In this document: in pieces, positions 1-64,000 of the stretch
How the letters are laid out: every line of letters begins with the position of its first letter
How positions within the stretch are numbered: position 1 is the stretch's first letter
DNA from: Alphaproteobacteria bacterium
GTDB lineage: Bacteria > Pseudomonadota > Alphaproteobacteria > TMED109
Assembly: GCA_022819905.1 (NCBI GenBank)
Contig: JAJEGJ010000035.1
Coordinates: forward strand, 1-64,000
Direction: 5' to 3'
Length of the DNA stretch: 64,000 nucleotides
Translations under genes and position numbers: made by a program
The notes under the pieces: model-generated
Database searches by the model: none
What the model saw: only the letters and a program-made list of their open reading frames with translations
Told to the model about the DNA's origin: nothing

Positions 1-304
1 GCACGGCCCTGGGCCGAAACCCCACCGCCATGCACGGCATCAACACGACCGGCTTGTGGATAACCTGCGGAGCTTCTGTGCAGAACCGCCGTCAGCACCG
101 AATCACAGGCGAATCACCGCTTGACGCGAGACATGGATGCTGTCTTGAGACTGGCGTGATACAGCACCTCCAGCAACCGAGCGAACTGATACCTTGTTGG
201 TAGCTCCACAGTTCCACCACGACAGTGCCTCAACACTCTTTGCCAACACCACTTCGAGCTAAACGCAATCAACCCCCTGTCTGCATCTCGTTCCCCGTTA
301 TGCA
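1..304. other. Gene-poor stretch downstream of the peptide-modification operon
   Basis: No convincing gene or RNA is seen. On the minus strand a possible 63-codon frame (114-305) begins at a GTG that shares one base with the stop codon of the phosphotransferase-like gene (TAGTG). That arrangement allows coupled translation, but the predicted peptide has no recognisable motif and its composition is unremarkable. No terminator hairpin with a T-run is visible after the operon, so the transcript may run past the window edge. Confidence 0.4.
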
Positions 305-2611
305 CTAGCGCCCCCCCCGATCAACGAGGCGTTCTACATCACCGGTATCGCCGTCTACTCGGATTTCCTCTCCGTCTCCAATGGCGTCGCATACTCCAAG
401 GAGCCCAACGACTGCCGGTAATCCGTACTCACGCGCCACAATTGCCGCGTGCGAGAGCCGGCTACCGTTCTCGACAACTACCGCTGCGACCCGACCGAAA
501 AGGATCGTCCAAGCAGGATTGGTATTCGGAGCCACAAGCACATCGCCGTGCCTCACCTTCGCGAAGTCAGCGATGCCACGTACCACGCTGGCTGGGCCCG
601 TCGCGCTTCCTGGACTCGCACCCAGCCCTGTGAACAATTGCTGGCTCGGACTACACACCTCGCCCAGGAATCCAGCCGGCAACCAACTGCGTTGCCGCTT
701 CCACCGAAGAGCATCCCGACGCGCCTCCACGTTAGGGAACTCCATCCCTTGTACTAGCCCTTTTTGCAGCTCCTCCAAAGTCAGCAGGTCTGCTGTCTCG
801 TTCGGCGGAAGCAATCTCTGCGCCTGCAGGCGTCGTGTACATTCGCTGATGGCATCTCGCAAGACTGGTAAAGGGAGGTTCGCCAGCGATTTTGAGTCCT
901 CCCGAACAACTCTCAGTTCGCGGAGCCGATCAATACACCTATCTACTGCCTCCCATCGATCATCCTTGACCTTCTCTAGAAGTCTCTGCCGCTGCGTTCT
1001 AGCACGTTCCACCCCAACTGCCGTGAGATTACCATCGCGGTTCCCTCCCTCATTAGACTTCGCGCCCGTCTCCACGTAAGCGATCAACTCATCCTTCGCA
1101 CTGTGCGCGACCGTCCCATTAATTTCCATATGGCCGAAGCGGTCGATGAACCGATCAAACTCGCCCATCCACTCCGAGCGGTGTGTCGCAGACGCAGACA
1201 TATGCACCAGCTCTTCCAATGCGATGTTCATCCGTACAGTCTCGTGCTCGACACCTGCACAGAGATCGTCAAGGATCTCCTCTGATACCTCGTCCAAACC
1301 CACAAGGCGAGCTAACTCCTGGGCGCACGATTTCTCGCCATCGATCCACTCGAACATCCCGAGAAGCCGTGTCGACGTCATGTAGCCATGTAACCTGCCT
1401 GTCTCCTCTACAATCTCTAGCAAGGTGGCGGTGTCGACCTCCTGCAACACGCCGGTCCGTTCCTTTAGCGACCCCACTTCCGACCGCCAAATTGGAAGTG
1501 CTGCTTCCACCGTCGATCGTTTTTCATGCCTAGAGGGAGGTCGCAGTTCCGTTCCCGGGTCCACAGCAACGGGGACTTCGTGGAATCGAACCACCGCCGC
1601 ATCGACCGATGGCGCCCCTTCCCCCTCGTCCAACATCGACAAACTGGCTTGCCAGATCTCCCGAGTGAAGAGCCCATAGTCCAGCGGCGTCACCGTTGCT
1701 GGGCAGTACTCATCCCACAAGTGAAAGTACCGACGCTGCAACTCCGTCCACCCTCCTGCAGGGCGGCCGGGCAGGACCCATGGCGGGGGACCGTCACGGG
1801 ACGCGTCGCCGCTTGGCTGGGTCGTGATCGGGCGCGCCTGCAGTATGTGGACCTTTCCCCCCTTGGTTACTGCCCATTCCACGTCCTGAGGTAGGCTGAA
1901 ATGTTGCTCGATCCGCTGAACCATTCCGGCGAGCTCCCGCCAAACGGAGTGCGACGGCGAAGACTCGCCCAGATGATCGATTCGAAGCTCCCTGCCGTCC
2001 AAATCCAACCAGCATCGGCCTGCAATTCGCTCGCCTCCAACAAGTTCCTCACCCAGCCCATCGATCCACTCTGCGAACAGGATATCCGACGACTCGGTTG
2101 CCGGATCACTCGAGAACACGACGCCTGCAAACTCGGCGTCTACCATCCTCTGCACGACTACCGCCATTTGGTTAGGGCACACGCCTCGCGCAGACGGCGT
2201 AGTCTTCCTCGCCGTATAGGCCGACGCATGGCCCGTGTAAGCCGACTTCCAACACTCCCGAACTGCCCCCATCAAGTCTTCGGCCGAATCAACGTTCAAC
2301 ACGCTGTGAAACTGCCCTGCGAAAGATGCGTCAGCCGAATCTTCCAACAGGGCCGACGAACGCACTGCCGCCTTGGAACTGCCGATGTACTTCTCCCATG
2401 CTGAACGAAGCTCGAGTGCAAGTTGCGCGCTTATTGCATGAGGATCACTGTCCAGCTTCCCTATCTCTTCCTGCGCTTCCGCCGCGACAACAAACCCGCC
2501 GGGGACCGGCAGTCCCAACGACAGCATTTCCGCTAAAGCATTGCTTTTACCGCCGAAACGAGAGACGCCGACTGCTTGGGCGAGTGGGACTACTAGCGAC
2601 ACTGTTCCCAA
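305..2611 (-). CDS. Rifampicin-phosphotransferase-like / PEP-synthase-like phosphotransferase, probable RiPP modification enzyme
   Basis: 768 residues. The N-terminal ATP-grasp domain (about 1-265) is of PPDK_N type: GGKSNAL at 20-26, RSSALLED at 84-91, GVVFSSDP near 163-170, and VEWAV...LQARPITT near 244-264. A central domain follows (about 275-665, containing VTPLDYG). The C-terminal swivelling phosphohistidine domain (about 680-765) has SRLSHAAIVAREYGLPAVV, with His721 as the predicted phospho-carrier. There is no PEP/pyruvate-binding TIM barrel. This order (ATP-grasp, substrate domain, His domain at the end) is that of rifampicin phosphotransferase, which moves the beta-phosphate of ATP to a hydroxyl group, rather than of true PEP synthase. 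The gene is last in a four-gene operon and overlaps the preceding gene. The TTG start at 2611 is uncertain; GTG at 2602 is an alternative. Inferred role: phosphorylating the precursor peptide, perhaps at a hydroxyl installed by the HExxH enzyme. A small-molecule substrate cannot be excluded. Confidence 0.75.
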   Translation of the reverse strand: MGTVSLVVPLAQAVGVSRFGGKSNALAEMLSLGLPVPGGFVVAAEAQEEIGKLDSDPHAISAQLALELRSAWEKYIGSSKAAVRSSALLEDSADASFAGQFHSVLNVDSAEDLMGAVRECWKSAYTGHASAYTARKTTPSARGVCPNQMAVVVQRMVDAEFAGVVFSSDPATESSDILFAEWIDGLGEELVGGERIAGRCWLDLDGRELRIDHLGESSPSHSVWRELAGMVQRIEQHFSLPQDVEWAVTKGGKVHILQARPITTQPSGDASRDGPPPWVLPGRPAGGWTELQRRYFHLWDEYCPATVTPLDYGLFTREIWQASLSMLDEGEGAPSVDAAVVRFHEVPVAVDPGTELRPPSRHEKRSTVEAALPIWRSEVGSLKERTGVLQEVDTATLLEIVEETGRLHGYMTSTRLLGMFEWIDGEKSCAQELARLVGLDEVSEEILDDLCAGVEHETVRMNIALEELVHMSASATHRSEWMGEFDRFIDRFGHMEINGTVAHSAKDELIAYVETGAKSNEGGNRDGNLTAVGVERARTQRQRLLEKVKDDRWEAVDRCIDRLRELRVVREDSKSLANLPLPVLRDAISECTRRLQAQRLLPPNETADLLTLEELQKGLVQGMEFPNVEARRDALRWKRQRSWLPAGFLGEVCSPSQQLFTGLGASPGSATGPASVVRGIADFAKVRHGDVLVAPNTNPAWTILFGRVAAVVVENGSRLSHAAIVAREYGLPAVVGLLGVCDAIGDGEEIRVDGDTGDVERLVDRGGR

Positions 2612-3168
2612 CGCTCAAGCCACCGATCCAAAAGAGCGGCCAAATTGGGGTCCTTCCTCGTGAAGACTCGGTCCACAGGAACCGCCCACCGTACTGAAAG
2701 GAATGTCCCATTTGACCGGAATGGTCGCGCATTCCTGTCAGCCGCTTGCCCGAGGGGTCGGAGGTCCGACTTTGGGTGCAGTGCTGCCATCATGAGGCCT
2801 CGCTGCAACAACCATCCGCGTTTCTCGTGGACAGCGTGATCAATTGAGGGGAACTCCCCGCCTAGCAGCGCAGTCAGTGTGTCGGGCCTACTCAACTCAA
2901 CCCCCTTGAACGGGGCGCACCTTTGAAAAATCTCGGCTAGCGCTTCTATCGCCAGCGCCAAACCGCCCTCCTCGAACCAAGATCGCGCGTCCGCCACAAG
3001 GAACCGGCGCCTCCTCACCGATTCTACGGCGTGTCCGCACCAAGGCTGCCCGCCGGCTCCTTGCTCCAATTCTCGGATCAGCGCCGCAAATCGCCTCCTA
3101 GCATCCTCGCGCAACCCAGCGGCGGGCCACGGTTCCAAGACACGCCCGCGCACTAGCTCCCTACCCAC
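2593..3168 (-). CDS. DUF6875-like protein of the peptide-modification operon
   Basis: 191 residues from a GTG start four bases after the stop of the HExxH gene; its 3' end overlaps the next gene. The C-terminal third (about 118-180) has GLMMAALHP, ARPFRSN, SVRWAVPVD and a DPNLAALLDRW tail. From memory this resembles the DUF6875 pattern (GLMIGxFHP ... FRPLRSPxPxLAIRxMVxxD), a family found near natural-product genes; the match was made by eye and is tentative. The N-terminal half has PWCGHAVESVRRRRF and a helical stretch. No signal peptide or membrane segment is seen. Its place between two putative modifying enzymes suggests a third tailoring or substrate-recognition component. The biochemical role is unknown. 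Confidence 0.6.
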   Translation of the reverse strand: MGRELVRGRVLEPWPAAGLREDARRRFAALIRELEQGAGGQPWCGHAVESVRRRRFLVADARSWFEEGGLALAIEALAEIFQRCAPFKGVELSRPDTLTALLGGEFPSIDHAVHEKRGWLLQRGLMMAALHPKSDLRPLGQAADRNARPFRSNGTFLSVRWAVPVDRVFTRKDPNLAALLDRWLERWEQCR

Positions 3169-3172
3169 ACCA

Positions 3173-4822
3173 CTACTGCTGGTAGCCCGCCAGCGCTAAC
3201 TGCAGCTGCTCGCTATGTCGGCCGTAGTGATTGACCGTCTCCTCCAGATGATCCAACAACGTCTTCGTTCGCCGAGTCCGATACGTCTTCAGGAAGGCCT
3301 CCTGCGGCGCTGCACGCAGCGTTGACGACATGAATCGACGAAGCCCGCAGAGCACCGCCACGCTCTCCGCAATGCTGGCCCCGCTCTTGGCTTCGCTCAT
3401 CCAACGATCCCCATCGTAGTGTGGAAACGCCGGTCCCTTGGCTTCTCCTAGCACGCTTAATGACCTATAAGCAGCAACGACTTCGCTATGAACAAGGTGG
3501 TCGACAATCTGCGCCACATCGGTTTCCGTCCTGTCAGCAGCAGCCTCTTGTATCGCCACCGAGGCGTACCCTGACTGATCCAGCGTGTTCAACTGACCCT
3601 CTATCTCCTGCGTTTCACGGTCGTAGCAGTCAAGCAACAAACGCCTGAAAACCGTGACGTCGTCCTCGTGTCCGAACGTCGTCAACACGTCAGTCAGCCA
3701 GGTCACGAGCTGCCTCCCATCTGGACCAAGATCAGCTGAATCTGACCTAAGCTTCGCGCCCAGATAAGTCGCCCGATCTAGCGATCTGGTTCGCTCCTTA
3801 TGAAACGAGGGCGGGGGGGCGCCGAACCGGTGACACTCAACATTTGTTGCAACGGCCATTTCGAAGAACAACGCCAAATGAACGTATACATGGAATGCGA
3901 ACAGTGCCCGGTCCGTGGACCAGTTCGCCGAATTCCACGAGAAATGCCGATTCCAAGGTGCGCGAATCAAGCGTGCATTTTCACTGTCGAACCCTTCTCT
4001 AAACACGGATCTCGTCAGAACAAGATCCGACAACTTCTTGTGTGCGGCCTCGTGGAGCAGAGCTTCAGCCGCATGCCATGCCGTCCTTAGCGGGCTCGGC
4101 GACAGGAATACAGTGGAGGGTATTGCGTGCGTACTTACGTTTTGACAGACATCCGAGCGCGTCGGCTTGCTCCACTGCGATCGGTCACTTGTGTCCAGAA
4201 TAGCTACCAGACGAACGTGCTCGATCAACGACGACCATAGTTCGGGCGCTAACTGTGCCAGAATCTCCTCGCCTTGCTTCAATCGCTCTCGAAGCTCCGA
4301 CGATGGCTCCCTAAGTACAACTCTTCCTGAGGAGACGCCATCCGCAATCTCTCGATCAAAGAGCGCTTGAAAGTAGCTGTCCATCGCCCCGGGTGCCCCG
4401 TTGGGGTCCCAAACGTCGAAGTCTGTGCGACCGTGTTCCCCAGAGCGAATAGGCGTAGACGAGATGAGTGTCGCCGTACCCGTGCCAGCCAGTTGGTTCT
4501 GAGCCAGCGCCAAGAAAACCGCACGGTCTCCATCACTAACTTGTGATCGCCCTTCCTTGATGCCGAACAGCGCATTGTTGATGGCCCGCCGGACCACTGG
4601 CCCTGATAGACCACTCGACCTGATGCCTGATTCGCCACTCATGGCGTCTAGCGCTCTTGCCGCACTCACCTCGTACTTGGCTACTACATCTATCCCACGG
4701 GAATAATAGAGTTCTGCACGGCGTCGGATGTTTGAGCTATCCCCGAACACGGGATGGGACGCAAGCTCACTCTCAACTGTCCTTTGCACACCCGGTACCA
4801 TCTCAACCAACCCAGGACGCAA
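3173..4822 (-). CDS. HExxH-motif protein, putative Fe(II)/2-oxoglutarate-dependent peptide beta-hydroxylase
   Basis: 549 residues. LLHEAAHKKL places the metal-binding HExxH at His257-Glu258-His261. About 50 residues later come RAPWNRHF and AFHVYVHLALFFE, where His311 (or His315) is a candidate third ligand. This pattern (HExxH-K-L, then PW, then an HxYVxLAxFFE helix) is that of the family first named HEXXH motif domain and now annotated as aKG-HExxH-type peptide beta-hydroxylases, which act in RiPP pathways. Despite the motif it is not expected to be a protease. The N-terminal 200 residues and the C-terminal helical region (about 350-549) are unassigned. It lies 79 bp downstream of the precursor gene and 4 bp before the next gene. 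The start is uncertain: TTG at 4822, or ATG at 4801 (residue 8). Confidence 0.75.
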   Translation of the reverse strand: MRPGLVEMVPGVQRTVESELASHPVFGDSSNIRRRAELYYSRGIDVVAKYEVSAARALDAMSGESGIRSSGLSGPVVRRAINNALFGIKEGRSQVSDGDRAVFLALAQNQLAGTGTATLISSTPIRSGEHGRTDFDVWDPNGAPGAMDSYFQALFDREIADGVSSGRVVLREPSSELRERLKQGEEILAQLAPELWSSLIEHVRLVAILDTSDRSQWSKPTRSDVCQNVSTHAIPSTVFLSPSPLRTAWHAAEALLHEAAHKKLSDLVLTRSVFREGFDSENARLIRAPWNRHFSWNSANWSTDRALFAFHVYVHLALFFEMAVATNVECHRFGAPPPSFHKERTRSLDRATYLGAKLRSDSADLGPDGRQLVTWLTDVLTTFGHEDDVTVFRRLLLDCYDRETQEIEGQLNTLDQSGYASVAIQEAAADRTETDVAQIVDHLVHSEVVAAYRSLSVLGEAKGPAFPHYDGDRWMSEAKSGASIAESVAVLCGLRRFMSSTLRAAPQEAFLKTYRTRRTKTLLDHLEETVNHYGRHSEQLQLALAGYQQ

Positions 4823-4878
4823 TGACAGCGGCGACCTCGCTACAAGGCAGGATGCTCACCGGCGTCTACATTTTTTCC

Positions 4879-4903
4879 CGGGCAAGTCAGCCCGCTTAGG
4901 GCT
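4879..4903 (-). promoter_or_regulatory. Two mutually exclusive hairpins just after the precursor gene
   Basis: In the mRNA sense, AGCCC at the precursor stop can pair with GGGCT (4899-4903 with 4889-4893, 5 bp). The alternative is CGGGC pairing with GCCCG (4890-4894 with 4879-4883, 5 bp, 6-nt loop). The two stems share 4890-4893, so only one can form. An A-run, not a U-run, follows, so this is not a classic terminator for the operon. It may be a processing or stability element that raises precursor levels over enzyme levels. The stems are short and chance formation is possible. Confidence 0.3.
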
Positions 4904-5144
4904 AACCGCGCGGACCTCCTCTCGGCGGCTTCTCAGTTGCAGGCGCCATGTGATGATGTAACCCAAGGCGCGCATTTCCGACCAGCTTCAATGGGTCCAC
5001 GTCGGGCGCGTCCTCTACACCGTCATCACCATCCGGATCCGTTTCGCTTGTTGCCGGTGCCATGTGGTGGTGCAACGCCAACCGCGCGTTGCCGACTAGC
5101 TTCAGGGGGTCGATGTCTTCATCGAGCGTAACGTGCTTCGTCAT
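4902..5144 (-). CDS. RiPP precursor peptide with two 21-residue histidine-rich core repeats
   Basis: 80 residues. A short leader MTKHVTLDEDI is followed by core 1 (residues 12-32), an acidic spacer (33-49), core 2 (50-70) and a basic tail EKPPRGGPRG. Each core reads DPLKLVGNARL, then Ala (core 1) or Gly (core 2), then LHHHMAPAT. The ATG at 5144 is chosen over an in-frame upstream TTG at 5201 because GGAG lies 8 nt before the ATG and the TTG is part of a TTGACA promoter box. There is no signal peptide, no cysteine and no serine or threonine cluster of the lanthipeptide kind. It is the first gene of the operon, ahead of the HExxH enzyme, the DUF6875-like protein and the phosphotransferase. It is too short and repetitive for an enzyme, and it keeps its amino acid sequence while codons diverge, which supports a real peptide substrate. 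Family not recognised. Confidence 0.8.
   Translation of the reverse strand: MTKHVTLDEDIDPLKLVGNARLALHHHMAPATSETDPDGDDGVEDAPDVDPLKLVGNARLGLHHHMAPATEKPPRGGPRG
4935..5111 (-). repeat. Duplicated core-peptide coding repeat (2 x 63 bp)
   Basis: The repeats occupy 5049-5111 (core 1) and 4935-4997 (core 2). Codon by codon, 13 of 21 positions use different synonymous codons, one differs in amino acid (GCG Ala against GGG Gly), and seven are identical. The DNA has diverged far more than the peptide, so this is an old duplication under strong selection on the product rather than a recent tandem copy. Confidence 0.9.
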
Positions 5145-5152
5145 CTGACGAA

Positions 5153-5156
5153 CTCC
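5153..5156 (-). promoter_or_regulatory. Ribosome binding site of the precursor gene
   Basis: GGAG with an 8-nt spacer (TTCGTCAG) to the ATG at 5144. It decides the start codon in favour of the 80-residue form. Confidence 0.75.
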
Positions 5157-5173
5157 AAAGTTAGGATCCTTGT

Positions 5174-5201
5174 AGTATGACGTTTCAATTTGCTTTGTCA
5201 A
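5174..5201 (-). promoter_or_regulatory. Sigma70-type promoter of the RiPP-like operon
   Basis: On the minus strand a perfect -35 box TTGACA (5196-5201) is followed after 16 bp by CATACT (5174-5179, four of six matches to TATAAT). Transcription would start near 5167, giving a leader of roughly two dozen bases that contains the GGAG site. The region between the two boxes is AT-rich compared with the rest of the window. Confidence 0.6.
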
Positions 5202-5615
5202 TCATCCTTGTCCCCATCCGCGCCATTTCGTGTACTGGACAATCCTCCTTCAGGGCGGGTCGTAGCGGTCGGCGCCTAGTGTTTCGATTTTGAAGTACGA
5301 GAAGCTTTAAGATGATGTTCTTGTGGGATTAGCCACATGATCGTTTAATCCTCTCGTTCGGGACACAGTCTAGCCTCTTTATTGGGCCCGGCCCTGCATG
5401 GCATTCATTCGTATCGGAGGCACAGGACGCGACTCTGCGCCATCAGGGCGTACAAGTGTGCTAATGACTTACCGATGTCCTGGTATGCGATGAACGCTCA
5501 CTCCCTAGGTGTTGGAACGCGCGAAAGAACAGCAGGGAGTGTGGACTTTTTGTCCAGAGATTCAATGTGTTACGTAGGTTCTCCCAGTCGCTTGGAAAAT
5601 TAGAGTGGTTCACGG
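5202..5615. other. Intergenic region upstream of the RiPP-like operon
   Basis: About 414 bp between the operon promoter and the 3' end of the DUF1989 gene. It is less GC-rich than the genes to its right. No convincing coding region, tRNA, transposase remnant or flanking direct repeat was found. A plus-strand frame at 5382-5603 has no supporting motif or ribosome binding site. Confidence 0.5.
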
Positions 5616-6479
5616 TCATCCGTCGCCGTGGCCGCCGTTGTACCCGCTGGGCCGAGCCGGACGCCAGCCTGCCAGGTGATCGTCCTGCGGCCGGAAGATC
5701 TCTACGCCCAGCGGATGGCAGATGGCGCGGCCACTCGAATGACCGACGCCGCAATCGCCACCGGGGCAGGTGGATAGCGCGGCCACCAGGTCGATCTCCG
5801 CAAACAGCTCGATGTAATCGCCGGCCCGGGCGGGGCTTGCCTTCATGAAGTACTGGTTGGTGTCGCGCCGGAAGCCGGTACACATGAACAGGTTCACCAC
5901 GTCGTGCACGAGCATCTCTGCCTCGCCCAGCGAGAGGCCCCGCGCAGCGGCCAGCGCTCGAGTCAGGTTCGAATGACAGCAGTAGTGGTAGTCCGCGCGC
6001 GTCAGGAGATGGTTGGTGTAGGGATCGCAGCGCGTCCCGATGACGTCGTGGACGCCTGCTCCGAACTCGTCAATCCCATACCAATCGAGGGTGTCGCGGG
6101 TAATCGTTGCCATCGGGCGCAGCCACGGCAGGTTGCTCCACAGGCGATCGCCGGTGCTGACGTGCGTGGCGTGGAGCGCTCGCGTCTTCCCGCTGTAGAA
6201 GCGTTCCGACAGGTCATCCGCGTTCCACAGGTTCAAGTCGCCCACCTGCGGGCCATCCACGGTGGTGATGCGGAAAAGGTGACCGGCCGGCACGCGGAAC
6301 GAGCGCGCATCTCGAGGCGGCACGGTCAGCGCGTGCACCAAGGCCATACCGCTGCGAACGGTTTCGTAGAACGTCCGGTCGTAGGGCGGCAGACGGTCCA
6401 GCGAATAGACCGTCACGGGCCTTACGGCACGCCGCGCAGCTGCATCCGCCGGCTCGGGATGTTGCGCGGATTGCATCAT
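5616..6479 (-). CDS. DUF1989 (urea carboxylase-associated) family protein
   Basis: 287 residues. Family features seen include VPAGHLFRITTVDGPQVGDLNLWNADD (split around residues 64-90), SGKTRALHATHVSTGDRLWSN, and a Cys/His-rich stretch with CCHSNL and NLFMCTGF towards the C-terminal half. DUF1989 proteins are often encoded beside urea carboxylase, aminomethyltransferase-like or transporter genes; their reaction is not settled. It follows a five-gene peptide-type ABC importer on the same strand after a gap of 228 bp, so it may act on the imported compound. The start ATG at 6479 is immediately followed by a second Met. Confidence 0.75.
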   Translation of the reverse strand: MMQSAQHPEPADAAARRAVRPVTVYSLDRLPPYDRTFYETVRSGMALVHALTVPPRDARSFRVPAGHLFRITTVDGPQVGDLNLWNADDLSERFYSGKTRALHATHVSTGDRLWSNLPWLRPMATITRDTLDWYGIDEFGAGVHDVIGTRCDPYTNHLLTRADYHYCCHSNLTRALAAARGLSLGEAEMLVHDVVNLFMCTGFRRDTNQYFMKASPARAGDYIELFAEIDLVAALSTCPGGDCGVGHSSGRAICHPLGVEIFRPQDDHLAGWRPARPSGYNGGHGDG

Positions 6480-6707
6480 GGCTTGTTCCTTCCAGCGGGG
6501 TGTTCACGGGTGTAGCCCGACCCTGAGAACCAACGATTCGCTTTGTCACTGTCGGTCCGCGACCGTACCTTCCACCTGCACGCCCGAAGCCGTCGAAGGT
6601 GTGCCGGCAGCCCGGACAGCCGGCGTCGGGGCAGAGGGTGCCTTGCCGGTCTCCAAGTATGTGCGATCACGCTGTCCGGTACCGATGCCAGACCAGCATG
6701 CCCCGCT

Positions 6708-7496
6708 TCAGAATTCCGATGCAGCGGCCCGGTCGTAGCCCCGAGAAGCCCGGAGCAAATGCCGTGAATACGGGTGCTGCGGCGCCGCGGTCCGGAGCGC
6801 CGCCACGTCGAGCGTCTCGACGATCTCGCCGGCGCGCATCACGACCAGCGCCTCGGCCATGTGGCTGACCACGGCGAGGTCGTGGCTCACCAGCACGAAG
6901 GTAAGCGTTCGCTCGCGTCGAAGACGCTGCAGCAAGTTCAGGATTTCCGCCTGCACCGAGACGTCCAGGGCCGAGGTCGGCTCGTCGAGCAACACGACGT
7001 CCGGTTCGATGATCAGCGCGCGGGCGATGGCGACGCGCTGGCGTTGCCCGCCCGAGAGCTGGTGCGGGTAACGGAATCGGAACGAGGCATCGAGACCCAC
7101 GCCGGCGAGCGCCTCGTCGATCCGGCTGTCGATCGAATCCAGGCCGTGGACCCGGGCCGGCTCGCCGAGGATCCGGTCAACGGTATGGCGCGGGTGCAGC
7201 GAGCCGTACGGATCCTGGAACACCATCTGCATCCGTCGACGCAGCGCGCGCGGGCGAATGGCCCCCAGCGATTCGCCGTGCATTCGCATCCGCCCGCGGA
7301 CCTGCGCGGTGGGCGGCAGCACCCCGGCCAGCGCCCGCAGGACGGTGGTCTTCCCCGAACCGGATTCGCCAACCAGTCCGAAGCTGCCGCCCGCCTCCAC
7401 CGAGAAACCGGCGTTCCGCACCGCCCGGAACGCCCGCCTCCCCCGGCCGAACGCAACCTGCAGGCCGGTGACCTCGACCGACACCGCGGGGTTCAT
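6708..7496 (-). CDS. Peptide-type ABC transporter ATP-binding protein (DppF/OppF-like)
   Basis: 262 residues. Walker A GESGSGKTT near 38-46, signature LSGGQRQRVAIARAL, Walker B VVLLDEPTSALD, and a switch His in LVSHDLAVV. The PYSRHLL stretch near the C-terminus is typical of the oligopeptide_ABC_C region. It powers import together with the companion ATPase and two permeases. The gene overlaps the upstream ATPase by 4 bp (ATGA) and is the last transporter gene of the operon. Confidence 0.9.
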   Translation of the reverse strand: MNPAVSVEVTGLQVAFGRGRRAFRAVRNAGFSVEAGGSFGLVGESGSGKTTVLRALAGVLPPTAQVRGRMRMHGESLGAIRPRALRRRMQMVFQDPYGSLHPRHTVDRILGEPARVHGLDSIDSRIDEALAGVGLDASFRFRYPHQLSGGQRQRVAIARALIIEPDVVLLDEPTSALDVSVQAEILNLLQRLRRERTLTFVLVSHDLAVVSHMAEALVVMRAGEIVETLDVAALRTAAPQHPYSRHLLRASRGYDRAAASEF

Positions 7497-8338
7497 CGGG
7501 CCCAGGCCGGATCACGGTGCAGGGTGGGCAGGTCGGCACCATCGCCGTCCACCCGCGGCTGACAGGCGAGGAGGCCCCGCGTGTACGGATGCCGCGCCCC
7601 GTGCAGCTCGGCGGCCCCAAGGGTTTCCACGACCCGGCCCGCGTACATCACGAGGACCCGGTCACAGAACGAAGCCACCAGGTTCAGGTCGTGACTGATG
7701 AAGATCAGCGCAGCCCCCCGGCGTGCGAGCATGTCGTCGAGGAGCGCCAGCACCTGCAGCTGGACCGTGACATCGAGGGCCGAGGTCGGCTCGTCGGCGA
7801 TGATGAGGTCGGGCTCGGGCACCATCATCATCGCGATCATGACCCGCTGGCCCATGCCGCCCGATATCTCGTGCGGCCACGCATCGAACACGTACCGCGG
7901 CTCCCGAATCCGCACCGCCTCCAGCATGGCGAGCGCCCGGTCACGGGCCTCGCGCCGGGATACCCCGGCGTGCACGCGAAAGGCCTCGACGATCTGCTCG
8001 CCGACCGTCATGACCGGGTTCAGCGAGAACTTGGGATCCTGCAGGATCATCGAGATCCGCCGGCCGCGGAGCGCATGCCGCTCCGCTTCGCCCGCGCGCA
8101 GCAGGTCCACGTCGTCGAACGAGAGCTGCCGGGCAGACATGCGTCCGTTACGGGCCAGGAGCCCGAGCAGGGCGCGGCCGGTTTGCGATTTTCCCGACCC
8201 GGACTCGCCGACGATTCCCAGTTTTTCCCGGCCGAGCGTGAAGCTCACGTCCCGGACCGCTGCCACGGCGCCGTGCGGCGTGTCAAACGTCACGTTCAGC
8301 CCGTCGACGATCAGCAGCGGGTCGCGGCGCTCCACCAC
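7493..8338 (-). CDS. Peptide-type ABC transporter ATP-binding protein (DppD/OppD-like)
   Basis: 281 residues. Walker A GESGSGKSQ, the expected QDPKFSLNP element, signature ISGGMGQRVMIAMMM, Walker B LIIADEPTSALD, and FISHDLNLV. The C-terminal HPYTRGLLACQP is the family extension of DppD/OppD. The signature is GGMGQR rather than the more common GGMRQR. It starts 3 bp after the permease stop and overlaps the next ATPase gene by 4 bp. The substrate cannot be told from the ATPase. Confidence 0.9.
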   Translation of the reverse strand: MVERRDPLLIVDGLNVTFDTPHGAVAAVRDVSFTLGREKLGIVGESGSGKSQTGRALLGLLARNGRMSARQLSFDDVDLLRAGEAERHALRGRRISMILQDPKFSLNPVMTVGEQIVEAFRVHAGVSRREARDRALAMLEAVRIREPRYVFDAWPHEISGGMGQRVMIAMMMVPEPDLIIADEPTSALDVTVQLQVLALLDDMLARRGAALIFISHDLNLVASFCDRVLVMYAGRVVETLGAAELHGARHPYTRGLLACQPRVDGDGADLPTLHRDPAWAR

Positions 8339-8341
8339 CGT

Positions 8342-9241
8342 CTAGTCCCTGCTCTTCGGGTCCAGCACGTCACGGAGCCCATCGCCCAGGAGGTTGAACC
8401 CGAGACTGACCACCAGGATCGCGATGCCGGGAAACGCGGGCACCCACCATTGATCCAGCAGGTACTCGCGCCCGAGCGCAATCATGGCTCCCCACTCGGG
8501 GGTCGGCGGCTGCGCCCCGAGGCCGAGAAAGCCCAGACCGGCGGCCGTCAGGATGATCCCCGCCATGTCGAGCGTCAGGCGCACGATGACCGAGGAAACG
8601 CACATCGGCGCCACGTGGCCCGCGATGATTCGCAGGTGCGGGATGCCCTGCGAGCGGGCAGCGAGGATGAAGTCGCTCCGGCGAAGCGTGAGCGCCTCGG
8701 CCCGGGCGATGCGGGCGTAGGGCGACCAGCTAGTGACCGCGATGGCCAGCACTGCGTTCTCGAGCCCGGGTCCGAGCGCGGCGACAAAGGCAAGCGCCAG
8801 GATCAGCCGCGGGAACGCGAGAAAGACATCGGTCAGCCGCATCAGGGCGCTGTCGACCCAGCCGCCGACGTAACCCGCCACGACACCGATGGCGAGGCCG
8901 ATCGGCACGACGATGACCGAGACCAGCCCCACGATGTAGAGCGTGATCCGGGACCCCCACATGACCCGGTCGAAGATATCGCGGCCGAGTTCGTCGGTGC
9001 CGAACCAGTGGGCCGACCCGGGCGCGTGGAGCCGATCGCCGAGGTCGGGCGTGACGCCGGCCGATGCCGTGATCCACGGGGCGAGCAGCGCGCCGGCAAC
9101 CAGCGTCGCGACGATCGCCAGACCGGCGACGGCGCTGCCGTTCCTGCGGAACACCAGCCAGGCAAGAAAGAAGCGCTGACACTGTGCCTGCCGCCGCGAT
9201 TGCGGGATGTCGGTCAGGAGCCAGGCGCGAACGGCGCTCAT
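8342..9241 (-). CDS. Peptide-type ABC transporter permease (DppC/OppC-like)
   Basis: 299 residues from the ATG at 9241, which overlaps the stop of the upstream permease as ATGA. A longer upstream frame is only a shadow of that gene. The N-terminal OppC_N-like segment (RRNGSAVAGLAIV) is followed by about six membrane segments; HWFGTDELGRDIFDRV is the hallmark DppC motif. The EAA loop is EALTLRRSDFILAARSQG. An inner-membrane channel subunit that pairs with the DppB-like protein. Confidence 0.9.
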   Translation of the reverse strand: MSAVRAWLLTDIPQSRRQAQCQRFFLAWLVFRRNGSAVAGLAIVATLVAGALLAPWITASAGVTPDLGDRLHAPGSAHWFGTDELGRDIFDRVMWGSRITLYIVGLVSVIVVPIGLAIGVVAGYVGGWVDSALMRLTDVFLAFPRLILALAFVAALGPGLENAVLAIAVTSWSPYARIARAEALTLRRSDFILAARSQGIPHLRIIAGHVAPMCVSSVIVRLTLDMAGIILTAAGLGFLGLGAQPPTPEWGAMIALGREYLLDQWWVPAFPGIAILVVSLGFNLLGDGLRDVLDPKSRD

Positions 9242-10305
9242 CGCGCCCTCGGATCCACGAGGCGGTAGAGCAGGTCGGAGCCCATGTTGATCGCAACGAA
9301 GCAGATTCCCACGACGATGGTGCCGCCGAGCACCGCATTCATGTCGTTGTTGAAGAGCGACCTGGTGATGTACTGCCCGATGCCCGGCCAGGCGAAGACC
9401 GTCTCCGTGAGCACCGAGCCCTCGAGCAGGGAAGCGTAGGTGAGACCCACGATCGTGATCAGCTGCACCAGCACGTTCCGGAAGGCGTGGCGCCAGATCA
9501 CGGCGCCCTCCGGCACCCCCTTGACCCGCGCCGTGAGGATGTACTCCTGTCCCAGTTGCTCCAGCATGAAATGACGGGTCATGCGAGCGAGGTACGCGAA
9601 CGAGTGGATGCCGAGGATGGCCGCGGGCAGAACGAGATGCCCGATCGCGTTGCGGAAGATGTCCCATTCACGGGCGAGGGCGGAATCCACCAGGATCAGG
9701 CCCGTCACGGGTTCCACCATGCCTTCATAGAAGATGTCGATGCGGCCGGGTCCGGCCACCCAGCCCAGCTTCGCGTAGAACACGAAGAGCGCCAGCATGC
9801 CCAGCCAGAACACGGGCACGGAATACCCGAACAGCCCGACGATGCGCACCAGATGGTCGGCCCACCGACCCTGCCGGACCGCCGCCAGCACGCCCAGCGG
9901 CACGCCGGCGAAGACACCGAGCAGCGTCGCGACGGTGGCAAGTTCCAGCGTGGCGGGGAAGAACCGCAGCAGGTCGTCGATCACCGGCTGCGCCGTCATG
10001 ATCGACACCCCGAGGTCGCCCACGAAGAGCTGACCGAGGTAACGCAGATACTGCACCGGCAGCGGCTGGTCGAGGCCGAGCTCCCGGTAGACCGCGTCGT
10101 ACACGTCCTGGTGGGCGCGATCGCCGACGATGGCCAGCACCGGGTCGGCCGGCATGACCCGGGCGATCACGAACGTCACGGCGGTGAGACCGACAAATGT
10201 CAGGACAAGGGACAGCGCCGTGCCGGCGATTCGGCGCGGCACGTGTCCGAGGAGTGAGCTCCGACCCTCCTGCAGCTGGCTGCCGATCATCGCCTCACGC
10301 CTCAC
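9238..10305 (-). CDS. Peptide-type ABC transporter permease (DppB/OppB-like)
   Basis: 355 residues with about six transmembrane segments. The N-terminal region has the DppB pattern (LGLDQPLPVQYLRYLGQLFVGDLG near 78-101). The EAA loop reads EYILTARVKGVPEGAVIWRHA, and EGSVLTETVFAWPGIG is a conserved late motif. ATG at 10305 or the Met at residue 6 could be the start. The gene follows the substrate-binding protein by 21 bp. Confidence 0.9.
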   Translation of the reverse strand: MRREAMIGSQLQEGRSSLLGHVPRRIAGTALSLVLTFVGLTAVTFVIARVMPADPVLAIVGDRAHQDVYDAVYRELGLDQPLPVQYLRYLGQLFVGDLGVSIMTAQPVIDDLLRFFPATLELATVATLLGVFAGVPLGVLAAVRQGRWADHLVRIVGLFGYSVPVFWLGMLALFVFYAKLGWVAGPGRIDIFYEGMVEPVTGLILVDSALAREWDIFRNAIGHLVLPAAILGIHSFAYLARMTRHFMLEQLGQEYILTARVKGVPEGAVIWRHAFRNVLVQLITIVGLTYASLLEGSVLTETVFAWPGIGQYITRSLFNNDMNAVLGGTIVVGICFVAINMGSDLLYRLVDPRAR

Positions 10306-10326
10306 GCGGCCCCCGTGGGTCCCCGG

Positions 10327-11916
10327 CTACTTGGTGACGTTCCGGTAGTAGACGTGGTCGAAATTCACGCCCGACATGAAGCCCTCGACACGCCGGCGGC
10401 GCACGACCTGCTCGCTCTGCTGAAACATGATGGCGTACGGCCCTTCGGTCTGCAGGCGCTTCTGGAGTTCCAGGTACATCGCTTCGCGCGCGTCAAGGTC
10501 CCGCGTGTCGCGGGCCTCGATCGTCCGCTCGTTGATCGCCTCGGACGCCCACGCGTTTCGCCAGGCGAGCACACCTGCGAGCATGGCTTCCGGCCGGTTG
10601 TCTGGGTTGTGCGCGAAGGCGTCCGCGTTGGAATGGGGGTCCATGTAGTCCGGTGACCAGCGGGCGACGATCAGTTCGTGCTTTCGTGCTCGGTACCGGG
10701 GCCAGAGCGTCTTGCCGTCCTGCATGACGATCCGCGCGTCGATCCCGGCCTGGGCGAAGGTTGCCTGAATCGACTGCGCGATCTGCGGAAACGGCGAGCT
10801 GGTGAGCGTGTCGATCCGTATCTCGAACGGTCCGAGGCCTGCCTGACCCAGCAGGGATCTCGCCTTCTCGATGTCGAGCGCGTACGGCGTTGCCGTGTAG
10901 CTGGCCCAGAGGCCGGCCGGCCAGAACGCCTGGTGCACCGAGAACTGGCCGGCCAGGAACGAGTCCGCCATGCCCTGGTAATCGATCGCGTGTCGCAGCG
11001 CCTGGATCACGGCCGGATGGCCGAGGACCGGATGCGACGCGTTGGCCGCCAGATACACGATCGCGCCCTTTGGATAGCTGTCGACCGCGAGCTCGGCATG
11101 ACCCGCCAGCGCCCGGATCTGGTCGGGCGTGAGGTTGCGGGCCATGTCGACGTCGCCCCGCTCCAGCAGCAGGCGCTGCGCCGACGGCTCGGGCACGTGG
11201 CGCAGGAAGACACGCCGCATCGCGGGCGCACCGCGCCGATACTCGGCATTTGCCTCGAGCGCAATGAACTCGTTCGCCTTCCAGCGCCCGAGCCAGAATG
11301 CGCCGGAGCCGGCGCTGTGCGACCGCAGCCAGCCCTGGCCCAGGTCGCCGTCGGTCTCGTGCGCCAGCACGCGTTCCTTGTCGATCACCGAGGCCACGCC
11401 GGCCGAAAGCGCGTTCAGGATCAGGCCTGGTGAAAGCCCCGCGGTCACGGTGATGCGCACGTGCGACCCGTCGACGACCTCGACCAGATCCCCGACGTTC
11501 TCGGCGTTCCAGCCGAATTGCGTGAAGATGAAGGCGGGGGTCTTGTTGAGCTTCACGACCCGCTCGAGCGAGAACTCGACATCCTCCGGACGCACCGGGT
11601 TGCCCGAGTGAAAGCGGAGGCCGTCCCGGATCCGGAACACGATCGTCTCCCCGTCGGCTTCGATCGCATAGCTTTCGGCAACCCCGCCGGTCAGCTCCCG
11701 CGGGTCTTCGGGCTCGAACATCATCAGGCGGTCGTACACGTTGGCGACGATTTCACCCGCCGTGAATTCGAAGACTTCGGCCGGGTCAAGCGTGATGACG
11801 TCGCCGATATCCTTGGCCATGACGAAGATGTTGTCCGGCGGATCGGCAAGGGCACTGCCGTCTTGGAGCGCCCACACGCCGCACAGGAGCAGGACCGATC
11901 GGACGATGCGGCGCAT
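10327..11916 (-). CDS. Peptide-type ABC transporter substrate-binding protein (SBP family 5)
   Basis: 529 residues. The ATG at 11916 is chosen because it begins a clear signal peptide (MRRIVRSVLLLCGVWALQ, then ALADP) and has GGAG about 9 nt upstream; the 99 codons upstream in frame are GC-rich noise. SBP_bac_5 features include ITLDPAEVFEF, GGVAESYAIEADG, FRIRDGLRFHSGNPVRPEDV near 110-130, and LRHAIDYQGMAD. First gene of the operon with dppB/C/D/F-like genes. No lipobox is evident, so it is probably a soluble periplasmic receptor. The ligand could be a dipeptide, oligopeptide, nickel chelate or amino acid derivative. Confidence 0.88.
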   Translation of the reverse strand: MRRIVRSVLLLCGVWALQDGSALADPPDNIFVMAKDIGDVITLDPAEVFEFTAGEIVANVYDRLMMFEPEDPRELTGGVAESYAIEADGETIVFRIRDGLRFHSGNPVRPEDVEFSLERVVKLNKTPAFIFTQFGWNAENVGDLVEVVDGSHVRITVTAGLSPGLILNALSAGVASVIDKERVLAHETDGDLGQGWLRSHSAGSGAFWLGRWKANEFIALEANAEYRRGAPAMRRVFLRHVPEPSAQRLLLERGDVDMARNLTPDQIRALAGHAELAVDSYPKGAIVYLAANASHPVLGHPAVIQALRHAIDYQGMADSFLAGQFSVHQAFWPAGLWASYTATPYALDIEKARSLLGQAGLGPFEIRIDTLTSSPFPQIAQSIQATFAQAGIDARIVMQDGKTLWPRYRARKHELIVARWSPDYMDPHSNADAFAHNPDNRPEAMLAGVLAWRNAWASEAINERTIEARDTRDLDAREAMYLELQKRLQTEGPYAIMFQQSEQVVRRRRVEGFMSGVNFDHVYYRNVTK

Positions 11917-12164
11917 GAGGGTGTTCTCCCGCAGGGGTCGCCGCCCGGGGCAGCCGGCGCACCGTCGCGGCCGTGCGGGGCCGGCGCCGATTCGACCGCC
12001 GGCAACGGATGGCAGTCGGCCGGAGACAGTACCGCAGAACGGTCCGTTCGTCGGCCGGGACGCCACCCCGCGTGCTTGCCCCGGCGACACCGGGGGGCTA
12101 TAGACACCATCACGCGGAGCATGGGCTGAGCACAGCAGGCCCGCCCATCCTGGAGCCCTGATCC

Positions 12165-12917
12165 ATGTCCAGACAGCGCCGTCGTCTGGTCTACGAGGGC
12201 AAGGCCAAGGCACTGTTCGAAGGCCCTGAACCCGGCACGCTCGTCCAGCATTTCAAGGACGACGCCACGGCGTTCAACAACAAGAAACGCGGCACCATCA
12301 GCGGCAAGGGCGTCATCAACAACCGCATCTCGGCCCACCTGATGATGCGGCTTGGCGAGATGGACATCCCGAACCATTTTCTCCGGCCGCTGAACATGCG
12401 CGAACAACTGGTGCGCGAAGTCGAGATCATTCCCGTCGAAGTGGTGGTTCGGAACGTCGCGGCCGGCAGCTTGAGCAAGCGCCTGGACATCAAGGAAGGC
12501 ACCCCCCTGCCCCGGCCGCTGATCGAGTGGTACTTCAAGAACGACGAGCTCAACGACCCGCTGGTGCTGGACGAGCACATCCTGGCCTTTGGCTGGGCCG
12601 CCGAAGACGAGCTCGACGAGATGTTCGGCTATGCACTGCGCATCAACGACTATCTCTCCGGCCTGTTCCACGCCATCAGCATCCGTCTCATCGACACCAA
12701 GTTCGAGTTCGGACGCCATTTCAGCGACGAGGGCATGCGGATCCTGCTGGCCGACGAGATCAGCCCGGACACCTCCCGCCTCTGGGATCTGGAAACCGAC
12801 GACAAGCTGGACAAGGACCGCTTTCGCCGCGATCTCGGGAAGATCGAGGAGGCCTACCAGGAGGTCGCGCGCCGCCTAGGCGTGCTGCCCAAGTCCGACG
12901 GCAGCGCCGGTTCGTAG
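12165..12917 (+). CDS. purC: SAICAR synthetase (PurC)
   Basis: 250 residues. It ligates aspartate to CAIR in IMP synthesis, using ATP. Signatures: [12 protein letters not shown] (8-19), [11 protein letters not shown] (96-106), LIDTKFEFG (175-183) and [12 protein letters not shown] (197-208). It begins a tight plus-strand run: purS follows after 10 bp, then purQ and purL with overlapping starts. It diverges from the peptide-transporter operon across about 250 bp. Confidence 0.97.
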
Positions 12918-12927
12918 GGATCCCAGC

Positions 12928-13170
12928 ATGAAGGCCATCGTCCACGTCGTCCTGAAGAAGGACGTGCTCGATCCGCAGGGGAAGGCCGTCGAAGCTGCGT
13001 TGCGGACACTCGGCTTCGGGGAGGTCGCGGAGGTTCGGCAGGGCAAATTCTTTGAAATCACGCTGGATGGTCATCGCGACGACGCGTCTGCGCGCCTCGA
13101 CAGGATGTGCGAGGAGCTGCTGGCCAATCCGGTGATCGAGGACTACCGCATTACCATTCCCGACGCATGA
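12928..13170 (+). CDS. purS: FGAM synthase subunit PurS
   Basis: 80 residues, the usual size. Typical opening [21 protein letters not shown], and the pattern of a short ferredoxin-like fold ending VIEDYRITI. PurS bridges the glutaminase PurQ and the synthetase PurL in the three-part FGAM synthase found in Gram-positives and alphaproteobacteria. Its stop overlaps the purQ start (ATGA at 13167-13170), which suggests coupled, equal expression. Confidence 0.95.
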
Positions 13171-13853
13171 AAGCCGTGGTCGTGGTGTTCCCCGGTTCGA
13201 ACTGCGACCGGGACGTCGCCGTGGCCCTCGCCCGTTGCACCGGCTGTGCCCCCACCCTTGTCTGGCACGGCGCTACCAGCCTGCCTCCGTGTGACCTGGT
13301 GGTCCTGCCGGGCGGCTTCTCCTACGGCGACTACCTGCGCGCCGGTGCGATTGCCGCACATTCACCCATCATGCGATCGGTACGCGAGGCCGCGGCGCGG
13401 GGAATCGCCGTGCTCGGCATCTGCAACGGGTTCCAGATCCTCACGGAGACCGGGCTGCTGCCGGGTGCGCTGGTCCGGAACGCGGGGCTTCGGTTCGTGT
13501 GCCGGCCGGTCGATCTTCGCGTGGAAGGCGACAGCCCGTTCCTGGCCGGATTCACCCCGGGCGAGTGCATCCGCTTCCCCGTGGCGCACATGGAGGGCAA
13601 CTACCAGACGGACCCGGAAACGCTGGCTGGGCTGGAAGCGGAGGGGCGCATCGTCCTGCGGTATGTCGACGCGGAGGGCGGCGTCACCGAGGCCGCGAAC
13701 CCCAACGGCTCGGTCGCCGGTATCGCCGGCATCACGAGCGCCAGCCGACGCATTTTCGGCCTCATGCCACACCCGGAACGCGTCATCGGCGACGAACTCG
13801 GCGGATCGGACGGACGCAGGTTCTTCGCCGCCGTCGCGGATGCCCTGGCATGA
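13167..13853 (+). CDS. purQ: FGAM synthase glutaminase subunit PurQ
   Basis: 228 residues from the ATG overlapping the purS stop. Class-I glutamine amidotransferase: FPGSNCDRD near the N-terminus, nucleophile Cys86 in LGICNGFQ, and His202/Glu204 in PHPERV completing the triad. It releases ammonia from glutamine for PurL. Its stop overlaps the purL start as ATGA. Confidence 0.95.
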
Positions 13854-16045
13854 GTGCCCCCACCGTGAACGACGCCGTACGGCTCGGCCTGTCGGCCGAC
13901 GAGTACCGGCAGATCATCGCGCACCTGGGGCGACCGCCAAACGCTACCGAGCTGGGCGTGTTCTCCGCCATGTGGAACGAGCACTGCTCGTACAAGTCGT
14001 CGCGTCGCTGGCTCCGGACGCTGCCGACGACGGGTGATCAGGTCATTCACGGTCCGGGCGAGAATGCCGGCGTGGTCGACGTGGGCGACGGCTGGGCGGT
14101 CGTCTTCAAGATGGAAAGCCACAACCACCCTTCGTTCATCGAACCCTACCAAGGGGCCGCCACCGGGGTCGGCGGGATTCTGCGGGACGTGTTCACGATG
14201 GGTGCTCGGCCCGTGGCGATCCTCAACAGTCTTCGGTTCGGGGACCCGGACCACGCGAAGACACGCCATCTGGTGGGCGGCGTGGTCGGCGGAATCGGCG
14301 GCTACGGGAACTGCATGGGCATCCCGACCGTCGGCGGCGAATGCGCGTTCGACCCGGGCTACAACGGCAACATCCTCGTGAACGCGATGGCCGTCGGGCT
14401 CGTCAGGCGCGATCAGATCTTCCTCGCCAACGCCGGTCAGCCCGGCAATCCCGTGCTCTACGTGGGAGCCCGAACCGGGCGTGACGGCATTCACGGGGCC
14501 AGCATGGCCTCCGCCGGATTCTCGGACGGCGCCGAAGCCCGCCGGCCAACGGTCCAGATCGGCGACCCGTTCATGGAGAAACTGCTGCTTGAGGCCTGTC
14601 TCGAACTGATGGCTACGGGCGTGGTCATCGGCATCCAGGACATGGGGGCAGCGGGCCTGACGTCGTCGTCGGTGGAAATGGCGGCGCGGGCGGAGGTCGG
14701 AATCCGTCTTGATCTCGAGCGGGTGCCGGTGCGCGATGCGGGCATGACGCCGCTCGAGCTCATGCTGTCGGAGAGCCAGGAACGGATGCTGATGACCCTG
14801 CGCCCGGGCGCCGAAGCCGACGCCGCTGCCGTGTTCCAGAAGTGGGGACTCGATGCGGTGGTGATCGGCGCAGTCACGGACACCGGCCGGCTGGAGCTCG
14901 CCATGCATGGTGCCGCGGTGGCCGACCTGCCGATCGGACCTCTGGCCGAGGGGCTGGTCTACGAGCGCCCGACGACTCCGCTTCCTTGTTCCACGCCGGT
15001 TTCCGTGCCAGACCAGCAGGCCACCATCGATAGCCTCCTCGCCCTGATCGGATCGCCGAACCTGGCATCACGCCGGTGGATCTGGGAACAGTATGACCAC
15101 GGCGTGATGGGCGACACGATCACGCCGCCGGGTTCCGATGCTGCCGTCGTACGGATCCACGGCACCGACCGGGCGCTCGCCCTGACCGCGGACTGCACCC
15201 CTCGGTACTGCGAGGCGGATCCCCGCCTCGGCGCGATCCAGGCGATCGCCGAATCGTACCGCAATCTCTCGGCCGCCGGAGCCCGCCCCCTTGCCGTCAC
15301 CGACTGCCTGAACTTCGGGAGCCCTGAGGATCCCGTCGTCATGGGCACCTTCAAGGCCGCCGTCGAAGGCCTCAGCGAAGCCTGCCGCGCGCTGGGCCTC
15401 CCGATCGTGTCGGGCAATGTTTCCTTCTACAACGAGACCGACAACTGCCCGATCCCCCCGACCCCCCAGGTGGGCACCGTCGGGCTGATCGAGGACGTGG
15501 GCCGGACGGGAAAGATGGCGCCGTCGCCAGGCACTTCCGTACTCCTGGTCGGTAGCGCCGAGGGGCACTTGTCGTGCTCGCTGTACGCCCGCGAGACCCA
15601 CGGTCTGACCGAGGGCGCGCCACCACCCGTCGATCTCGATGCCGAACGGCGTCATGGAGAATGGGTCCGCGAGCAGATCTCGGGCGGTCGTGCCGACGCC
15701 TGCCACGACATTTCGGACGGCGGACTGGCCGTCGCCCTCGCGGAGATGTGCATCGCGGCCGGGACCGGGGCATCCGTGCGACCGCCGGATGAAAAGCTGT
15801 CGCCCGCTTGCTTCTATTTCGGTGAGGACCAGGCCCGTTACCTGCTCGCGGCCCAATCCGAACAGGTGGACGGCCTTCTTCGGGCGGCGGCCAAAGACGC
15901 GATTCCGGTCCGGACACTCGGCCGGTTCGGCGGGCAGGAGCTTCAGTTGGCGTCGCTGGGCAGCGTGGCGGTTGACACGCTTCGGCGTCGGCACGCAGGA
16001 TGGTTTCCGTCCTATATGAATGGAACCACCGAGGGGACCGGCTGA
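13850..16045 (+). CDS. purL: FGAM synthase subunit PurL (small type)
   Basis: 731 residues, the small PurL that works with PurS and Pur[12 protein letters not shown] near 41-51 carries the conserved His; [27 protein letters not shown] (split motif) is the PurL/PurM-like ATP-binding element. Two AIRS-like halves are seen, the second with [11 protein letters not shown] and [10 protein letters not shown]. The ATG at 13850 shares ATGA with purQ. It converts FGAR to FGAM using ammonia from PurQ. The stop overlaps the start of the BolA gene (TGATG). Confidence 0.96.
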
Positions 16046-16284
16046 TGGCGATGGATGCCCAGGAAATCGAATCGTTGATCCGGGCCGCGCTGCCCGACGC
16101 CAAGATCACGATCGAAGATCTTCGCGGTGACGGCGATCACTACGCCGCCCACGTGATCTCCGAGGCCTTCCGGGGGAAATCCCGGGTCGAACAGCACCAG
16201 ATGGTTTATGGTGCCCTGCAAGGCCGGATGGGAGGGGTGCTGCACGCGCTTGCGCTCCAGACCGCCCCGCCCGACGACGTCTAA
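16045..16284 (+). CDS. BolA family protein
   Basis: 79 residues from the ATG overlapping the purL stop, with GAGGGG upstream; ATG at 16051 is also possible. BolA-fold features: a C-proximal [15 protein letters not shown] stretch (residues about 49-64) that supplies the conserved His for cluster sharing with glutaredoxins, and a short size like the YrbA/BolA2 type. It sits directly before the CGFS glutaredoxin, its usual partner in iron-sulfur cluster delivery. Confidence 0.88.
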
Positions 16285-16307
16285 CCCAGCTGCTGGAGGA
16301 GCATCTG

Positions 16308-16652
16308 ATGGACAGTGATATCGCCAACCCCGTGCACGGGCAGATCCAGGCCGAACTTGACTCGAACGATGTCGTTCTCTTCATGAAGGGGACGCCCGTA
16401 TTCCCGCAGTGCGGCTTCTCCGCGATGGTGGTGCAGATCCTCAACCATCTCGGCATCCCGTTTAAGGGGATCGATGTGCTGGCGGACGCCGGCCTCCGCG
16501 AAGGCATCAAGGAGTTCACGAACTGGCCGACCATCCCGCAGCTTTACGTCAAGGGCGAGTTCGTCGGCGGTTGCGACATCGTCCGCGAAATGTACGAACA
16601 CAATGAGTTGAAGGACCACGTGACCAACAAAGGGATCGCCCTGAACGGTTAG
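16308..16652 (+). CDS. grxD: Monothiol glutaredoxin (Grx4 type)
   Basis: 114 residues. The active site CGFS (Cys35-Ser38), Lys27 in MKGTP and the [19 protein letters not shown] (split) glutathione-binding region are all present. It binds a [2Fe-2S] cluster with glutathione and forms heterodimers with BolA proteins; the BolA gene ends 23 bp upstream. A start with a clear GGAGGAG-like site (ctggaggagcatctg) precedes the ATG. Confidence 0.95.
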
Positions 16653-16674
16653 TCGGATCCGCCACCACCACCGG

Positions 16675-16708
16675 CCGTCGCTGGCATCGAACGAGTAGCC
16701 GGCGACGG
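16675..16708 (+). terminator. Hairpin after the purC-grxD run
   Basis: CCGTCGCTGGC (16675-16685) pairs with GCCGGCGACGG (16698-16708) over 11 positions with one G-U, around a 12-nt loop. It lies 22 bp after the grxD stop, as expected for a transcription terminator, but no strong T-run follows, so termination may be partial. Confidence 0.5.
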
Positions 16709-16897
16709 GCAGAACCGTTTGGGACTTACATGGGGGGATTACAAAGAACGGTTGACGACGTGACGCTGCCGCCCTTCCAAGGCTGTTCGCGGATTTGCGG
16801 AAGGGCGAGTGGACAACGGAATCGGGTTCGGAAATGAAGGCGGCGTCCGCGGGGTATTCGAGGGGACTTGTGTTGAAAGGTTGATCTCCGTTCATTT

Positions 16898-16935
16898 TTG
16901 CCAATAATTGTCGTAATTGACATTAAAGTTGGCAA
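16898..16935. promoter_or_regulatory. Inverted repeat in front of the nucleotidyltransferase-like gene
   Basis: TTGCCAA (16898-16904) and TTGGCAA (16929-16935) are exact reverse complements, ending two bases before the ATG at 16938. Inside are AATTGTC and AATTGAC (16906-16912, 16915-16921). The stretch is AT-rich for this genome. It could be an operator or an mRNA hairpin covering the start. Confidence 0.4.
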
Positions 16936-16937
16936 AC

Positions 16938-17984
16938 ATGAGTGAAATCATACAGTTGAACTATGAGAGCCTCCGGGATGCCGTGGATGTCCGGGATCGG
17001 TTTGATCTGTACCGGGACGCGCGCCGGGATGCGCGTCACAGCTACGGCGGATCGATGAAATTCGAACGACGGGGAAACGCCGAGTACCTCATTCGCCGGC
17101 CCCACGGAAGCTCTACGAGAAAGTCCTGCGGTCGTCGCACTCCCGAAACGGAAGAAACGCTGCGGAAATTCCTGGCTGGAAAAGCCGAGGTTCAGGACCG
17201 GCTCGCCGCGCTCCGTCAGCAGCTTGATGACCGCGCTCGGATCCTCCGGGCCCGCGGCCTGGGGCGGGTTCCGTTACTGACGGCCAGGATCATGCGAAAA
17301 CTGGAGGACCTGAACTGGCTCGGGACCTCCCTGACCGTTCTGGGGACCAACGCACTGTTTGCCTACGAGGCCAAAGCGGGGGTGCGGATCGAAGCGGGTC
17401 TGTTGGCGACGAGCGATGTGGACGTACTCTACGACGTACGGCGACGTCTGGACCTTTCCGGAGAGGTTCGTGAAACGGGTCTCGTCGGAGCGTTGCGATC
17501 CGTTGACCGATCCTTCCGGAAAACACCGAACAGGCCCTTCACAGCGGCCAACAGGGATGGATACATGGTCGACCTCCTAGAGCCTTTCGATCATGGAAGG
17601 ATCATGCGCGAAGGGGGGGGCCGGCTGTCGGAGCATCCAGACGACCTTATCGCCACAACGACCGAAAGCAGCCGATGGCTGCTGAACACCCCGAAATTCG
17701 AAGCCACAGCGTTCGATGAAGTCGGCCTGCCGGTCCGGATCGTCACCATTGATCCAAGGGTTTTCGCCCTGCAGAAACAGTGGATCGTGGAAAACGACGC
17801 CACCCGCGATCCGCTCAAACGAACCCGTGACGTGGAACAGGCGCGGATCGCTGCCATGATCGTAACGCGGCATCTCGGGTTGTCCTTCGATGATCCGGCG
17901 CTGTCCGGACTACCGGGATCGTTCCGCGAACTGTCGGACCGGTGGACCGATGTTCCATCAGAAGATCTGACGGACCAGTGGTAG
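16938..17984 (+). CDS. Nucleotidyltransferase-fold protein (NTP_transf_8-like)
   Basis: 348 residues from the ATG at 16938 (an in-frame TTG at 16917 lies within the inverted repeat). The core has VLGTNALFAYE (GTNA at 136-139) followed by TSDVDVLYDVRR with Asp160, Asp162 and Asp166. This resembles the Gx(S/T)...DxD catalytic pattern of the polymerase-beta-like nucleotidyltransferases, in particular the family with a GTNA motif. The N-terminal region (about 20-110) is charged and helical with an RHSYGGSMKFE stretch. It stands alone between a terminator-like hairpin and a convergent gene. Such orphans are often accessory and sometimes belong to defence or toxin-antitoxin systems; nothing here proves either. 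Confident that it is a gene, less so about the subfamily. Confidence 0.65.
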   Translation: MSEIIQLNYESLRDAVDVRDRFDLYRDARRDARHSYGGSMKFERRGNAEYLIRRPHGSSTRKSCGRRTPETEETLRKFLAGKAEVQDRLAALRQQLDDRARILRARGLGRVPLLTARIMRKLEDLNWLGTSLTVLGTNALFAYEAKAGVRIEAGLLATSDVDVLYDVRRRLDLSGEVRETGLVGALRSVDRSFRKTPNRPFTAANRDGYMVDLLEPFDHGRIMREGGGRLSEHPDDLIATTTESSRWLLNTPKFEATAFDEVGLPVRIVTIDPRVFALQKQWIVENDATRDPLKRTRDVEQARIAAMIVTRHLGLSFDDPALSGLPGSFRELSDRWTDVPSEDLTDQW

Positions 17985-18118
17985 AAGGGCGACTGCGAGA
18001 AGACGCACCGTCAACCTTTCTTTGTGAGTCCCAACCGTTTTCGGGCGGCATGCCTCCCCGGACGTGACGTAGACGTGGCTGCGCGTTGCCGGCCGGAACC
18101 CAGCGCCTTTTTCCGTTA

Positions 18119-19330
18119 TCAGAATTTCGCCGTCACGGAGATGGACGCGAACCCGGCTGCCGCGTCCCGGTAGCCCAGCCGCACCCCGTCGTGGACGGTG
18201 TTGTCGCTGAACCGTTCCCCGATGCGCGCGTATTCGGGAACCGGAACGTGCGACAAATGTTCAAACCCGGCACCCGCACGAACCACGTATCCCTCGGACA
18301 CTGCAGCGCTCAGCATCACCTCGACGCGCGAGCGCACGGCCAACCGGGAAGCCCGCAACCGGACATCCGCCCGCACCTCGTCCACGGTCGCTGACGTCAG
18401 GACCGTTCGCTGCCGTCCCCGGTACGCTCCGGAAAGTCGGTACAGGCCCGCGTCCCCGGACGCAGACAGGCGCAGGGCCCCACCGAGCGGGATGTCCACG
18501 CGGCCACCGACCAGGGCACCCCGGTAGTCGGCATCCAGGACCTCATCGAGAGTCGTGAAGTTCTGGTCCGGCGTTCGATTCGTCGTTTCGTAGGCATGTA
18601 TGTCGTTGCGCTGACCGAGGTCCATGAAACTCGGGCCGGCATACGCGACCAGACTGCTCTGTGCTCCCGTCCGCAGGGTGACACCGCCGAGCGCGTCACC
18701 CCCGAAAAACGTCACCCGGCGCTTGGTGTCGATGCGGATGGCGTCACCCCACGCGAAATTGGGCGTGTGGGGCAGCGGTGATCCGTCGATGGCCCCGATC
18801 CAACCCGCCAGCCTGAGCCCTTCCTGCATTCGAACCGCCTCGATGATGGCGCCAAGTCGGGCCTCGTCCTGAAAGAGGATGCCCCGCCGCCGCTCCCGTT
18901 CGGCTGCGGACAACTGTGTCAGCTCGTTGACGGTCACGCCGAACTGCTCCGCTTCCAAGGCGTCCCAGAGGTCGCTGGTCCGGGCGTACTCGTTGACGTG
19001 TCGGGAGCGCCGCGACGTGACGAACCCGCGCGCCTCCACAAACCCTTGTTCTGCAATCAAGTTCGACGCGGCAGTCACCGCCAGTCGGGCCACCGGGCTG
19101 GCTTGCTGCGACGCGTCGTAGTGCCCGAGAAACCCTGCCAGCGCTTCGTTGGAATCCGTCTCGATGAACGGGCTGGAGGAAGGCAGGCTGAGAAGAAAGA
19201 CACCGACCTCGGCACGCACTTCCCCGGTGGCCGCGCTGCGTTCCGGAGAGGGTTGTGCTCCCGGCTCCGCGCTGGGTACGGCGAAGACGGCGATCGTGAG
19301 CAGCGCGAGCGGCAGCGCGCGGAGTCGCAC
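18119..19330 (-). CDS. Exported protein with a probable outer-membrane beta-barrel C-terminus, family unknown
   Basis: 403 residues from a GTG at 19330, chosen because it directly precedes a signal peptide (VRLRALPLALLTIAVFAVPS, then an Ala-rich cleavage region); the frame is open for 61 more codons upstream but looks non-coding. The middle is helical and charged (LSAAERERRRGILFQ), and the C-terminal half has alternating strands such as GGDALGGVTLRTG and VRADVRLRASRLAV. The last residues, ISVTAKF, end in Phe, the usual outer-membrane assembly signal. No known porin, autotransporter or enzyme motif was recognised. It converges with the nucleotidyltransferase-like gene. Confidence 0.6.
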   Translation of the reverse strand: MRLRALPLALLTIAVFAVPSAEPGAQPSPERSAATGEVRAEVGVFLLSLPSSSPFIETDSNEALAGFLGHYDASQQASPVARLAVTAASNLIAEQGFVEARGFVTSRRSRHVNEYARTSDLWDALEAEQFGVTVNELTQLSAAERERRRGILFQDEARLGAIIEAVRMQEGLRLAGWIGAIDGSPLPHTPNFAWGDAIRIDTKRRVTFFGGDALGGVTLRTGAQSSLVAYAGPSFMDLGQRNDIHAYETTNRTPDQNFTTLDEVLDADYRGALVGGRVDIPLGGALRLSASGDAGLYRLSGAYRGRQRTVLTSATVDEVRADVRLRASRLAVRSRVEVMLSAAVSEGYVVRAGAGFEHLSHVPVPEYARIGERFSDNTVHDGVRLGYRDAAAGFASISVTAKF

Positions 19331-19756
19331 GATCCTGGTCCGTCGCTTCAACGGGGCGATTGCTCCAGCCACACTGCACCTCCGTCCATCCGAGAATGAC
19401 CACCAGACGCGGGAGGACCCACCGTGACCGCCGGCGGCAGATGATGCAACCTCAGGATCCGTGCCGCCCGGCCATTTCTCGCTAGCTCGCGGGATCCCGC
19501 CTGCGCGGAACATCGATCATCCGGTGCGCCCGCGGGCGCAGGGGCGCCTGCGTCGCCAGCCGGGGTGGATCGCCACCCGGCTACAGGAACCTCACGTTGG
19601 AACCTCGCTGAGCACCGCGGGCGGCGCAGCCCGGCGACGCGATGTACCGCCTGGTCCTGGTATTGAGAAGCCGCGGCAAACGTTGCCATGGCGGGCAAGC
19701 ATCCAACCCGGCGACATTCCGTCGACGCGGGGGCACCCGGCTGCCGCCGGGTTCGT
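19331..19756. other. Intergenic region between rpsD and the exported protein
   Basis: About 425 bp. Apart from the hairpin after rpsD, no gene or RNA was recognised. The region upstream of the exported-protein gene presumably holds its promoter, but no good -35/-10 pair stands out. Confidence 0.4.
19735..19752 (-). terminator. Perfect 7-bp hairpin just after rpsD
   Basis: ACCCGGC and GCCGGGT flank a 4-nt loop, starting a few bases after the rpsD stop. No U-run follows in the rpsD direction, so this is a terminator-like or 3'-end stabilising stem. Confidence 0.45.
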
Positions 19757-20374
19757 TCAGCGTGAGTAGTACTCGATGACCAGCTGCGGGTTCATGCGCA
19801 CCGGGTACGGCACGTCTTCGAGCTTGGGCACGCGCGTGTACGTCCCGGACAGTGCCTTCTCGTCAAACCCGATGTAGTCCGGCAAGTCCCGTTCCTGGTC
19901 CTGGATCGCCTCCAGCATCAACGGGTGCTGGCGGGACCGTTCCCGGATGGACACGATGTCACCTTCCCGGCACAGATAGCTAGGGATCGTCACCCGCTTG
20001 CCGTTGACCGCGATATGCCCGTGATTGATCACCTGTCGCGCGGCGAAGACGGTCGGCACAAAATTGAGCCGGTAGACGATCGCATCCAGGCGGCTTTCCA
20101 GCAGGCCAATCAGCTGCTCGCCGGTGTCGCCGCGCATCTGCGTCGCCCGCCGGTAGTAACGCCGAAACTGCCGCTCGGAAATGTTGGCGTAGTAACCCTT
20201 GAGCTGCTGCTTGGCCATCAATTGCTCGGCGAAGTTGGACGGCTTGCTCTTGCGACGCCGGCCGTGCTCACCGGGTCCGTAGTCCCGCTTGTTTACCGGG
20301 CTCTTGGGGCGCCCCCACAAGTTGCAGCGAAGGCGACGGTCAATCTTGTGGTGCGGGTGCTTGCGCTTGCTCAT
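19757..20374 (-). CDS. rpsD: 30S ribosomal protein S4
   Basis: 205 residues, the normal length. N-terminal [29 protein letters not shown] (split) without zinc cysteines, then the S4 RNA-binding domain with [21 protein letters not shown] and [13 protein letters not shown] primary 16S rRNA-binding protein of the small subunit. It stands alone here, not in the alpha operon with rpoA, as is usual in alphaproteobacteria. Confidence 0.98.
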
Positions 20375-20477
20375 GCCCCGCCGGGCTGATCACGCCCGGC
20401 CTCCGAAAGTGCGGCGGAATAATGCGTCCCGACCCGAGTCGTACGCAGCGCGCACCATACGCTCCGGGGCGCTGCTG

Positions 20478-21218
20478 TCAAACCGAATCGCCCCGCGACG
20501 GCCTCAATGAACTCAAGATGCCGTGCAGGGTGCGCAGCTCCTGATCGCTCAGACGGTTCCGCGTGAAAATCGCGCGCACGCTCGCCGCCATGCGCGGCGC
20601 CTTCTCCGGCGGGTACAGGAACCCGGACTCTTCGAGCATCGCCAGCAGGCGGTCCAGGAAGAACTCGAGCTCATTCCTCGCGGCCGGAGGCGCCAGTGAC
20701 GTGGCCGCCGGCCCACCGCCCGCATCGCCGCTCCGGTGCCACTCGTACCCCATCAGCAGCACCGACATTGCGAGATTCAACGACCGGAAACCCGTCGCCG
20801 GGATCGAGACGATCGTATCCGCCACGCCAAGCTCGTCGTTGGCCAGGCCTGCGCTTTCCGGGCCGAACACCAGGCCCGTCCGCTCGCCTCTGGTCGCCGC
20901 CTGCCGCAGGCGCGACGCGGACCCAGCCGGGTCCAGCGTCTCGCGCGCCAGCGCGCGGGGCCGTGCCGTCAGGGCGTGCACCGTCTGCAGGTCCCGGGTC
21001 GCTGCCGGCAGATCCGCGTAGACCGACACCTCCATGCTGGCCCGCTCCAGCGCTCCCGACGCCGACGCCGTGGCCGCGGGGTCGGGCCAGGCGTGTCTCG
21101 GCCCCGCCAGTCGCAGGTCGGCGAGACCGAAATTGGCCATGGCCCGGATCGCCATGCCCACGTTTTCCGGCAGTTGAGAACGCACCAGCACCACCGCGGG
21201 CGGGCGGATGTCCGTCAC
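20478..21218 (-). CDS. trmJ: TrmJ-like SpoU-family RNA 2'-O-methyltransferase
   Basis: 246 residues from a GTG that overlaps the cysS stop (GTGA); a TTG at 21230 is an alternative. SPOUT knot motifs: VLVRSQLPENVGMAIRAMANFG, TGLVFGPESAGLANDEL and IPATGFRSLNLAMSV. The C-terminal extension (about 170-246, ending RLSDQELRTLHGILSSL) is typical of TrmJ, which methylates the ribose at tRNA position 32. Last gene of the nicotinate phosphoribosyltransferase-nadE-cysS-trmJ run. The exact target nucleotide is inferred. Confidence 0.85.
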   Translation of the reverse strand: MTDIRPPAVVLVRSQLPENVGMAIRAMANFGLADLRLAGPRHAWPDPAATASASGALERASMEVSVYADLPAATRDLQTVHALTARPRALARETLDPAGSASRLRQAATRGERTGLVFGPESAGLANDELGVADTIVSIPATGFRSLNLAMSVLLMGYEWHRSGDAGGGPAATSLAPPAARNELEFFLDRLLAMLEESGFLYPPEKAPRMAASVRAIFTRNRLSDQELRTLHGILSSLRPSRGDSV

Positions 21219-22531
21219 TTTCGCCGCCAAATCGTCCCGGCCGGTGTGTCTTCCAGGATCACGCCGGCCTCGGCCAGCTGCGTCCGGATGCTGTCAGCCG
21301 CCGTGAAGTCGCGGCGCGCCCGCGCGGCGGCCCGGGCGGCGATCTGTTCGTCGATCGCCCGGTCTGACGGCCCGCTGTCAGATGCCCCCTGGAACCACTC
21401 GTCATGGGGAACTTCCAGCAATCCCAGCATGCGCAGCCCCGCGTGCAGCTCCGCTCCCTCGAGCCCATGCAGGGCCGCGATCGCCCGCGGCGAGTTGAGA
21501 TCGTCGCCCAGGGCCTCGAGCACGGCCGGCGGCGGCGTCCCTGCGGGCGGTTCTCCGGCCACCGTCCGCCGCCATCGGTCAAGTTGCCGCCGGGCCCGGC
21601 GGAGTCCTTCCTCCGTGAAGTCGATCGGCTGGCGGTAATGCGTCGAGAGGAGGAGCAGACGGAGCGCCTCACCCGGATGGCGGCTCAGCAGATCGCGTAC
21701 CGTGTAGAAGTTGCCGAGGGACTTCGCCATCTTCTCGCCTTCGGACAGCAGGTAGCCGTTGTGCATCCAGTACCGGGCGAACTCGGTACCGGGCTCGGCC
21801 GAGCAAGACTGCGCAATCTCGTTCTCGTGGTGGGGGAAGGCGAGATCGATCCCCCCTCCGTGGATGTCGAACTCGGACCCCAGATACTTCCGGCTCATCG
21901 CCGAGCACTCGATGTGCCAGCCGGGTCGCCCGCGCCCCCACGGGCTTTCCCAGCCGGGGAGGCTGGCGTCGGAGGGCTTCCAGAGGACGAAGTCGGCCGG
22001 GTCCCGCTTGTACGACTCGACCTCCACCCGCGCCCCTGCCAGTTGCTCCTCCCGGTCGCGGCCCGCCAGCCGCCCGTACTCGGCCAGCGACGGAACGTGG
22101 AACAGTACGTGCCCTTCGGCGACGTAGGCATGGCCGTGCCCGAGCAGTTCCTCGATCATCCCGATCATCTGGGGGATGTGCTCGGTCGCCCGCGGCTCCA
22201 CGTCGGGCGGGCGCGCATTCAGCGCCGCCACGTCCTCCCGGAAGCGCGCCAGGGTCCGCTCCGTGAGTTCGCGGATCGTGATCTTCTCTTCCGCCGCCCG
22301 GTCGTTGATCTTGTCATCCACGTCCGTGATGTTCCGGACGTAGGTCACGCGCGGATACAGGGTCCGCAGGAACCGCACCAGAAGATCGAACACGACGACG
22401 GGGCGGGCGTTCCCGATGTGCGGGTCGTCGTAGACGGTGGGGCCGCAGACATAGATCCGGACATGCTCCGGATCGCGCGGAACAAATGGTTCGCGCTGGC
22501 GCGTGAGGGTGTTGTAGACGGTCAGTGGCAT
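21215..22531 (-). CDS. cysS: Cysteinyl-tRNA synthetase
   Basis: 438 residues from the ATG at 22531; the longer frame upstream is a shadow of nadE. The HIGH-like site is HIGN (38-41), with Cys29 in YVCGPTVYD. Zinc ligands appear in HIECSAM and the HHENE motif, and KMAKSLGNF is the KMSKS loop with Ala in the third position. Class-I synthetase that charges tRNA-Cys. It follows nadE by 14 bp and overlaps trmJ by 4 bp. The length is slightly below the E. coli enzyme. Confidence 0.96.
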   Translation of the reverse strand: MPLTVYNTLTRQREPFVPRDPEHVRIYVCGPTVYDDPHIGNARPVVVFDLLVRFLRTLYPRVTYVRNITDVDDKINDRAAEEKITIRELTERTLARFREDVAALNARPPDVEPRATEHIPQMIGMIEELLGHGHAYVAEGHVLFHVPSLAEYGRLAGRDREEQLAGARVEVESYKRDPADFVLWKPSDASLPGWESPWGRGRPGWHIECSAMSRKYLGSEFDIHGGGIDLAFPHHENEIAQSCSAEPGTEFARYWMHNGYLLSEGEKMAKSLGNFYTVRDLLSRHPGEALRLLLLSTHYRQPIDFTEEGLRRARRQLDRWRRTVAGEPPAGTPPPAVLEALGDDLNSPRAIAALHGLEGAELHAGLRMLGLLEVPHDEWFQGASDSGPSDRAIDEQIAARAAARARRDFTAADSIRTQLAEAGVILEDTPAGTIWRRK

Positions 22532-22545
22532 GGGTCGGTGCGTGG

Positions 22546-24201
22546 CTAGTCCGCAAACCGGTTGGTGATCGGGTAGCGCCGGTCCCGGCCGAATGCCCGC
22601 GTGGTGATCCGCACGCCGGGGGGTGCCTGGCGTCGCTTGTATTCGGCCCGGAGCAGCATGCCCCGGATGCGCTTCACCAGCGCCAGATCGTACCCGGCCG
22701 CCACCACCTCGGCGACCGACTCCTCGTCCTCGACCAGCCGTTCCAGCACCGCGTCCAGTACCTCGTAGGGCGGGAGAGAATCCTGATCCGTCTGATCGGG
22801 GCGGAGCTCGGCCGATGGCGGCTTCGTGATGCTGGCCTCCGGGATCGCCCGGCCGCTCGGTCCCAGAAGTTCCGGGATGCTGCTGCGGTTGCGCCAGCTT
22901 GCCAGCGCGTAGGCGGTGGTCTTGTAGACATCCTTCAGCACCGAATAGCCGCCGTTCATGTCCCCGTACAGCGTCGCGTAGCCGACGGACATCTCGCTCT
23001 TGTTGCCGGTGGTGAGCAGCATGTGCCCGAACTTGTTGGAGAACGCCATCAGGATCGTGCCCCGGAGGCGAGCTTGCACGTTCTCCTCCGTCGTATCGGG
23101 CTCGAGCCCCGCAAACTGCTCCCTGAGCAGGTCGCCCAGTGCCGTCACCGCACCCGCAATCGGCACCGTCTCGATACGCATGCCCAGCAGTTCCGCGCTC
23201 TCCGCCGCATCGTCCAGGCTGCCGGCCGACGAGAACGTCGAGGGCATGCGGACGCCGATGACCCGCTCCGGTCCCAGGGCGTCCACCGCCACGGCCGCCG
23301 ACAGCGCCGAATCGATTCCCCCCGACAGGCCCAGCACGACGCCGGGGAAGCCGTTCTTGTCCACGTAGTCCCGGAGCCCCGTGACCAGGGCCTGCCAAAT
23401 GGCTTCGGTCCCGTCCGGCACGGGATGGACGTCCCCGGCCTCGGGCTCCCAGCGGTCGTCGTCGCTGCGCCAGCGCGTGAGAGTCAGATCCGGGCGCCAC
23501 GAGGGCGCCTGGGCAACCAGCCGCGCGTCGCCCGCCAGCACGAACGACGCCCCGTCGAACGCCAGCTCGTCCTGCCCGCCTACCTGGTTGACGTACGCCA
23601 GCGGCAAGCGGGTCTCCGTGACCCGGGAAACCGCGTGCGCCAGGCGCTGGTCGCCCTTGCGGGCGTCGAACGGTGACCCGTTGATCACCACGAGAAGGTC
23701 GGCCCCCGACTCTTCGTGGGTTTCCGCGATGTCAGGAAACCACATGTCCTCGCAGACCATCAGCCCGAGGCGCACACCCCGGAAGGCGACCGGGCCGGCC
23801 GGTGGACCCGGGCGGAACACCCGGGCCTCGTCGAAGACGCCGTAGTTGGGCAGGTGGTGCTTGAGCCGTTGCGCCCGCACCTTGCTGCCGTGGAGCAGGA
23901 GCGCCGCATTGCCGGCCCCTCCGCCCTCCAGCGCGACCGGCGCGCCCAGCACCACCCCCGGGCCCGTCTCGTCAATCTCGCCGGCCAATGACTGGACCGC
24001 GTCGCCCGCGGCCTCCACGAATGCCGGGCGCGTGATGAGGTCCTCCGGCGGGTAGCCCGTCAGCACCAGTTCCGGGAACACCACCAGGTCCGCGCCGGCA
24101 GCCCGTCCCTCGCGCCACGCGTCCAGAATCAGAGCGGAATTGTGTGCGAAATCGCCCACGGTCGGATTGACCTGGGCCATCGCGAGCGAAAACGCGGTCA
24201 C
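22546..24201 (-). CDS. nadE: Glutamine-dependent NAD+ synthetase
   Basis: 551 residues with two domains. The N-terminal nitrilase-type glutaminase has Glu44 (VFPELVLTGY), Lys114 (LKHHLPNYG) and Cys150 (MVCEDMWFPD). The C-terminal synthetase has the PP-loop SGGIDSA (293-299) and TGNKSEMSVGYATLYGDM. It converts deamido-NAD to NAD with ammonia from glutamine. It lies 11 bp after the nicotinate phosphoribosyltransferase gene, so the two ends of the NAD salvage route are co-transcribed. Confidence 0.97.
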   Translation of the reverse strand: MTAFSLAMAQVNPTVGDFAHNSALILDAWREGRAAGADLVVFPELVLTGYPPEDLITRPAFVEAAGDAVQSLAGEIDETGPGVVLGAPVALEGGGAGNAALLLHGSKVRAQRLKHHLPNYGVFDEARVFRPGPPAGPVAFRGVRLGLMVCEDMWFPDIAETHEESGADLLVVINGSPFDARKGDQRLAHAVSRVTETRLPLAYVNQVGGQDELAFDGASFVLAGDARLVAQAPSWRPDLTLTRWRSDDDRWEPEAGDVHPVPDGTEAIWQALVTGLRDYVDKNGFPGVVLGLSGGIDSALSAAVAVDALGPERVIGVRMPSTFSSAGSLDDAAESAELLGMRIETVPIAGAVTALGDLLREQFAGLEPDTTEENVQARLRGTILMAFSNKFGHMLLTTGNKSEMSVGYATLYGDMNGGYSVLKDVYKTTAYALASWRNRSSIPELLGPSGRAIPEASITKPPSAELRPDQTDQDSLPPYEVLDAVLERLVEDEESVAEVVAAGYDLALVKRIRGMLLRAEYKRRQAPPGVRITTRAFGRDRRYPITNRFAD

Positions 24202-24212
24202 CGATGGTCGCT

Positions 24213-25346
24213 TCAGGACGCCGACGCGGGCTTGCGGAGCAGGAATTCGCGTCCGACCTTGACCCGTTCGTCACTCCCGTACCGGACGATATCGGCGGTA
24301 GCGTAGGTCTCGGACCAGTCATCGGGCAGGTAGGAGCCGGTGCCGATCAGGTCGACCGGCACTGATGCGCTCGCCATCACCTTGCACTTCGTGGCGCTGA
24401 AACCCGAACTCGCGACGATCCGCACCTGATTCCAGCCGGCGTCGTCGAGCGTCTGCCGGAAGTGCCAGAGTGCCGCTGCGCTCACGCCGGTTCCCACCAG
24501 CCACCGCAGCTCCTGCTCGGTCCGGTAGGTACGAATGGCCGCCGGCGCGCAGCGATCGAGAATGTCGTACGAGCGGGCGGTGTCCAGTCCCTCGACGAAG
24601 CGCCCGCCATGCGTGTCGACCCGAAGCGAAAGCTCCCCGTTCCGCGCCTGCTCGGGAAACGCCTCGCAAACCGCCAGCGCGTCGGTGATCTCCCGTCCGA
24701 AATAGTCCACCAGGACCGTCAGCGGCTCCGCCGGATACTGCGCGGCGAACATCTGCGCCGCCCGGACGGTCGAGCCGGCATAGCCGATCAAGGCATGCGG
24801 CATGGTGCCGAGCCCCCGGTCCGTTGCCAGGAGCGGCGCCGTCGCGTCATTTGCCGTGCCGACGAACCCCACTGCATCGGCTTCTCGCCGCGCCCGCTCC
24901 GAGCCGACGGAAGCGCCGTAGACCATCAGTTCCTGCATTTCGGCGCCGGCACAGTGCCGCGCGTCCATCGCCAGAAACGCCACTTTCGGGAGATCGCTGC
25001 ACATGCTGTACGCGTTGTAGGCAGCGACCGAAGGCGGACCCAGCTTCTGCAGGTAGATGGTCTCGAGGTCCACCAGGGCCGAGAACGGGCCCTCGAGGTA
25101 GAGAAGCGGTTCACCCGCCCCGACCCAGGCCCCTTCAGCGTGGCAGAGCTCGATGCCGAACTTGACGCCGCGCTCGGCCGCAGCCATCTCCAGCCATTCC
25201 ACCGCAAGGCGCGGGCAGAAGAGAACTGGTCGACGCATGAACACCGCGTACGTCACCGAGAGATCGCCGTACTGCCGGACAATCCCGCGCGTGAGCTTGA
25301 AGTAATGATCCGTGCGCCGAGCCACGTCGTGTTCAAACAGAGACAT
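24213..25346 (-). CDS. pncB: Nicotinate phosphoribosyltransferase
   Basis: 377 residues from the ATG at 25346 with AGGA just upstream; upstream in-frame sequence looks non-coding. Features: TDHYFKLTRGIV near the start, MDARHCAGAEMQ, GFVGTANDATAPLL, DYFGREITDALAVCEAF, RVDTHGGRFVEG, and IVASSGFSATKC near the phosphoribosyl site. It makes nicotinate mononucleotide from nicotinate and PRPP. It is somewhat short for pncB and fits the broad COG1488 group. Upstream of nadE in one run. Confidence 0.88.
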   Translation of the reverse strand: MSLFEHDVARRTDHYFKLTRGIVRQYGDLSVTYAVFMRRPVLFCPRLAVEWLEMAAAERGVKFGIELCHAEGAWVGAGEPLLYLEGPFSALVDLETIYLQKLGPPSVAAYNAYSMCSDLPKVAFLAMDARHCAGAEMQELMVYGASVGSERARREADAVGFVGTANDATAPLLATDRGLGTMPHALIGYAGSTVRAAQMFAAQYPAEPLTVLVDYFGREITDALAVCEAFPEQARNGELSLRVDTHGGRFVEGLDTARSYDILDRCAPAAIRTYRTEQELRWLVGTGVSAAALWHFRQTLDDAGWNQVRIVASSGFSATKCKVMASASVPVDLIGTGSYLPDDWSETYATADIVRYGSDERVKVGREFLLRKPASAS

Positions 25347-25763
25347 TCCTGCCCCGTGGCACATCGGTAACGGATGGAAACGTGCCACAGCGCCTGCGGC
25401 CCGGCAACCGATCCCCGCCAGTCCCAACTGTCGCTGCCGCCCGGTGCCGCGCCGAGACCGCCCCGTCGCACGAAATTCGGCACGGCCCGGATGGATGACG
25501 GTCCGGACGCCGGTACCGTGCGTCCCCAGAGCGCGGCCGGACGGGGGCGCCGACGGACGGAGTTGCCGCCCCACCGGGCACACAATTCAATATGTAAGCC
25601 CGATTCGCATGCGCCTTGCCCTATCCTACGCGCCCGCCCGCAGGCCCCTGCCGGTCGCACCGTGCAGGGTCCGCGTTATGTTGGTGAATGATCATGTGGC
25701 ATCAGATGGCTGCGTCGGCACTTGGAAGCGAGGCCAGCATGGCCGGGCCGGGGATGCGGTGCC
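25347..25763. other. Divergent intergenic region between pncB and metX
   Basis: 417 bp that must hold promoters for both directions. I looked for a SAM-II type riboswitch, which often precedes metX in alphaproteobacteria, and did not find its conserved GAUUUG and GCUUGCAGCC-like blocks. No gene was recognised. Confidence 0.4.
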
Positions 25764-26909
25764 ATGGAGATTGAAGCTGCGACCGTCGATTTCGAGCCGA
25801 TCTTTGCGCTCGACGGGAAACTGAAGCTCCAGTCCCAGGTGGAGCTCGCCGGAACCCAGTGCGCGTACCAGACGTACGGCACGCTGAACGCCGACCGTTC
25901 CAACGCCATCATGATCTGTCACGGGCTGACCGGTGACCAGTACGTGGCCGGCACCAACCCGCTGACGGGCCGTGCGGGCTGGTGGGACCACGTCGTCGGA
26001 CCCGGGTTGGTGCTCGACACCGATCAGTACTTCGTGATCTGCACCAATGTGCTGGGGGGCTGCCTCGGAACGACGGGCCCATCGACGATCAATCCGGACA
26101 CCGGACAGCCATGGAACATGGATTTCCCGGTCTTCACGGTGGCGGACATGGTCGACCTGCAGGTCCACCTGATCGATGCGCTGGGCATCGATCAGCTGTT
26201 TGCCGTCATCGGCGCTTCGATGGGCGGGATGATGGCGCTCGACTGGGCTGCGCGCCATCCGGAACGGGTGTTCGCGTCGATCCCCGTTGCCGCGTCTTGG
26301 CGCCACACCGCCCAGAACATCGCCTTCCACGAAGTGGGCCGGCGCGCCATCACCGCCGACGCGGACTGGCACGACGGCGCCTACCGCGGCCTCGGCGTCA
26401 AGCCGGAGAAGGGCCTCGCGGCAGCCCGCATGGTGGCCCACATCACATACCTCTCCGAGACCGCCTTCCAGGAAAAGTTCGGACGCGAACTGCCGAGAGA
26501 CAGCAAGCTCTCGTTCGTGCTCGACCCCGAGTTCGAAGTGGAGCGGTACCTGGACCACCAGGGCAAGACCTTCGTGCAGCGCTTCGACGCCGCCAGCTAC
26601 ATGTACCTGACGCGGGCCATGGACTACTTCGATCTCGCTGCCCGCCACGACGGCGACCTGGCCGCGGTGTTCAAGGGCGTCGGCACCCGCTTTCTCCTCG
26701 TCTCGTTCACCAGCGACTGGCTGTTCCCGACCGCAGAGTCACGCACCATCGTGCGAGCGCTCAATGCCAATGCCGCGGACGTGAGTTTCATCGAGATCCC
26801 GGCCGACTACGGACACGACAGCTTCCTGATCGAAAGCGCCACGGACTTTCACGACGTGCTCGAGGGCTTCCTGGACGGCTCGGCTCGGCGTCGGGGGCTG
26901 AAGCCGTGA
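25764..26909 (+). CDS. metX: Homoserine O-acyltransferase (MetX)
   Basis: 381 residues from the ATG at 25764. Alpha/beta-hydrolase fold with nucleophile Ser152 in VIGASMGGMMAL, Asp318 in FTSDWLFPT and His351 in YGHDSF. ICHGLTGDQY is the family HG motif and CLGTTGPSTINP follows. It activates homoserine by O-acylation for methionine synthesis; sequence reading alone does not decide acetyl against succinyl. Overlaps metW by 4 bp (GTGA), the usual proteobacterial pair. Confidence 0.95.
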   Translation: MEIEAATVDFEPIFALDGKLKLQSQVELAGTQCAYQTYGTLNADRSNAIMICHGLTGDQYVAGTNPLTGRAGWWDHVVGPGLVLDTDQYFVICTNVLGGCLGTTGPSTINPDTGQPWNMDFPVFTVADMVDLQVHLIDALGIDQLFAVIGASMGGMMALDWAARHPERVFASIPVAASWRHTAQNIAFHEVGRRAITADADWHDGAYRGLGVKPEKGLAAARMVAHITYLSETAFQEKFGRELPRDSKLSFVLDPEFEVERYLDHQGKTFVQRFDAASYMYLTRAMDYFDLAARHDGDLAAVFKGVGTRFLLVSFTSDWLFPTAESRTIVRALNANAADVSFIEIPADYGHDSFLIESATDFHDVLEGFLDGSARRRGLKP

Positions 26910-27553
26910 GCCGCCCATCGGTACCGCGCCGCGCCGACCTCCGTCTGATCGCGGAACTGGTGACGCCCGGCGGGCGGGTGCTCGATGTCGGGTGCGGGGA
27001 CGGAACGCTCCTGGAGACGCTGGAAACCGAAAAGCAGGTGGAGGGGCAAGGGATCGAGATCCGGAACAACCGGGTCGAGGCCTGCATGCGCCGGGGGCTG
27101 ACCGTCATCCAGGGCGACGCCGACACGGACCTCCCGGACTTCCCCGACCGCGCCTTCGACTACGTCATCCTCAGCCAGGCACTCCAGAACATGCACCGAC
27201 CGCGAGAGGTGCTCGACCAACTGCTCCGGATCGGCCGACGCGCCATCGTGTCGTTCCCCAACCTCGGCCATTGGCGCGCGCGGCTGACGCTCCTCTGGCG
27301 CGGCCGCATGCCCATCGTGGAAACCAACGGCATGCCGCGGTCCTGGTATGACACGCCGAACATCCACCTTTGCACGATCCGTGACTTCCTCGTGATGTGC
27401 GAAACGCTCGGCATCACCGTGGAAGAGGGACATGCGGTCGGCAGGGACGGTTCGCTCCGACGGCTTGGTGCAGGTACCGCCTGGGAGACGTTGTGGACCC
27501 ACCAGGCCGTGTATGTGCTGACGCGGTCCCGCCGGGCTCCTAACGGTGGATGA
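26906..27553 (+). CDS. metW: MetW, methionine biosynthesis protein
   Basis: 215 residues from the GTG overlapping the metX stop. SAM-methyltransferase-like fold: RVLDVGCGDGTLLETL, then QGDADTDLPDFPDRAFDYVILSQALQNM (split) and the family motif SFPNLGHWRARL, with ETNGMPRSWYDTPNIHLCT. MetW proteins associate with and activate MetX in proteobacteria. It is convergent with the next gene and the two overlap by 14 bp at their 3' ends. Confidence 0.95.
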   Translation: MSRPSVPRRADLRLIAELVTPGGRVLDVGCGDGTLLETLETEKQVEGQGIEIRNNRVEACMRRGLTVIQGDADTDLPDFPDRAFDYVILSQALQNMHRPREVLDQLLRIGRRAIVSFPNLGHWRARLTLLWRGRMPIVETNGMPRSWYDTPNIHLCTIRDFLVMCETLGITVEEGHAVGRDGSLRRLGAGTAWETLWTHQAVYVLTRSRRAPNGG

Positions 27554-28229
27554 GGTACGGCCGAAGTTGCCTCGCCAGTCGTTCGGTCGGGATGTTCGTC
27601 GGCACGTGCAGGCGTTTCCGACCCTCGGCCAGCACGACACCGGAAAACGGCAGGGGTAACCGCTCCCAGGTCGCGGCAACCCGCAGATAAAGCGCCTGCG
27701 GCAGCGGCGGGGCGTACAGGGCACCCCAGACCTTCCGCGGCTCGAACGCGGCGGCCGCCAATCGCTGGCGAACGCCCATGGCGGTCAACGGCCGACCCTG
27801 CCGGAAAGGACTCCTGCCCAACCAGGCCCAGAGGCCAAGACGGTTGGGGACGATCAACAGGATCCGCCCCTCTGGCGCCGTCATGCGCCACACGTCGCGG
27901 AGCACGGCCGCCTCGTCCTCCGCGTTCTCCAGGGTGTGCAGCAACAAGACCCGGTCGAACACGCTGTCGGCGACGGGCAGCGCTTCCGGCTCGACCCCCA
28001 CCCGCAGGCGCCGTGACGTGGCATCGTGCTCCGGCACGCCCGGATGCAGCCCCACCACCCGGTCCGCATCCGTCGCCAGCGCGGCGAGGGCGGCGCCGGC
28101 CGGTCCAAGTACCGCGACCCGAAGCCCGTGGTAGTCGCTCCAGCCCGCCTCCACTGCGGCGATCAGGAGGCGCGCCGCCTCCGAACCCCGCGGTGTCCGG
28201 TAGAAGCGAGCCGTCGCGTCCGGCGACAC
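27540..28229 (-). CDS. Class-I SAM-dependent methyltransferase
   Basis: 229 residues. The nucleotide-binding motif is degenerate (VAVLGPAGAALAAL in place of a GxGxG loop). Later motifs are clear: FDRVLLLHTLENAEDEAAVLRDVWRMTAPEGRILLIVPNR (split) and SPFRQGRPLT. The C-terminal part is basic (FSGVVLAEGRKRLHV). In alphaproteobacteria a protein of this shape is often encoded beside a glyoxalase II gene, which is absent here. The substrate is unknown. Overlaps metW at the 3' ends. Confidence 0.75.
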   Translation of the reverse strand: MSPDATARFYRTPRGSEAARLLIAAVEAGWSDYHGLRVAVLGPAGAALAALATDADRVVGLHPGVPEHDATSRRLRVGVEPEALPVADSVFDRVLLLHTLENAEDEAAVLRDVWRMTAPEGRILLIVPNRLGLWAWLGRSPFRQGRPLTAMGVRQRLAAAAFEPRKVWGALYAPPLPQALYLRVAATWERLPLPFSGVVLAEGRKRLHVPTNIPTERLARQLRPYLIHR

Positions 28230-28248
28230 CGGCCTGCCTGTTGTACCC

Positions 28249-28650
28249 CTACGGAGCTACCTTGAACCCCTCGTCGACCGGCACCTGGTAGCCGTTGACC
28301 AGCGCATTCGTCTGGTTGGCCATGCCCGCCACGGCCAGGAGTTCGCCGATCATCGCGTCGGTCGCGCCGAGCTTCCGGGCGGCGGCGGTATGCGAGTGAA
28401 CGCAGTACTCGCACGCATTCGTCGCACTGACCGCGAGGTACACGAGCTCCTTGACCAGCGGGTCGAGCGCCCCCTCTCCCATCACCTCCTTGAGCGACTC
28501 CCAGGTCCGCTCCAGGGTCGGCGGATGGTTGGCCAGCGCCTTCCAGAAGTTGTTGACCCGCTTGAGGTTACGGGTCTTCATGATGTCGTCGAAGACCGCC
28601 TGTACCTCGGCCGGTGCATCCTCGTACTCGATCAGGGGAACGGTTGCCAT
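28249..28650 (-). CDS. Carboxymuconolactone decarboxylase / AhpD-like protein
   Basis: 133 residues. The redox motif is CEYCVHSH (CxxCxxxH) in ATNACEYCVHSHTAAARKLG, typical of AhpD-like alkylhydroperoxidase proteins. Probably a small helical protein that reduces peroxides or peroxiredoxins; true lactone decarboxylase activity is unlikely given the CxxC. Upstream on the same strand by 30 bp is the class-III aminotransferase. Confidence 0.85.
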   Translation of the reverse strand: MATVPLIEYEDAPAEVQAVFDDIMKTRNLKRVNNFWKALANHPPTLERTWESLKEVMGEGALDPLVKELVYLAVSATNACEYCVHSHTAAARKLGATDAMIGELLAVAGMANQTNALVNGYQVPVDEGFKVAP

Positions 28651-28679
28651 GATGACTGTCCTCGCGCCGGGAACCGAAC

Positions 28680-30047
28680 TCAGTCCGTCGCCTCGATGGC
28701 CGAACGGAGCGTGGCAAACAGGCGGTCGATCTCTGCGCCGGAGATGATCAGCGGCGGCGAGACCGCGATCGTGTCCTGCGTGTAGCGCACCAGCACGCCC
28801 GCCTCGTAGCAGCGCATGAACACCTCGCGTGCACGTTCGCCGGGTTCTCCCTCCCGGGATTGCAGCTCGACGCCGACCATGAAACCGAGATTGCGTACGT
28901 CCACGACATGCTCGACGGAATCGAGCGTGTGCGCTGCCTCTTCGAAGGGAAGGGCCTTGGCGGCCGCTCCCTCGAAGATCTGTTCGTCTCGGTACAGGTC
29001 CAGCGTCGCCAGTGCTGCGGCGCAGGCAAGCGGATGTCCGGAATACGTGTACCCGTGGAACAGCTCGATGATGTTCTCCGGGCCCGTCATCAGGGCATCG
29101 TGAATCGGCTTGCGCACCCCGACGGCGCCCATCGGGACGGTCGCGTTGGTCAGACCCTTGGCGATGGTCATGAGATCCGGCTGGACGCCGAACCGGTCAG
29201 CGGCGAACGCCGCGCCCAGGCGCCCGAAGCCGCAGATCACCTCGTCGAAGATCAGCAGGATTCCGTGGTCATCACAATGGGACCGGAGCCGTTCCAGATA
29301 TCCGACCGGCGGGACCAGGACCCCGGTGGAGCCGGCAACGGGCTCGACGATCACGGCGGCGATACGCTCCGCTCCGTGCCGCTCGACGATCTCCAGCAGT
29401 GCGTCGGCCCGCTCGGCCCCGTGCTCCGGCTGACCGCGGCTGAAGGCGTTCAGGTCGGGAAGATGCGTGTCCGGCAGGTGATCGACCGCCGGCAGCAGGT
29501 TGGGGAACTGGCGCTGGTTCGCCGCAATTCCGCCGACCGAGAGGCCGCCGAAGTTGACCCCGTGGTAGCCCCGCTGGCGTCCGACCAGGATGGTGCGCTC
29601 GGTGTCGCCTCGCGCCTGGTGGTAGGCCAGCGCGATCTTGAGGGCAGTGTCCACCGACTCCGACCCGGAATTCGTGAAGAACACGTGATCCATGTCACCG
29701 GGAAGGAGCTCGCGCAGGCGGCTGGCGAGCAGGAACGTCTTGGGGTGACTCATCTGGAAAGCGGTCGCGTAGTCGAGTTCCGCGACCTGGCGCTGGACCG
29801 CTTCCACGATTTCCCGGCGACAGTGGCCGGCGTTGACGGCCCAGAGGCCGGCGGAGCCGTCGAGGAGCCGCCGACCGTCCGTGGTCCGGTAGTACATTCC
29901 TTCGGCGGCTTGCAGCAAGCGGGGCGCGCGCTTGAACTGGCGGTTCGCCGTGAACGGAAGCCAGTAGGCATCGAGATCGTTTGGAGCAACCGCTTCCGAG
30001 GAGGGCGTCTCGGAGAAGGTGTGCACAAGCTTGGGGACGACGCTCAT
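28680..30047 (-). CDS. Class-III aminotransferase (beta-alanine/omega-amino acid:pyruvate type)
   Basis: 455 residues. PLP Lys297 in LMTIAKGLTN, Asp268 in LIFDEVICGFGRLG, the TNSGSESVDTALK phosphate-binding loop and YHGVNFGGLSVGGI. The N-terminal DLDAYWLPFTANRQFKR is characteristic of omega-amino acid:pyruvate aminotransferases. It transfers an amino group from a distal amine to pyruvate. Probably co-transcribed with the AhpD-like gene. The exact donor is not readable from sequence. Confidence 0.88.
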   Translation of the reverse strand: MSVVPKLVHTFSETPSSEAVAPNDLDAYWLPFTANRQFKRAPRLLQAAEGMYYRTTDGRRLLDGSAGLWAVNAGHCRREIVEAVQRQVAELDYATAFQMSHPKTFLLASRLRELLPGDMDHVFFTNSGSESVDTALKIALAYHQARGDTERTILVGRQRGYHGVNFGGLSVGGIAANQRQFPNLLPAVDHLPDTHLPDLNAFSRGQPEHGAERADALLEIVERHGAERIAAVIVEPVAGSTGVLVPPVGYLERLRSHCDDHGILLIFDEVICGFGRLGAAFAADRFGVQPDLMTIAKGLTNATVPMGAVGVRKPIHDALMTGPENIIELFHGYTYSGHPLACAAALATLDLYRDEQIFEGAAAKALPFEEAAHTLDSVEHVVDVRNLGFMVGVELQSREGEPGERAREVFMRCYEAGVLVRYTQDTIAVSPPLIISGAEIDRLFATLRSAIEATD

Positions 30048-30270
30048 GGGAGTTCTCGCAGTGTTGATCCCGTCATTCTAGGCTTCCCGTCCACGCCCGC
30101 GCAGGCGGTCCCCGCCGAACGGGGACAGCTGCGAACATTCAGTCGTCAATTCCGGGGCTTACCCGTTGTCGTCGAGCGGCTAGCGACCGGCTTTCCCGGC
30201 CGCGTTCCGCCCCGTCGGTGACTCTCGCCCGGCGTTCCGGCTCGGCGACCGGCGGCCCTTGCGGCCGCGC

Positions 30271-31044
30271 TTACACGACTGCTGCCATGCCGCCGTCAAG
30301 GTTGACCGCGGTGCCGGTGATGTAGGCGGCTCGATCGGATACCAGGAACGCGACCAGATCGGCGTATTCCGCTTCTTCGCCGATGCGGCCAAGCGGCACG
30401 GACGCCGACAGCTCCTGGTAGAGCTCCTCGACAGGCCGCCCGGCGGCGCGCCGGACCCACTGCTCGCTCTTCAGCAACCCGATGCAGATGGTGTTGACCC
30501 GGATCTGGTCGGCCGCGTACTCGTTGGCAAGCGACTTGGTCAGGTTGATGCCGGCGGCCCGGGAAACGCTGGTCGGCAACGCGCGCGCCAGTGGCGCCTT
30601 GCCGCCGACGATTGTCGCGTTGACGATGCTGCCACCGCCGCGGGCGCGCATGATCGGCACCACGAGCCGGCACACGCGCACCGCCCCCATCACCTTGAGA
30701 TCAAGGTCTTCCTGCCAGGCCGCGTCGTCCACTTCCTCCAGCGAGGCGGCAGCCGACTTGCCGGCGTTGTTGACCGCGATGTCCACACCGCCGAAGCGGT
30801 CCACGGCCGCCCCGACAAACCGTTCGATGTCGGCGGCCTTCGACACGTCGGCAGGTACCGCGAGGACCTCGGATCCGGTCGTGGAGGCAATCGTTTCGGC
30901 GACGTCGCGGAGATGTGCCTCCCGGCGCGCGCAGATCGCCACCTTGCAGCCTTCCGCCGCCAGTTTTTCCGCGGTCGCGCGGCCCAGCCCGTCGCTTGCG
31001 CCGGTAATGATTGCAACACGATTTTTGAGTCCCAGTTCAAGCAT
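30271..31044 (-). CDS. Short-chain dehydrogenase/reductase family protein with altered active site
   Basis: 257 residues from the ATG at 31044. The Rossmann part is intact: TGASDGLG (14-21), D66 in PADVS and NNAG (92-95). The active site is not standard: where YxxxK is expected the sequence is T-S-V-S-R (Thr158, Arg162), and the catalytic Ser region reads VNATIVGG. The C-terminus YITGTAVNLDGGMAAVV is normal. A related SDR subgroup with VxRAAGI at this place seems to exist, so this may be a natural variant and not decay. It may bind NAD(P) without being a classical dehydrogenase. Confidence 0.8.
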   Translation of the reverse strand: MLELGLKNRVAIITGASDGLGRATAEKLAAEGCKVAICARREAHLRDVAETIASTTGSEVLAVPADVSKAADIERFVGAAVDRFGGVDIAVNNAGKSAAASLEEVDDAAWQEDLDLKVMGAVRVCRLVVPIMRARGGGSIVNATIVGGKAPLARALPTSVSRAAGINLTKSLANEYAADQIRVNTICIGLLKSEQWVRRAAGRPVEELYQELSASVPLGRIGEEAEYADLVAFLVSDRAAYITGTAVNLDGGMAAVV

Positions 31045-31454
31045 TCCGCTTGCTCCCCTGCAGCAGCACCCTCCGGCCGGCTCGCGGATCCGACGGACCA
31101 GGCCAGCGGCCCGCAGTCCTACCCCAGAGATGGGTGAGCCCACAAGGGCGCGGGTGCACAGGGATGCCGTGAAACGCCCGTTCCGCCCCGGCTGATACCA
31201 TTCTGGACAACGTCTGTGGACGCTGACGGGAACGCCGGCAGGAGAGCGGGCCGGCGCCCGGTCGGAGACACGCAGCCCGTGCGCCTCGCCGCCGCCGTGC
31301 ACGTTGGCCGGGAGGCGGCCTCCCGTCGAGCGGGGGCGCGGCCGCGCGGCTGTCAAAGCCGGCATCGTGGTCGCAAGGCGACATGGTGCGCGGGGATTGC
31401 CCCCATCACGTGGATGGTGACGGAACGATCCCGAACAACGGAAAGGGCTTGCCA
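31045..31454. other. Divergent intergenic region
   Basis: 410 bp between the SDR gene and the DUF899 gene. No additional gene, RNA or clear regulatory site was recognised. Confidence 0.4.
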
Positions 31455-32057
31455 ATGGCACAGGACAAGATCGTCGAACTCGAGCGGAAAATCTGGGAGC
31501 TGACGAGCGAACTCACCGCATTGCGCAAGGCGAGCTCGGATACGCCCGTTCCGGACTACACCTTTCAGACCCAGGAAGGAGAAGCGACTCTGCGCGACCT
31601 GTTCGGCGGTCGAGACAAGCTGCTCGCCATCCACAACATGGGCCAAGGCTGCCGCTACTGCACATTGTGGGCTGACGGGTTCAACGGTCTGCTGCCGCAT
31701 CTGGAGTCGGCGATGGCGGTGGTCCTGGTGTCGAAGGACCCGCCGGACGTCCAGCGGAAGTTCGCCAATGCGCGCGGCTGGCGTTTCCGGCTCGCCTCCC
31801 ACGGCGGCGGCGACTACCTCGGCGAGCAAGGCGTCGTGAAGGGCGGCGACAACGACCCGGGCGCCGTGCTGTATCAACGCGATGGCGGCACGATCCTCCG
31901 CAGGAACGCGTGCGTGTTTGGCCCAGGCGACCTGTACTGCGCGCTGTGGGGGCTCCTAGGGCTGGCGGGCTTGGACGCCTCCGACTGGACACCCCAATTC
32001 AACTATTGGCAGCGTCCCGCGCAGCTCGACGACGGCGGTAAGGACGTGCTGGACTGA
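31455..32057 (+). CDS. DUF899 thioredoxin-like protein
   Basis: 200 residues from the ATG at 31455. It starts with a short coiled helix (VELERKIWELTSELTALRKA) and continues into a thioredoxin-like fold with LAIHNMGQGCRYCTLWADGFNG, in which GCRYC holds the two cysteines, and VFGPGDLYCALW near the C-terminus. Members of this family are thought to be redox or dithiol proteins, but their reaction is not established. Monocistronic, by position. Confidence 0.82.
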   Translation: MAQDKIVELERKIWELTSELTALRKASSDTPVPDYTFQTQEGEATLRDLFGGRDKLLAIHNMGQGCRYCTLWADGFNGLLPHLESAMAVVLVSKDPPDVQRKFANARGWRFRLASHGGGDYLGEQGVVKGGDNDPGAVLYQRDGGTILRRNACVFGPGDLYCALWGLLGLAGLDASDWTPQFNYWQRPAQLDDGGKDVLD

Positions 32058-32140
32058 GAAGATCCGCCGGGAGCGGGCCCGCCCGCGCTCGAGAGATGGC
32101 GAAGCGCCTAGCCCCGGACATGTGCCCCTATGCTTGAACC

Positions 32141-33661
32141 ATGAACCCACCGTGCGCAGTGACGGCCCTGCTGGCCGGCGGCGAGAGTGACGGGCCGGCG
32201 CTCGTCGAGCCGGGTCGCGCCACCATCACGTACAACGACTTGCAGCAGTTGATCACGGCCACCCGCGCCGAGCTGCACAGGTGCGGCATCGGACGGGGGA
32301 TGCGGATCGCGCTCCAGCTGGCCAACGGGCCCGTCATGGCAACGGCATTCCTGGCCGCCAGCGCCACCGGGACCGCCGCCCCCCTCAATCCGGCGCTCCG
32401 CCGGGAGGAATGCGACTTCTACCTCGCCGACACCAGGGCGGCGGCGCTGATCGCCGACGCCGAGGCGGACGGTCCCGCGGTCGCGGCGGCAGAAGCACTC
32501 GATATCCCGGTGATCCGCGTGCACGCGGATGTGGCCACGGCCGGCGGATTTCGCGTGGAAGGCCCGAACGGCGCTGCCCCACCCGACCGCGCGCCCGCAA
32601 CGTTCGACGATGTCGCGTTGCTACTGCATACGTCGGGCACGACGGCGCGGCCGAAGCTGGTGCCCCTGACGCACGCGAACCTGCAGGCGTCCGCCCGCAA
32701 TATCGCCAGCACCCTGGAACTGACGTCCGGGGACCGCTGCCTGAACGTGATGCCGCTCTTTCACATCCATGGCCTTGTCGCCTGTCTTGCCGCGCCGTTG
32801 TCCGCCGGTGGATCGGTGGTCGTGCCGCCGGGCTTTGATGCGTTCACCTTCTTCCGCTGGCTCATCGACGCGGCTCCGACCTGGTACTCCGCGGTCCCGA
32901 CGATGCACCAGGCGATCCTCACGCGCGCCGCACGGAACCGGGCCGCCATCGGCAACAGCCCGCTGCGCTTCATCCGCTCGAGCAGCGCCTCCCTGCCCCC
33001 GATCGTCATGACTGAGCTGGAGGAGACCTTTGGGATACCGGTGATCGAAAGCTACGGGATGACCGAGGCCGCCCACCAGATGGCCTCGAACCCGCTGCCG
33101 CCGGCCGTCCGGAAGCCGGGCTCCGTGGGCCTGGCTGCGGGACCGGACGTCGCCATCATGGATCCGGACGGAAACCTGTTGGCGCGCGAAACTGTCGGCG
33201 AAGTGGTCATCCGGGGCTCCAACGTCACGGCCGGCTATCTCGAGCGCCCGGAAGCCAACGCCGAAGCGTTCACCGACGGGTGGTTCAGGACCGGCGACCT
33301 CGGACGGCTGGACGACGACGGCTATCTGTTCCTCGAAGGCCGGATCAAGGAAATCGTCAATCGTGGCGGCGAAAAGATCAGTCCGCGCGAAATCGACGAG
33401 GCCCTGCTGGCGCATCCTGACGTGGCGCAGGCGGTCGCGTTCGCGGTGCCGCACCCCAAGCTCGGCGAAGATCTCGCGGCGGCGGTCGTGGCCGCCGACG
33501 GCAGGGAGCCGACACCGGAGGAACTCCGGCAGTTTGTCGCGGAGCGCGTGGCGGCGTTCAAGGTGCCTCGCAAGGTGCTGATCGTCGACGAGATCCCCAA
33601 GGGACCAACCGGCAAGCTTCAGCGAATCGGGCTCGCCAGGCAGCTCGGGCTCGCATCGTGA
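32141..33661 (+). CDS. AMP-dependent acyl-CoA synthetase (oxalyl-CoA synthetase-like)
   Basis: 506 residues. ATP-binding P-loop LLLHTSGTTARPKLVPLTH, FHIHGL, SYGMTEAAHQM, the TGDLGRLD motif, the hinge GRIKEIVNRGGEKISP and the catalytic lysine region PKGPTGKLQR (GPTGK). The combination HIHGL, NPLPPAVRKPGSVG and the short length resembles oxalate-CoA ligases (Pcs60/AAE3), but other short acids are possible. A GTGA overlap couples it to the next gene, a ketopantoate-reductase-like protein. Confidence 0.88.
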   Translation: MNPPCAVTALLAGGESDGPALVEPGRATITYNDLQQLITATRAELHRCGIGRGMRIALQLANGPVMATAFLAASATGTAAPLNPALRREECDFYLADTRAAALIADAEADGPAVAAAEALDIPVIRVHADVATAGGFRVEGPNGAAPPDRAPATFDDVALLLHTSGTTARPKLVPLTHANLQASARNIASTLELTSGDRCLNVMPLFHIHGLVACLAAPLSAGGSVVVPPGFDAFTFFRWLIDAAPTWYSAVPTMHQAILTRAARNRAAIGNSPLRFIRSSSASLPPIVMTELEETFGIPVIESYGMTEAAHQMASNPLPPAVRKPGSVGLAAGPDVAIMDPDGNLLARETVGEVVIRGSNVTAGYLERPEANAEAFTDGWFRTGDLGRLDDDGYLFLEGRIKEIVNRGGEKISPREIDEALLAHPDVAQAVAFAVPHPKLGEDLAAAVVAADGREPTPEELRQFVAERVAAFKVPRKVLIVDEIPKGPTGKLQRIGLARQLGLAS

Positions 33662-34644
33662 AGGTCTGCGTGTTCGGGGCGGGCGCCATCGGCGGCCTCG
33701 TGGGCGCCCGGCTCGCACGGAACGGTGTCGATGTCTCGCTGATCGCCCGGGGGCCGCACCTCGCGGCCATGCGCGAACGGGGCTTGCGCTGCAGCGGGAT
33801 CGACCCCGACGACGACTTCACCGTGCAGCTTCCGGCGACGGACGATCCGGCAGAACTCGGCGTCCAGGACGTCGTGGTCGTGGGCCTGAAAGCGCACTCG
33901 GCGGCCGAAGCCGCCGACACGATGACCCCGCTCCTCGGTCCCGACACGGCCGTGGTGCCGGCCGTCAACGGCTTTCCGTGGTGGTATTTCCACGGGTTCG
34001 GAGATCCGTACGAGGGACACCAGGTCCATGCCGTCGACCCCGGGGGCGCGCAGTGGAAGGCGATCGGTCCCGACCGGGTGGTGGGTTGCGTGGTGTATCC
34101 CGCGGCCGACCTGCCCGCCCCCGGCCACGTGCGCCATACCGAGGGCAGCCGCATGCTGGTCGGAGAACCGGACGGCGCGGTCAGCGACCGCGCCCGGGGC
34201 ATTGGACGCATGCTGACCGAGGCCGGCTTCCGGGCGCCGGTTCGCCGCAACCTGCGGAGCGACGTCTGGATGAAACTCTGGGGCAACCTCGCGTTCAACC
34301 CGGTCAGCGCCCTTACGGGCGGAACGCTGGAGGAGCTTGCCGCTGATCCGGCAGTGCGCAGCGTCATCCGGGCGATGATGCAGGAAGGCGAGCAGGTCGC
34401 GAACGCGCTCGGCGTCAAGTTCCCGCTTGACATCGAGACCCGGATCGATGGCGCCGGCGCCGTCGGGCCGCACAAGTCCTCGACGCTGCAGGATCTGGAG
34501 CAGGGCCGGCCACTCGAGATCGACGCCCTGACCCTTGCCGTCTCCGAAGTCGGGAAGCTGGTCGGAGTCGAGACTCCGACGATCGACCTTGTCTACGCCC
34601 TGGTCCGGCAGCGTGCGGTCACGAAGGGATGCATGCCGGCGTGA
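33658..34644 (+). CDS. Ketopantoate reductase family protein (2-dehydropantoate 2-reductase-like)
   Basis: 328 residues from a GTG overlapping the ligase stop. N-terminal NAD(P) motif VFGAGAIGGLVGARLARNG, then VVGLKAHS, and the C-terminal ApbA_C domain with KLWGNLAFNPVSALTGG and KSSTLQDLEQGRPLEID. The WWYFHGFG insertion and PEQ-like changes suggest a paralogue rather than the pantothenate enzyme itself. Translational coupling to the CoA ligase suggests a shared small-acid pathway. Confidence 0.85.
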   Translation: MKVCVFGAGAIGGLVGARLARNGVDVSLIARGPHLAAMRERGLRCSGIDPDDDFTVQLPATDDPAELGVQDVVVVGLKAHSAAEAADTMTPLLGPDTAVVPAVNGFPWWYFHGFGDPYEGHQVHAVDPGGAQWKAIGPDRVVGCVVYPAADLPAPGHVRHTEGSRMLVGEPDGAVSDRARGIGRMLTEAGFRAPVRRNLRSDVWMKLWGNLAFNPVSALTGGTLEELAADPAVRSVIRAMMQEGEQVANALGVKFPLDIETRIDGAGAVGPHKSSTLQDLEQGRPLEIDALTLAVSEVGKLVGVETPTIDLVYALVRQRAVTKGCMPA

Positions 34645-35480
34645 GTGCCGCTGGTCGCCCGCCGACCGCCTCGTCCAAGGTCCCGCAACTCTTCGACCGA
34701 ACCGCGGTGCGGCGACGCCTGGCGCGCAGCGCGCGCATGGAACCGCCCGACCTGCTCCGTGCTTCGGCCCGGATGCTCCTGGAGCGGCTTGACGAGTTTC
34801 AGCATTCGCCGAAAGCGTGCCTCCTGCTGGGTGCGCGGCATCGCTCGCTGGTCCACGCGGTCCATTGTCACGCCCGGATCGGTCACCTGACAGTCCTCGC
34901 CCCGGATGCCGTCTGCATGTTCGCCGCCCCAGCCGATGCCGTCGTCGGCGACGAGGAACTCCTTCCCTTCGCCGCCGAGGCCTTCGATGCGGTGCTGGCG
35001 CCGCTGGCGTTGCATCGGGTGAACGACCTCCCCGGCGCCTTCGTCCAAATTCGTCGCATTCTTCGCCCCGGCGGGTTGTTCCTGGCGACGCTCCCCGCAG
35101 AGGAGACGCTGCGTGAACTCCGGGAGGTCCTGCTGGAGGCCGAGGCGGCCACCACTGGCGGGGCGGCACTCCGGGTGCCGCCGTTCGCCGATGTGCAGAC
35201 GTTGGGCAACCTGCTGCCGCGGGCCGGATTTGCCATGCCCGTCGCCGACATCGACCGCCGACAGCTCGGCTTCCGAAGCGTGGGCGTCCTGCTGCGGACG
35301 TTGGCCCGCGCCGGAGAGCGGGGCGGGCTGCGCGCGTCGGGGGAAGACCGTCTCGAGCGGCCGACGTTCCTGGAGGCTTGCCGTCTCTACGAGGCGCGTT
35401 ACCCGCAGCCCGGCGGCGGCATCACCGCATCGCTGGATCTCGTGACGTTGACGGGCAGCGTGCCGCCAGAGCCGAGCTAG
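34629..35480 (+). CDS. Methyltransferase-domain protein, BioC/NDUFAF5-like
   Basis: 283 residues from the ATG at 34629; a GTG at 34641 that overlaps the previous stop (GTGA) is an equally good start. N-terminal QLFDRTAVRRRLARSARM and a methyltransferase core with CLLLGARHRSLV in place of the usual glycine loop, FDAVLAPLALHRVNDLPGAFVQIRRILRPGGLFLATLP (split), then FADVQTLGNLLPRAGF. This is the pattern of the NDUFAF5-like family of alphaproteobacteria, linked to complex I assembly; that role is inferred. Confidence 0.75.
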   Translation: MHAGVSAAGRPPTASSKVPQLFDRTAVRRRLARSARMEPPDLLRASARMLLERLDEFQHSPKACLLLGARHRSLVHAVHCHARIGHLTVLAPDAVCMFAAPADAVVGDEELLPFAAEAFDAVLAPLALHRVNDLPGAFVQIRRILRPGGLFLATLPAEETLRELREVLLEAEAATTGGAALRVPPFADVQTLGNLLPRAGFAMPVADIDRRQLGFRSVGVLLRTLARAGERGGLRASGEDRLERPTFLEACRLYEARYPQPGGGITASLDLVTLTGSVPPEPS

Positions 35481-35578
35481 GCGGCCGCCAGCGGTTCCAG
35501 TTCGCGGCATCGGCTCAGCGCTGGTGCCGCGGCGTAGGATGGCTGAGGCAGCCCGCCGGGGTCATGCCCCGGATGATG

Positions 35579-36004
35579 TCAGGCGGACAGCAGGGCCCTC
35601 AGGTGCGGAGTCAGCGGTTGATCGGCGGCCGGCATCGCCAGCGTGTCGAGCTGGGCCGTCGACACCCACGCCAGTTCCTGCAGCTCGCGCGGCCTGGGCT
35701 CCCCGATCCAGCGACGCAGGACAAACACGGGCATCAGGAGATGCATGGCATCGTACCCGTGGCTCGCGAAGGTCAGCGGCTCCAGGTCAGCCGGCTCCGC
35801 CACCAGGCCGAGCTCCTCCGCCAGTTCCCGCACTAGGGCGGCCTCCGGCGTCTCCCCATGTTCGACCTTGCCGCCGGGCAACTCCCAGAGTCCGGCCATC
35901 GGTTTCCCGGGAGGGCGGCGCGTCAGCAGGAGCCGCGCCTCGGCGTTCACCAGTGCTCCGGCAACCACCAGTACCAGCGGCAGATCAGCTCCGGTAGTCG
36001 GCAT
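35579..36004 (-). CDS. mutT: MutT-type Nudix hydrolase
   Basis: 141 residues from the ATG at 36004; the longer frame is a shadow of argJ. The Nudix box GKVEHGETPEAALVRELAEELG is complete, and LLLTRRPPGKPMAGLWELPGG precedes it. It probably hydrolyses 8-oxo-dGTP to prevent A-to-C transversions. It follows argJ and the reading frames overlap by 20 bp. Confidence 0.92.
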   Translation of the reverse strand: MPTTGADLPLVLVVAGALVNAEARLLLTRRPPGKPMAGLWELPGGKVEHGETPEAALVRELAEELGLVAEPADLEPLTFASHGYDAMHLLMPVFVLRRWIGEPRPRELQELAWVSTAQLDTLAMPAADQPLTPHLRALLSA

Positions 36005-37214
36005 TGATAGCGATGTATCCGTGCGTGAGGTCGCAGGTCCAGACCGTGGCGTCCGCGGTTCCGGCACCCAGGGACACTTCCAGGGAGATCTCGGAACCCT
36101 GCATGTGGTCGGCCACGGGAGCTTCGTCGTAGCCGGGCACGACGCTGCCGCCGCGCGCAACCGGGATCCCGCCGATGCTGATCCCGACGCGCTCCGCGCG
36201 CACGGGCACGCCGGCCTTGCCCACCGCCATCACGATACGGCCCCAGTTTGCGTCTTCCCCCGCGACCGCGGTCTTCACCAACGGCGAATTGGCGATGGAG
36301 AACGCCACGGCGCGCGCGTGGGCCTGACGAGCGGCATCCCGAACCGTCACCGTCACCAGCTTGGTGGCGCCTTCTCCGTCCCGGACGATCTGGCGCGCCA
36401 GATCTGCCATCACGCCCTCGAGCGCCTCGCGGAACGCGGCGAGCCGGACATCGTCCGCCGATTCGATGGGTGTCTCGGCCGGCGCCGCGCGGGTCGCGAA
36501 CAAGGCGCACGTGTCGCTCGTGGACGTGTCGCTGTCGACGGTGATGGAATTGAACGTCCGGTCCGTCAGCGGGCCAAGCAGGTCGTCGAGGACGTGGCCC
36601 GGGAGATCCGCATCGGTGAACACGAAGGCGAGCATGGTCCCCATGTCCGGCGCAATCATCCCCGAGCCCTTCGCGATGCCGCCGATGGCCACCCGGCGGC
36701 CGTCGATGCTGGTCTCCGCACACGCTCCCTTCGGGAACGTGTCCGTCGTCATGATCGCTTCTGCGGCGGCCTCCCAACCCGCTTCGCCGCCGGCAGCGAT
36801 CACCGGCACGGCCTTCACGATTTCCGGCAACGGCAACGGCTCGCCGATGACCCCGGTCGACGCCACGTAGACCTCGTGCGGCTTGCAGCCGAGGACGTCA
36901 GCGACGGCTTCGGCCGTGGTCCGCACCGCGGCGCGGCCCGGCTGGCCGGTGAAGGCATTGGCATTGCCCGAATTCACCACCAGGCCGCGGGCCCGGCGAT
37001 GACGCCGTACCCGCTTGCACCAGAGCACCGCCGGCGACGCCGTGCGCGACCGGGTCAAGCGTACGGCGGCGGTCGCGGCTTCCGGCAGGCTGGCGATCAG
37101 CAGGTCGTTCCGCCCCGGCGTGCGGATGCCGCAGTGGCCCGACGCGAGGACGACGCCCGGTATGTCCGGCATGTCCGGAAAGCGGGGCGGGGCGAGAGGG
37201 GCGCGTTCAGACAT
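35985..37214 (-). CDS. argJ: Bifunctional ornithine acetyltransferase / N-acetylglutamate synthase
   Basis: 409 residues from the ATG at 37214. Family motifs: NSGNANAFTG (81-90), MTTDTFPKGA, and the self-cleavage site IAPDMGTMLAF, with Thr193 as the predicted new N-terminus of the beta chain. It recycles the acetyl group in arginine synthesis. Both ends are complete. It is divergent from secA, and mutT overlaps its 3' end. Confidence 0.96.
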   Translation of the reverse strand: MSERAPLAPPRFPDMPDIPGVVLASGHCGIRTPGRNDLLIASLPEAATAAVRLTRSRTASPAVLWCKRVRRHRRARGLVVNSGNANAFTGQPGRAAVRTTAEAVADVLGCKPHEVYVASTGVIGEPLPLPEIVKAVPVIAAGGEAGWEAAAEAIMTTDTFPKGACAETSIDGRRVAIGGIAKGSGMIAPDMGTMLAFVFTDADLPGHVLDDLLGPLTDRTFNSITVDSDTSTSDTCALFATRAAPAETPIESADDVRLAAFREALEGVMADLARQIVRDGEGATKLVTVTVRDAARQAHARAVAFSIANSPLVKTAVAGEDANWGRIVMAVGKAGVPVRAERVGISIGGIPVARGGSVVPGYDEAPVADHMQGSEISLEVSLGAGTADATVWTCDLTHGYIAINADYRS

Positions 37215-37592
37215 CACATCAACCGAGCGGCAGCCCGAGCACGGGGTTCTGGCTCGGCAACGCCTTCGCGGGACGAATGCCCTTCCGGGTTTCCGGACGC
37301 CATCGACACGCGCCGAGCGGGCGCGCATTGTAGGGGCTCGCGTGGCGGAATCCGAAAACATGCTACGATAAAGCCCGCCTGCGACGGGTTCGGTTCGGCC
37401 CTGGTTCAGGCGGGACAGGGCGGGGACTTCCGTCTTCCGTGACAGCGGCAGAGCACGGGGTCGATCCCCGGGTGACCGAAGCCGTGCCTTCGCGCGCCGC
37501 CGGAACGGTATCGGAAGTCGTTCCCGGCGGTCCTATATAGGTCCCCATCGAAAGCTGTTGCCGGGGCTCGCGCTCCCCCGGAAAAGGCCGCA
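37215..37592. other. Long leader between argJ and secA
   Basis: 378 bp without a gene. It contains a possible extended -10 promoter (see 37361-37369), then about 220 bp before the secA start with GC-rich hairpins, for instance GGGG-TCGAT-CCCC near 37458-37470. A peptidyl-prolyl isomerase gene, often found beside secA/argJ, is not present. No upstream secM-like arrest peptide was recognised. Confidence 0.4.
37361..37369 (+). promoter_or_regulatory. Possible extended -10 promoter of secA
   Basis: TG, one base, then TACGAT (37364-37369, four of six matches to TATAAT). No good -35 lies 17 bp upstream, so an extended -10 element is the best reading. Confidence 0.3.
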
Positions 37593-40228
<2,636 letters not shown>

Positions 40229-40232
<4 letters not shown>

Positions 40233-40981
40233 CCGGGGCGGACGGCGGCCAGGATGTAGTTCACCGACACGTCGTCGCTGATTTCCCAGCCCCCGTCAAG
40301 CGCGCGATAGCTCAATCCCCGAATCGCCGTCACCTGCAGGCCTTCCGCCTCGAGCGGCCCCGCGAATTCGGACGGCCGGACAAACTGCGAGAACCGGTGC
40401 GTGCCGCGCGGCAGCAGCCCCAGGACGTACTCGGCGCCCACAATGGCCTTGGCCAGCGCCGCGAGCGTCCGGTTCAGCGTGGATCCGACGAGCACGCCGC
40501 CGGGCGCCAGGCACGTCGCCGCCTGGCGCAGGAACGCCGCCGGGTCTGGAACATGCTCCACCACCTCAAGCGCGGTCACCAGGTCGAACCGGCGGCGGCG
40601 CGCAGCGAGGTCGGCCAGGGACGAGTCCCGGTAGTCGATCTCCAGCCCTTCGACGGCAGCGTGGCGGCGCGCCACCTCCAGCTGGGCTGACGCCGCGTCG
40701 ATCGCGGTCACGCGCGCGCCCATGCGGGCCAGCGGCTCGGCCACCAGGCCCGCGCCGCAGCCGATGTCGAGCGCCCGTATGCGGCGCAGGGGAGCGCGCC
40801 CACGGGCATCCGAACCCCGGGTCGCGGCGACCTGATCGCGGATGAATGTGAGCCGCGCCGGGTTCATGGCGTGGAGCGGCGCCATGGGGCCGTTCGGGTC
40901 CCACCACTCGGCCGCAAGCTTGTCGAAGCGGGCGATTTCGTCCGGATCGACGTCGACGGACGATGCGTCGGCATGGGCCAT
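40229..40981 (-). CDS. ubiG: Ubiquinone O-methyltransferase UbiG
   Basis: 250 residues from the ATG at 40981; an upstream extension is non-coding. The UbiG start [31 protein letters not shown] (split) is distinctive, followed by [18 protein letters not shown] and [15 protein letters not shown], with the late motif [17 protein letters not shown]. It carries out both O-methylations in ubiquinone synthesis. It diverges from lysC. Confidence 0.95.
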
Positions 40982-41159
40982 GACGGACTCCTTCGCAGGA
41001 TTCCTCTTCCTGTCGGCGCTCGCAGCCACGGCAGGAGTCGAATCCGCGCCCGTACTATGCCATTTTCTGACGGTGCGGCCCCGCATGCGGACTCGGCCGT
41101 TTCCATGACAACACTGGTCCGGACCGCGGGATCCGCGGCACCCGGCGGGTCCGGCGCAG

Positions 41160-42380
41160 ATGGCACGCATCGTCTTCAAGTTCGGCGGAACCTCCGTTTC
41201 GGACGTGGCCCACGTTCGGCGCGTAGCGACCCGCGTCGTCAAGGCCTTTCGGGCCGGCGACGAAGCCGCGGTGGTGGTATCCGCGATGGCCGGAACGACG
41301 GATCAGCTGGACCACTGGACGCGCGAGATCGGCGGCATGATGGACGCGCGCGAGTACGACACCGTCGTCGCCGCCGGCGAGCAGATCACCGCCGGCCTGA
41401 TGGCACTGGCGCTCCAGTCGGAAGGATTGATGGCCCGGTCCTGGCTGGGATGGCAATTGCCGATCGAAACCGACGACGCCCATGCCCGCGCCCGCATTCG
41501 TCACATTCATGCCGCCGAGATCGAAGACCGACTTGCCCGCCGCGAAATCCCGGTGCTGGCGGGATTCCAGGGCATTGCGTCGACCGGCCGCATCACGACC
41601 CTCGGGCGCGGAGGCTCCGATACCTCCGCGGTGGCCATCGCCGCGGCCCTCAACGCCGACCGGTGCGACATCTACACGGATGTCGAGGGAGTCTTTACCG
41701 CGGACCCGAGGATTGTTCCGTCGGCACGGCGGATTGAACGCATTGCCTACGAGGAGATGGTCGAACTGGCCTCGCTCGGCGCGCGGGTCCTGGAGACCCG
41801 GGCGGTAGAAATGGCCATGCGCAACGGCGTGAGCGTCCAGGTACGCTCAAGCTTCCACGACACGCCCGGCACGCTGCTGGTGGACGAGGACGAGATCATG
41901 GAACAGGACGTAGTCACCGGGGTCACGTACAGCCGTGACGAAGCCAAGCTCACGTTGACGGGTGTTCACGACAAGCCGGGCGTCTCGGCCAGCATCTTCG
42001 GACCACTCGCGGCGGAGGGCGTGAACGTCGACATGATCGTGCAGTCGGGCTCGCACGGGGGGGAACGGATCAACTACACGTTCACCGTCGTCGAACGCGA
42101 CATGGAGCGCGCGGTCCGCGCCATCGAGGACGCCCGGAACGAGATCGGGTTCGATTCGATCGTGGCCGACGCGAATGTCGCAAAGGTCTCGATCGTGGGG
42201 CTGGGCATGCGCACCCGACCCGGCGTTGCGCAGACGATGTTCGCCACACTGGCCGAACGTGGCATCAATCTCCAGGTCATCTCCACCTCGGAACTGAAGA
42301 TCAGCGTGCTCATCGACGAGACCGCGACCGAGGAAGCCGTTCGTGCCCTGCACGCCGCCTACGGGCTCGATTCGGCATAG
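41160..42380 (+). CDS. lysC: Aspartate kinase
   Basis: 406 residues. N-terminal kinase domain: KFGGTSV (7-13), GRGGSDTSAVAIA, DVEGVFTADPR. Two C-terminal ACT domains (about 265-400) with KLTLTGVHDKPGVSASIFG and VSIVGLGMRTRPGVAQTMF, which usually give lysine/threonine feedback control. First step to lysine, threonine and methionine. It heads the housekeeping run to clpB; ptsP follows after 96 bp. Confidence 0.97.
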   Translation: MARIVFKFGGTSVSDVAHVRRVATRVVKAFRAGDEAAVVVSAMAGTTDQLDHWTREIGGMMDAREYDTVVAAGEQITAGLMALALQSEGLMARSWLGWQLPIETDDAHARARIRHIHAAEIEDRLARREIPVLAGFQGIASTGRITTLGRGGSDTSAVAIAAALNADRCDIYTDVEGVFTADPRIVPSARRIERIAYEEMVELASLGARVLETRAVEMAMRNGVSVQVRSSFHDTPGTLLVDEDEIMEQDVVTGVTYSRDEAKLTLTGVHDKPGVSASIFGPLAAEGVNVDMIVQSGSHGGERINYTFTVVERDMERAVRAIEDARNEIGFDSIVADANVAKVSIVGLGMRTRPGVAQTMFATLAERGINLQVISTSELKISVLIDETATEEAVRALHAAYGLDSA

Positions 42381-42476
42381 CACACCCCGGCCGGCGCATG
42401 ACCGGCGAATCAAGGGCACAATGGGCCTCCTGCCATGACCGGGATCAGGCGTTCCGACACGCCGAGGAGGTCAGCC

Positions 42477-44744
42477 ATGCCAACGCCGCCCGCGCCGCCC
42501 GAACCGCGCCGCCTCCTGGCCCGCGTGCAGAAGATCATGGGCGGCCGGAGATCGGCCAATGCCCGCCTCGGGCAGGTGGTTCGAGAAGTGGCCGAGGCGA
42601 TGGGCTCGGACGTGTGCTCATGCTACCTCCGTCGGGCCGGCGACCTGCTGGAGCTGTTCGCCACGCAGGGTCTTGACCGCCGGGCGGTCCACCAAACCCG
42701 GCTGCGCCTGGGCGAAGGACTGGTCGGCGCGGTCGCTGCCCGCGGGGAGCCCCTGGTGATCGAGGATGCGCCCTCGCATCCCCGCTTCGCCTTTCGGCCG
42801 GAGACCGGCGAGGAACCATTCCATGCGTTCCTGGGCGTGCCGCTGCTGCGCGGCGGGCGATCGGTCGGGGTGCTCGTCATCCAGAGCCGCGAAACCCGCA
42901 CCTACGTCGACGCCGACATCGAGACCCTGCAAACCGTGGCCACGGTGCTGGCCGACCTCGTCAGCCGCGAGCGCCTCGTGGACCCGGTGGAACTGGCCGA
43001 GGCCAGCGGGAACGTCATGCTCCCCCGTCGGTTCCAGGGGACACCGCTGGCGGGCGGGGTCGGGCTCGGTCAGGTTGTCCATCACGGCCCGGCGACGGTG
43101 TCACGCAACACGGTCGCCGAGGATCCCGACGTCGAGCGGGCGCGGCTGCGCACCGCGATCGCCGAACTGACTGCCGATCTCGACCACATGGCCGCCACCG
43201 TCGAATCGACGGGCGGCCGGGTCGAACGCGAGATCCTCGACGCCTTTCGACTGTTCGTGGCCAGTTCCGGCTGGATTCGCCGCATGCACGAGCATGTCGA
43301 AGCGGGATTGACGGCAGACGGCGCGGTCATCCAGGTGCAGGAGGAGACGCGCGCCCGGATGCTGCACTTGCCGGACGCCTATCTCCGCGAGCGTCTCGCC
43401 GACTTCGATGACCTGGCCAACCGCCTGCGCTCCCTGCTGGCCAATGACAGCGAGCGTGAGCCCTATCCGGAAGACGTGGTGGTGGTGGCCCGCGAAATCG
43501 GGCCGGCGGCCCTGCTGGAGTACGGGATCGAGCGAATCCGGGGACTGGTGCTGGAAGGCGGTTCCCCATCCATGCACGTCTCCATTCTGGCGCGCAGCCT
43601 CGGCATTCCTGTCGTGGGGCAGGTGCGGGAGGCGACGCTGCATTGCGAGGAGGCCACCCTCCTCGCCCTGAACGGTGATTCCGGCGAAGTGTTCATCGAC
43701 CCGCCGGAAGACGTGTTGGAACAGTTCCGAAGCCTGCTCCGGGCCGGCACCGCCGACGCCGAGTGGCACGAGCAGATCCGCCTGTTCCCGGCATCCACCC
43801 TCGACGGAGTCTCGGTCTCGCTGCAGATCAACGCGGGGTTTGCCGCGGACGCGGACCAGATCGTGGCCACCGGCGCCGACGGCATCGGGCTGTACCGCAC
43901 CGAGCTGTCGTTCCTGCTGCAGCGCACGCATCTTGACGCAGACCGGCAGGAGGCGCTCTACGGCGAAGTGCTGAGGCGCGCGGCCGGCCATCCGGTGACG
44001 TTTCGCACGCTGGACCTCGGCGGCGACAAACGCATCGACTCCCTCGAGACCTACCGGCACGGAGCCCGCAACCCGGCGCTCGGGTGGCGCGGGGTCCGGA
44101 CGGCGTTCGACCAGCCGCAACTCCTCAAGGAACAGCTCCGCGCGCTGCTCCGCGCGCACGCGGGCCGGCCCATGCGCGTGATGTTCCCGATGGTGGCCAA
44201 CGGGACGGACCTCGAACGCGCGCGCGCCGTGCTTAGGCACGCGCTGGCCGCCCACAAGGCAGACGGCGGCGTCCCCCCCAATCGCCTGCAGGTCGGGGTC
44301 ATGATCGAGGTGCCGGCGCTCGTCTGGCAGGCCGGAACCGTCCTGCGCGACGTCGATTTCGTATCCGTGGGGACCAACGACTTCACGGCGTTCCTGTACG
44401 CCCGGGACCGGGGCGATCCGGTACTTACCCAGCGGTACCCGTTCCTGTCGGGTCCGCCGCTGACCGCGCTCCGAACCCTGGTCAAGAGCGCCCGCCACCG
44501 GAACGTCGAGTTGTCGGTCTGCGGGGAGGTAGCCGGCCAGCCGCTGGCCGCCCTGGCGCTGATCGCCATCGGCGTGCGCAGCCTGTCCATGAGCCCGGCA
44601 TCGGTCGGTCCCGTCAAGACCGCCATCCGGAGCTTCTGGATGGGGAAAGCCGAGTCTTACCTGAAACGGCTCATCCGCACTTCCCCCGGTAACTTCCGAC
44701 CCCAGTTTCAGAATTTTGTGCGGGACCACGGAGTTCGCATCTAG
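42477..44744 (+). CDS. ptsP: PtsP, nitrogen phosphotransferase enzyme I (EI-Ntr)
   Basis: 755 residues. The ATG at 42477 is chosen because a strong GAGGAGG lies 6 nt upstream; an ATG at 42435 lacks this. N-terminal GAF domain (about 20-165), then the EI N-terminal domain, the phosphohistidine loop GGSPSMHVSILARSLGIPVVGQ (split; His in SMHVSI, where most family members have TSHAAI), and the C-terminal PEP-binding TIM barrel with GLYRTELSFLL, RTLDLGGDK, NPALGWRG, GTNDFTAFLYA and a catalytic Cys in ELSVCGEVAG. It phosphorylates NPr from PEP in the nitrogen-linked regulatory PTS. Confidence 0.95.
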   Translation: MPTPPAPPEPRRLLARVQKIMGGRRSANARLGQVVREVAEAMGSDVCSCYLRRAGDLLELFATQGLDRRAVHQTRLRLGEGLVGAVAARGEPLVIEDAPSHPRFAFRPETGEEPFHAFLGVPLLRGGRSVGVLVIQSRETRTYVDADIETLQTVATVLADLVSRERLVDPVELAEASGNVMLPRRFQGTPLAGGVGLGQVVHHGPATVSRNTVAEDPDVERARLRTAIAELTADLDHMAATVESTGGRVEREILDAFRLFVASSGWIRRMHEHVEAGLTADGAVIQVQEETRARMLHLPDAYLRERLADFDDLANRLRSLLANDSEREPYPEDVVVVAREIGPAALLEYGIERIRGLVLEGGSPSMHVSILARSLGIPVVGQVREATLHCEEATLLALNGDSGEVFIDPPEDVLEQFRSLLRAGTADAEWHEQIRLFPASTLDGVSVSLQINAGFAADADQIVATGADGIGLYRTELSFLLQRTHLDADRQEALYGEVLRRAAGHPVTFRTLDLGGDKRIDSLETYRHGARNPALGWRGVRTAFDQPQLLKEQLRALLRAHAGRPMRVMFPMVANGTDLERARAVLRHALAAHKADGGVPPNRLQVGVMIEVPALVWQAGTVLRDVDFVSVGTNDFTAFLYARDRGDPVLTQRYPFLSGPPLTALRTLVKSARHRNVELSVCGEVAGQPLAALALIAIGVRSLSMSPASVGPVKTAIRSFWMGKAESYLKRLIRTSPGNFRPQFQNFVRDHGVRI

Positions 44745-44843
44745 CGCCCGGCTGCTGTATGCTGGCGCACTGCCACGGGCGACGCCCGCTGAGATGCAGG
44801 GTAGTGAACGCTCCTGCGCGGCGGCCGTTGCATGTGAACATGG

Positions 44844-45434
44844 GTGACTGGGCCACGATCGGTCGTTATGCCGGTAATTTCCCCCGCCGTAGTTGCAAAT
44901 CAGCTCCAACTGCGGCTGCCCCGGACCCCCTCGACAGCAATCGGAAACAAGCTCGCGGAGGCGGGCGAGTTGCTGCGGAGCACGCGGGAACAGCTTGGCC
45001 TTTCCCTGGCCGAGGTGAACCGGGACCTGCGTATATCCCGAACCCAGCTCACCTACATGGAGGCAGGGGAATTCGAACGAATCTCCTCTGTCCCCGCTCT
45101 TCGCGACGGCCACGTGCGCACGTACGCGCTGTACCTCGGCCTTGACCTGCAGCCGATCATGGATGCCGTGCACAGCCAGGCCGCGGATGACGCGACCGCG
45201 GAGCACGAACCCCTCTATCCGCCGCCGCCGCGCCGCAACCCCCTGGCCTACGTGATGATGGGCATTTCGCTGGTCATCCTGGTCCTCCTGATCATGGCGT
45301 GGGACCGCTTGTCGACAGTGGAAGCCTACTTGCCGGCGGACGGCGTCGAGGCCGCCGGCCTTGAATCGCCCACGGCGACCGTACCTTCAAGCTCGCTGCA
45401 ACGAATAGGGATACAGAGCGAGTTCAGCGAGTGA
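44844..45434 (+). CDS. Helix-turn-helix membrane protein, short RodZ-like
   Basis: 196 residues from a GTG at 44844; an ATG at 44868 is also possible. An N-terminal HTH_25-type domain (about 37-110) has [35 protein letters not shown] (split), then a Pro-rich linker, one transmembrane helix (about 140-158, [16 protein letters not shown]) and a short periplasmic tail. RodZ links MreB to the cell wall; here the usual DUF4115 periplasmic domain is missing. Its stop overlaps the ispG start (GTGA). The position between ptsP and ispG is conserved in related bacteria. Confidence 0.82.
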
Positions 45435-46546
45435 TTTCTCCCGGCCAGGCAAGTGCGCCGCCCGAACGTCGTCGTTCGCGCCCCATCAAGGTGGGGCCGG
45501 TGACGGTCGGCGGGGACGCGCCGATCTCCGTTCAATCGATGACCAACACCCCGACGGCGGACGCGGCTGCCACGCTGGCGCAGGTCAAGGCGCTCGCCAC
45601 CGCCGGTGCCGACATTGTCCGGGTTTCGTGCCCCGACGAGCCGTCGACCGAAGCGCTTCGGACCATCGTTCGCGACTCCCCCGTCCCCATCGTCGCGGAC
45701 ATCCACTTCCACTATCGCCGCGCGATCGAGGCGGCCGAAGCCGGGGCGGCGTGCCTGCGGGTCAATCCGGGAAACATCGGTGGCCGCGAACGGGTCGGGG
45801 AAGTCGTGCGCGCAGCCCGCGATCACGGGTGCTCCATCCGGATCGGCGTGAACGCCGGATCGCTCGAGCGCGACCTGCTGGAGCGATACCACGAACCGAC
45901 GGCGCCAGCCATGGTCGAGAGCGCGATGCGCCACGCGGCCATGCTGGAAGACCAGCAATTCTTCGACTACAAGATCAGCGCCAAGGCGTCGAGCGTCCGC
46001 CTTGCGGTCGAGGCCTATCGCGCCCTGGCCGAGGCCACCGACGCGCCATTGCACCTGGGGATCACCGAATCCGGAGGTCGTGACACGGGCTCCGTGCGCT
46101 CGGCGGTTGGCCTCGGCATGCTGCTGGCCGACGGCATCGGCGACACGATCCGCGTCTCGTTGTCGGCGGACCCGGTAGAAGAGGTTCGTGTCGGCAACGA
46201 GATTCTCAAGTCGCTCGGCCTCCGGCACCGGGGCGTGACCGTGATCGCCTGTCCGAGTTGCGCCCGCCAGCAGTTTCCCGTCATCGACACGGTTCGCCGC
46301 ATCGAGGAACGACTGCAGCACATCGCGCAGCCGATCACGGTGTCCATCATTGGTTGCGTGGTCAACGGTCCGGGGGAAGCCCGCACCTCCGATGTCGGCG
46401 TGACCGGCGGCGGCCGCGGGGTGCACCAGCTCTACGTGGACGGGGAACCGCACACCCGGCTTCAGGGCGACGACTTCGTCGAACACGTAGCCCAGCTAGT
46501 GGAGGAGCGCGCACGAGTTCTTGAAGACCATGCCGCAAAAGCCTGA
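45431..46546 (+). CDS. ispG: 4-hydroxy-3-methylbut-2-enyl diphosphate synthase IspG
   Basis: 371 residues from a GTG overlapping the previous stop. The [4Fe-4S] ligands are Cys274 and Cys277 (CPSC) and Cys309, with Glu316 in [18 protein letters not shown] is the family start. Penultimate step of the MEP isoprenoid pathway. Ends 9 bp before hisS. Confidence 0.97.
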
Positions 46547-46555
46547 GAGCGCGTC

Positions 46556-47815
46556 ATGGCTAGAGGATTGCAGCCGGTGCGCGGGACCCATGACCTGTTC
46601 GGAGACGACAAACGCCGATTTGACCACATCGTAGCCGCCGCCCGATCGGTCGCCGCCACCTACGGCTATGCGCCGATGGCGACGCCGGCGTTCGAGTTCA
46701 CCGAGGTGTTCCGCCGCACGCTGGGCGAGACTTCCGACATCGTCACCAAGGAGATGTACACGTTCGCCTCCGGTTCCGGCGAGGAGGTGACGTTGCGCCC
46801 GGAAGGCACGGCTCCGGTGGCGCGCGCCCTGGTTTCGGGCGGACGGTTACAGGTGCTGCCGGCGCGGCTGTTCTACGACGGGCCCATGTTCCGGCGCGAG
46901 CGGCCGCAGAAGGGCCGGATGCGCCAGTTCCACCAGGTCGGCATCGAGTTGATCGGCGAGCCGTCGCCGGTGGGCGATGTCGAGGTGATCGCGGCCGGCG
47001 CGCGCCTGCTCGAGCGGCTCGGGCTGACGGCTTCGGTCGCGTTGCACCTCCACACCCTCGGTAACGGCGCCAGCCGCGACCGTTACCGCACCGCGCTTGT
47101 GACCTACCTCGACCAGCACCGTGGACGCCTGTCCGCCGACTCGCAGCGGCGACTGGACCGGAACCCTCTGCGAGTGCTGGATTCAAAGGCTCCGGAGGAT
47201 CGCGAGGTCGCGGATGAAGCCCCGCGCCTCCTCGATTACCTCGATCCGGACTCGGCCAGGTTCTTCGCCGAAGTCCGGTCCCAGCTCGACGCATTGAACA
47301 TCGGCTACGAGATCGATCCGCTGCTGGTGCGCGGTCTCGACTACTACATGCATACGACCTTCGAGTTCGTCACGGATCGGCTTGGGGCCCAGGGCGCCGT
47401 TCTGGCCGGCGGCCGCTACGACGGTCTCACGGAGCGGATGGGCGGGCCTCCCCTTGCCGGAACCGGCTGGGCGGCGGGAATCGAGCGTCTCAGCATGCTG
47501 AGCGGTGACAACTTGCCGGCGACGCCTCGACCCGTACTTGTCGCCCGCGTTTCGGAGGACGCCACGACGCAGGCGCTCCGGTGCGCCGAGGCCCTGCGAG
47601 ATGCGGGCTTGGCCGCCGAGCTCGCACTGCAGGGAAGTCTCAAGCGCCAGCTGCGGCACGCGGACAGGATCGGAGCCCGGGCCGCCGTTCTCCTGGGGAA
47701 ACGCGAGCTCGAGGCGGGCGTGGTCTCGGTGCGGGATCTGGACTCCGGGGACCAATCCGAGGTTCCGTTCGCGCAGCTTCCGGGCCACGTACTGGAGATG
47801 ATCGACGGTGGCTGA
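46556..47815 (+). CDS. hisS: Histidyl-tRNA synthetase
   Basis: 419 residues. Class-II motifs: PVRGTHDLF near the start, motif 2 FRRERPQKGRMRQFHQVG, the histidine-specific VRGLDYYMHTTFEF, and motif 3 GGRYDGLTERMGGPPLAGTGWAAGIERL (split). The C-terminal anticodon-binding domain follows from about 325. Charges tRNA-His. Overlaps prfA by 8 bp. Confidence 0.96.
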   Translation: MARGLQPVRGTHDLFGDDKRRFDHIVAAARSVAATYGYAPMATPAFEFTEVFRRTLGETSDIVTKEMYTFASGSGEEVTLRPEGTAPVARALVSGGRLQVLPARLFYDGPMFRRERPQKGRMRQFHQVGIELIGEPSPVGDVEVIAAGARLLERLGLTASVALHLHTLGNGASRDRYRTALVTYLDQHRGRLSADSQRRLDRNPLRVLDSKAPEDREVADEAPRLLDYLDPDSARFFAEVRSQLDALNIGYEIDPLLVRGLDYYMHTTFEFVTDRLGAQGAVLAGGRYDGLTERMGGPPLAGTGWAAGIERLSMLSGDNLPATPRPVLVARVSEDATTQALRCAEALRDAGLAAELALQGSLKRQLRHADRIGARAAVLLGKRELEAGVVSVRDLDSGDQSEVPFAQLPGHVLEMIDGG

Positions 47816-48890
47816 ACCGGGCCTCGAGGATGCATTCGAAGGGATCCTGAAGCGCCGGCGGGAGCTGGAGGCCGCGCTCGGCGACCCCGCCCTCAACCAT
47901 GACCGCCGGGGACAGATTGCGCGCGAGCATGCCCAGCTCCAGCCGATCGCCGAGAAAATCGACGAGTACGCCAGCCTCGCGACGGAGCGCAGCGGGCTCG
48001 ACGAGATCCTGGCCGACCCGGACACGGACCCGGCGCTGCGGACGCTTGCCGAAGAGGATCACGCCCGGATCCAGGCAAGCATCGACACCTGCGGAAAGGA
48101 CATTCGCGAGCTCCTGGTACCGGCGGACGAAGCCAACATGCGGGACGTCATCCTCGAGGTGCGGGCCGGCACCGGTGGCGATGAAGCCGCCCTCTTCGCT
48201 CGCGATCTCTTCCGCATGTACGAACGGTACGCCGAAGCCCACAGCTGGAAGTTCCGGATCCTCTCGCTCAGCGAAAACGCTCTCGGCGGCGCCCGCGAGG
48301 CAATGGCGGAAGTGGTGGGGCGGGGCGCCTATGGCCGGCTGCGGCACGAATCCGGCGTGCATCGCGTGCAACGGGTCCCCACGACGGAAGCGTCGGGGCG
48401 CATCCACACCTCGGCAGCGACGGTGGCCGTCCTTCCGAAGGCTGAAGACGTCGACGTGGTCATCGAGCCCGGAGACCTCCGGATCGACACCTTCCGCGCC
48501 CAGGGTGCGGGCGGCCAGCATGTCAACAAGACCGACAGTGCAGTCCGGATCACGCACCTCCCGACCAATACGGTCGTGGTGTGCCAGGACGAGAAATCGC
48601 AGCACCGGAACCGGGAAAAGGCGATGAGCGTCCTGCGGGCCCGCCTGTATGAGCAGGAACGCCGCGCGCAGGAACAGGAACAGGCGGACCAGCGCAGGAC
48701 CCAGGTCGGCTCAGGGGACCGTTCCGAACGTGTGCGGACCTACAATTTTCCGCAGGACAGGATTACCGACCACCGGATCAACCTCACGGTGCATCGCATC
48801 GAGCAGGTGCTGAGCGGGGAGACGCTGGACCGGCTGGTAGAGGCCCTGATGGCCGAAGAGAAACGCCAGCGGCTGGCCGGCGGCGCCTGA
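47808..48890 (+). CDS. prfA: Peptide chain release factor 1
   Basis: 360 residues from a GTG inside the end of hisS. The catalytic GGQ is at 235-237 (AGGQHVNKTDSAVR). The stop-codon recognition tripeptide is P-T-T at 191-193, which fits the RF1 PxT rule (PAT or PVT are usual), so UAG/UAA specificity is expected. The GTGGDEA element is also present. prmC, which methylates the GGQ glutamine, follows after 8 bp. Confidence 0.97.
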   Translation: MAEPGLEDAFEGILKRRRELEAALGDPALNHDRRGQIAREHAQLQPIAEKIDEYASLATERSGLDEILADPDTDPALRTLAEEDHARIQASIDTCGKDIRELLVPADEANMRDVILEVRAGTGGDEAALFARDLFRMYERYAEAHSWKFRILSLSENALGGAREAMAEVVGRGAYGRLRHESGVHRVQRVPTTEASGRIHTSAATVAVLPKAEDVDVVIEPGDLRIDTFRAQGAGGQHVNKTDSAVRITHLPTNTVVVCQDEKSQHRNREKAMSVLRARLYEQERRAQEQEQADQRRTQVGSGDRSERVRTYNFPQDRITDHRINLTVHRIEQVLSGETLDRLVEALMAEEKRQRLAGGA

Positions 48891-48898
48891 CCCAACCC

Positions 48899-49747
48899 GT
48901 GCGCCTCACGATCGAAGCGGCGATTCAGCACGCGCAGGCCGTGCTGCGGAATGCCGGAGTCGACGGTCCGAGGCGTGAGGCTCGCCTGCTGGTGGGGCTT
49001 GCCACGGGCTTGGACGCCTTCCTCGCCTCCGACACACGGTTGTCGTCGGACGCCGCAGGACGGCTTGAAGTGTTGGTCGCGCGGCGCGCGGCGCGCGAAC
49101 CCTATGCGCACCTGGCTGAAGAGCGGGAGTTCATGGGGCTGCGTTTCTTTGTGTCCGGAGCGGCACTTGTCCCCCGGCCGGAAACGGAATGTCTCGTCGA
49201 AGCCCTTGTCCGGGACCGGCCGGCGCGGCACGTCCTCGATCTCGGCACCGGCACCGGGGCGATGCTGCTGTCGCTCCTCGACCAGTGGCCCGACGCGCGC
49301 GGGGTCGGCGTGGACCGATCCGTGGCGGCGCTGGCCGTCGCCGGTCGCAATGTGGCGGCGCTGGGACTCCGTGGGCGCGCCTTGCTGCTGGCGTCCGACT
49401 GGGCCGGTGCCCTCCGGGCGGCCCCGACCTTTGACCTCGCGGTCTGCAATCCGCCCTACGTGCGGACCGACGAGATCGGGACCCTGGATCCTGAGGTGCG
49501 CGACTACGAGCCGCGCCTGGCCCTCGATGGAGGTTCGGACGGTCTTGATTCCGTGCGAGCACTGCTCCCCCGGCTGGTCCGGATGCTGGATCCCGGCGCC
49601 CGTGCCGCGTTCGAGACGGACCCTCGCCTGTGGGAAGGACTGGCGACGCTCGTGGAGCGGTATGGCGGGCGCGACATCAGCTGCATCACGGACCTGGCAG
49701 GCCGCCGTCGCGGCCTGATTGCGCGGTTTCCGGGATTGACGGGCTGA
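48899..49747 (+). CDS. prmC: Release factor glutamine methyltransferase PrmC
   Basis: 282 residues from a GTG. N-terminal helical domain and methyltransferase domain: YAHLAEEREFMGLRF, PRPETECLVEA, DLGTGTGAMLLSLL and NPPYV (184-188), the active site that binds the substrate glutamine. It methylates the GGQ motif of RF1 and RF2. Directly follows its substrate gene. Confidence 0.96.
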   Translation: MRLTIEAAIQHAQAVLRNAGVDGPRREARLLVGLATGLDAFLASDTRLSSDAAGRLEVLVARRAAREPYAHLAEEREFMGLRFFVSGAALVPRPETECLVEALVRDRPARHVLDLGTGTGAMLLSLLDQWPDARGVGVDRSVAALAVAGRNVAALGLRGRALLLASDWAGALRAAPTFDLAVCNPPYVRTDEIGTLDPEVRDYEPRLALDGGSDGLDSVRALLPRLVRMLDPGARAAFETDPRLWEGLATLVERYGGRDISCITDLAGRRRGLIARFPGLTG

Positions 49748-49954
49748 ATCCGCCGCTCGAATCATCGTCGTCAACGGATCGCATCTTCATGTATAGTACG
49801 CCCAATTGGTCCTCGTATCGGTGCTGGCCGAATTGCTGTTGAACGGCCCCGCGTACTTCCGATCGACTCGTGTTTTGCCAAATGCATGTGCCTCGCGCAC
49901 GGACCATGCAAGCAGACTCATTCTCAAGATCCAACAGGAGTAGCACGACCCCAC

Positions 49955-50323
49955 ATGTACGACCGACCTAAATCCCCCGCTGGTCCGCGCCGCCATCGCG
50001 GTCGACCTCAGGCTCGACGCGGCAGCGGTCCAAACCAGACGTTCGAAAGTAACGGCGGCCCGGGCATCAAGGTACGGGGATCGGCCCGCCAAGTTGCGGA
50101 TCGTTACCACGGCCTGGCGCGCGACGCGCTCTCGTCCGGGGACCGCGTTGCCGCGGAGAACTTCCTGCAGCATGCCGAGCATTACCAAAGGATCCAGGCC
50201 ACGTTGAACGCGCCTGCCCCGACCAACCCGGTGCGTTCCAATGGCCGCGCCGACCGGCGCCACGACGGGGACGCCCGGCCTCAGAGCGAAGAGCCCCTCC
50301 CGGCCGACGGTCCCTTCCGCTGA
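49955..50323 (+). CDS. DUF4167 domain protein
   Basis: 122 residues from the ATG at 49955 with AGGAG upstream, though the spacing is long. A basic, Arg/Gly/Pro-rich N-terminus (RRHRGRPQARRGSG) is followed by the domain core NQTFESNGGPGIKVRGSARQVADRYHGLARDALSSGDRVAAENFLQHAEHY (read across residues about 26-76). An alphaproteobacterial family normally found between prmC and clpB, as here. The basic tail suggests nucleic-acid or ribosome binding; the role is unknown. The C-terminal part is short compared with many relatives. Confidence 0.85.
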   Translation: MYDRPKSPAGPRRHRGRPQARRGSGPNQTFESNGGPGIKVRGSARQVADRYHGLARDALSSGDRVAAENFLQHAEHYQRIQATLNAPAPTNPVRSNGRADRRHDGDARPQSEEPLPADGPFR

Positions 50324-51009
50324 CCAGCCGCCTGGCGCCCGCGTGATCACCCGGATGCCGCGCCGTCCATCACCGGCGGTGCTGATCCCGGACGGCGGAC
50401 GCCGCCTTTAGCCACACCCGTTCCGGCTGTCGGTCTGGCGACGTGTCGCCCGCCCGTATCGCTTCGGCACGAACCGGCATCTGCGCGTACAACGGGCCAA
50501 GGGCGCCGATTGGGGACGTCGCGGGGATGGAACCGATGCCCCGGCGGATTGCTCGCTCAGCCGGCGCCCCGTAGATGCCAGGTGAAACCCCGCAGGCGGA
50601 TCAGCCGCTCGACCTTCGACGGGGTCGCTCGCCCGTTCACGCTGACAAAGCGTGGTCTGGAACGCGCACCGGAGTCAGGTTGACGAACCGATAGGAAGTC
50701 CGCCCGCAGCTCGGGGCGCGTGGTCCGCACCCGGCGAGATTCCGGCCCCGAGGCGACGGCGGGTCCGTTGGATCACTGCCGCCCACTCGGTTCCGCAGCC
50801 TTCGGAGCGAGCTCCACGAGACATGGTCGATTTCCCTTGCCGGGACGGGAATCACCCGTGCGGCGATCGTACCGATCGGCCGGCCGGCCGCCGGCCGGGC
50901 CCTCCGAAACCGCTTCACGTTGCGAACGGGCCAAGCCTCCCCATATGAAAGACGCGGCTCCTGAACGGCTGCGCCACGTGCTGCAGGTCGGCACACAAGG
51001 GAAACTCGT
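50324..51009. other. Intergenic region before clpB
   Basis: 686 bp with no convincing gene on either strand. It contains the candidate heat-shock promoter at 50919-50946. The rest (about 50324-50900) is GC-rich sequence without a motif, possibly eroded coding DNA. Confidence 0.4.
50919..50946 (+). promoter_or_regulatory. Candidate sigma32 heat-shock promoter of clpB
   Basis: CCCCATAT (50939-50946) matches the sigma32 -10 consensus CCCCATNT exactly. A weaker -35, GTTGCGA (50919-50925), lies 13 bp upstream. The pair ends 63 bp before the clpB ATG, and clpB is a classic heat-shock gene. Confidence 0.5.
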
Positions 51010-53571
<2,562 letters not shown>

Positions 53572-53587
53572 GGAGCTTCGAACCGAG

Positions 53588-53609
53588 CCGGGGCGGCGCC
53601 CGGCCCCGG
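53588..53609. terminator. Hairpin between convergent clpB and the M23 peptidase gene
   Basis: CCGGGGC (53588-53594) pairs with GCCCCGG (53603-53609), 7 bp with an 8-nt loop, in the 49-bp gap between two convergent genes. It could serve as a bidirectional terminator; a second stem with CCCC/GGGG follows. Confidence 0.45.
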
Positions 53610-53620
53610 GGGGAACCCCT

Positions 53621-56362
53621 TTAGTTGAAGGCCGCGGCGCCCGCCGACGGACGGACGGCCAACCGGGCGGCCCCCGGACCGAAGTCGTTCCAGGCTTCGT
53701 CAATCTGGTTGCGCTCGCTCAGGAACGCCGCGAAGCCATCACCTTCAAGGAACACGGGGCTCGGCAGGTCGATGCTCTGCGGATTGACCTGCTTGTTCCG
53801 ATACAGGACCTCGTAGTGCAGGTGCGGACCCGTAGACCGGCCGGTTGAGCCGACGCGTCCGATCACCTGTCCCTGTGTCACACGCGTTCCCTGCTGGAGA
53901 CCCTTGGCGTACCGGGATAGATGCGCGTAGGCCGTCTTGTACTCGCTGTTGTGCCGGATCCGGATGTACTTGCCGTAGGCGCCGTACCGGCCGATCCGCT
54001 CGACCACCCCGTCCCCTGCGGCATAGACGGGCGTGCCCGTCGGCGCGGCAAAGTCCATCCCCCGATGCATTCGATTGAAGCCCAGGATCGGATGACGGCG
54101 CATACCGAAGCGCGAGGAGATGCGCGCGCCGTCGATCGGCGTGCGCATCAGGGCCTTGGCAGCGCTCCGGCCCTCGCCATCGAAGTAGCCTGCCGGCGCG
54201 TTCACAGGATCGTAGTAGTACAGCGAGCGTTTCTCGCCACGGACAACCATGGCCGCATACACGATCCGCCCGTGGTCGACCATCTTGCTGTCGACCACCT
54301 GACCCTCGTACATGACCTCGACTTCATCGCCGGGCTGCAGGTCCCGCTGGAAATCGACGTCGAAACTGAATATTCGCACCAGTTGCTCCAGCACCGGAAG
54401 CGGCAGCCCCATGTGGCTGGCAGCCTGGTACAGGCTGGTGTCGATGGTGCCGACGGTGCGGTTGAACACGACATGAAATGCGCGTTCCACCCGGTGGGTG
54501 ACGTAGGCACCGTCCTCGAGGACCGCCTCGACACTGCGCAGCGGATCCAGTTGTATGGCGAACCCTTCCAGCGGCCGGGCTCCCTTGTCACCGGCGCCGA
54601 CGGCGACGTTCAGAACCTGCCCGATGTCGAGCGTTCGGGGATCGAATTCCCCGCTGATGGCCCGGACTGCCTTGTCAACGTGCAGTCGGTTCGCACCCGT
54701 GCCAACGAGCATCTTGGCCAGCGTGTCGCCCTGCCTGGCTTTGACCTCGAAACGTTCCACGTGGTCCCCGTCCGGAAGGCTGGAAAAGGAGCGGACCGGA
54801 TCGGCGTCCAGCGACGGGTCGGGCCCCAGGTCGGCGGCGAATCCCTGCTGTGGCGCGGGCGCAAGCGCCGCGAGTTGCGCTTCGGCCTGCGCGGTATCTG
54901 TCCAGGCCGCCTTGTATCGACCGCGTGCGTCCCTGAGGACCAGAACACCGCGCTGTTTCTTTGCCAGGGTTTCCAGGAAAAAGCCCGACAGCGGCTCGTC
55001 TGCGGGCGCGCGCGGATAGATCAGCTTCTGGCCAGGTTGAAGCCGGTCGAGGCGTCCGACCTTCCCGAAGGCGGCAGCCGCAGCGTGCGCGTGGGTACGC
55101 CGTTCTCCGATTCCGGCCAGCACGGACAGCAGGAAATCTCCCGATCGAATATGGGTCTGTGCAAGCGCATTCTGCAGGCGCTCTTCCTGGACCGCAGCCT
55201 GTTGGTCTTCGAGATCCCGTGGCCATGCCCGACTCGCCAGGCGTTCAGCCGTGACGCCGACCTGCGCCCAGTTGACCCGCTGCGCCGTCCATTCGCCGGT
55301 TGCAGTGCGCGCCACCAAAACCGCCTTCCGGCGGCGGTCGGACACCGCAAAGTACGTTACCGCGCCGCCCTCCACGCCGTATGAAAAACGCTGGCCGGCG
55401 ATGATGGACGTCGGCCGTTTTTCCCTGGCGAAGGCGCGAACGGCGCCGCGAATCTCGGTGAGCGACATCCCGGCTCGCTGCAGGTGCAGGCCCAGCGTGT
55501 CGCCGCGCTTGAACGTCTCGTCCACGCGGCGGCCGATCCCCCTGGGAGCCAGGCGATCGCTGACGCCGGCGAACTCGTCGGCCTGACCGGTCGGCGTTGC
55601 ACGCGTCGGCTCGACCGGAGGCGGAGGGGGGGCAGGCTCGACCGCTGCCACGTCGGCCACCGGGCGGAAGACGCCGAACGCATCGCGGCGCATGTCCGCA
55701 TTGCGCCCGCGATTGGGGAGCGCGACTGCCTCCAGGACAGCCTTTCCGTCCTGTGCCGAAAATTCGACGTCGATCGGTTCACCGATTGCCAGTCGGCGCA
55801 AGTTGACATGGTTCCGCAGACCCGTCGCGGCACGGTGCGCGTCATCACGCGTGGCGCCCGCCCGCAACAGTGCCATGACCAGGTTATCGCCCCGCCTGAG
55901 CTCGAGCCGTCTGGATCCCGCACGCGCCGTCTCCGGCTTCGTGCCGACGGCGGCTTCGATCCAGTCGGCCGCTTCCTCATCTACGTAGACGCCGCCCCGA
56001 ACCCGGTCGCTCTCGCCTTCCCGGACGGCTACAACCGTCCGTCCGCGACGCAGGGGAATGGCAACCGCGCGCAAGGCCGAGTCCCCGGCAATCGGTACCG
56101 CCCGGTACAGGATGACAACCTGTCCGGCAGCCATGCGCCGCAAGTTGAGATGACGCCGCAACGTGCGGACAAAGAGCTCGCCTTCTACTCGAGAGATTCC
56201 CTCGCGCGTAAACAGTCGCGACAGGGTTTCGCCGGGGGCCAGTGCATCGGAGTGCACGGCCATGCCATCAATGTTGGTGAGCGGCTCGCGCGCAGAAGTC
56301 CCTGTCGTAACCAGTACAGACGCAGCAAAAACAACAGCGATCAGCGTGACCTGGATACGCAT
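53621..56362 (-). CDS. Large M23 family zinc metallopeptidase with five LysM/OapA-like repeats
   Basis: 913 residues from the ATG at 56362, which starts a signal peptide (MRIQVTLIAVVFAASVLVTTG, cleaved near ARE). Five related modules of about 46 residues, each with GxxL...G near the start and ending ...L..GQ..., lie at about 41-87, 155-202, 285-331, 405-450 and 541-588. The C-terminal M23 domain has zinc ligands His766, Asp770 and His849 (HRGMDFA, HLH) and His814. It cleaves cell-wall cross-bridges in the periplasm. About twice the usual length because of the extra modules. Convergent with clpB. Confidence 0.88.
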   Translation of the reverse strand: MRIQVTLIAVVFAASVLVTTGTSAREPLTNIDGMAVHSDALAPGETLSRLFTREGISRVEGELFVRTLRRHLNLRRMAAGQVVILYRAVPIAGDSALRAVAIPLRRGRTVVAVREGESDRVRGGVYVDEEAADWIEAAVGTKPETARAGSRRLELRRGDNLVMALLRAGATRDDAHRAATGLRNHVNLRRLAIGEPIDVEFSAQDGKAVLEAVALPNRGRNADMRRDAFGVFRPVADVAAVEPAPPPPPVEPTRATPTGQADEFAGVSDRLAPRGIGRRVDETFKRGDTLGLHLQRAGMSLTEIRGAVRAFAREKRPTSIIAGQRFSYGVEGGAVTYFAVSDRRRKAVLVARTATGEWTAQRVNWAQVGVTAERLASRAWPRDLEDQQAAVQEERLQNALAQTHIRSGDFLLSVLAGIGERRTHAHAAAAAFGKVGRLDRLQPGQKLIYPRAPADEPLSGFFLETLAKKQRGVLVLRDARGRYKAAWTDTAQAEAQLAALAPAPQQGFAADLGPDPSLDADPVRSFSSLPDGDHVERFEVKARQGDTLAKMLVGTGANRLHVDKAVRAISGEFDPRTLDIGQVLNVAVGAGDKGARPLEGFAIQLDPLRSVEAVLEDGAYVTHRVERAFHVVFNRTVGTIDTSLYQAASHMGLPLPVLEQLVRIFSFDVDFQRDLQPGDEVEVMYEGQVVDSKMVDHGRIVYAAMVVRGEKRSLYYYDPVNAPAGYFDGEGRSAAKALMRTPIDGARISSRFGMRRHPILGFNRMHRGMDFAAPTGTPVYAAGDGVVERIGRYGAYGKYIRIRHNSEYKTAYAHLSRYAKGLQQGTRVTQGQVIGRVGSTGRSTGPHLHYEVLYRNKQVNPQSIDLPSPVFLEGDGFAAFLSERNQIDEAWNDFGPGAARLAVRPSAGAAAFN

Positions 56363-56676
56363 GCGAAGTCCGGGCAGGCAACACACAACGCGGGCGCACG
56401 GCCCAGGTCCGAGCAAACACCTGAACCATCGTCTAAAGCCCAAATGGATCATGCGGATACGAAAGTGCCGTGTCAACGGGGCGGCAACGGCTCAGCAGGT
56501 ATGCGGGGGAACTGGCGCAGCTTGTCGCCGGCGGCGTGCACGGGGCGTCGGAAATGTCAGTGCGGTTCCCGGCCAGCCGCCGCCCGAAAGGCGGCGCGCG
56601 CAGCCGCCAGGTCGGGAGCGCGGAGGTCCGGGAAGAACGACTGCCGGGACGCGGGCGGCGCAGGCGCCCGTTCCCA
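56363..56676. other. Short intergenic region
   Basis: 314 bp between the hydrolase and the M23 peptidase gene on the same strand. GC-rich; no additional gene, RNA or clear terminator was recognised. Confidence 0.4.
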
Positions 56677-57609
56677 TCACGACGGACCCGGCGCCCGCGC
56701 ATGAACGCGGTCAAGAAACGCCAGCATTCGGTCGTTCGCGAGGTCCGGCTGCTCAAAATGCACGAAATGGCCCGCCGAATCGGCCAGCTCGATCGTCAGG
56801 TTCGAGAAATAGTCTTCGAGCCCGTCGGTCCACTCACTCCGCAATACGGGATCGTGTCGCCCCCAGAGAACGTAGGCCGGGACGTGGATGACCCGCGGGG
56901 CCGGCGCCTCACCCGCAATTGCGCGGCGGCGCTCCTCCGCGATCGATCGGTACCAGTTGAAGCCGCCTTGGAGCGCTCCCGGCTGCATGAAGTTGTCGAC
57001 CCACGCCTCCAGGTCTTGGTCGAACGCATGCGGGTCGTGGCTCCAGTGACGCAGAAAATGCGAGAGATAGGTGCGGCAGGTGTCTCGACTGGTACCGACG
57101 AGCTCGGCCGCCCATTCCATCTGGTGAAACGTCTGGTACCAAATCTCACGGAACTGGCCGTGCTGCAGCCAGCGCCCGCCGATGCCGTCGTACGGGCAGT
57201 TGAAGAAGAACAGGCCTCGCAGGCGCTCCGGATGCGCGCGCGCCAGCATCTGCCCCACGAACGCCCCGACGTCATGCCCGATCACGGTGAACGCGCCGGC
57301 CCAGTTCGCGCCATCCGGTTGCCCGCCCAGATGATCGGCAAGAGCCAGCAGGTCATCGGCATAGGCCTGCGGCGCACACACGTGCCCGGGTTTCGAACTA
57401 CGGCCGAAGCCCCGCAGATCGGGTGCCACGACGTCATAACGCTCCGCCAGGGCCGGAAGGTTCTTCCGCCACGTGCGGCTGAACTCGGGCCACCCGTGCA
57501 CCAGCATGACCGGCGGGCCTTGGCGGTTGCGGCCGCGAAGAAAATGGAGCCCAACTTCCCCGAGCCGGACATCGTGGCGTGTCCAGGCGTGCGTCTCGTC
57601 TGCGTGCAT
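56677..57609 (-). CDS. Alpha/beta hydrolase (epoxide hydrolase / haloacetate dehalogenase-like)
   Basis: 310 residues. Oxyanion motif LVHGWPEFSRTWRK, nucleophile Asp in VIGHDVGAFVG, and a late His in DSAGHFVHFEQP. The Asp nucleophile together with HGWPE points to epoxide hydrolases or fluoroacetate/haloacetate dehalogenases. WYRSIAEERRRAIAG lies in the cap region. Ends 5 bp before the next gene on the same strand, a proline iminopeptidase-like protein. Confidence 0.85.
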   Translation of the reverse strand: MHADETHAWTRHDVRLGEVGLHFLRGRNRQGPPVMLVHGWPEFSRTWRKNLPALAERYDVVAPDLRGFGRSSKPGHVCAPQAYADDLLALADHLGGQPDGANWAGAFTVIGHDVGAFVGQMLARAHPERLRGLFFFNCPYDGIGGRWLQHGQFREIWYQTFHQMEWAAELVGTSRDTCRTYLSHFLRHWSHDPHAFDQDLEAWVDNFMQPGALQGGFNWYRSIAEERRRAIAGEAPAPRVIHVPAYVLWGRHDPVLRSEWTDGLEDYFSNLTIELADSAGHFVHFEQPDLANDRMLAFLDRVHARAPGPS

Positions 57610-57614
57610 GACCG

Positions 57615-58568
57615 TTATCCGTACCGCGCGCCAAGCTCCGTGATGGCGGCGGTCAGCGCATTCCGGATCGGCGGCTCCGTTCCGGCGTGTCCGGTGCCCG
57701 GCACGACCGTGAGCTCCGATTCAGGCCACGCCCGTGCGATGGCGGCGGCGGCGGCAGGCGGACACAGCAGATCGTAGCGTCCCTGCACGATTCGCCCGGG
57801 AATCCCCCGAAGCCGATCGGCGTTCCGCACGAGCTGATCGGGCTCCAGAAAGAAATCATTCTTTATGTAGTGCCATTCCACATACGGCGTGTTCGGCCCT
57901 TTCCCGTCGTCGGAGCCGGGCCCCCGGTCGAGGCGGGCCGGCAGCTTCGGCTCCGGCGGCGTAATCGTCGAGAGTGTCCCTTCGTATACCGCCCAGGCCT
58001 CGGCAGCGGGCAGATGGATTCTTGGGTCCGGATCTTCAAGCCGTCGCCCGTAGGCGCGGATGGGGTCCTCCCTTTCGGGTTCGGGCAGAAGGTCCCGAAA
58101 CGCCGCCCACAACTCAGGCCGGAAGATTTCAGCCGCACCGCGAAACGCCCATTGGCACTCCTTGCGAGTTCCCAGGAAGACGGCCCGGAGGACAATCCCG
58201 AGAACGCGCTCGGGAAAGGCCTGTGCGTAGGCGAGCGCCAGGGTGCTTCCCCAGGACCCCCCGACCACGAGCCATCGGTCAATGCCCAAATGTCTGCGGA
58301 CCCGCTCGAGGTCGTTCACCAGATGCGCGGTGGTATTGGCAGAGAGGCCGCGTTTTGGACGCGACCGGCCCGCACCACGCTGATCGAACAGCACGATCCG
58401 GAAACGGGCGGCATCGAACAGCCGCGCGTGGGCCGGCTGACATCCGCTGCCGGGCCCCCCGTGCAGGTACACGGCCGGGATTCCGCCTTCACTTCCGTAC
58501 GTCCGTACGTGCAGTACGTGCCCCTCGCCCACCGCGAGGTCCGCCTGCTGGCTGTGATCGGTGTCCAC
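57615..58568 (-). CDS. pip: Proline iminopeptidase
   Basis: 317 residues from a GTG. S33 family: YLHGGPGSGCQP oxyanion motif, DQRGAGRSRP, nucleophile Ser in VVGGSWGSTLAL, WHYIKNDFF, Asp in GRYDLLCPP and His in GTGHAG. It removes N-terminal proline from peptides. Immediately upstream of the epoxide-hydrolase-like gene. Confidence 0.92.
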   Translation of the reverse strand: MDTDHSQQADLAVGEGHVLHVRTYGSEGGIPAVYLHGGPGSGCQPAHARLFDAARFRIVLFDQRGAGRSRPKRGLSANTTAHLVNDLERVRRHLGIDRWLVVGGSWGSTLALAYAQAFPERVLGIVLRAVFLGTRKECQWAFRGAAEIFRPELWAAFRDLLPEPEREDPIRAYGRRLEDPDPRIHLPAAEAWAVYEGTLSTITPPEPKLPARLDRGPGSDDGKGPNTPYVEWHYIKNDFFLEPDQLVRNADRLRGIPGRIVQGRYDLLCPPAAAAAIARAWPESELTVVPGTGHAGTEPPIRNALTAAITELGARYG

Positions 58569-58699
58569 TACCGCACCCTACGCGAAAAAACCGGATCCGT
58601 GCGGACTCGACGCCTGCGGCGGCGCACGGGTTGTCCAGCAGTTGCCGATCCGGTATTTAGGCTTGAATTCTCCCGCCTGCAGTTACGATGGTCGAGACC

Positions 58700-58921
58700 A
58701 TGAAGAAGGACATTCACCCCGATTATCACGAGATCACCGTGGTCATGACCGATGGAACCGAGTTCGCGACACGGTCGACGTGGGGCAAGCCCGGGGACAC
58801 CCTCAAACTGGACGTGGATCCGCTGACCCATCCCGCGTGGACCGGTGGTCCGGTGCAGTTGCGCGAGTCCGGCGGCCAGGTGGCGCGATTCAACCGTCGG
58901 TTTGCCGGACTGAAGCTGTAG
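58700..58921 (+). CDS. rpmE: 50S ribosomal protein L31
   Basis: 73 residues from the ATG at 58700 ([21 protein letters not shown]). It lacks the four zinc cysteines, as do most alphaproteobacterial L31 proteins, and is the form often used when zinc is low or as the only form. Its 3' end overlaps a convergent thioesterase gene by 32 bp. Confidence 0.95.
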
Positions 58922-59402
58922 GCCCCGCGCTCAGTTCTTTCCCCGCTCCCTCGTTGCCAACCATCAGGCGCTGGACAGCGGCGAGAATCCCGGCCGGAAC
59001 CGCCACCGTCTGCTCCTGGCGTTCCCGGGCCACGAACACGTGGACGAAATAACCGATCGCGGCGGGGTCGGGATCGCCACGTCGAAATAAGCCGATATCG
59101 AAAATGAGGCTCTTCCGCCCGACATGTGCCGCACGGACCCCGGCATCGACGGGATCGGGATAGCGGAGCTGCTTGAAGTACCGGCACCGCGTTTCGGGCG
59201 TGATGCCGATCGCCTCCGACGTGGCGGGATCCCACCCGGCATCCTCTGCGTAGAACCGGTTCACGACCGTGTCAAACAGCTGATAGTGCACCACATTGTT
59301 CATGTGGCCGTAGATGTCATTGTCCCCCCAGCGGGTCTGAAGCTCCCGCCAGTACGGATAGTGCGCACGCAGCGCCCGCGGCTCCGGGACGGCCGTGTTC
59401 AT
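58890..59402 (-). CDS. 4-hydroxybenzoyl-CoA-type thioesterase
   Basis: 170 residues. Hot-dog fold signature [28 protein letters not shown], with the catalytic Asp in [12 protein letters not shown], and [14 protein letters not shown] cytosolic acyl-CoA thioesterase of the YbgC/4HBT type; the substrate is not known. Its start overlaps the upstream hydrolase stop (ATGA). Confidence 0.88.
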
Positions 59403-60199
59403 GGTTGCGCTTCAAAGGCCGTCCGGACCGCCTGGAGCGTCTGCTCGGGCGCCTCGGTCATCATCATGTGCCCGCACTCCGGAATTTCCTCGAACACGGC
59501 GCCGGGAATGGCGAGACTCAATTTCCGGCCGGCCCTGGCCGGTGTCATGCGATCATCGGCGCCGCTGATCACCCGCGTCGGCATCGTGACAGCTGCGGCT
59601 GCAATCGGACCCTCTTCGTAGGCGTTGCAGAGGGCAAGCGCCGCATGCAGCGTGCCGGCCGGGGCACGCGCCAGCAGGCGGAGCGCGCCGCCGGTCATCC
59701 ACATCCCCGGATTGCGCCCGCCTCCCAGTCGCGCAGCGGCCGCGTGCCCCCATTCCGTCATCATCGCCGCCGCTGCGGTCGGTCGCTCGGCGGCCGCCTC
59801 GAGGAGGTTCGGGTGCACGGGCATGGCCGGCGCCGCCCCGAACAGGGCCAGGGCGCTGACCCGTTCCGGATGCCGGCGGGCGCTTTCAAGCGCTGCCAGG
59901 GCGCCCATGCTGTGGCCGGCCACGCAGGCGACGTTGGCCCCGAGTTCCGATAACACGGCCATCGTCCAGTCGGCGAGATCGGTGACCGTCGCCGCGGGCG
60001 GTCCGTCGCTTCGACCGTGGCCGGGAAAGTCGGGCGCGCAGACCGCGTAGCCGTGATGGGCGAACCACCGCGCCGGAAGACTCCACACGCTGTGATCCAT
60101 CCCCGCACCGTGCAGGAGGACCACCGCCGGCATATCGGGCACGAACGGTCGGCCGCCGTCCGCCAAGTAGACTGCCCGCCCGGCTACCCGAATCTTCAT
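59399..60199 (-). CDS. Alpha/beta hydrolase
   Basis: 266 residues. VVLLHGAGMDHSVW oxyanion motif, nucleophile Ser in VAGHSMGALAAL, Asp in ISGADDRMTPA and His in PECGHMMMTE. The general shape of small esterases or lactonases such as 3-oxoadipate enol-lactonase; no substrate can be assigned. Its start overlaps the metY stop (ATGA), and its stop overlaps the thioesterase start. Confidence 0.85.
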   Translation of the reverse strand: MKIRVAGRAVYLADGGRPFVPDMPAVVLLHGAGMDHSVWSLPARWFAHHGYAVCAPDFPGHGRSDGPPAATVTDLADWTMAVLSELGANVACVAGHSMGALAALESARRHPERVSALALFGAAPAMPVHPNLLEAAAERPTAAAAMMTEWGHAAAARLGGGRNPGMWMTGGALRLLARAPAGTLHAALALCNAYEEGPIAAAAVTMPTRVISGADDRMTPARAGRKLSLAIPGAVFEEIPECGHMMMTEAPEQTLQAVRTAFEAQP

Positions 60200-61491
60200 G
60201 CGCGTGTCGCGGCGTCCAGCCCGCGCTTGAGATCGGCCTGCAGGTCGTCAATGTGCTCGAGACCCACCGACAATCGGACCAGCCCTTCGTCCACGCCCGC
60301 CTCGCGCAGACCCACCTCGTCGAGTTGCGCGTGCGTCGTGCTGGCCGGGTGAATCACCAGCGATTTCGCGTCGCCCACGTTCGCGAGGTGCGAGAACAAG
60401 GACAGCTTGGCGATCAGTGCCCGGCCCCCATCGCGTCCCCCGGGCGCGCCAAACGAAATGATGGCGCCGGACCCATGGGGCAGCAGCCGCTCGGCCAGCG
60501 CATGGTCAGGGTGCGATTCGAGGCCCGGCCACGCGACCCAGGGCACGTCCTCCCGGGCTTCCAGCATCTCGGCCACTGCCCGGGCGTTCGCCACATGGCG
60601 GTCCATGCGCGGCCCCAGGGTCTCGACGCCGAGCAGGATGTAGAACGCGTGCTGGGGGCTCATGCAGGCTCCGAAGTCGCGGAGCCCCTCGGCTCGGGCC
60701 CGGGCGGCAAATGCAGCCGGACCGAATTCGTCGGCAAAGCGAATGCCATGGTATCCGGCATAGGGCTCCGTGATCGTGGGATACCGCCCGCTTCCCACCC
60801 AGTCGAAATTCCCGCCGTCGATTAGCGCGCCGCCGATGGCCACGCCGTGGCCGCCGAGAAACTTTGTCGCCGAATGCATCACGATGTCAGCGCCATGTTC
60901 GATCGGGCGCAACAAGTGCGGGGTTGCAAACGTGTTGTCGACGAGGAGCGGGACCTCCGCTGCATGAGCGATGTCGGCGACCGCCTCCAGGTCCAGCACT
61001 TCAAGGCCCGGATTGCCAATCGTCTCGGCGAAGACCAGTCGGGTTTCCGGCCGGATGGCCTTGCGCATCGCGGCGTGATCCCGCGGATCGACGAAGGTGG
61101 TCGAGATCCCGAAACGCGGAAGAGTGAGATCCAGCAGGTTGCGGCTGCCGCCATACAGGGCGCCGGAGGAGACGATGTGATCGCCGGCGGACAGCAGGGT
61201 CGCGATTGCCAGGTGGAGCGCCGCCTGACCGCTCGCGGTACAGATGCCCGCGACACCCCCTTCGAGCGCTGCAAGGCGCTCTTCCAGCGCGGCAACCGTC
61301 GGGTTGGAGATGCGGCTGTAGATGTGGCCGGCGCGCTCCAGGTTGAACAGCGACGCCGCGTGGTCAGCGTCCTCGAAGACGTAGCTGGTGGTCTGGTAGA
61401 CCGGCTGGGCGCGGGCGCCGTACTGCGGGTCCGGGCGCTGGCCCGCGTGCACAGCAAGGGTGTCTAGGTGGTAGTCGCCAGTTCTGGACAT
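60196..61491 (-). CDS. metY: O-acetylhomoserine (thiol)-lyase / sulfhydrylase
   Basis: 431 residues. PLP Lys210 in [12 protein letters not shown], the family start THAVHAGQ-like [28 protein letters not shown] (split), YSRISNPT and [15 protein letters not shown]. It uses sulfide and O-acetylhomoserine to make homocysteine. With metX-metW 33 kb away this gives direct sulfhydrylation as a route to methionine, if MetX makes the acetyl ester. Downstream it is coupled to a hydrolase and a thioesterase. Confidence 0.93.
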
Positions 61492-61542
61492 AGAGAACTC
61501 AGGTCAGCAGCGTGAACAGGGAATGCCTGGCCGGCTCAGCGG

Positions 61543-61731
61543 TCAGGACCGGAAAACCTGCTCGGCGGCGGCAGTGGCCCGCTGTTTCCGTTCCAGCTCC
61601 TGCTGCGTGCGCGAACGTTCCCGGTCGAGTTCGAACAGGTACTGCTTCAGTGCGTCAACCGAAAGCGGTTCCAGGTTCCGCGGGAAATTGGCCGCGGGCT
61701 TCGGGACCAGGATGTCGTCTTCCATCGCCAT
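61543..61731 (-). CDS. DUF1192 family protein
   Basis: 62 residues. Family pattern: acidic start MEDDILVPK, LEPLSVDALKQYLFELDRERSRTQQELERKQRATAAAEQVF (coiled helix, read across about 20-60). A small alphaproteobacterial protein of unknown role, usually divergent from a quinone oxidoreductase gene, as here. Upstream of metY by 51 bp. Confidence 0.88.
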   Translation of the reverse strand: MAMEDDILVPKPAANFPRNLEPLSVDALKQYLFELDRERSRTQQELERKQRATAAAEQVFRS

Positions 61732-61834
61732 TGGGCCACTTTACCCACAGGCGCCGACAGCCGCCAGAATGCGGACATCAGTGGATACTCGTCTGGCATA
61801 CTGCGCGCTTCATCAGCCATTTCGGACAACTTTG

Positions 61835-62833
61835 ATGGTCCTTCCCGCCCAGATGGATGCGATTGAGGTCGTTGCGCCCGGCGGTCCGGACGTGCTGGTC
61901 CCGTGCCGGCGGCCAGTCCCCGAACCCGGCCATGACGAAGTCCTGATTCAGGTGCAGGCGGCTGGCGTCAACCGCCCGGATGTCATGCAGCGGCAGGGAT
62001 TGTATCCGGCGCCGCCCGGGGCGAGCGACCTGCCGGGGCTTGAAGTTGCCGGCGAAATCGTGAAGGCCGGGGCCGGTGTCGACCGTGTCTCGGCGGGCCA
62101 GTCGGTCGCTGCGCTCGTGGCGGGAGGCGGCTACGCGGAGTACTGCGTCGCACCGGATGCGCAGGTGCTGCCGGTACCGGAAGGTGTTTCCGTCGTGGAC
62201 GCTGCCGGTCTGCCCGAGACGTTCAACACGGTCTGGGCCAATGTGTTCGAGCGCGGGCGCCTGCAGGCCGGCGAAACGTTGCTGGTGCACGGCGGCGCTT
62301 CGGGAATCGGCACGACCGCCATCCAACTCGGGCGGGCGTTTGGGGCGCGGGTGTTCGCGACCGCCGGCAGCGACGATCGGGCGCGGGCCTGCGAGGGCCT
62401 CGGTGCGGAACGGGGCATCAATTACAAGACGGAGGATTTCGTCGCGGCAGTCCTTGGAAGCACCGGCGACGCGGGCGTCGACCTGATATTGGACATGGTC
62501 GGAGGCGCCTATTTCGCCCGGAACCTCGATGCGCTGAAGGTCGAGGGGAGACTGGCAATCATCGCCTTCCTCGGCGGTTTCAAGGTGGAAGCGAACCTGC
62601 TCCCGCTGCTGCAGAAGCGGCTTACCGTCACCGCCTCCACCCTCCGTCCCCGCAGTGTCGCCGAGAAGGGCCGACTGCGGGATGCATTGCTGGAGCATGT
62701 CTGGCCCCTGTTCGTCACGGGGCGCGTTCGGCCGGTGACGGCCCGCACGTTTCCCCTCCAACAGGCGGCCGCCGCGCACCGGGAAATGGAGGCCGGCAGC
62801 TGCGTCGGGAAAATCCTGCTGACGGTCGGTTGA
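61835..62833 (+). CDS. NAD(P)H quinone oxidoreductase, zinc-independent (PIG3-type)
   Basis: 332 residues from the ATG at 61835; ATG at 61853 gives a typical MDAIEVVAPGGPDVL start and may be the true one. GVNRPDVMQRQGLYPAPPGASDLPGLEVAGEI (split) and the nucleotide motif VHGGASGIGTTAIQLGRAFGARVFATAGS (split). It reduces quinones using NADPH; the conserved neighbour is DUF1192. No zinc-binding Cys cluster. Confidence 0.9.
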   Translation: MVLPAQMDAIEVVAPGGPDVLVPCRRPVPEPGHDEVLIQVQAAGVNRPDVMQRQGLYPAPPGASDLPGLEVAGEIVKAGAGVDRVSAGQSVAALVAGGGYAEYCVAPDAQVLPVPEGVSVVDAAGLPETFNTVWANVFERGRLQAGETLLVHGGASGIGTTAIQLGRAFGARVFATAGSDDRARACEGLGAERGINYKTEDFVAAVLGSTGDAGVDLILDMVGGAYFARNLDALKVEGRLAIIAFLGGFKVEANLLPLLQKRLTVTASTLRPRSVAEKGRLRDALLEHVWPLFVTGRVRPVTARTFPLQQAAAAHREMEAGSCVGKILLTVG

Positions 62834-62966
62834 GACGCCGGCGACCCGCGATTTTCCGGCAGCACGCCCGCACCGCTCGCGGCGGTCAGCTGAGCGGAAA
62901 CTCGGCGAGCCGGGGCCGGCCGGGGCAAGTTCCGCAGCGGCCCGGACCCGCCGACGCAGACCTTCC

Positions 62967-63692
62967 TCAGCCGGGTCGGGCGGCCGAGATGGCACTCCGA
63001 AGCGCCTCCTCGTCGAGCCAGCCCGGATAGGCCTTCTGGTTGACCAGGAAGAACGGCGTCCCCTGAACCCCGACGGCCTCGCCGACCGCCGCGTTGCGCT
63101 CCAGGGCGGCCACGATTGACGCATCCTCCATGTCCCGCGCCAGTTGCGCGACATCAAGGTCGATCTCCGCGGCAATCTCCATCACCCGGGTGTCCGTCAG
63201 CGCTCCGCGATGCTGCATCAGCGCGCGGTGGAGTTCGAAATAGGCACCCTGCTTGTCGGCAGCCAGGGCTGCAAGCGCGGCCGTTCGGGAACTCGGGGCC
63301 AGGATCGGGAACTCCACGAAGACGAACCGTACGTCGGTCTCGCTGTCCAGGACCTGAAGGATGGCGTCCATCGACCGCTTGCAGTAGCCGCAGTTGTAGT
63401 CAAAGAACTCCACCACCGTGATGGCGTCCGAGTCCGCGGCACCAACGGCCGGCGAACCTTCCACGATCGTCTCGTAATTGGTGGCAAGCGCCGCATCCTG
63501 CTGTCGCTTGGCCTCTTCCGCCAGCTGCCGCTGGTGCTTTTCGACGGCTTCGTAGATGACGTTGGGGTTCTCGTTCAGGTACTCGCGGACAATCGTTTCC
63601 ACGTCCTGTCGGTTCAGCTCGGCGGCCCCGAGCGGGCCGCCGAGGAGCGCCGCCAGCATCAGCGCGCCAAGCGCAGCGAAGGTTCTCAGCAT
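62967..63692 (-). CDS. DsbA family thiol:disulfide oxidoreductase
   Basis: 241 residues with a signal peptide (MLRTFAALGALMLAALLGGPLGAA). The active site CGYC (Cys101, Cys104) in VVEFFDYNCGYCKRSM and the cis-Pro loop QGTPFFLVN. An N-terminal helical extension (25-75) as in Com1/BdbD-like enzymes of alphaproteobacteria. Forms or isomerises disulfides in the periplasm. The TPR protein ends 33 bp upstream on the same strand. Confidence 0.9.
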   Translation of the reverse strand: MLRTFAALGALMLAALLGGPLGAAELNRQDVETIVREYLNENPNVIYEAVEKHQRQLAEEAKRQQDAALATNYETIVEGSPAVGAADSDAITVVEFFDYNCGYCKRSMDAILQVLDSETDVRFVFVEFPILAPSSRTAALAALAADKQGAYFELHRALMQHRGALTDTRVMEIAAEIDLDVAQLARDMEDASIVAALERNAAVGEAVGVQGTPFFLVNQKAYPGWLDEEALRSAISAARPG

Positions 63693-63725
63693 GGGTGTTT
63701 CTCCGAGCAGTTCCAGGATGACAAT

Positions 63726-64000
63726 TTAGCGCCGGGTTGCTCCCGATGAGTCCTTCAGCAGCAGGCCGATGTCGTCGGCGCGCTGATAGGCGGGCGAATC
63801 AGGGGGCAGGTGCTTGAGCGCTCGCTCGGCAAAACGCCGGGCATCGGCAGCGCGGCCACGGATGAGTGCGTGTTCGGCCGTCGCGAGCATGGCCAACCCG
63901 TCGTTGCCGGCGCGACCATGCGCGGCCGCGATGAGACGCCAGGCCTTGGCGTTCGCCGGTTCCAGGTCCAGGACGCGTTCGAGCACGCCTATCATGTCTG
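63726..64000 (-). CDS. 3' end of a tetratricopeptide-repeat protein, probably a BepA/M48-type metallopeptidase (partial)
   Basis: The last 91 residues are seen; the reading frame continues beyond the window. Content: TPR-like helices LERVLDLEPANAKAWRLIAAAHGRAGNDGLAMLATAEHALIRG (split) and RRFAERALKHLPPDSPAYQRADDI. M48 peptidases with C-terminal TPRs lie directly before this kind of DsbA in many alphaproteobacteria, so that is the most likely identity. The metalloprotease part is outside the window. Confidence 0.6.
   Translation of the reverse strand, partial: DMIGVLERVLDLEPANAKAWRLIAAAHGRAGNDGLAMLATAEHALIRGRAADARRFAERALKHLPPDSPAYQRADDIGLLLKDSSGATRR

Follow-up and report, generated by a model that had tools for sequence, protein, structure and literature searches.

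Several of the closest described systems pair an HExxH hydroxylase with a RiPP precursor. The radical SAM-HExxH β-hydroxylase ChlBHExxH (8S5F) represents an enzyme type for which hydroxylation of Asp and His in such a precursor has been reported (PMC12636437). In the biphenomycin cluster, the α-KG-HExxH enzyme BipH is paired with a stand-alone TldD protease, BipI (PMC12707348). PflC/PosC of Pseudomonas likewise combine an α-KG-HEXXH enzyme with a small precursor, but differ from the present locus in a Gln-rich core, an ARMD motif and an MNIO-nitroreductase partner (PMC12636437).

The locus described here belongs to an alphaproteobacterium and lies in a stretch of 64,000 nucleotides that is called the window. 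Its HExxH protein has the same fold and belongs to the same α-KG family as ChlBHExxH. However, it lacks the radical SAM domain of ChlBHExxH and is fused to a DinB domain instead. The system resembles the biphenomycin cluster in having an HExxH hydroxylase and, probably, a TldD-type protease without TldE, but the window operon contains no MNIO, radical SAM or JmjC gene and its precursor has no Tyr. The biphenomycin cluster, in turn, lacks DinB, DUF6875 and PPDK-like enzymes. In two Streptomyces class I lanthipeptide loci (L008 and L009), the RiPP operon likewise includes an HExxH protein from this superfamily, together with a sulfotransferase. They differ in their lanthionine enzymes, and their HExxH protein falls on a distant tree branch.

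The other enzymes have described relatives as well. DUF6875 proteins are reported as heme enzymes ("cytochrome P422", ZigI), and the described members oxidise Trp or indoles (PMC13307353). The window protein shows a family likeness to them that is firm for its orthologue in a Chloroflexota MAG (L012). The PPDK-like enzyme has the domain order of Rph and PigC/RedH but comes nowhere near their equivalog cut-offs. The DinB domain shares its fold and three metal-site His with mycothiol S-transferase (8FX9), BstA (5WK0) and YfiT (1RXQ), and differs from them in its fusion with a peptide hydroxylase. Among described RiPPs, none employs this enzyme set. In the open full-text literature, which leaves subscription papers outside, RiPP precursors and Rph/PEP-synthase-like enzymes are joined nowhere, DUF6875 is named in a single paper, on a terpenoid pathway, and HExxH, DinB, DUF3419 and TldD lead to the known HExxH/TldD systems only.

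Operon layout and the repeated precursor

Four genes on the minus strand (305–5144) encode a precursor peptide, an HExxH hydroxylase, a DUF6875-like protein and an Rph-like PPDK_N/PEP-utilizers enzyme (Table 1). From the precursor onward, the first two gaps are 79 bp and 4 bp long and the last two genes overlap by 19 bp; the ORFs bear out the compact four-gene operon described in the earlier note. The 63-aa ORF that follows is possibly the start of a fifth gene; it has no family match in the profile search.

Table 1. Features of the operon and its surroundings in the window
Feature	Position	Strand	Basis
End of IS110-like insertion sequence with further copies in the genome; also contig end	1–145		
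63-aa ORF, overlaps PPDK-like stop codon (TAGTG) and enters IS110 end	114–305	−	ORF list
PPDK_N/PEP-utilizers enzyme, Rph-like domain order, catalytic His721	305–2611	−	Profile matches
DUF6875-like protein, 191 aa	2593–3168	−	Score below gathering cut-off; Chloroflexota orthologue above
α-KG-HExxH hydroxylase fused to DinB domain, 549 aa	3173–4822	−	Profile matches, fold match
DinB-like domain, residues 386–549, with H442, H532, H536	3176–3667	−	Profile, alignment, fold
HExxH domain, residues 18–384	3671–4771	−	8S5F fold match; H257, E258, H261 invariant
Precursor peptide gene, 80 aa	4902–5144	−	ATG start at 5144; homologous core in Chloroflexota locus
Core unit 2, DVDPLKLVGNARLGLHHHMAPAT	4935–5003	−	Unit comparison
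Core unit 1, DIDPLKLVGNARLALHHHMAPAT	5049–5117	−	Unit comparison
Promoter-like site TTGACA-16-CATACT, upstream of precursor	5174–5201	−	Promoter scan
Approximate left boundary of island	5600–5623		Congeners match only from 5624 upward

The two precursor units are near-identical and each contains an LHHHMAP motif. Of the codon changes between them over 24 aligned codons, 13 are synonymous and 3 alter the amino acid, which confirms the two near-identical cores noted earlier; the units are conserved at the protein level. A chance ORF is rejected by this pattern of synonymous change together with the core shared with another phylum. The conserved DPLKLVGNA stretch is probably a recognition motif within each unit. 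Each core has one Thr and no Ser, and Trp is absent from the precursors of both the window and the Chloroflexota locus. The boundary between leader and core is not clear. A small precursor gene with a conserved core thus adjoins genes for modifying enzymes, the arrangement by which a RiPP locus is recognised.

A 99-aa frame starting with TTG at 5201 was rejected, since this TTG sits at the −35 box of the promoter-like site. The 80-aa reading is therefore right, and position 5201, the 5′ coordinate in the earlier note, marks the promoter and not the precursor start. For the "single good promoter" given there, the scan found one well-placed site, but 2.0 are expected by chance in the region, and the site taken alone is weak evidence. 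In the Chloroflexota locus, a terminator-like hairpin separates the precursor from the enzyme genes (z −4.2), as in operons that make surplus precursor. In the window, the hairpin between the precursor and HExxH genes is no better than those of shuffled sequences.

Domains of the three enzymes

The HExxH protein scores 47.1 bits against TIGR04267 (α-KG-HExxH peptide β-hydroxylase), above the cut-off of 40. The model of its HExxH domain superimposes on ChlBHExxH with a Z score of 24.9 (302 residues, rmsd 3.2, 15% identity). Family and predicted fold suggest that this domain is an Fe(II)/2-oxoglutarate-dependent peptide β-hydroxylase, in agreement with the earlier assignment, which however overlooked the C-terminal DinB domain.

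The DinB domain scores 29.2 bits against DinB_2 (gathering score 24.8), compared with 45.8 bits in the Chloroflexota protein, and its model matches DinB-fold thiol transferases with Z scores of 8–11. The His triad is intact in only 2 of 22 aligned proteins, those of the window and the Chloroflexota locus, and coincides with the joint presence of LHHHMAP, DUF6875 and PPDK-like genes. By alignment of the two proteins, H442, H532 and H536 constitute a predicted metal site, and the fused domain is thiol-transferase-like. The domain also carries HYGRHSE, which reads as HX3HXE, a pattern of EgtB/OvoA. A sulfoxide synthase of this kind was rejected: the profile search gives no FGE-sulfatase match, and the Chloroflexota protein lacks the E of the motif. 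An EgtB structure is not among the fold matches listed for the HExxH-DinB model, which is not evidence against a likeness.

The DUF6875 profile gives 21.8 bits for the window protein, below the gathering score of 24.5, and 46.7 bits, above it, for the Chloroflexota orthologue. The family likeness proposed earlier for the 191-residue protein thus stands, firmly for the orthologue, although the window protein itself misses the cut-off. The window protein is a divergent relative rather than a typical DUF6875 member. The LHN segment of typical members is missing in both proteins, whereas R160 and D166 are kept. The predicted structure is a poor model (pLDDT 47). A heme site is not evident in the window protein.

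The fourth protein scores 173 bits for PPDK_N and 79.3 bits for PEP-utilizers. An intact catalytic His721 and ATP-grasp motifs, the marks of PPDK-like phosphohistidine enzymes, agree with the ATP-grasp and phosphohistidine domains described earlier. An ATP-grasp domain, a substrate domain and a C-terminal swivel with the His follow in this order, and there is no PEP-binding barrel. The middle domain has no family match. The protein reaches 208.3 bits for the NCBIfam Rph equivalog, whose cut-off is 999, and is about equally like PEP synthase, PigC, RedH and Rph, far below each cut-off. Its step could be phosphoryl transfer to the peptide, ligation, or activation of a small molecule.

Conservation and genomic setting

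All four genes recur in unchanged order in the Chloroflexota MAG, where the PPDK-like gene runs off the contig end. The two precursors have GNAxLxLHHHMAP in common; the LHHHMAP core occurs twice in the window peptide and once in the Chloroflexota peptide. In the HExxH tree the two proteins are sisters (support 100/100), so the four-gene set, known from these two instances, travels as a unit. Conserved co-occurrence, proposed in the earlier note as a check, is thereby seen in another phylum, and the RiPP-type cluster of unusual composition that it described is upheld by the set and core conserved between phyla.

At least 11 HExxH relatives adjoin short ORFs with His/Asp-rich ends. Ahead of related enzymes in Streptomyces, Janthinobacterium, Paraburkholderia, Sphingomonadaceae and Beijerinckia, the small ORFs end in GGHHHHHDDDE, GGGHHDHDHP, DDHDHDH or QHHHEDT. 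Histidine within LHHHMAP is therefore the likely target. The refuting condition set earlier, enzyme homologues devoid of a precursor, was checked in part and did not overturn the RiPP reading, as most HExxH relatives adjoin a precursor-like gene.

HExxH searches of 385 genomes of the class, 398 of the phylum and 28 of the order returned nothing but the query protein; in 400 Chloroflexota genomes a weak partial match was the sole addition to the protein itself. For the Chloroflexota DUF6875 protein, a search of 251 of these 400 genomes likewise gave no other match. A plasmid search gave no match for the precursor or the DUF6875-like protein. The LHHHMAP DNA pattern has matches in six viral contigs, none of which (0/6) shows the GNAxL core context, and phage-borne copies were rejected; alignment found no viral relatives of the DUF6875-like and HExxH-DinB proteins. 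A defence system was rejected with no PADLOC match.

The operon lies on an island that is absent from six congeners and is horizontally acquired, foreign DNA. Window position 1 is a contig end inside the IS110-like repeat, so the earlier remark that no protease or exporter is visible says nothing of the whole cluster. In the comparison with the congeners, a TldD protease and a DUF3419 (BtaA-like) gene fall on the other island fragment, contig C53. The TldD C-terminal domain (7.4e-32, with HEAIGH) is tied to the operon via congener gene order only; contigs C13 and C53 are linked by that order, not by sequence spanning the gap. A TldD-type protease is thus probably present in the same island past the contig end, and the apparent lack of one probably reflects that end. 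There is no recognisable exporter, immunity gene or leader-binding domain. A dipeptide-type ABC transporter adjoining the operon belongs to the host backbone and is common to congeners without the operon.

Proposed pathway and alternatives

The locus is most probably an operon for RiPP biosynthesis of a type not described before, with a probability of about 0.7, yielding a modified His-based peptide through the scheme below. On this reading the pathway type is new and is assembled from known enzyme families. Class-defining enzymes of lanthipeptides, YcaO, radical SAM or MNIO pathways are absent from the operon genes in the profile search, as the earlier note had seen for radical SAM, lanthionine synthetase and YcaO.

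The genes and their homologies, the predicted HExxH-DinB fold, the set and core conserved across phyla, and the island are observed. We infer the chemical steps, their order and the histidine target as follows. The precursor would supply the LHHHMAP cores. The HExxH domain would use Fe(II), O2 and 2-oxoglutarate to β-hydroxylate at least one core residue, most likely His. A second step on this peptide, coupled to the first, may fall to the fused DinB domain and its separate His-triad metal site; a transfer that depends on a thiol or a metal is the most likely reaction. A further oxidation would be carried out or aided by the DUF6875-like protein, and the Rph-like enzyme, using ATP via its phosphohistidine, would act on the hydroxylated peptide, or on a fragment of it, by phosphorylation or activation. 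The C53 genes may also take part: TldD, and possibly the DUF3419 aminocarboxypropyl-transferase-like enzyme, would finish and release the product. A more specific reading is tentative, and its parts are rather doubtful when taken jointly. It holds that this is a new RiPP class in which a bifunctional HExxH-DinB enzyme β-hydroxylates a His-triplet core, which is elaborated at the imidazole or the hydroxyl by a combination of enzyme types not known from RiPPs (a DUF6875-type oxidase, an Rph-like phosphohistidine enzyme and a DUF3419 aminocarboxypropyl transferase), and that TldD sets free a small product which derives from His and probably binds metal.

The earlier note proposed that a core residue is hydroxylated and the new hydroxyl then phosphorylated, perhaps followed by elimination to a dehydro residue. 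In such a scheme the Rph-like enzyme would phosphorylate, the dehydro residue would be dehydro-His, and DUF6875 and DinB would assist. The Rph-like domain order, intact His721, ATP-grasp motifs and a hydroxylase in the same operon fit this scheme, but no lyase domain for elimination is seen and the enzyme is no closer to Rph than to PEP synthase, PigC or RedH. Nothing in the sequence singles out phosphorylation, and cores with one Thr and no Ser would not make the HExxH step unnecessary. Hydroxylation followed by phosphorylation is one option among several and is unlikely as a full account. The shared domain order of the PigC and RedH ligases could instead point to a peptide that is only hydroxylated and serves as a scaffold or metal binder, while a small molecule, converted by the remaining enzymes, is then attached to the peptide or carried by it, the PPDK-like enzyme acting as a PigC-like ligase. 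Typical DUF6875 proteins do act on free amino acids or indoles elsewhere (PMC13307353; gene neighbours), but in the two genomes compared the operon has no visible gene for a small-molecule scaffold, and this alternative seems improbable. If unrelated genes had come together by chance and the small ORF were spurious, the weak DUF6875 match of the window protein alone would be accommodated. This view is contradicted by the same gene order, core and orthologous enzymes in another phylum and by the conserved repeat units, and is hardly tenable.

The mature product may also be a metal-binding peptide, either a metallophore or a metal buffer, whose ligands are tuned by β-hydroxylation. The HHH of the window and the HHDHDH-type ends of relatives argue for such a role, whereas no metal transporter or regulator adjoins the operon, the nearby ABC transporter being host backbone; the role is conceivable at somewhat less than even odds. 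It concerns the use of the product, not its synthesis, and is compatible with the RiPP operon reading. If that main reading is true, a single 80-residue substrate directly tests the fused HExxH-DinB enzyme, a peptide role of the DUF6875 protein and a peptide-directed phosphohistidine enzyme, and the locus draws attention to a larger set of HExxH loci whose precursors are rich in His and Asp.

Operon and its counterpart in another phylum

The four genes probably constitute a real and conserved type of RiPP pathway, apparently undescribed and assembled from known enzyme families; we place the RiPP reading at a probability of about 0.9. The window covers positions 1-64000 of contig C13 in a 3.6 Mb draft genome; its position 1 is a contig end. 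The four open reading frames of the operon match the earlier note in order, strand and spacing. The precursor contains 80 residues and starts at ATG 5144; a longer TTG frame, whose start falls within a promoter-like site, was rejected. Over the 24 codons compared, 13 synonymous and 3 amino-acid codon changes separate the two core units, a pattern that marks a peptide under selection and not a frame open by chance.

Searching 84,980 species genomes with an HExxH alignment yielded 19 loci. One of them, L012 of a Chloroflexota MAG, has the whole set in the same order (Table), in a phylum other than that of the window. The window and L012 proteins share 36% identity for HExxH-DinB and 35% over 442 columns for the PPDK-like enzyme, and match with E 3e-17 for the DUF6875-like protein. 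The sequence GNA-x-L-x-LHHHMAP is common to the three core units, two in the window and one in L012. In a tree of 22 HExxH proteins, the two are joined with 100/100 support. Together, these features indicate that the set has been preserved as a unit between phyla. The L012 precursor and enzyme genes have a strong hairpin between them, with a U run behind it (z -4.2). Adjoining this operon, a divergent phage-tail-sheath gene and a weak Pvc16_N match occupy the minus strand at 6470-8600, as in contractile injection systems.

Table. Features of the L012 operon, the start of contig C53 (L062) and short ORFs upstream of related HExxH genes
Feature	Locus or organism	Position	Strand	Remarks
Precursor	L012	8712-8888		ends ...KELAGNANLSLHHHMAPPDGYDEDEE
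HExxH-DinB	L012	8992-10677		
DUF6875	L012	10653-11237		
PPDK_N gene	L012	11212 to contig end		
DUF3419 gene, C-terminal part	L062	3-716	operon's direction	3.5e-12; cut at contig end
TldD metalloprotease	L062	first 5.4 kb	operon's direction	HEAIGH; 7.4e-32; E. coli TldD 1.3e-16
HTH regulator	L062	first 5.4 kb	opposite	
Eco29kI-type restriction endonuclease + DNA methylase	L062	3633-5012	opposite	in low-GC island
dmsC	C53	5420-6684		in the part of C53 homologous to L051
Short upstream ORF	Streptomyces xanthophaeus			ends GGHHHHHDDDE
Short upstream ORF	Janthinobacterium			ends GGGHHDHDHPTLE
Short upstream ORF	S. olivoverticillatus			ends DDHDHDHNIES
Short upstream ORF	Beijerinckia			ends QHHHEDT

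Encoded enzymes

The window HExxH-DinB protein passes the TIGR04267 cut-off (47.1 vs 40 bits). In an AlphaFold2 model built from 18 sequences (pLDDT 81.6, pTM 0.86), the HExxH domain of ChlBHExxH (8S5F) aligns to residues 18-384 with Z 24.9, and SjiH (22OB) to residues 22-396 with Z 23.9. Residues ~386-549 match proteins of the DinB fold, among them mycothiol S-transferase (8FX9, Z 11.0), YfiT (1RXQ, Z 10.8) and BstA (5WK0, Z 8.0). A Z score near 11 is modest by itself for a helical bundle; DinB_2 matches above the gathering score in both the window and L012 proteins add to the case. Comparison with YfiT and alignments place H442, H532 and H536 at the expected DinB metal site. The three histidines are present in both proteins and occur together in none of the 20 other aligned relatives, so the predicted second metal site occurs where genes for the LHHHMAP precursor, DUF6875 and PPDK-like proteins are also present.

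The window DUF6875-like protein falls short of the Pfam gathering cut-off, which its L012 orthologue clears by a wide margin. One paper, with reference to a preprint, describes DUF6875 proteins as enzymes that bind heme and oxidise tryptophan (PMC13307353). Tryptophan is absent from both precursors. Aligned with typical members, the window protein lacks their LHN segment and keeps R160 and D166; a heme role is possible. Its structure model is too poor to inform this question. Genome G417, from the same class, has a DUF6875 gene identical to Rhizobium plasmid genes, which places the host among the alphaproteobacteria.

The PPDK-like enzyme retains intact ATP-grasp motifs and the swivel-domain His721. 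Its swivel domain is C-terminal, as in the chain 5FBS, a rifamycin phosphotransferase structure. Its scores for PEP synthase, PigC, RedH and Rph are similar and in every case fall far short of the equivalog cut-off, so the enzyme may catalyze either phosphotransfer or ligation.

A probable split island and a candidate protease

In three congeners, sequence with 93-94% identity to the window covers positions ~5624 to 9700, and all six congeners lack the HExxH gene. The operon has a GC content of 58-59% and a GC3 of 0.61-0.66, against mostly 0.75-0.89 in its surroundings. The first 5.4 kb of C53, another contig of this genome, has the same low GC. In congener locus L051, C13 homology ends ~137 bp from C53 homology. 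From this gene order, we infer that the two contig ends bracket one island, with the assembly broken at an IS110 copy. The DUF3419 gene, a BtaA-like member of the SAM 3-amino-3-carboxypropyl transferase family, is possibly split by that copy. A 63-residue ORF on the minus strand (window 114-305), whose GTG overlaps the PPDK-like stop (TAGTG), runs into the IS110 end; it may represent the first part of a fifth gene of the operon, interrupted by the element.

The earlier note saw no protease. This holds for the operon as read, but the congener gene order would place the C53 TldD in the same island. Biphenomycin biosynthesis pairs an HExxH hydroxylase with a stand-alone TldD (PMC12707348), and other RiPPs are matured by TldD-type proteases (PMC12715798).

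Proposed pathway and putative related substrates

In the most likely order, DPLKLVGNA would be recognized, LHHHMAP beta-hydroxylated, and a coupled step performed by the DinB domain. Oxidation involving the DUF6875-like protein and ATP-dependent activation or phosphorylation would follow, before TldD releases the product. Close precedent underlies the initial reaction and the final release; for the middle steps there is family resemblance only. The model as stated is likely, and each middle step taken alone is less so. The earlier scheme of hydroxylation, phosphorylation and elimination is possible.

A short ORF with a His/Asp-rich end immediately precedes the genes of at least 11 related HExxH enzymes (L006, L017-L023, L025, L027 and L028). 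Such ORFs are seen in Janthinobacterium, Paraburkholderia, Sphingomonadaceae, Beijerinckia and Streptomyces, with C-termini including HHDHDH and HHHHHDDDE, and apparently represent a wider family of His-rich RiPP precursors. For the ChlB-type HExxH enzyme, hydroxylation of both Asp and His has been reported (PMC12636437). Histidine in LHHHMAP is thus our best guess for the hydroxylated residue.

At L013, the HExxH gene adjoins a Nif11-leader peptide and a radical SAM gene. HExxH hydroxylases of ~700 residues at L017 (8971-11034) and L019 (8938-11094) carry an extra C-terminal part, a methyltransferase domain (Methyltransf_24) in L017. Cys-rich small ORFs (CETCVTNCGSCYETC) lie downstream of HExxH enzymes at L007 (10014-10148) and L014 (10907-11221), in Nonomuraea and Spongiactinospora, and are possible precursors of another kind.

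Follow-up and report, generated by a model that had tools for sequence, protein, structure and literature searches.

An enzyme of a known kind is placed here in a new setting: judged from its sequence, an RPH-type dikinase is encoded inside a peptide operon. The four genes are read from the minus strand at the beginning of the 64,000-nucleotide stretch of DNA analysed (the window), in the order peptide, HExxH hydroxylase, DUF6875-like protein and dikinase (Table 1). In our best reading, to which we assign a probability of about 0.45, the dikinase would serve as a maturation kinase for a RiPP-like peptide, acting after the hydroxylase. That its acceptor is the peptide or a peptide-derived product, taking maturation and immunity together, has somewhat better than even odds. 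More tentatively, an RPH-type dikinase may have been recruited to phosphorylate peptide hydroxyls installed by the aKG-HExxH oxygenase, and perhaps also by a P422-like one, yielding a final phosphopeptide or a leaving group.

Table 1. Coordinates of the operon and of associated features in the window
Feature	Position	Strand	Basis or remark
RPH-type dikinase gene (ATP-grasp, middle domain, C-terminal phosphohistidine swivel)	305..2602	-	Pfam and NCBIfam, alignment, residue mapping, start context
DUF6875-like protein, possible heme oxygenase ('P422'-like), 191 aa	2593..3168	-	weak Pfam match and profile test
aKG-HExxH-type peptide beta-hydroxylase (predicted) with C-terminal DinB_2 domain, 542 aa	3173..4801	-	ATG start; TTG 4822 possible
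Precursor-like peptide, 80 aa, two 21-aa core repeats DPLKLVGNARL[A/G]LHHHMAPAT	4902..5144	-	ATG 5144, GGAG upstream
Core repeat 1	5049..5111	-	
Core repeat 2	4935..4997	-	
Sigma-70-like promoter match TTGACA-16-CATACT, just upstream of peptide gene	5174..5201	-	10 of 12 positions
Repeat at contig end, common to ends of contigs C30, C57 and C20	1..145	.	probably insertion-sequence end

The open reading frame at 305-2611 comprises 768 aa and matches PPDK_N (E 1.3e-50) and PEP-utilizers (E 1.6e-22) in Pfam, with an ATP-grasp domain followed by a middle domain of ~385 aa and the C-terminal swivel domain; no PEP/pyruvate TIM barrel was found in it by the Pfam domain search. A likelier start than TTG 2611 is GTG 2602, where the coding sequence overlaps the last bases of the upstream DUF6875-like gene; it gives 765 aa, so that the His721 of the first-pass annotation becomes His718. 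This residue aligns with the catalytic His825 of Listeria RPH. The architecture put forward in that annotation (ATP-grasp, middle domain, C-terminal swivel histidine, no TIM barrel) is left intact, with Pfam and the RPH alignment in agreement, and from either start the gene reads as an intact three-domain "small-molecule dikinase". A separate PPDK-like gene is located elsewhere in the same genome.

The catalytic residues and rifampicin contacts of RPH, an enzyme that phosphorylates and inactivates rifampicin, have been named previously, with Arg666 and Glu667 being required for the second transfer, onto the drug (PMC4844700). The alignment comprised, besides the dikinase, Listeria RPH (its sequence read from a contig that is catalogued as a Listeria phage), an annotated rph of Streptomyces, and three relatives, one from Nonomuraea and two from haloarchaea. 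Lys22, Arg117, Glu297, Gln309, Arg311, Arg666, Glu667, Lys670 and His825 (numbering of Listeria RPH throughout) are identical in the dikinase, Gln309 and Arg311 being residues that we take to belong to the catalytic set as well, and the sole change among the mapped catalytic residues is the conservative replacement of Thr136 by Ser. Retention of the acceptor-site Arg-Glu-x-x-Lys together with the swivel His argues for hydroxyl-phosphotransfer chemistry, as had been predicted. Among the rifampicin contacts, Gln336 is exchanged for Asp, Gln337 for Glu and Tyr351 for Phe, while P356, A357, M359, V368 and L387 fall within a deletion. As the catalytic residues are intact and the rifampicin contacts lost, the protein has the appearance of a functional dikinase whose acceptor site is altered, and very probably it is one that employs an acceptor other than rifampicin. 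Identity to Listeria RPH is 32.7% for the ATP-grasp domain, 41.6% for the swivel domain and 17.5% for the middle domain, which is ~54 residues shorter. A profile of the other five proteins recovered the middle domain with an E of 3.3e-5, the best among 2000 shuffles reaching 0.28, and by this comparison the domain is homologous to the acceptor domains of the RPH family. An AlphaFold model from four alignment rows (pLDDT 46) was too poor past the ATP-grasp domain to judge the acceptor pocket.

Every curated NCBIfam equivalog cut-off checked was missed by a wide margin: the dikinase reached 208 of 999 bits for RPH, 218 of 740 for PEP synthase, 85 of 843 for PPDK, 227 of 1300 for PigC and 226 of 1350 for RedH. 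An identity as true RPH was dropped because of the lost rifampicin contacts, and one as PEP synthase because of the absent barrel. Both had been raised in the first-pass annotation as findings that would speak against its reading; a rifampicin-binding middle domain is not seen, with its contacts changed or deleted at low identity, and a PEP synthase is excluded by the architecture. PEP synthase and PPDK do share the ATP-grasp and swivel domains, but differ from the dikinase, which is without the TIM barrel and carries the swivel at its C-terminus. With RPH (PDB 5FBS-5FBU) it has in common the domain order, the missing barrel, the ATP-grasp residues, the catalytic His and Arg-Glu-x-x-Lys, whereas the middle domain and the drug contacts diverge. 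The phenol dikinases HpeHI, CreHI and PpsAB (PMC12167813), likened here by description, use the same ATP-to-AMP swivel-His chemistry on a hydroxyl with an RPH-type acceptor domain; they are however catabolic and made of two proteins, in contrast to the single chain encoded in the peptide operon.

The peptide is laid out as MTKHVTLDEDI-DPLKLVGNARLALHHHMAPAT-SETDPDGDDGVEDAPDV-DPLKLVGNARLGLHHHMAPAT-EKPPRGGPRG. Between its two core repeats we count 15 nucleotide differences, representing 13 synonymous codon changes and one amino-acid change, and none of 200,000 random 15-change versions of the core altered as few as one residue or less. The predominance of synonymous changes indicates strong purifying selection, and provides strong evidence, at the level of sequence, that the core is translated and constrained. 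The terminal Thr is the only native hydroxyl side chain within the core, and any other phosphate site would thus need prior hydroxylation.

The gene that follows encodes a predicted aKG-HExxH peptide beta-hydroxylase, which scores 47.1 bits with TIGR04267 (cut-off 40) and has HEAAH and HVYVH conserved relative to Streptomyces homologues. A short, constrained precursor gene adjoins a peptide-modifying enzyme, as expected of a RiPP cluster. Enzymes of the aKG-HExxH type place beta-hydroxyls on RiPP precursors, on Asp and His, Gln, or Pro (PMC12636437, PMC13060819). ChlBH, PflC/PosC and BpmH resemble the present protein in the TIGR04267 domain, with HExxH and a downstream HxxxH, and in the adjacent short precursor-like gene; they differ in the additional C-terminal DinB_2 domain found here, and known aKG-HExxH hydroxylases are partnered with rSAM, MNIO or lanthipeptide enzymes rather than a dikinase. 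This DinB_2/YfiT-like domain occupies 3173-3526 of the window (minus strand), contains an HxxxH motif (HYGRHSEQL), is detected on its own with an E of 9.3e-8, and is not seen in the Streptomyces homologues aligned with the hydroxylase. It might provide a second metal site or act in thiol transfer. Its HYGRHSE may resemble the iron motif known from ergothioneine and ovothiol synthases, a likeness that is only a lead, the best matches of the domain being YfiT-type proteins instead.

The third protein is a lead for a heme oxygenase. It matches DUF6875, a family reported to comprise heme-binding oxygenases of tryptophan ('cytochrome P422', PMC13307353), with an E of 2.2e-4 and 21.8 bits, below the Pfam cut-off of 24.5. 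A profile built from four clear DUF6875 hits, together with two weak look-alikes that the search for these hits also returned, gave 0.0036, the best among 1000 shuffles reaching 6.5, and a DUF6875-only profile gave a weak match, 0.23 against 2.5 for the best shuffle. The C-terminal motif is similar to that of ZigI (LMMAALHP versus LMLGQFFP), a DUF6875/'cytochrome P422' protein (PMC13307353), from which the present protein differs in falling under the Pfam cut-off and in lying in a peptide operon. A single-sequence AlphaFold model (pLDDT 38) was too poor to use.

The operon is compact, with genes that overlap or stand 4-100 nt apart: the DUF6875-like gene begins 4 nt past the stop of the HExxH enzyme and is itself overlapped by the dikinase gene. 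GC3 amounts to 0.62-0.66 in all four genes versus 0.81-0.88 in the flanking genes, and owing to this matching foreign composition they look to have been acquired together, horizontally. The promoter match in front of the peptide gene is not significant alone (1 site found versus 2.0 expected by chance). Among the products of the four genes we recognised no protease, no transporter and no RiPP recognition domain, a point against the reading as peptide maturation. A DUF1989 gene and dipeptide-type ABC transporter genes upstream (5616-12213) have the composition native to the genome and seem to form a unit of their own. In a second lower-GC stretch (0.60 at 16-18 kb), a 355-aa ORF on the plus strand (16917-17984) resembles a nucleotidyltransferase-type protein and is possibly another acquired gene.

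At the other side, position 1 of the window is base 1 of the contig. The repeat located there ends four contigs of the same genome (the others are L090-L092), and on C57 it adjoins an ORF reading as an IS110-type transposase. Insertion-sequence copies would thus account for the assembly breaks, with one copy just downstream of the operon. That the operon starts with the peptide, as claimed from the first inspection, was confirmed; that the dikinase is its last gene is no more than probable, since the assembly stops there, in the repeat.

Taken together, a sequence of steps can be proposed. The aKG-HExxH enzyme would hydroxylate residues of the core, where there is precedent for His, Asp and Pro as targets and Asn is extrapolated from Gln, and the DUF6875-like protein would possibly add a second oxidation. 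The dikinase would then transfer the beta-phosphate of ATP to its swivel His, from which it would be passed to a hydroxyl of the modified peptide, be it a newly introduced beta-hydroxyl or that of the conserved Thr. We infer the order of the steps, the peptide as acceptor, and the fate of the phosphate, kept or serving as leaving group for dehydration. The operon alone suggests the peptide in this role, through its overlapping or 4-nt-spaced genes and a preceding hydroxylase able to supply hydroxyls. Phosphorylation of a ribosomal peptide is known from lasso-peptide kinases, which however have a kinase fold unrelated to the dikinase and convert ATP to ADP.

A further point against the maturation kinase is that small molecules are the substrates of those dikinase-family members that are known. 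HpeHI, CreHI, PpsAB and RPH work on phenols or antibiotics (PMC12167813, PMC4844700), and the nearest relative seen, that of Nonomuraea, is flanked by ORFs reading as an MFS exporter on one side and a TetR regulator on the other, congruent with an acceptor that has nothing to do with the peptide (a phenol or foreign antibiotic, for instance) and an operon shared by chance or for resistance. The coding overlap with the DUF6875-like gene, in an operon that begins with a peptide, and the foreign GC3 that matches across all four genes nonetheless make such an acceptor unlikely. About as doubtful is a PigC- or RedH-style activation, where a hydroxyl, carbonyl or carboxylate of the peptide is phosphorylated transiently, leading to dehydration, ligation or cyclisation. 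The PigC and RedH models do score as high as any superfamily model (227 and 226 bits compared with 208 for RPH), and hydroxylation followed by phosphorylation would set up an elimination, but their cut-offs are far from reached, hence conferring no specific link, and no lyase was recognised in the operon.

The acceptor could also be the finished peptide, if toxic, which the dikinase would phosphorylate and inactivate inside the producer for self-resistance. RPH sets the precedent with rifampicin (PMC4844700), the kinase gene is found at the operon end and no other immunity gene was recognised in the operon; toxicity of the product is however purely assumed, and a resistance enzyme would look the same in sequence as a maturation kinase. 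We regard self-resistance as the least likely of these alternatives, and retain the maturation kinase as the best reading. RPH-type dikinases form a large, mostly uncharacterised family, known for antibiotics and phenols, the chemistry of which would be widened by a peptide acceptor. RiPP engineering would in turn gain an ATP-to-AMP phosphorylation of post-translationally installed hydroxyls, and with four genes the operon is small enough for a direct laboratory test.

Our literature search yielded no paper linking an RPH-like dikinase to a RiPP pathway, and no description of an oxidise-then-phosphorylate logic among the RiPP papers found. The operon was seen in one genome only, with no second operon of the same genes recovered, which also counts against the maturation kinase. 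The HExxH enzyme was not found in any of the 27 other genomes of the family searched and gave weak matches only in the phylum, while the dikinase search returned distant relatives only in the class. No dikinase was found near TIGR04267 hits in 18 regions (17 genomes, up to 20 kb each, from a 398-genome proteobacterial sample), nor a related HExxH enzyme in nine regions around the better dikinase matches of the class sample. At the HExxH loci of Streptomyces plasmids and Nonomuraea no dikinase was recognised, the surroundings being lanthipeptide-type or other. A precursor search of plasmids gave only matches with E of at least 1, nothing real. Scanning the genome collection for the core repeat, with short exact peptide patterns by which diverged relatives would be missed, returned a single locus (L012), rejected as a spurious reading frame on the strand opposite a P450 gene. 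In scans of viral contigs, no relative of the HExxH enzyme or precursor and only four dikinase loci were found, three of which read as ATP-grasp-only ORFs. In these three (L080:3833-4660, L081:4235-5068 and L082:3950-4660) the ORF ends after the ATP-grasp domain and a swivel match follows close behind, suggesting split dikinases carried by phages.

Follow-up and report, generated by a model that had tools for sequence, protein, structure and literature searches.

The window, meaning the whole analysed stretch of 64,000 nucleotides, carries near its left end a tight operon on the minus strand, whose first gene (4902..5144, 80 residues) contains two tandem repeats. The product of this small gene is very probably a precursor with two units that enzymes then modify. 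The gene is present in a single copy in its own genome, and its most likely start is ATG 5144, with GGAG upstream; an alternative TTG start at 5201 is covered by a promoter-like site (TTGACA-16-CATACT, 5174..5201, minus strand). This sigma70-like site is a consensus match only, agreeing at 10 of 12 positions, and it is weak, since one was found where 0.4 are expected in shuffles. The peptide ends in EKPPRGGPRG, which is not repeated. The gene itself ends 80-100 nt upstream of the next one, and the RNA stretch between the two is not unusually stable on folding (z -0.90).

The next gene (3173..4822, minus strand) encodes an aKG-HExxH-type peptide beta-hydroxylase with a C-terminal DinB_2-like domain; its start is listed as TTG, with ATG at 4801 also possible. 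The protein scores 47.1 bits against TIGR04267, above the cut-off of 40, and its HExxH motif, HEAAH, is intact in an alignment of 21 sequences (20 others). Additionally, ChlH, whose structure has been solved (8s5f), is matched by a profile built from five sequences of the HExxH type (E 3.3e-5). Pfam and NCBIfam scans found no radical SAM domain in this protein, and no close homologue was seen in the genome-contig collection, viral contigs or 289 genomes of the class (own included).

Four nucleotides further on lies a gene (2593..3168, minus strand) for a DUF6875-like protein, a possible heme oxygenase. Its Pfam match of 21.8 bits is below the gathering cut-off of 24.5, and in an alignment with members of the family its Cys and N..RP..R segments line up; no such protein was found in plasmids. 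DUF6875 proteins have been identified as heme-binding and oxidise L-tryptophan, according to PMC13307353. Structure models made without an alignment gave pLDDT values of 35.5 for the HExxH protein and 38.1 for the DUF6875-like protein. The last gene (305..2611, minus strand) overlaps the DUF6875-like gene by 19 nt and encodes a phosphohistidine dikinase, in which the PPDK_N and PEP-utilizers domains alone were found; the protein ends after the His domain and thus has no PEP/pyruvate domain. From its domains we take this layout to be Rph-like. No transporter gene was seen. Searches with the precursor, HExxH, DUF6875-like and dikinase proteins (phmmer) against 28 neighbourhood loci returned no locus with more than one of them, and such a set of tailoring enzymes beside a precursor is uncommon.

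Repeats, shared motif and histidine runs

The two repeats, each of 63 bp on the minus strand, encode DPLKLVGNARLALHHHMAPAT (repeat 1, 5049..5111) and DPLKLVGNARLGLHHHMAPAT (repeat 2, 4935..4997). The first-pass annotation had counted 13 synonymous codon differences and a single Ala/Gly exchange in 21 residues, and our recount of both repeats is identical: 14 codons differ, 13 synonymously and one nonsynonymously, while seven are the same. At the nucleotide level there are 15 differences, distributed over codon positions 1, 2 and 3 as 2, 1 and 12. By the Nei-Gojobori method the pair has 16 synonymous and 47 nonsynonymous sites with Sd of 13 and Nd of 2, the latter with a two-step Leu codon averaged over its two paths; this gives pS 0.81 (dS saturated) and pN 0.043. 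Since the binomial P is 1.1e-6, with 12 of the 15 changes at third positions, the pattern is not a product of chance. Moreover, near-identical peptides arise from the repeats only in the minus-strand reading frame, and the other frames diverge more, several with stops. These values support the earlier claim of an expressed peptide under selection at the amino-acid level. The conservation rests on one intragenic pair, since no homologous precursor was found, either in the 398 genomes of the phylum (own included), viral contigs and plasmids or, by short peptide patterns, in the genome-contig collection.

For comparison, a set of HExxH neighbourhoods was assembled from 16 loci in the 398 phylum genomes, four plasmid-record loci and the window. 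A TIGR04267 scan of those genomes, own included, had matched 18 at E 0.001, 15 of them above the cut-off; two weak matches (G395 and G394) were left out. Short ORFs just upstream of the HExxH genes in five loci (L048, L049, L050, L052 and L053) have [IL][DE]xxK[LM]xG in common. Over 39 loci, the pattern [ILV][DE]xxK[LM]xG occurs in 6 of 24 ORFs upstream of HExxH genes (the window and these five) versus 0 of 2,055 other short ORFs, an enrichment that is partly circular for the five other loci because the pattern was written after the peptides had been seen. The V in it comes from the second copy in the window, and the first copy fits without it. Shuffles of the window peptide matched the motif in 363 of 200,000 cases. 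Two of the motif loci, L049 and L050, belong to the same genus, and of the 20 HExxH loci besides the window, 15 have no short upstream ORF with the motif.

The window precursor carries this motif twice, once at the opening of each repeat: IDPLKLVG (5091..5114, minus strand) starts one codon before repeat 1, and VDPLKLVG (4977..5000, minus strand) opens repeat 2. The residue following the motif Gly is Asn rather than Phe or Tyr. Judged from sequence, (I/V)DPLKLVG is probably the recognition site of the enzyme, and the core is probably the C-terminal ten or so residues of each repeat, that is, the putative cores ALHHHMAPAT (5049..5078, minus strand) and GLHHHMAPAT (4935..4964, minus strand). Each repeat thus probably combines a recognition motif with a core, since the motif is common to other HExxH-linked upstream ORFs. 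The first-pass annotation had treated all 21 residues as core; we rejected this in favour of motif plus core, because the opening segment, (I/V)DPLKLVG, matches the motif of other HExxH-linked precursors. Tandem repeats occur elsewhere, since the L053 ORF (8300-8506) combines the leader motif with a DLGRLFSKRG / ELGRLFSKRG tandem repeat; it adjoins a gene for an AMP-binding, PP-binding and thioesterase protein. In L052 (7760-9595), a cyanophycin-synthetase-like ATP-grasp protein adjoins the HExxH gene and the motif-bearing short ORF.

HHH occurs in 3 of 24 ORFs upstream of HExxH genes (the window, L003 and L060) versus 12 of 2,055 other short ORFs, and the enrichment persists when the window is left out (2 of 22, P 0.009). 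Among the 20 HExxH loci outside the window, only two are preceded by a peptide with HHH. Published aKG-HExxH enzymes hydroxylate Asp and His (PMC12636437), and the sites listed for the family are His, Asp, Phe, Gln and Pro (PMC13060819). Because published enzymes of the family hydroxylate His and HHH is enriched in the upstream ORFs, the His residues of HHH would be a good but unproven candidate for the hydroxylation site. The earlier proposal of HHH as a modification site is therefore credible, given the adjoining hydroxylase and the two further HExxH-linked peptides that contain His runs. One of these ORFs, in L060 (8545-8850), has a hydrophobic, signal-like N-terminus and both HHH and HHHH runs.

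Insertion site and the far arm of the island

The operon belongs to an inserted island of low GC, of which the window holds the right arm (1..5623), delimited by GC, GC3 and comparison with relatives; host synteny resumes at 5624. Specifically, operon GC is 0.55-0.61 versus 0.66-0.71 in the windows just beyond, and GC3 is 0.62-0.66 versus 0.81-0.87. Among 30 relatives, the neighbouring DUF1989 gene is present in six, which all belong to the same genus, and in the five of these that were compared homology ends at 5624 (5686 in one). These relatives show an empty site where the island sits, with a common dms-type operon (dms as read from translation) on its far side. The corresponding end in the own genome is at position 5420 of contig C53, whose positions 1-5419 are likewise low in GC. 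From this synteny we infer that C53 and the contig of the window, C13, are linked, although the two do not overlap. A 141-base contig-edge repeat (1..141), common to contigs C57 and C30 and in part to C20, breaks the assembly at the start of C13.

The arm on C53 holds a DUF3419 gene truncated by the end of the contig. With it are genes for an HTH protein, a TldD-type peptidase and an Eco29kI-type restriction enzyme, and one with a weak match to a DNA methylase. The peptidase matches the PmbA_TldD C-terminal domain PF19289 with 110.7 bits, and N-terminal domains were not detected. If the two arms are colinear, the DUF3419 and TldD genes share their strand with the precursor operon. A search of the own genome for the missing half of the DUF3419 gene, or for a contig overlapping the C53 end, found only C53 itself. 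In a Roseinatronobacter plasmid (L082, 1428-4935), genes for UbiA, a dikinase and DUF3419 follow one another, and the DUF3419 protein matches the own fragment (E 3e-6). The dikinase there adjoins DUF3419 in a different setting, which includes UbiA and also an AMP-binding enzyme. The genes for the restriction enzyme and the putative methylase (C53, 3633-5012) share the island with the peptide cluster.

Proposed pathway, alternatives and known systems

We consider it likely that 5144-4902 encodes a RiPP precursor of two tandem motif-core units that is hydroxylated by the HExxH enzyme, further tailored and trimmed by the TldD-type peptidase to two near-identical products. The translated precursor would present two units, each with (I/V)DPLKLVG followed by the His-rich (A/G)LHHHMAPAT. 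The aKG-HExxH enzyme would dock on each KLVG motif and hydroxylate the adjacent core, most likely at His beta-carbons. The DUF6875-like protein might perform a second, heme-based oxidation, and the dikinase might act on the peptide in an ATP-driven reaction, phosphoryl or nucleotide-coupled. The DUF3419 protein would perhaps transfer an aminocarboxypropyl group, the activity of BtaA. Finally, the TldD-type peptidase may trim the peptide, so that each precursor would yield two near-identical products. The order of modification is likewise a proposal, as are the chemistry, export and bioactivity of the product. One extension, which we think improbable, is a peptide metallophore, in which consecutive His residues of each core would be beta-hydroxylated and then receive aminocarboxypropyl from SAM (DUF3419) and/or phosphoryl (swivelling-His dikinase). 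Such a product would presumably be a ribosomal counterpart of the nicotianamine/staphylopine-type chelators.

Several other explanations were weighed against a modified peptide. A plus-strand ORF of 64 residues (4937-5131) overlaps the precursor gene, as might be seen with a chance ORF or antisense artefact, yet the concentration of changes at third positions of the minus-strand frame, the motif and the operon context make this probability negligible. The near-saturated pS in so short a tandem pair could alternatively arise if selection disfavours slippage or deletion between direct repeats in the DNA, in place of an old duplication followed by drift. We regard this as unlikely, though the least so of the alternatives; it leaves the conservation of the peptide unexplained and, concerning the codon pattern only, is compatible with the precursor reading.

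The gene product might instead stay unmodified and serve as a small His-rich protein with a metal-binding or regulatory role, the enzymes having another substrate. HHH alone is a plausible metal site, no homologue shows a product and no transporter was seen, but the adjoining HExxH gene belongs to a family known from RiPPs and the motif is common to other HExxH-linked short ORFs, so that we hold this to be rather improbable. Still less probable is a carrier (scaffold) role, in which a small molecule is built on the peptide and cut off, and the peptide is recycled. RiPPs of this kind reportedly exist (attributed to Ting, 2019, and Yu, 2022), and a dikinase and DUF3419 are unusual for a RiPP; against this, all 21 residues are conserved in both copies and there is no conserved attachment terminus, EKPPRGGPRG being unrepeated.

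The precursor reading also compares with described systems. The rSAM-aKG-HExxH pair ChlBH of Chlorogloeopsis (Nat Chem 2024, as cited in PMC12636437 and PMC13060819) includes a hydroxylase of the same family, with Asp and His as its reported sites, and its hydroxylation requires a preinstalled cyclophane. In contrast, the scanned window genes have no radical SAM domain, and the window enzyme has its DinB_2-like domain. In the pfl/pos clusters of Pseudomonas, the aKG-HExxH enzyme (PflC/PosC) adjoins the precursor gene, as in the window; however, their nitrile-hydratase-like leader and MNIO-nitroreductase were not seen in the window, and its precursor has neither the Gln run nor the ARMD C-terminus of the PflA/PosA subgroup. 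The biphenomycin bpm cluster pairs an aKG-HExxH hydroxylase with a TldD-type peptidase, as does the own genome, but has an MNIO, a B12-rSAM enzyme, an arginase and an FHAFRF core that are absent in the window. Rph rifampin phosphotransferase and PigC-type dikinases combine ATP-grasp with a swivelling phosphohistidine domain and have no PEP/pyruvate domain, like the window dikinase, which nevertheless scores far below their NCBIfam cut-offs (208 vs 999 bits and 227 vs 1300, respectively), its middle domain being unmatched.

A literature search, mostly outside subscription journals, found no described system of this make-up, and the best reading is a new aKG-HExxH RiPP variant with tandem recognition-core units. 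According to PMC13060819, aKG-HExxH (and MNIO) chemistry is not yet predictable from sequence. A precursor with a recognition motif per unit, shared with other HExxH-linked peptides, lends itself to testing how substrates dock. For the peptide modifications suggested by the dikinase and DUF3419 genes, the literature search found no RiPP precedent, and a new natural product could come from the island cluster. Within our own set, L003, from an S. xanthophaeus plasmid, resembles the window in a short ORF with HHHHH before its HExxH gene, as does L060 with HHH and HHHH; neither shares the recognition motif, and phmmer found no dikinase in them. Conversely, L048, L049, L050, L052 and L053 share the motif, but once rather than per unit, and they have no HHH and other partner genes.
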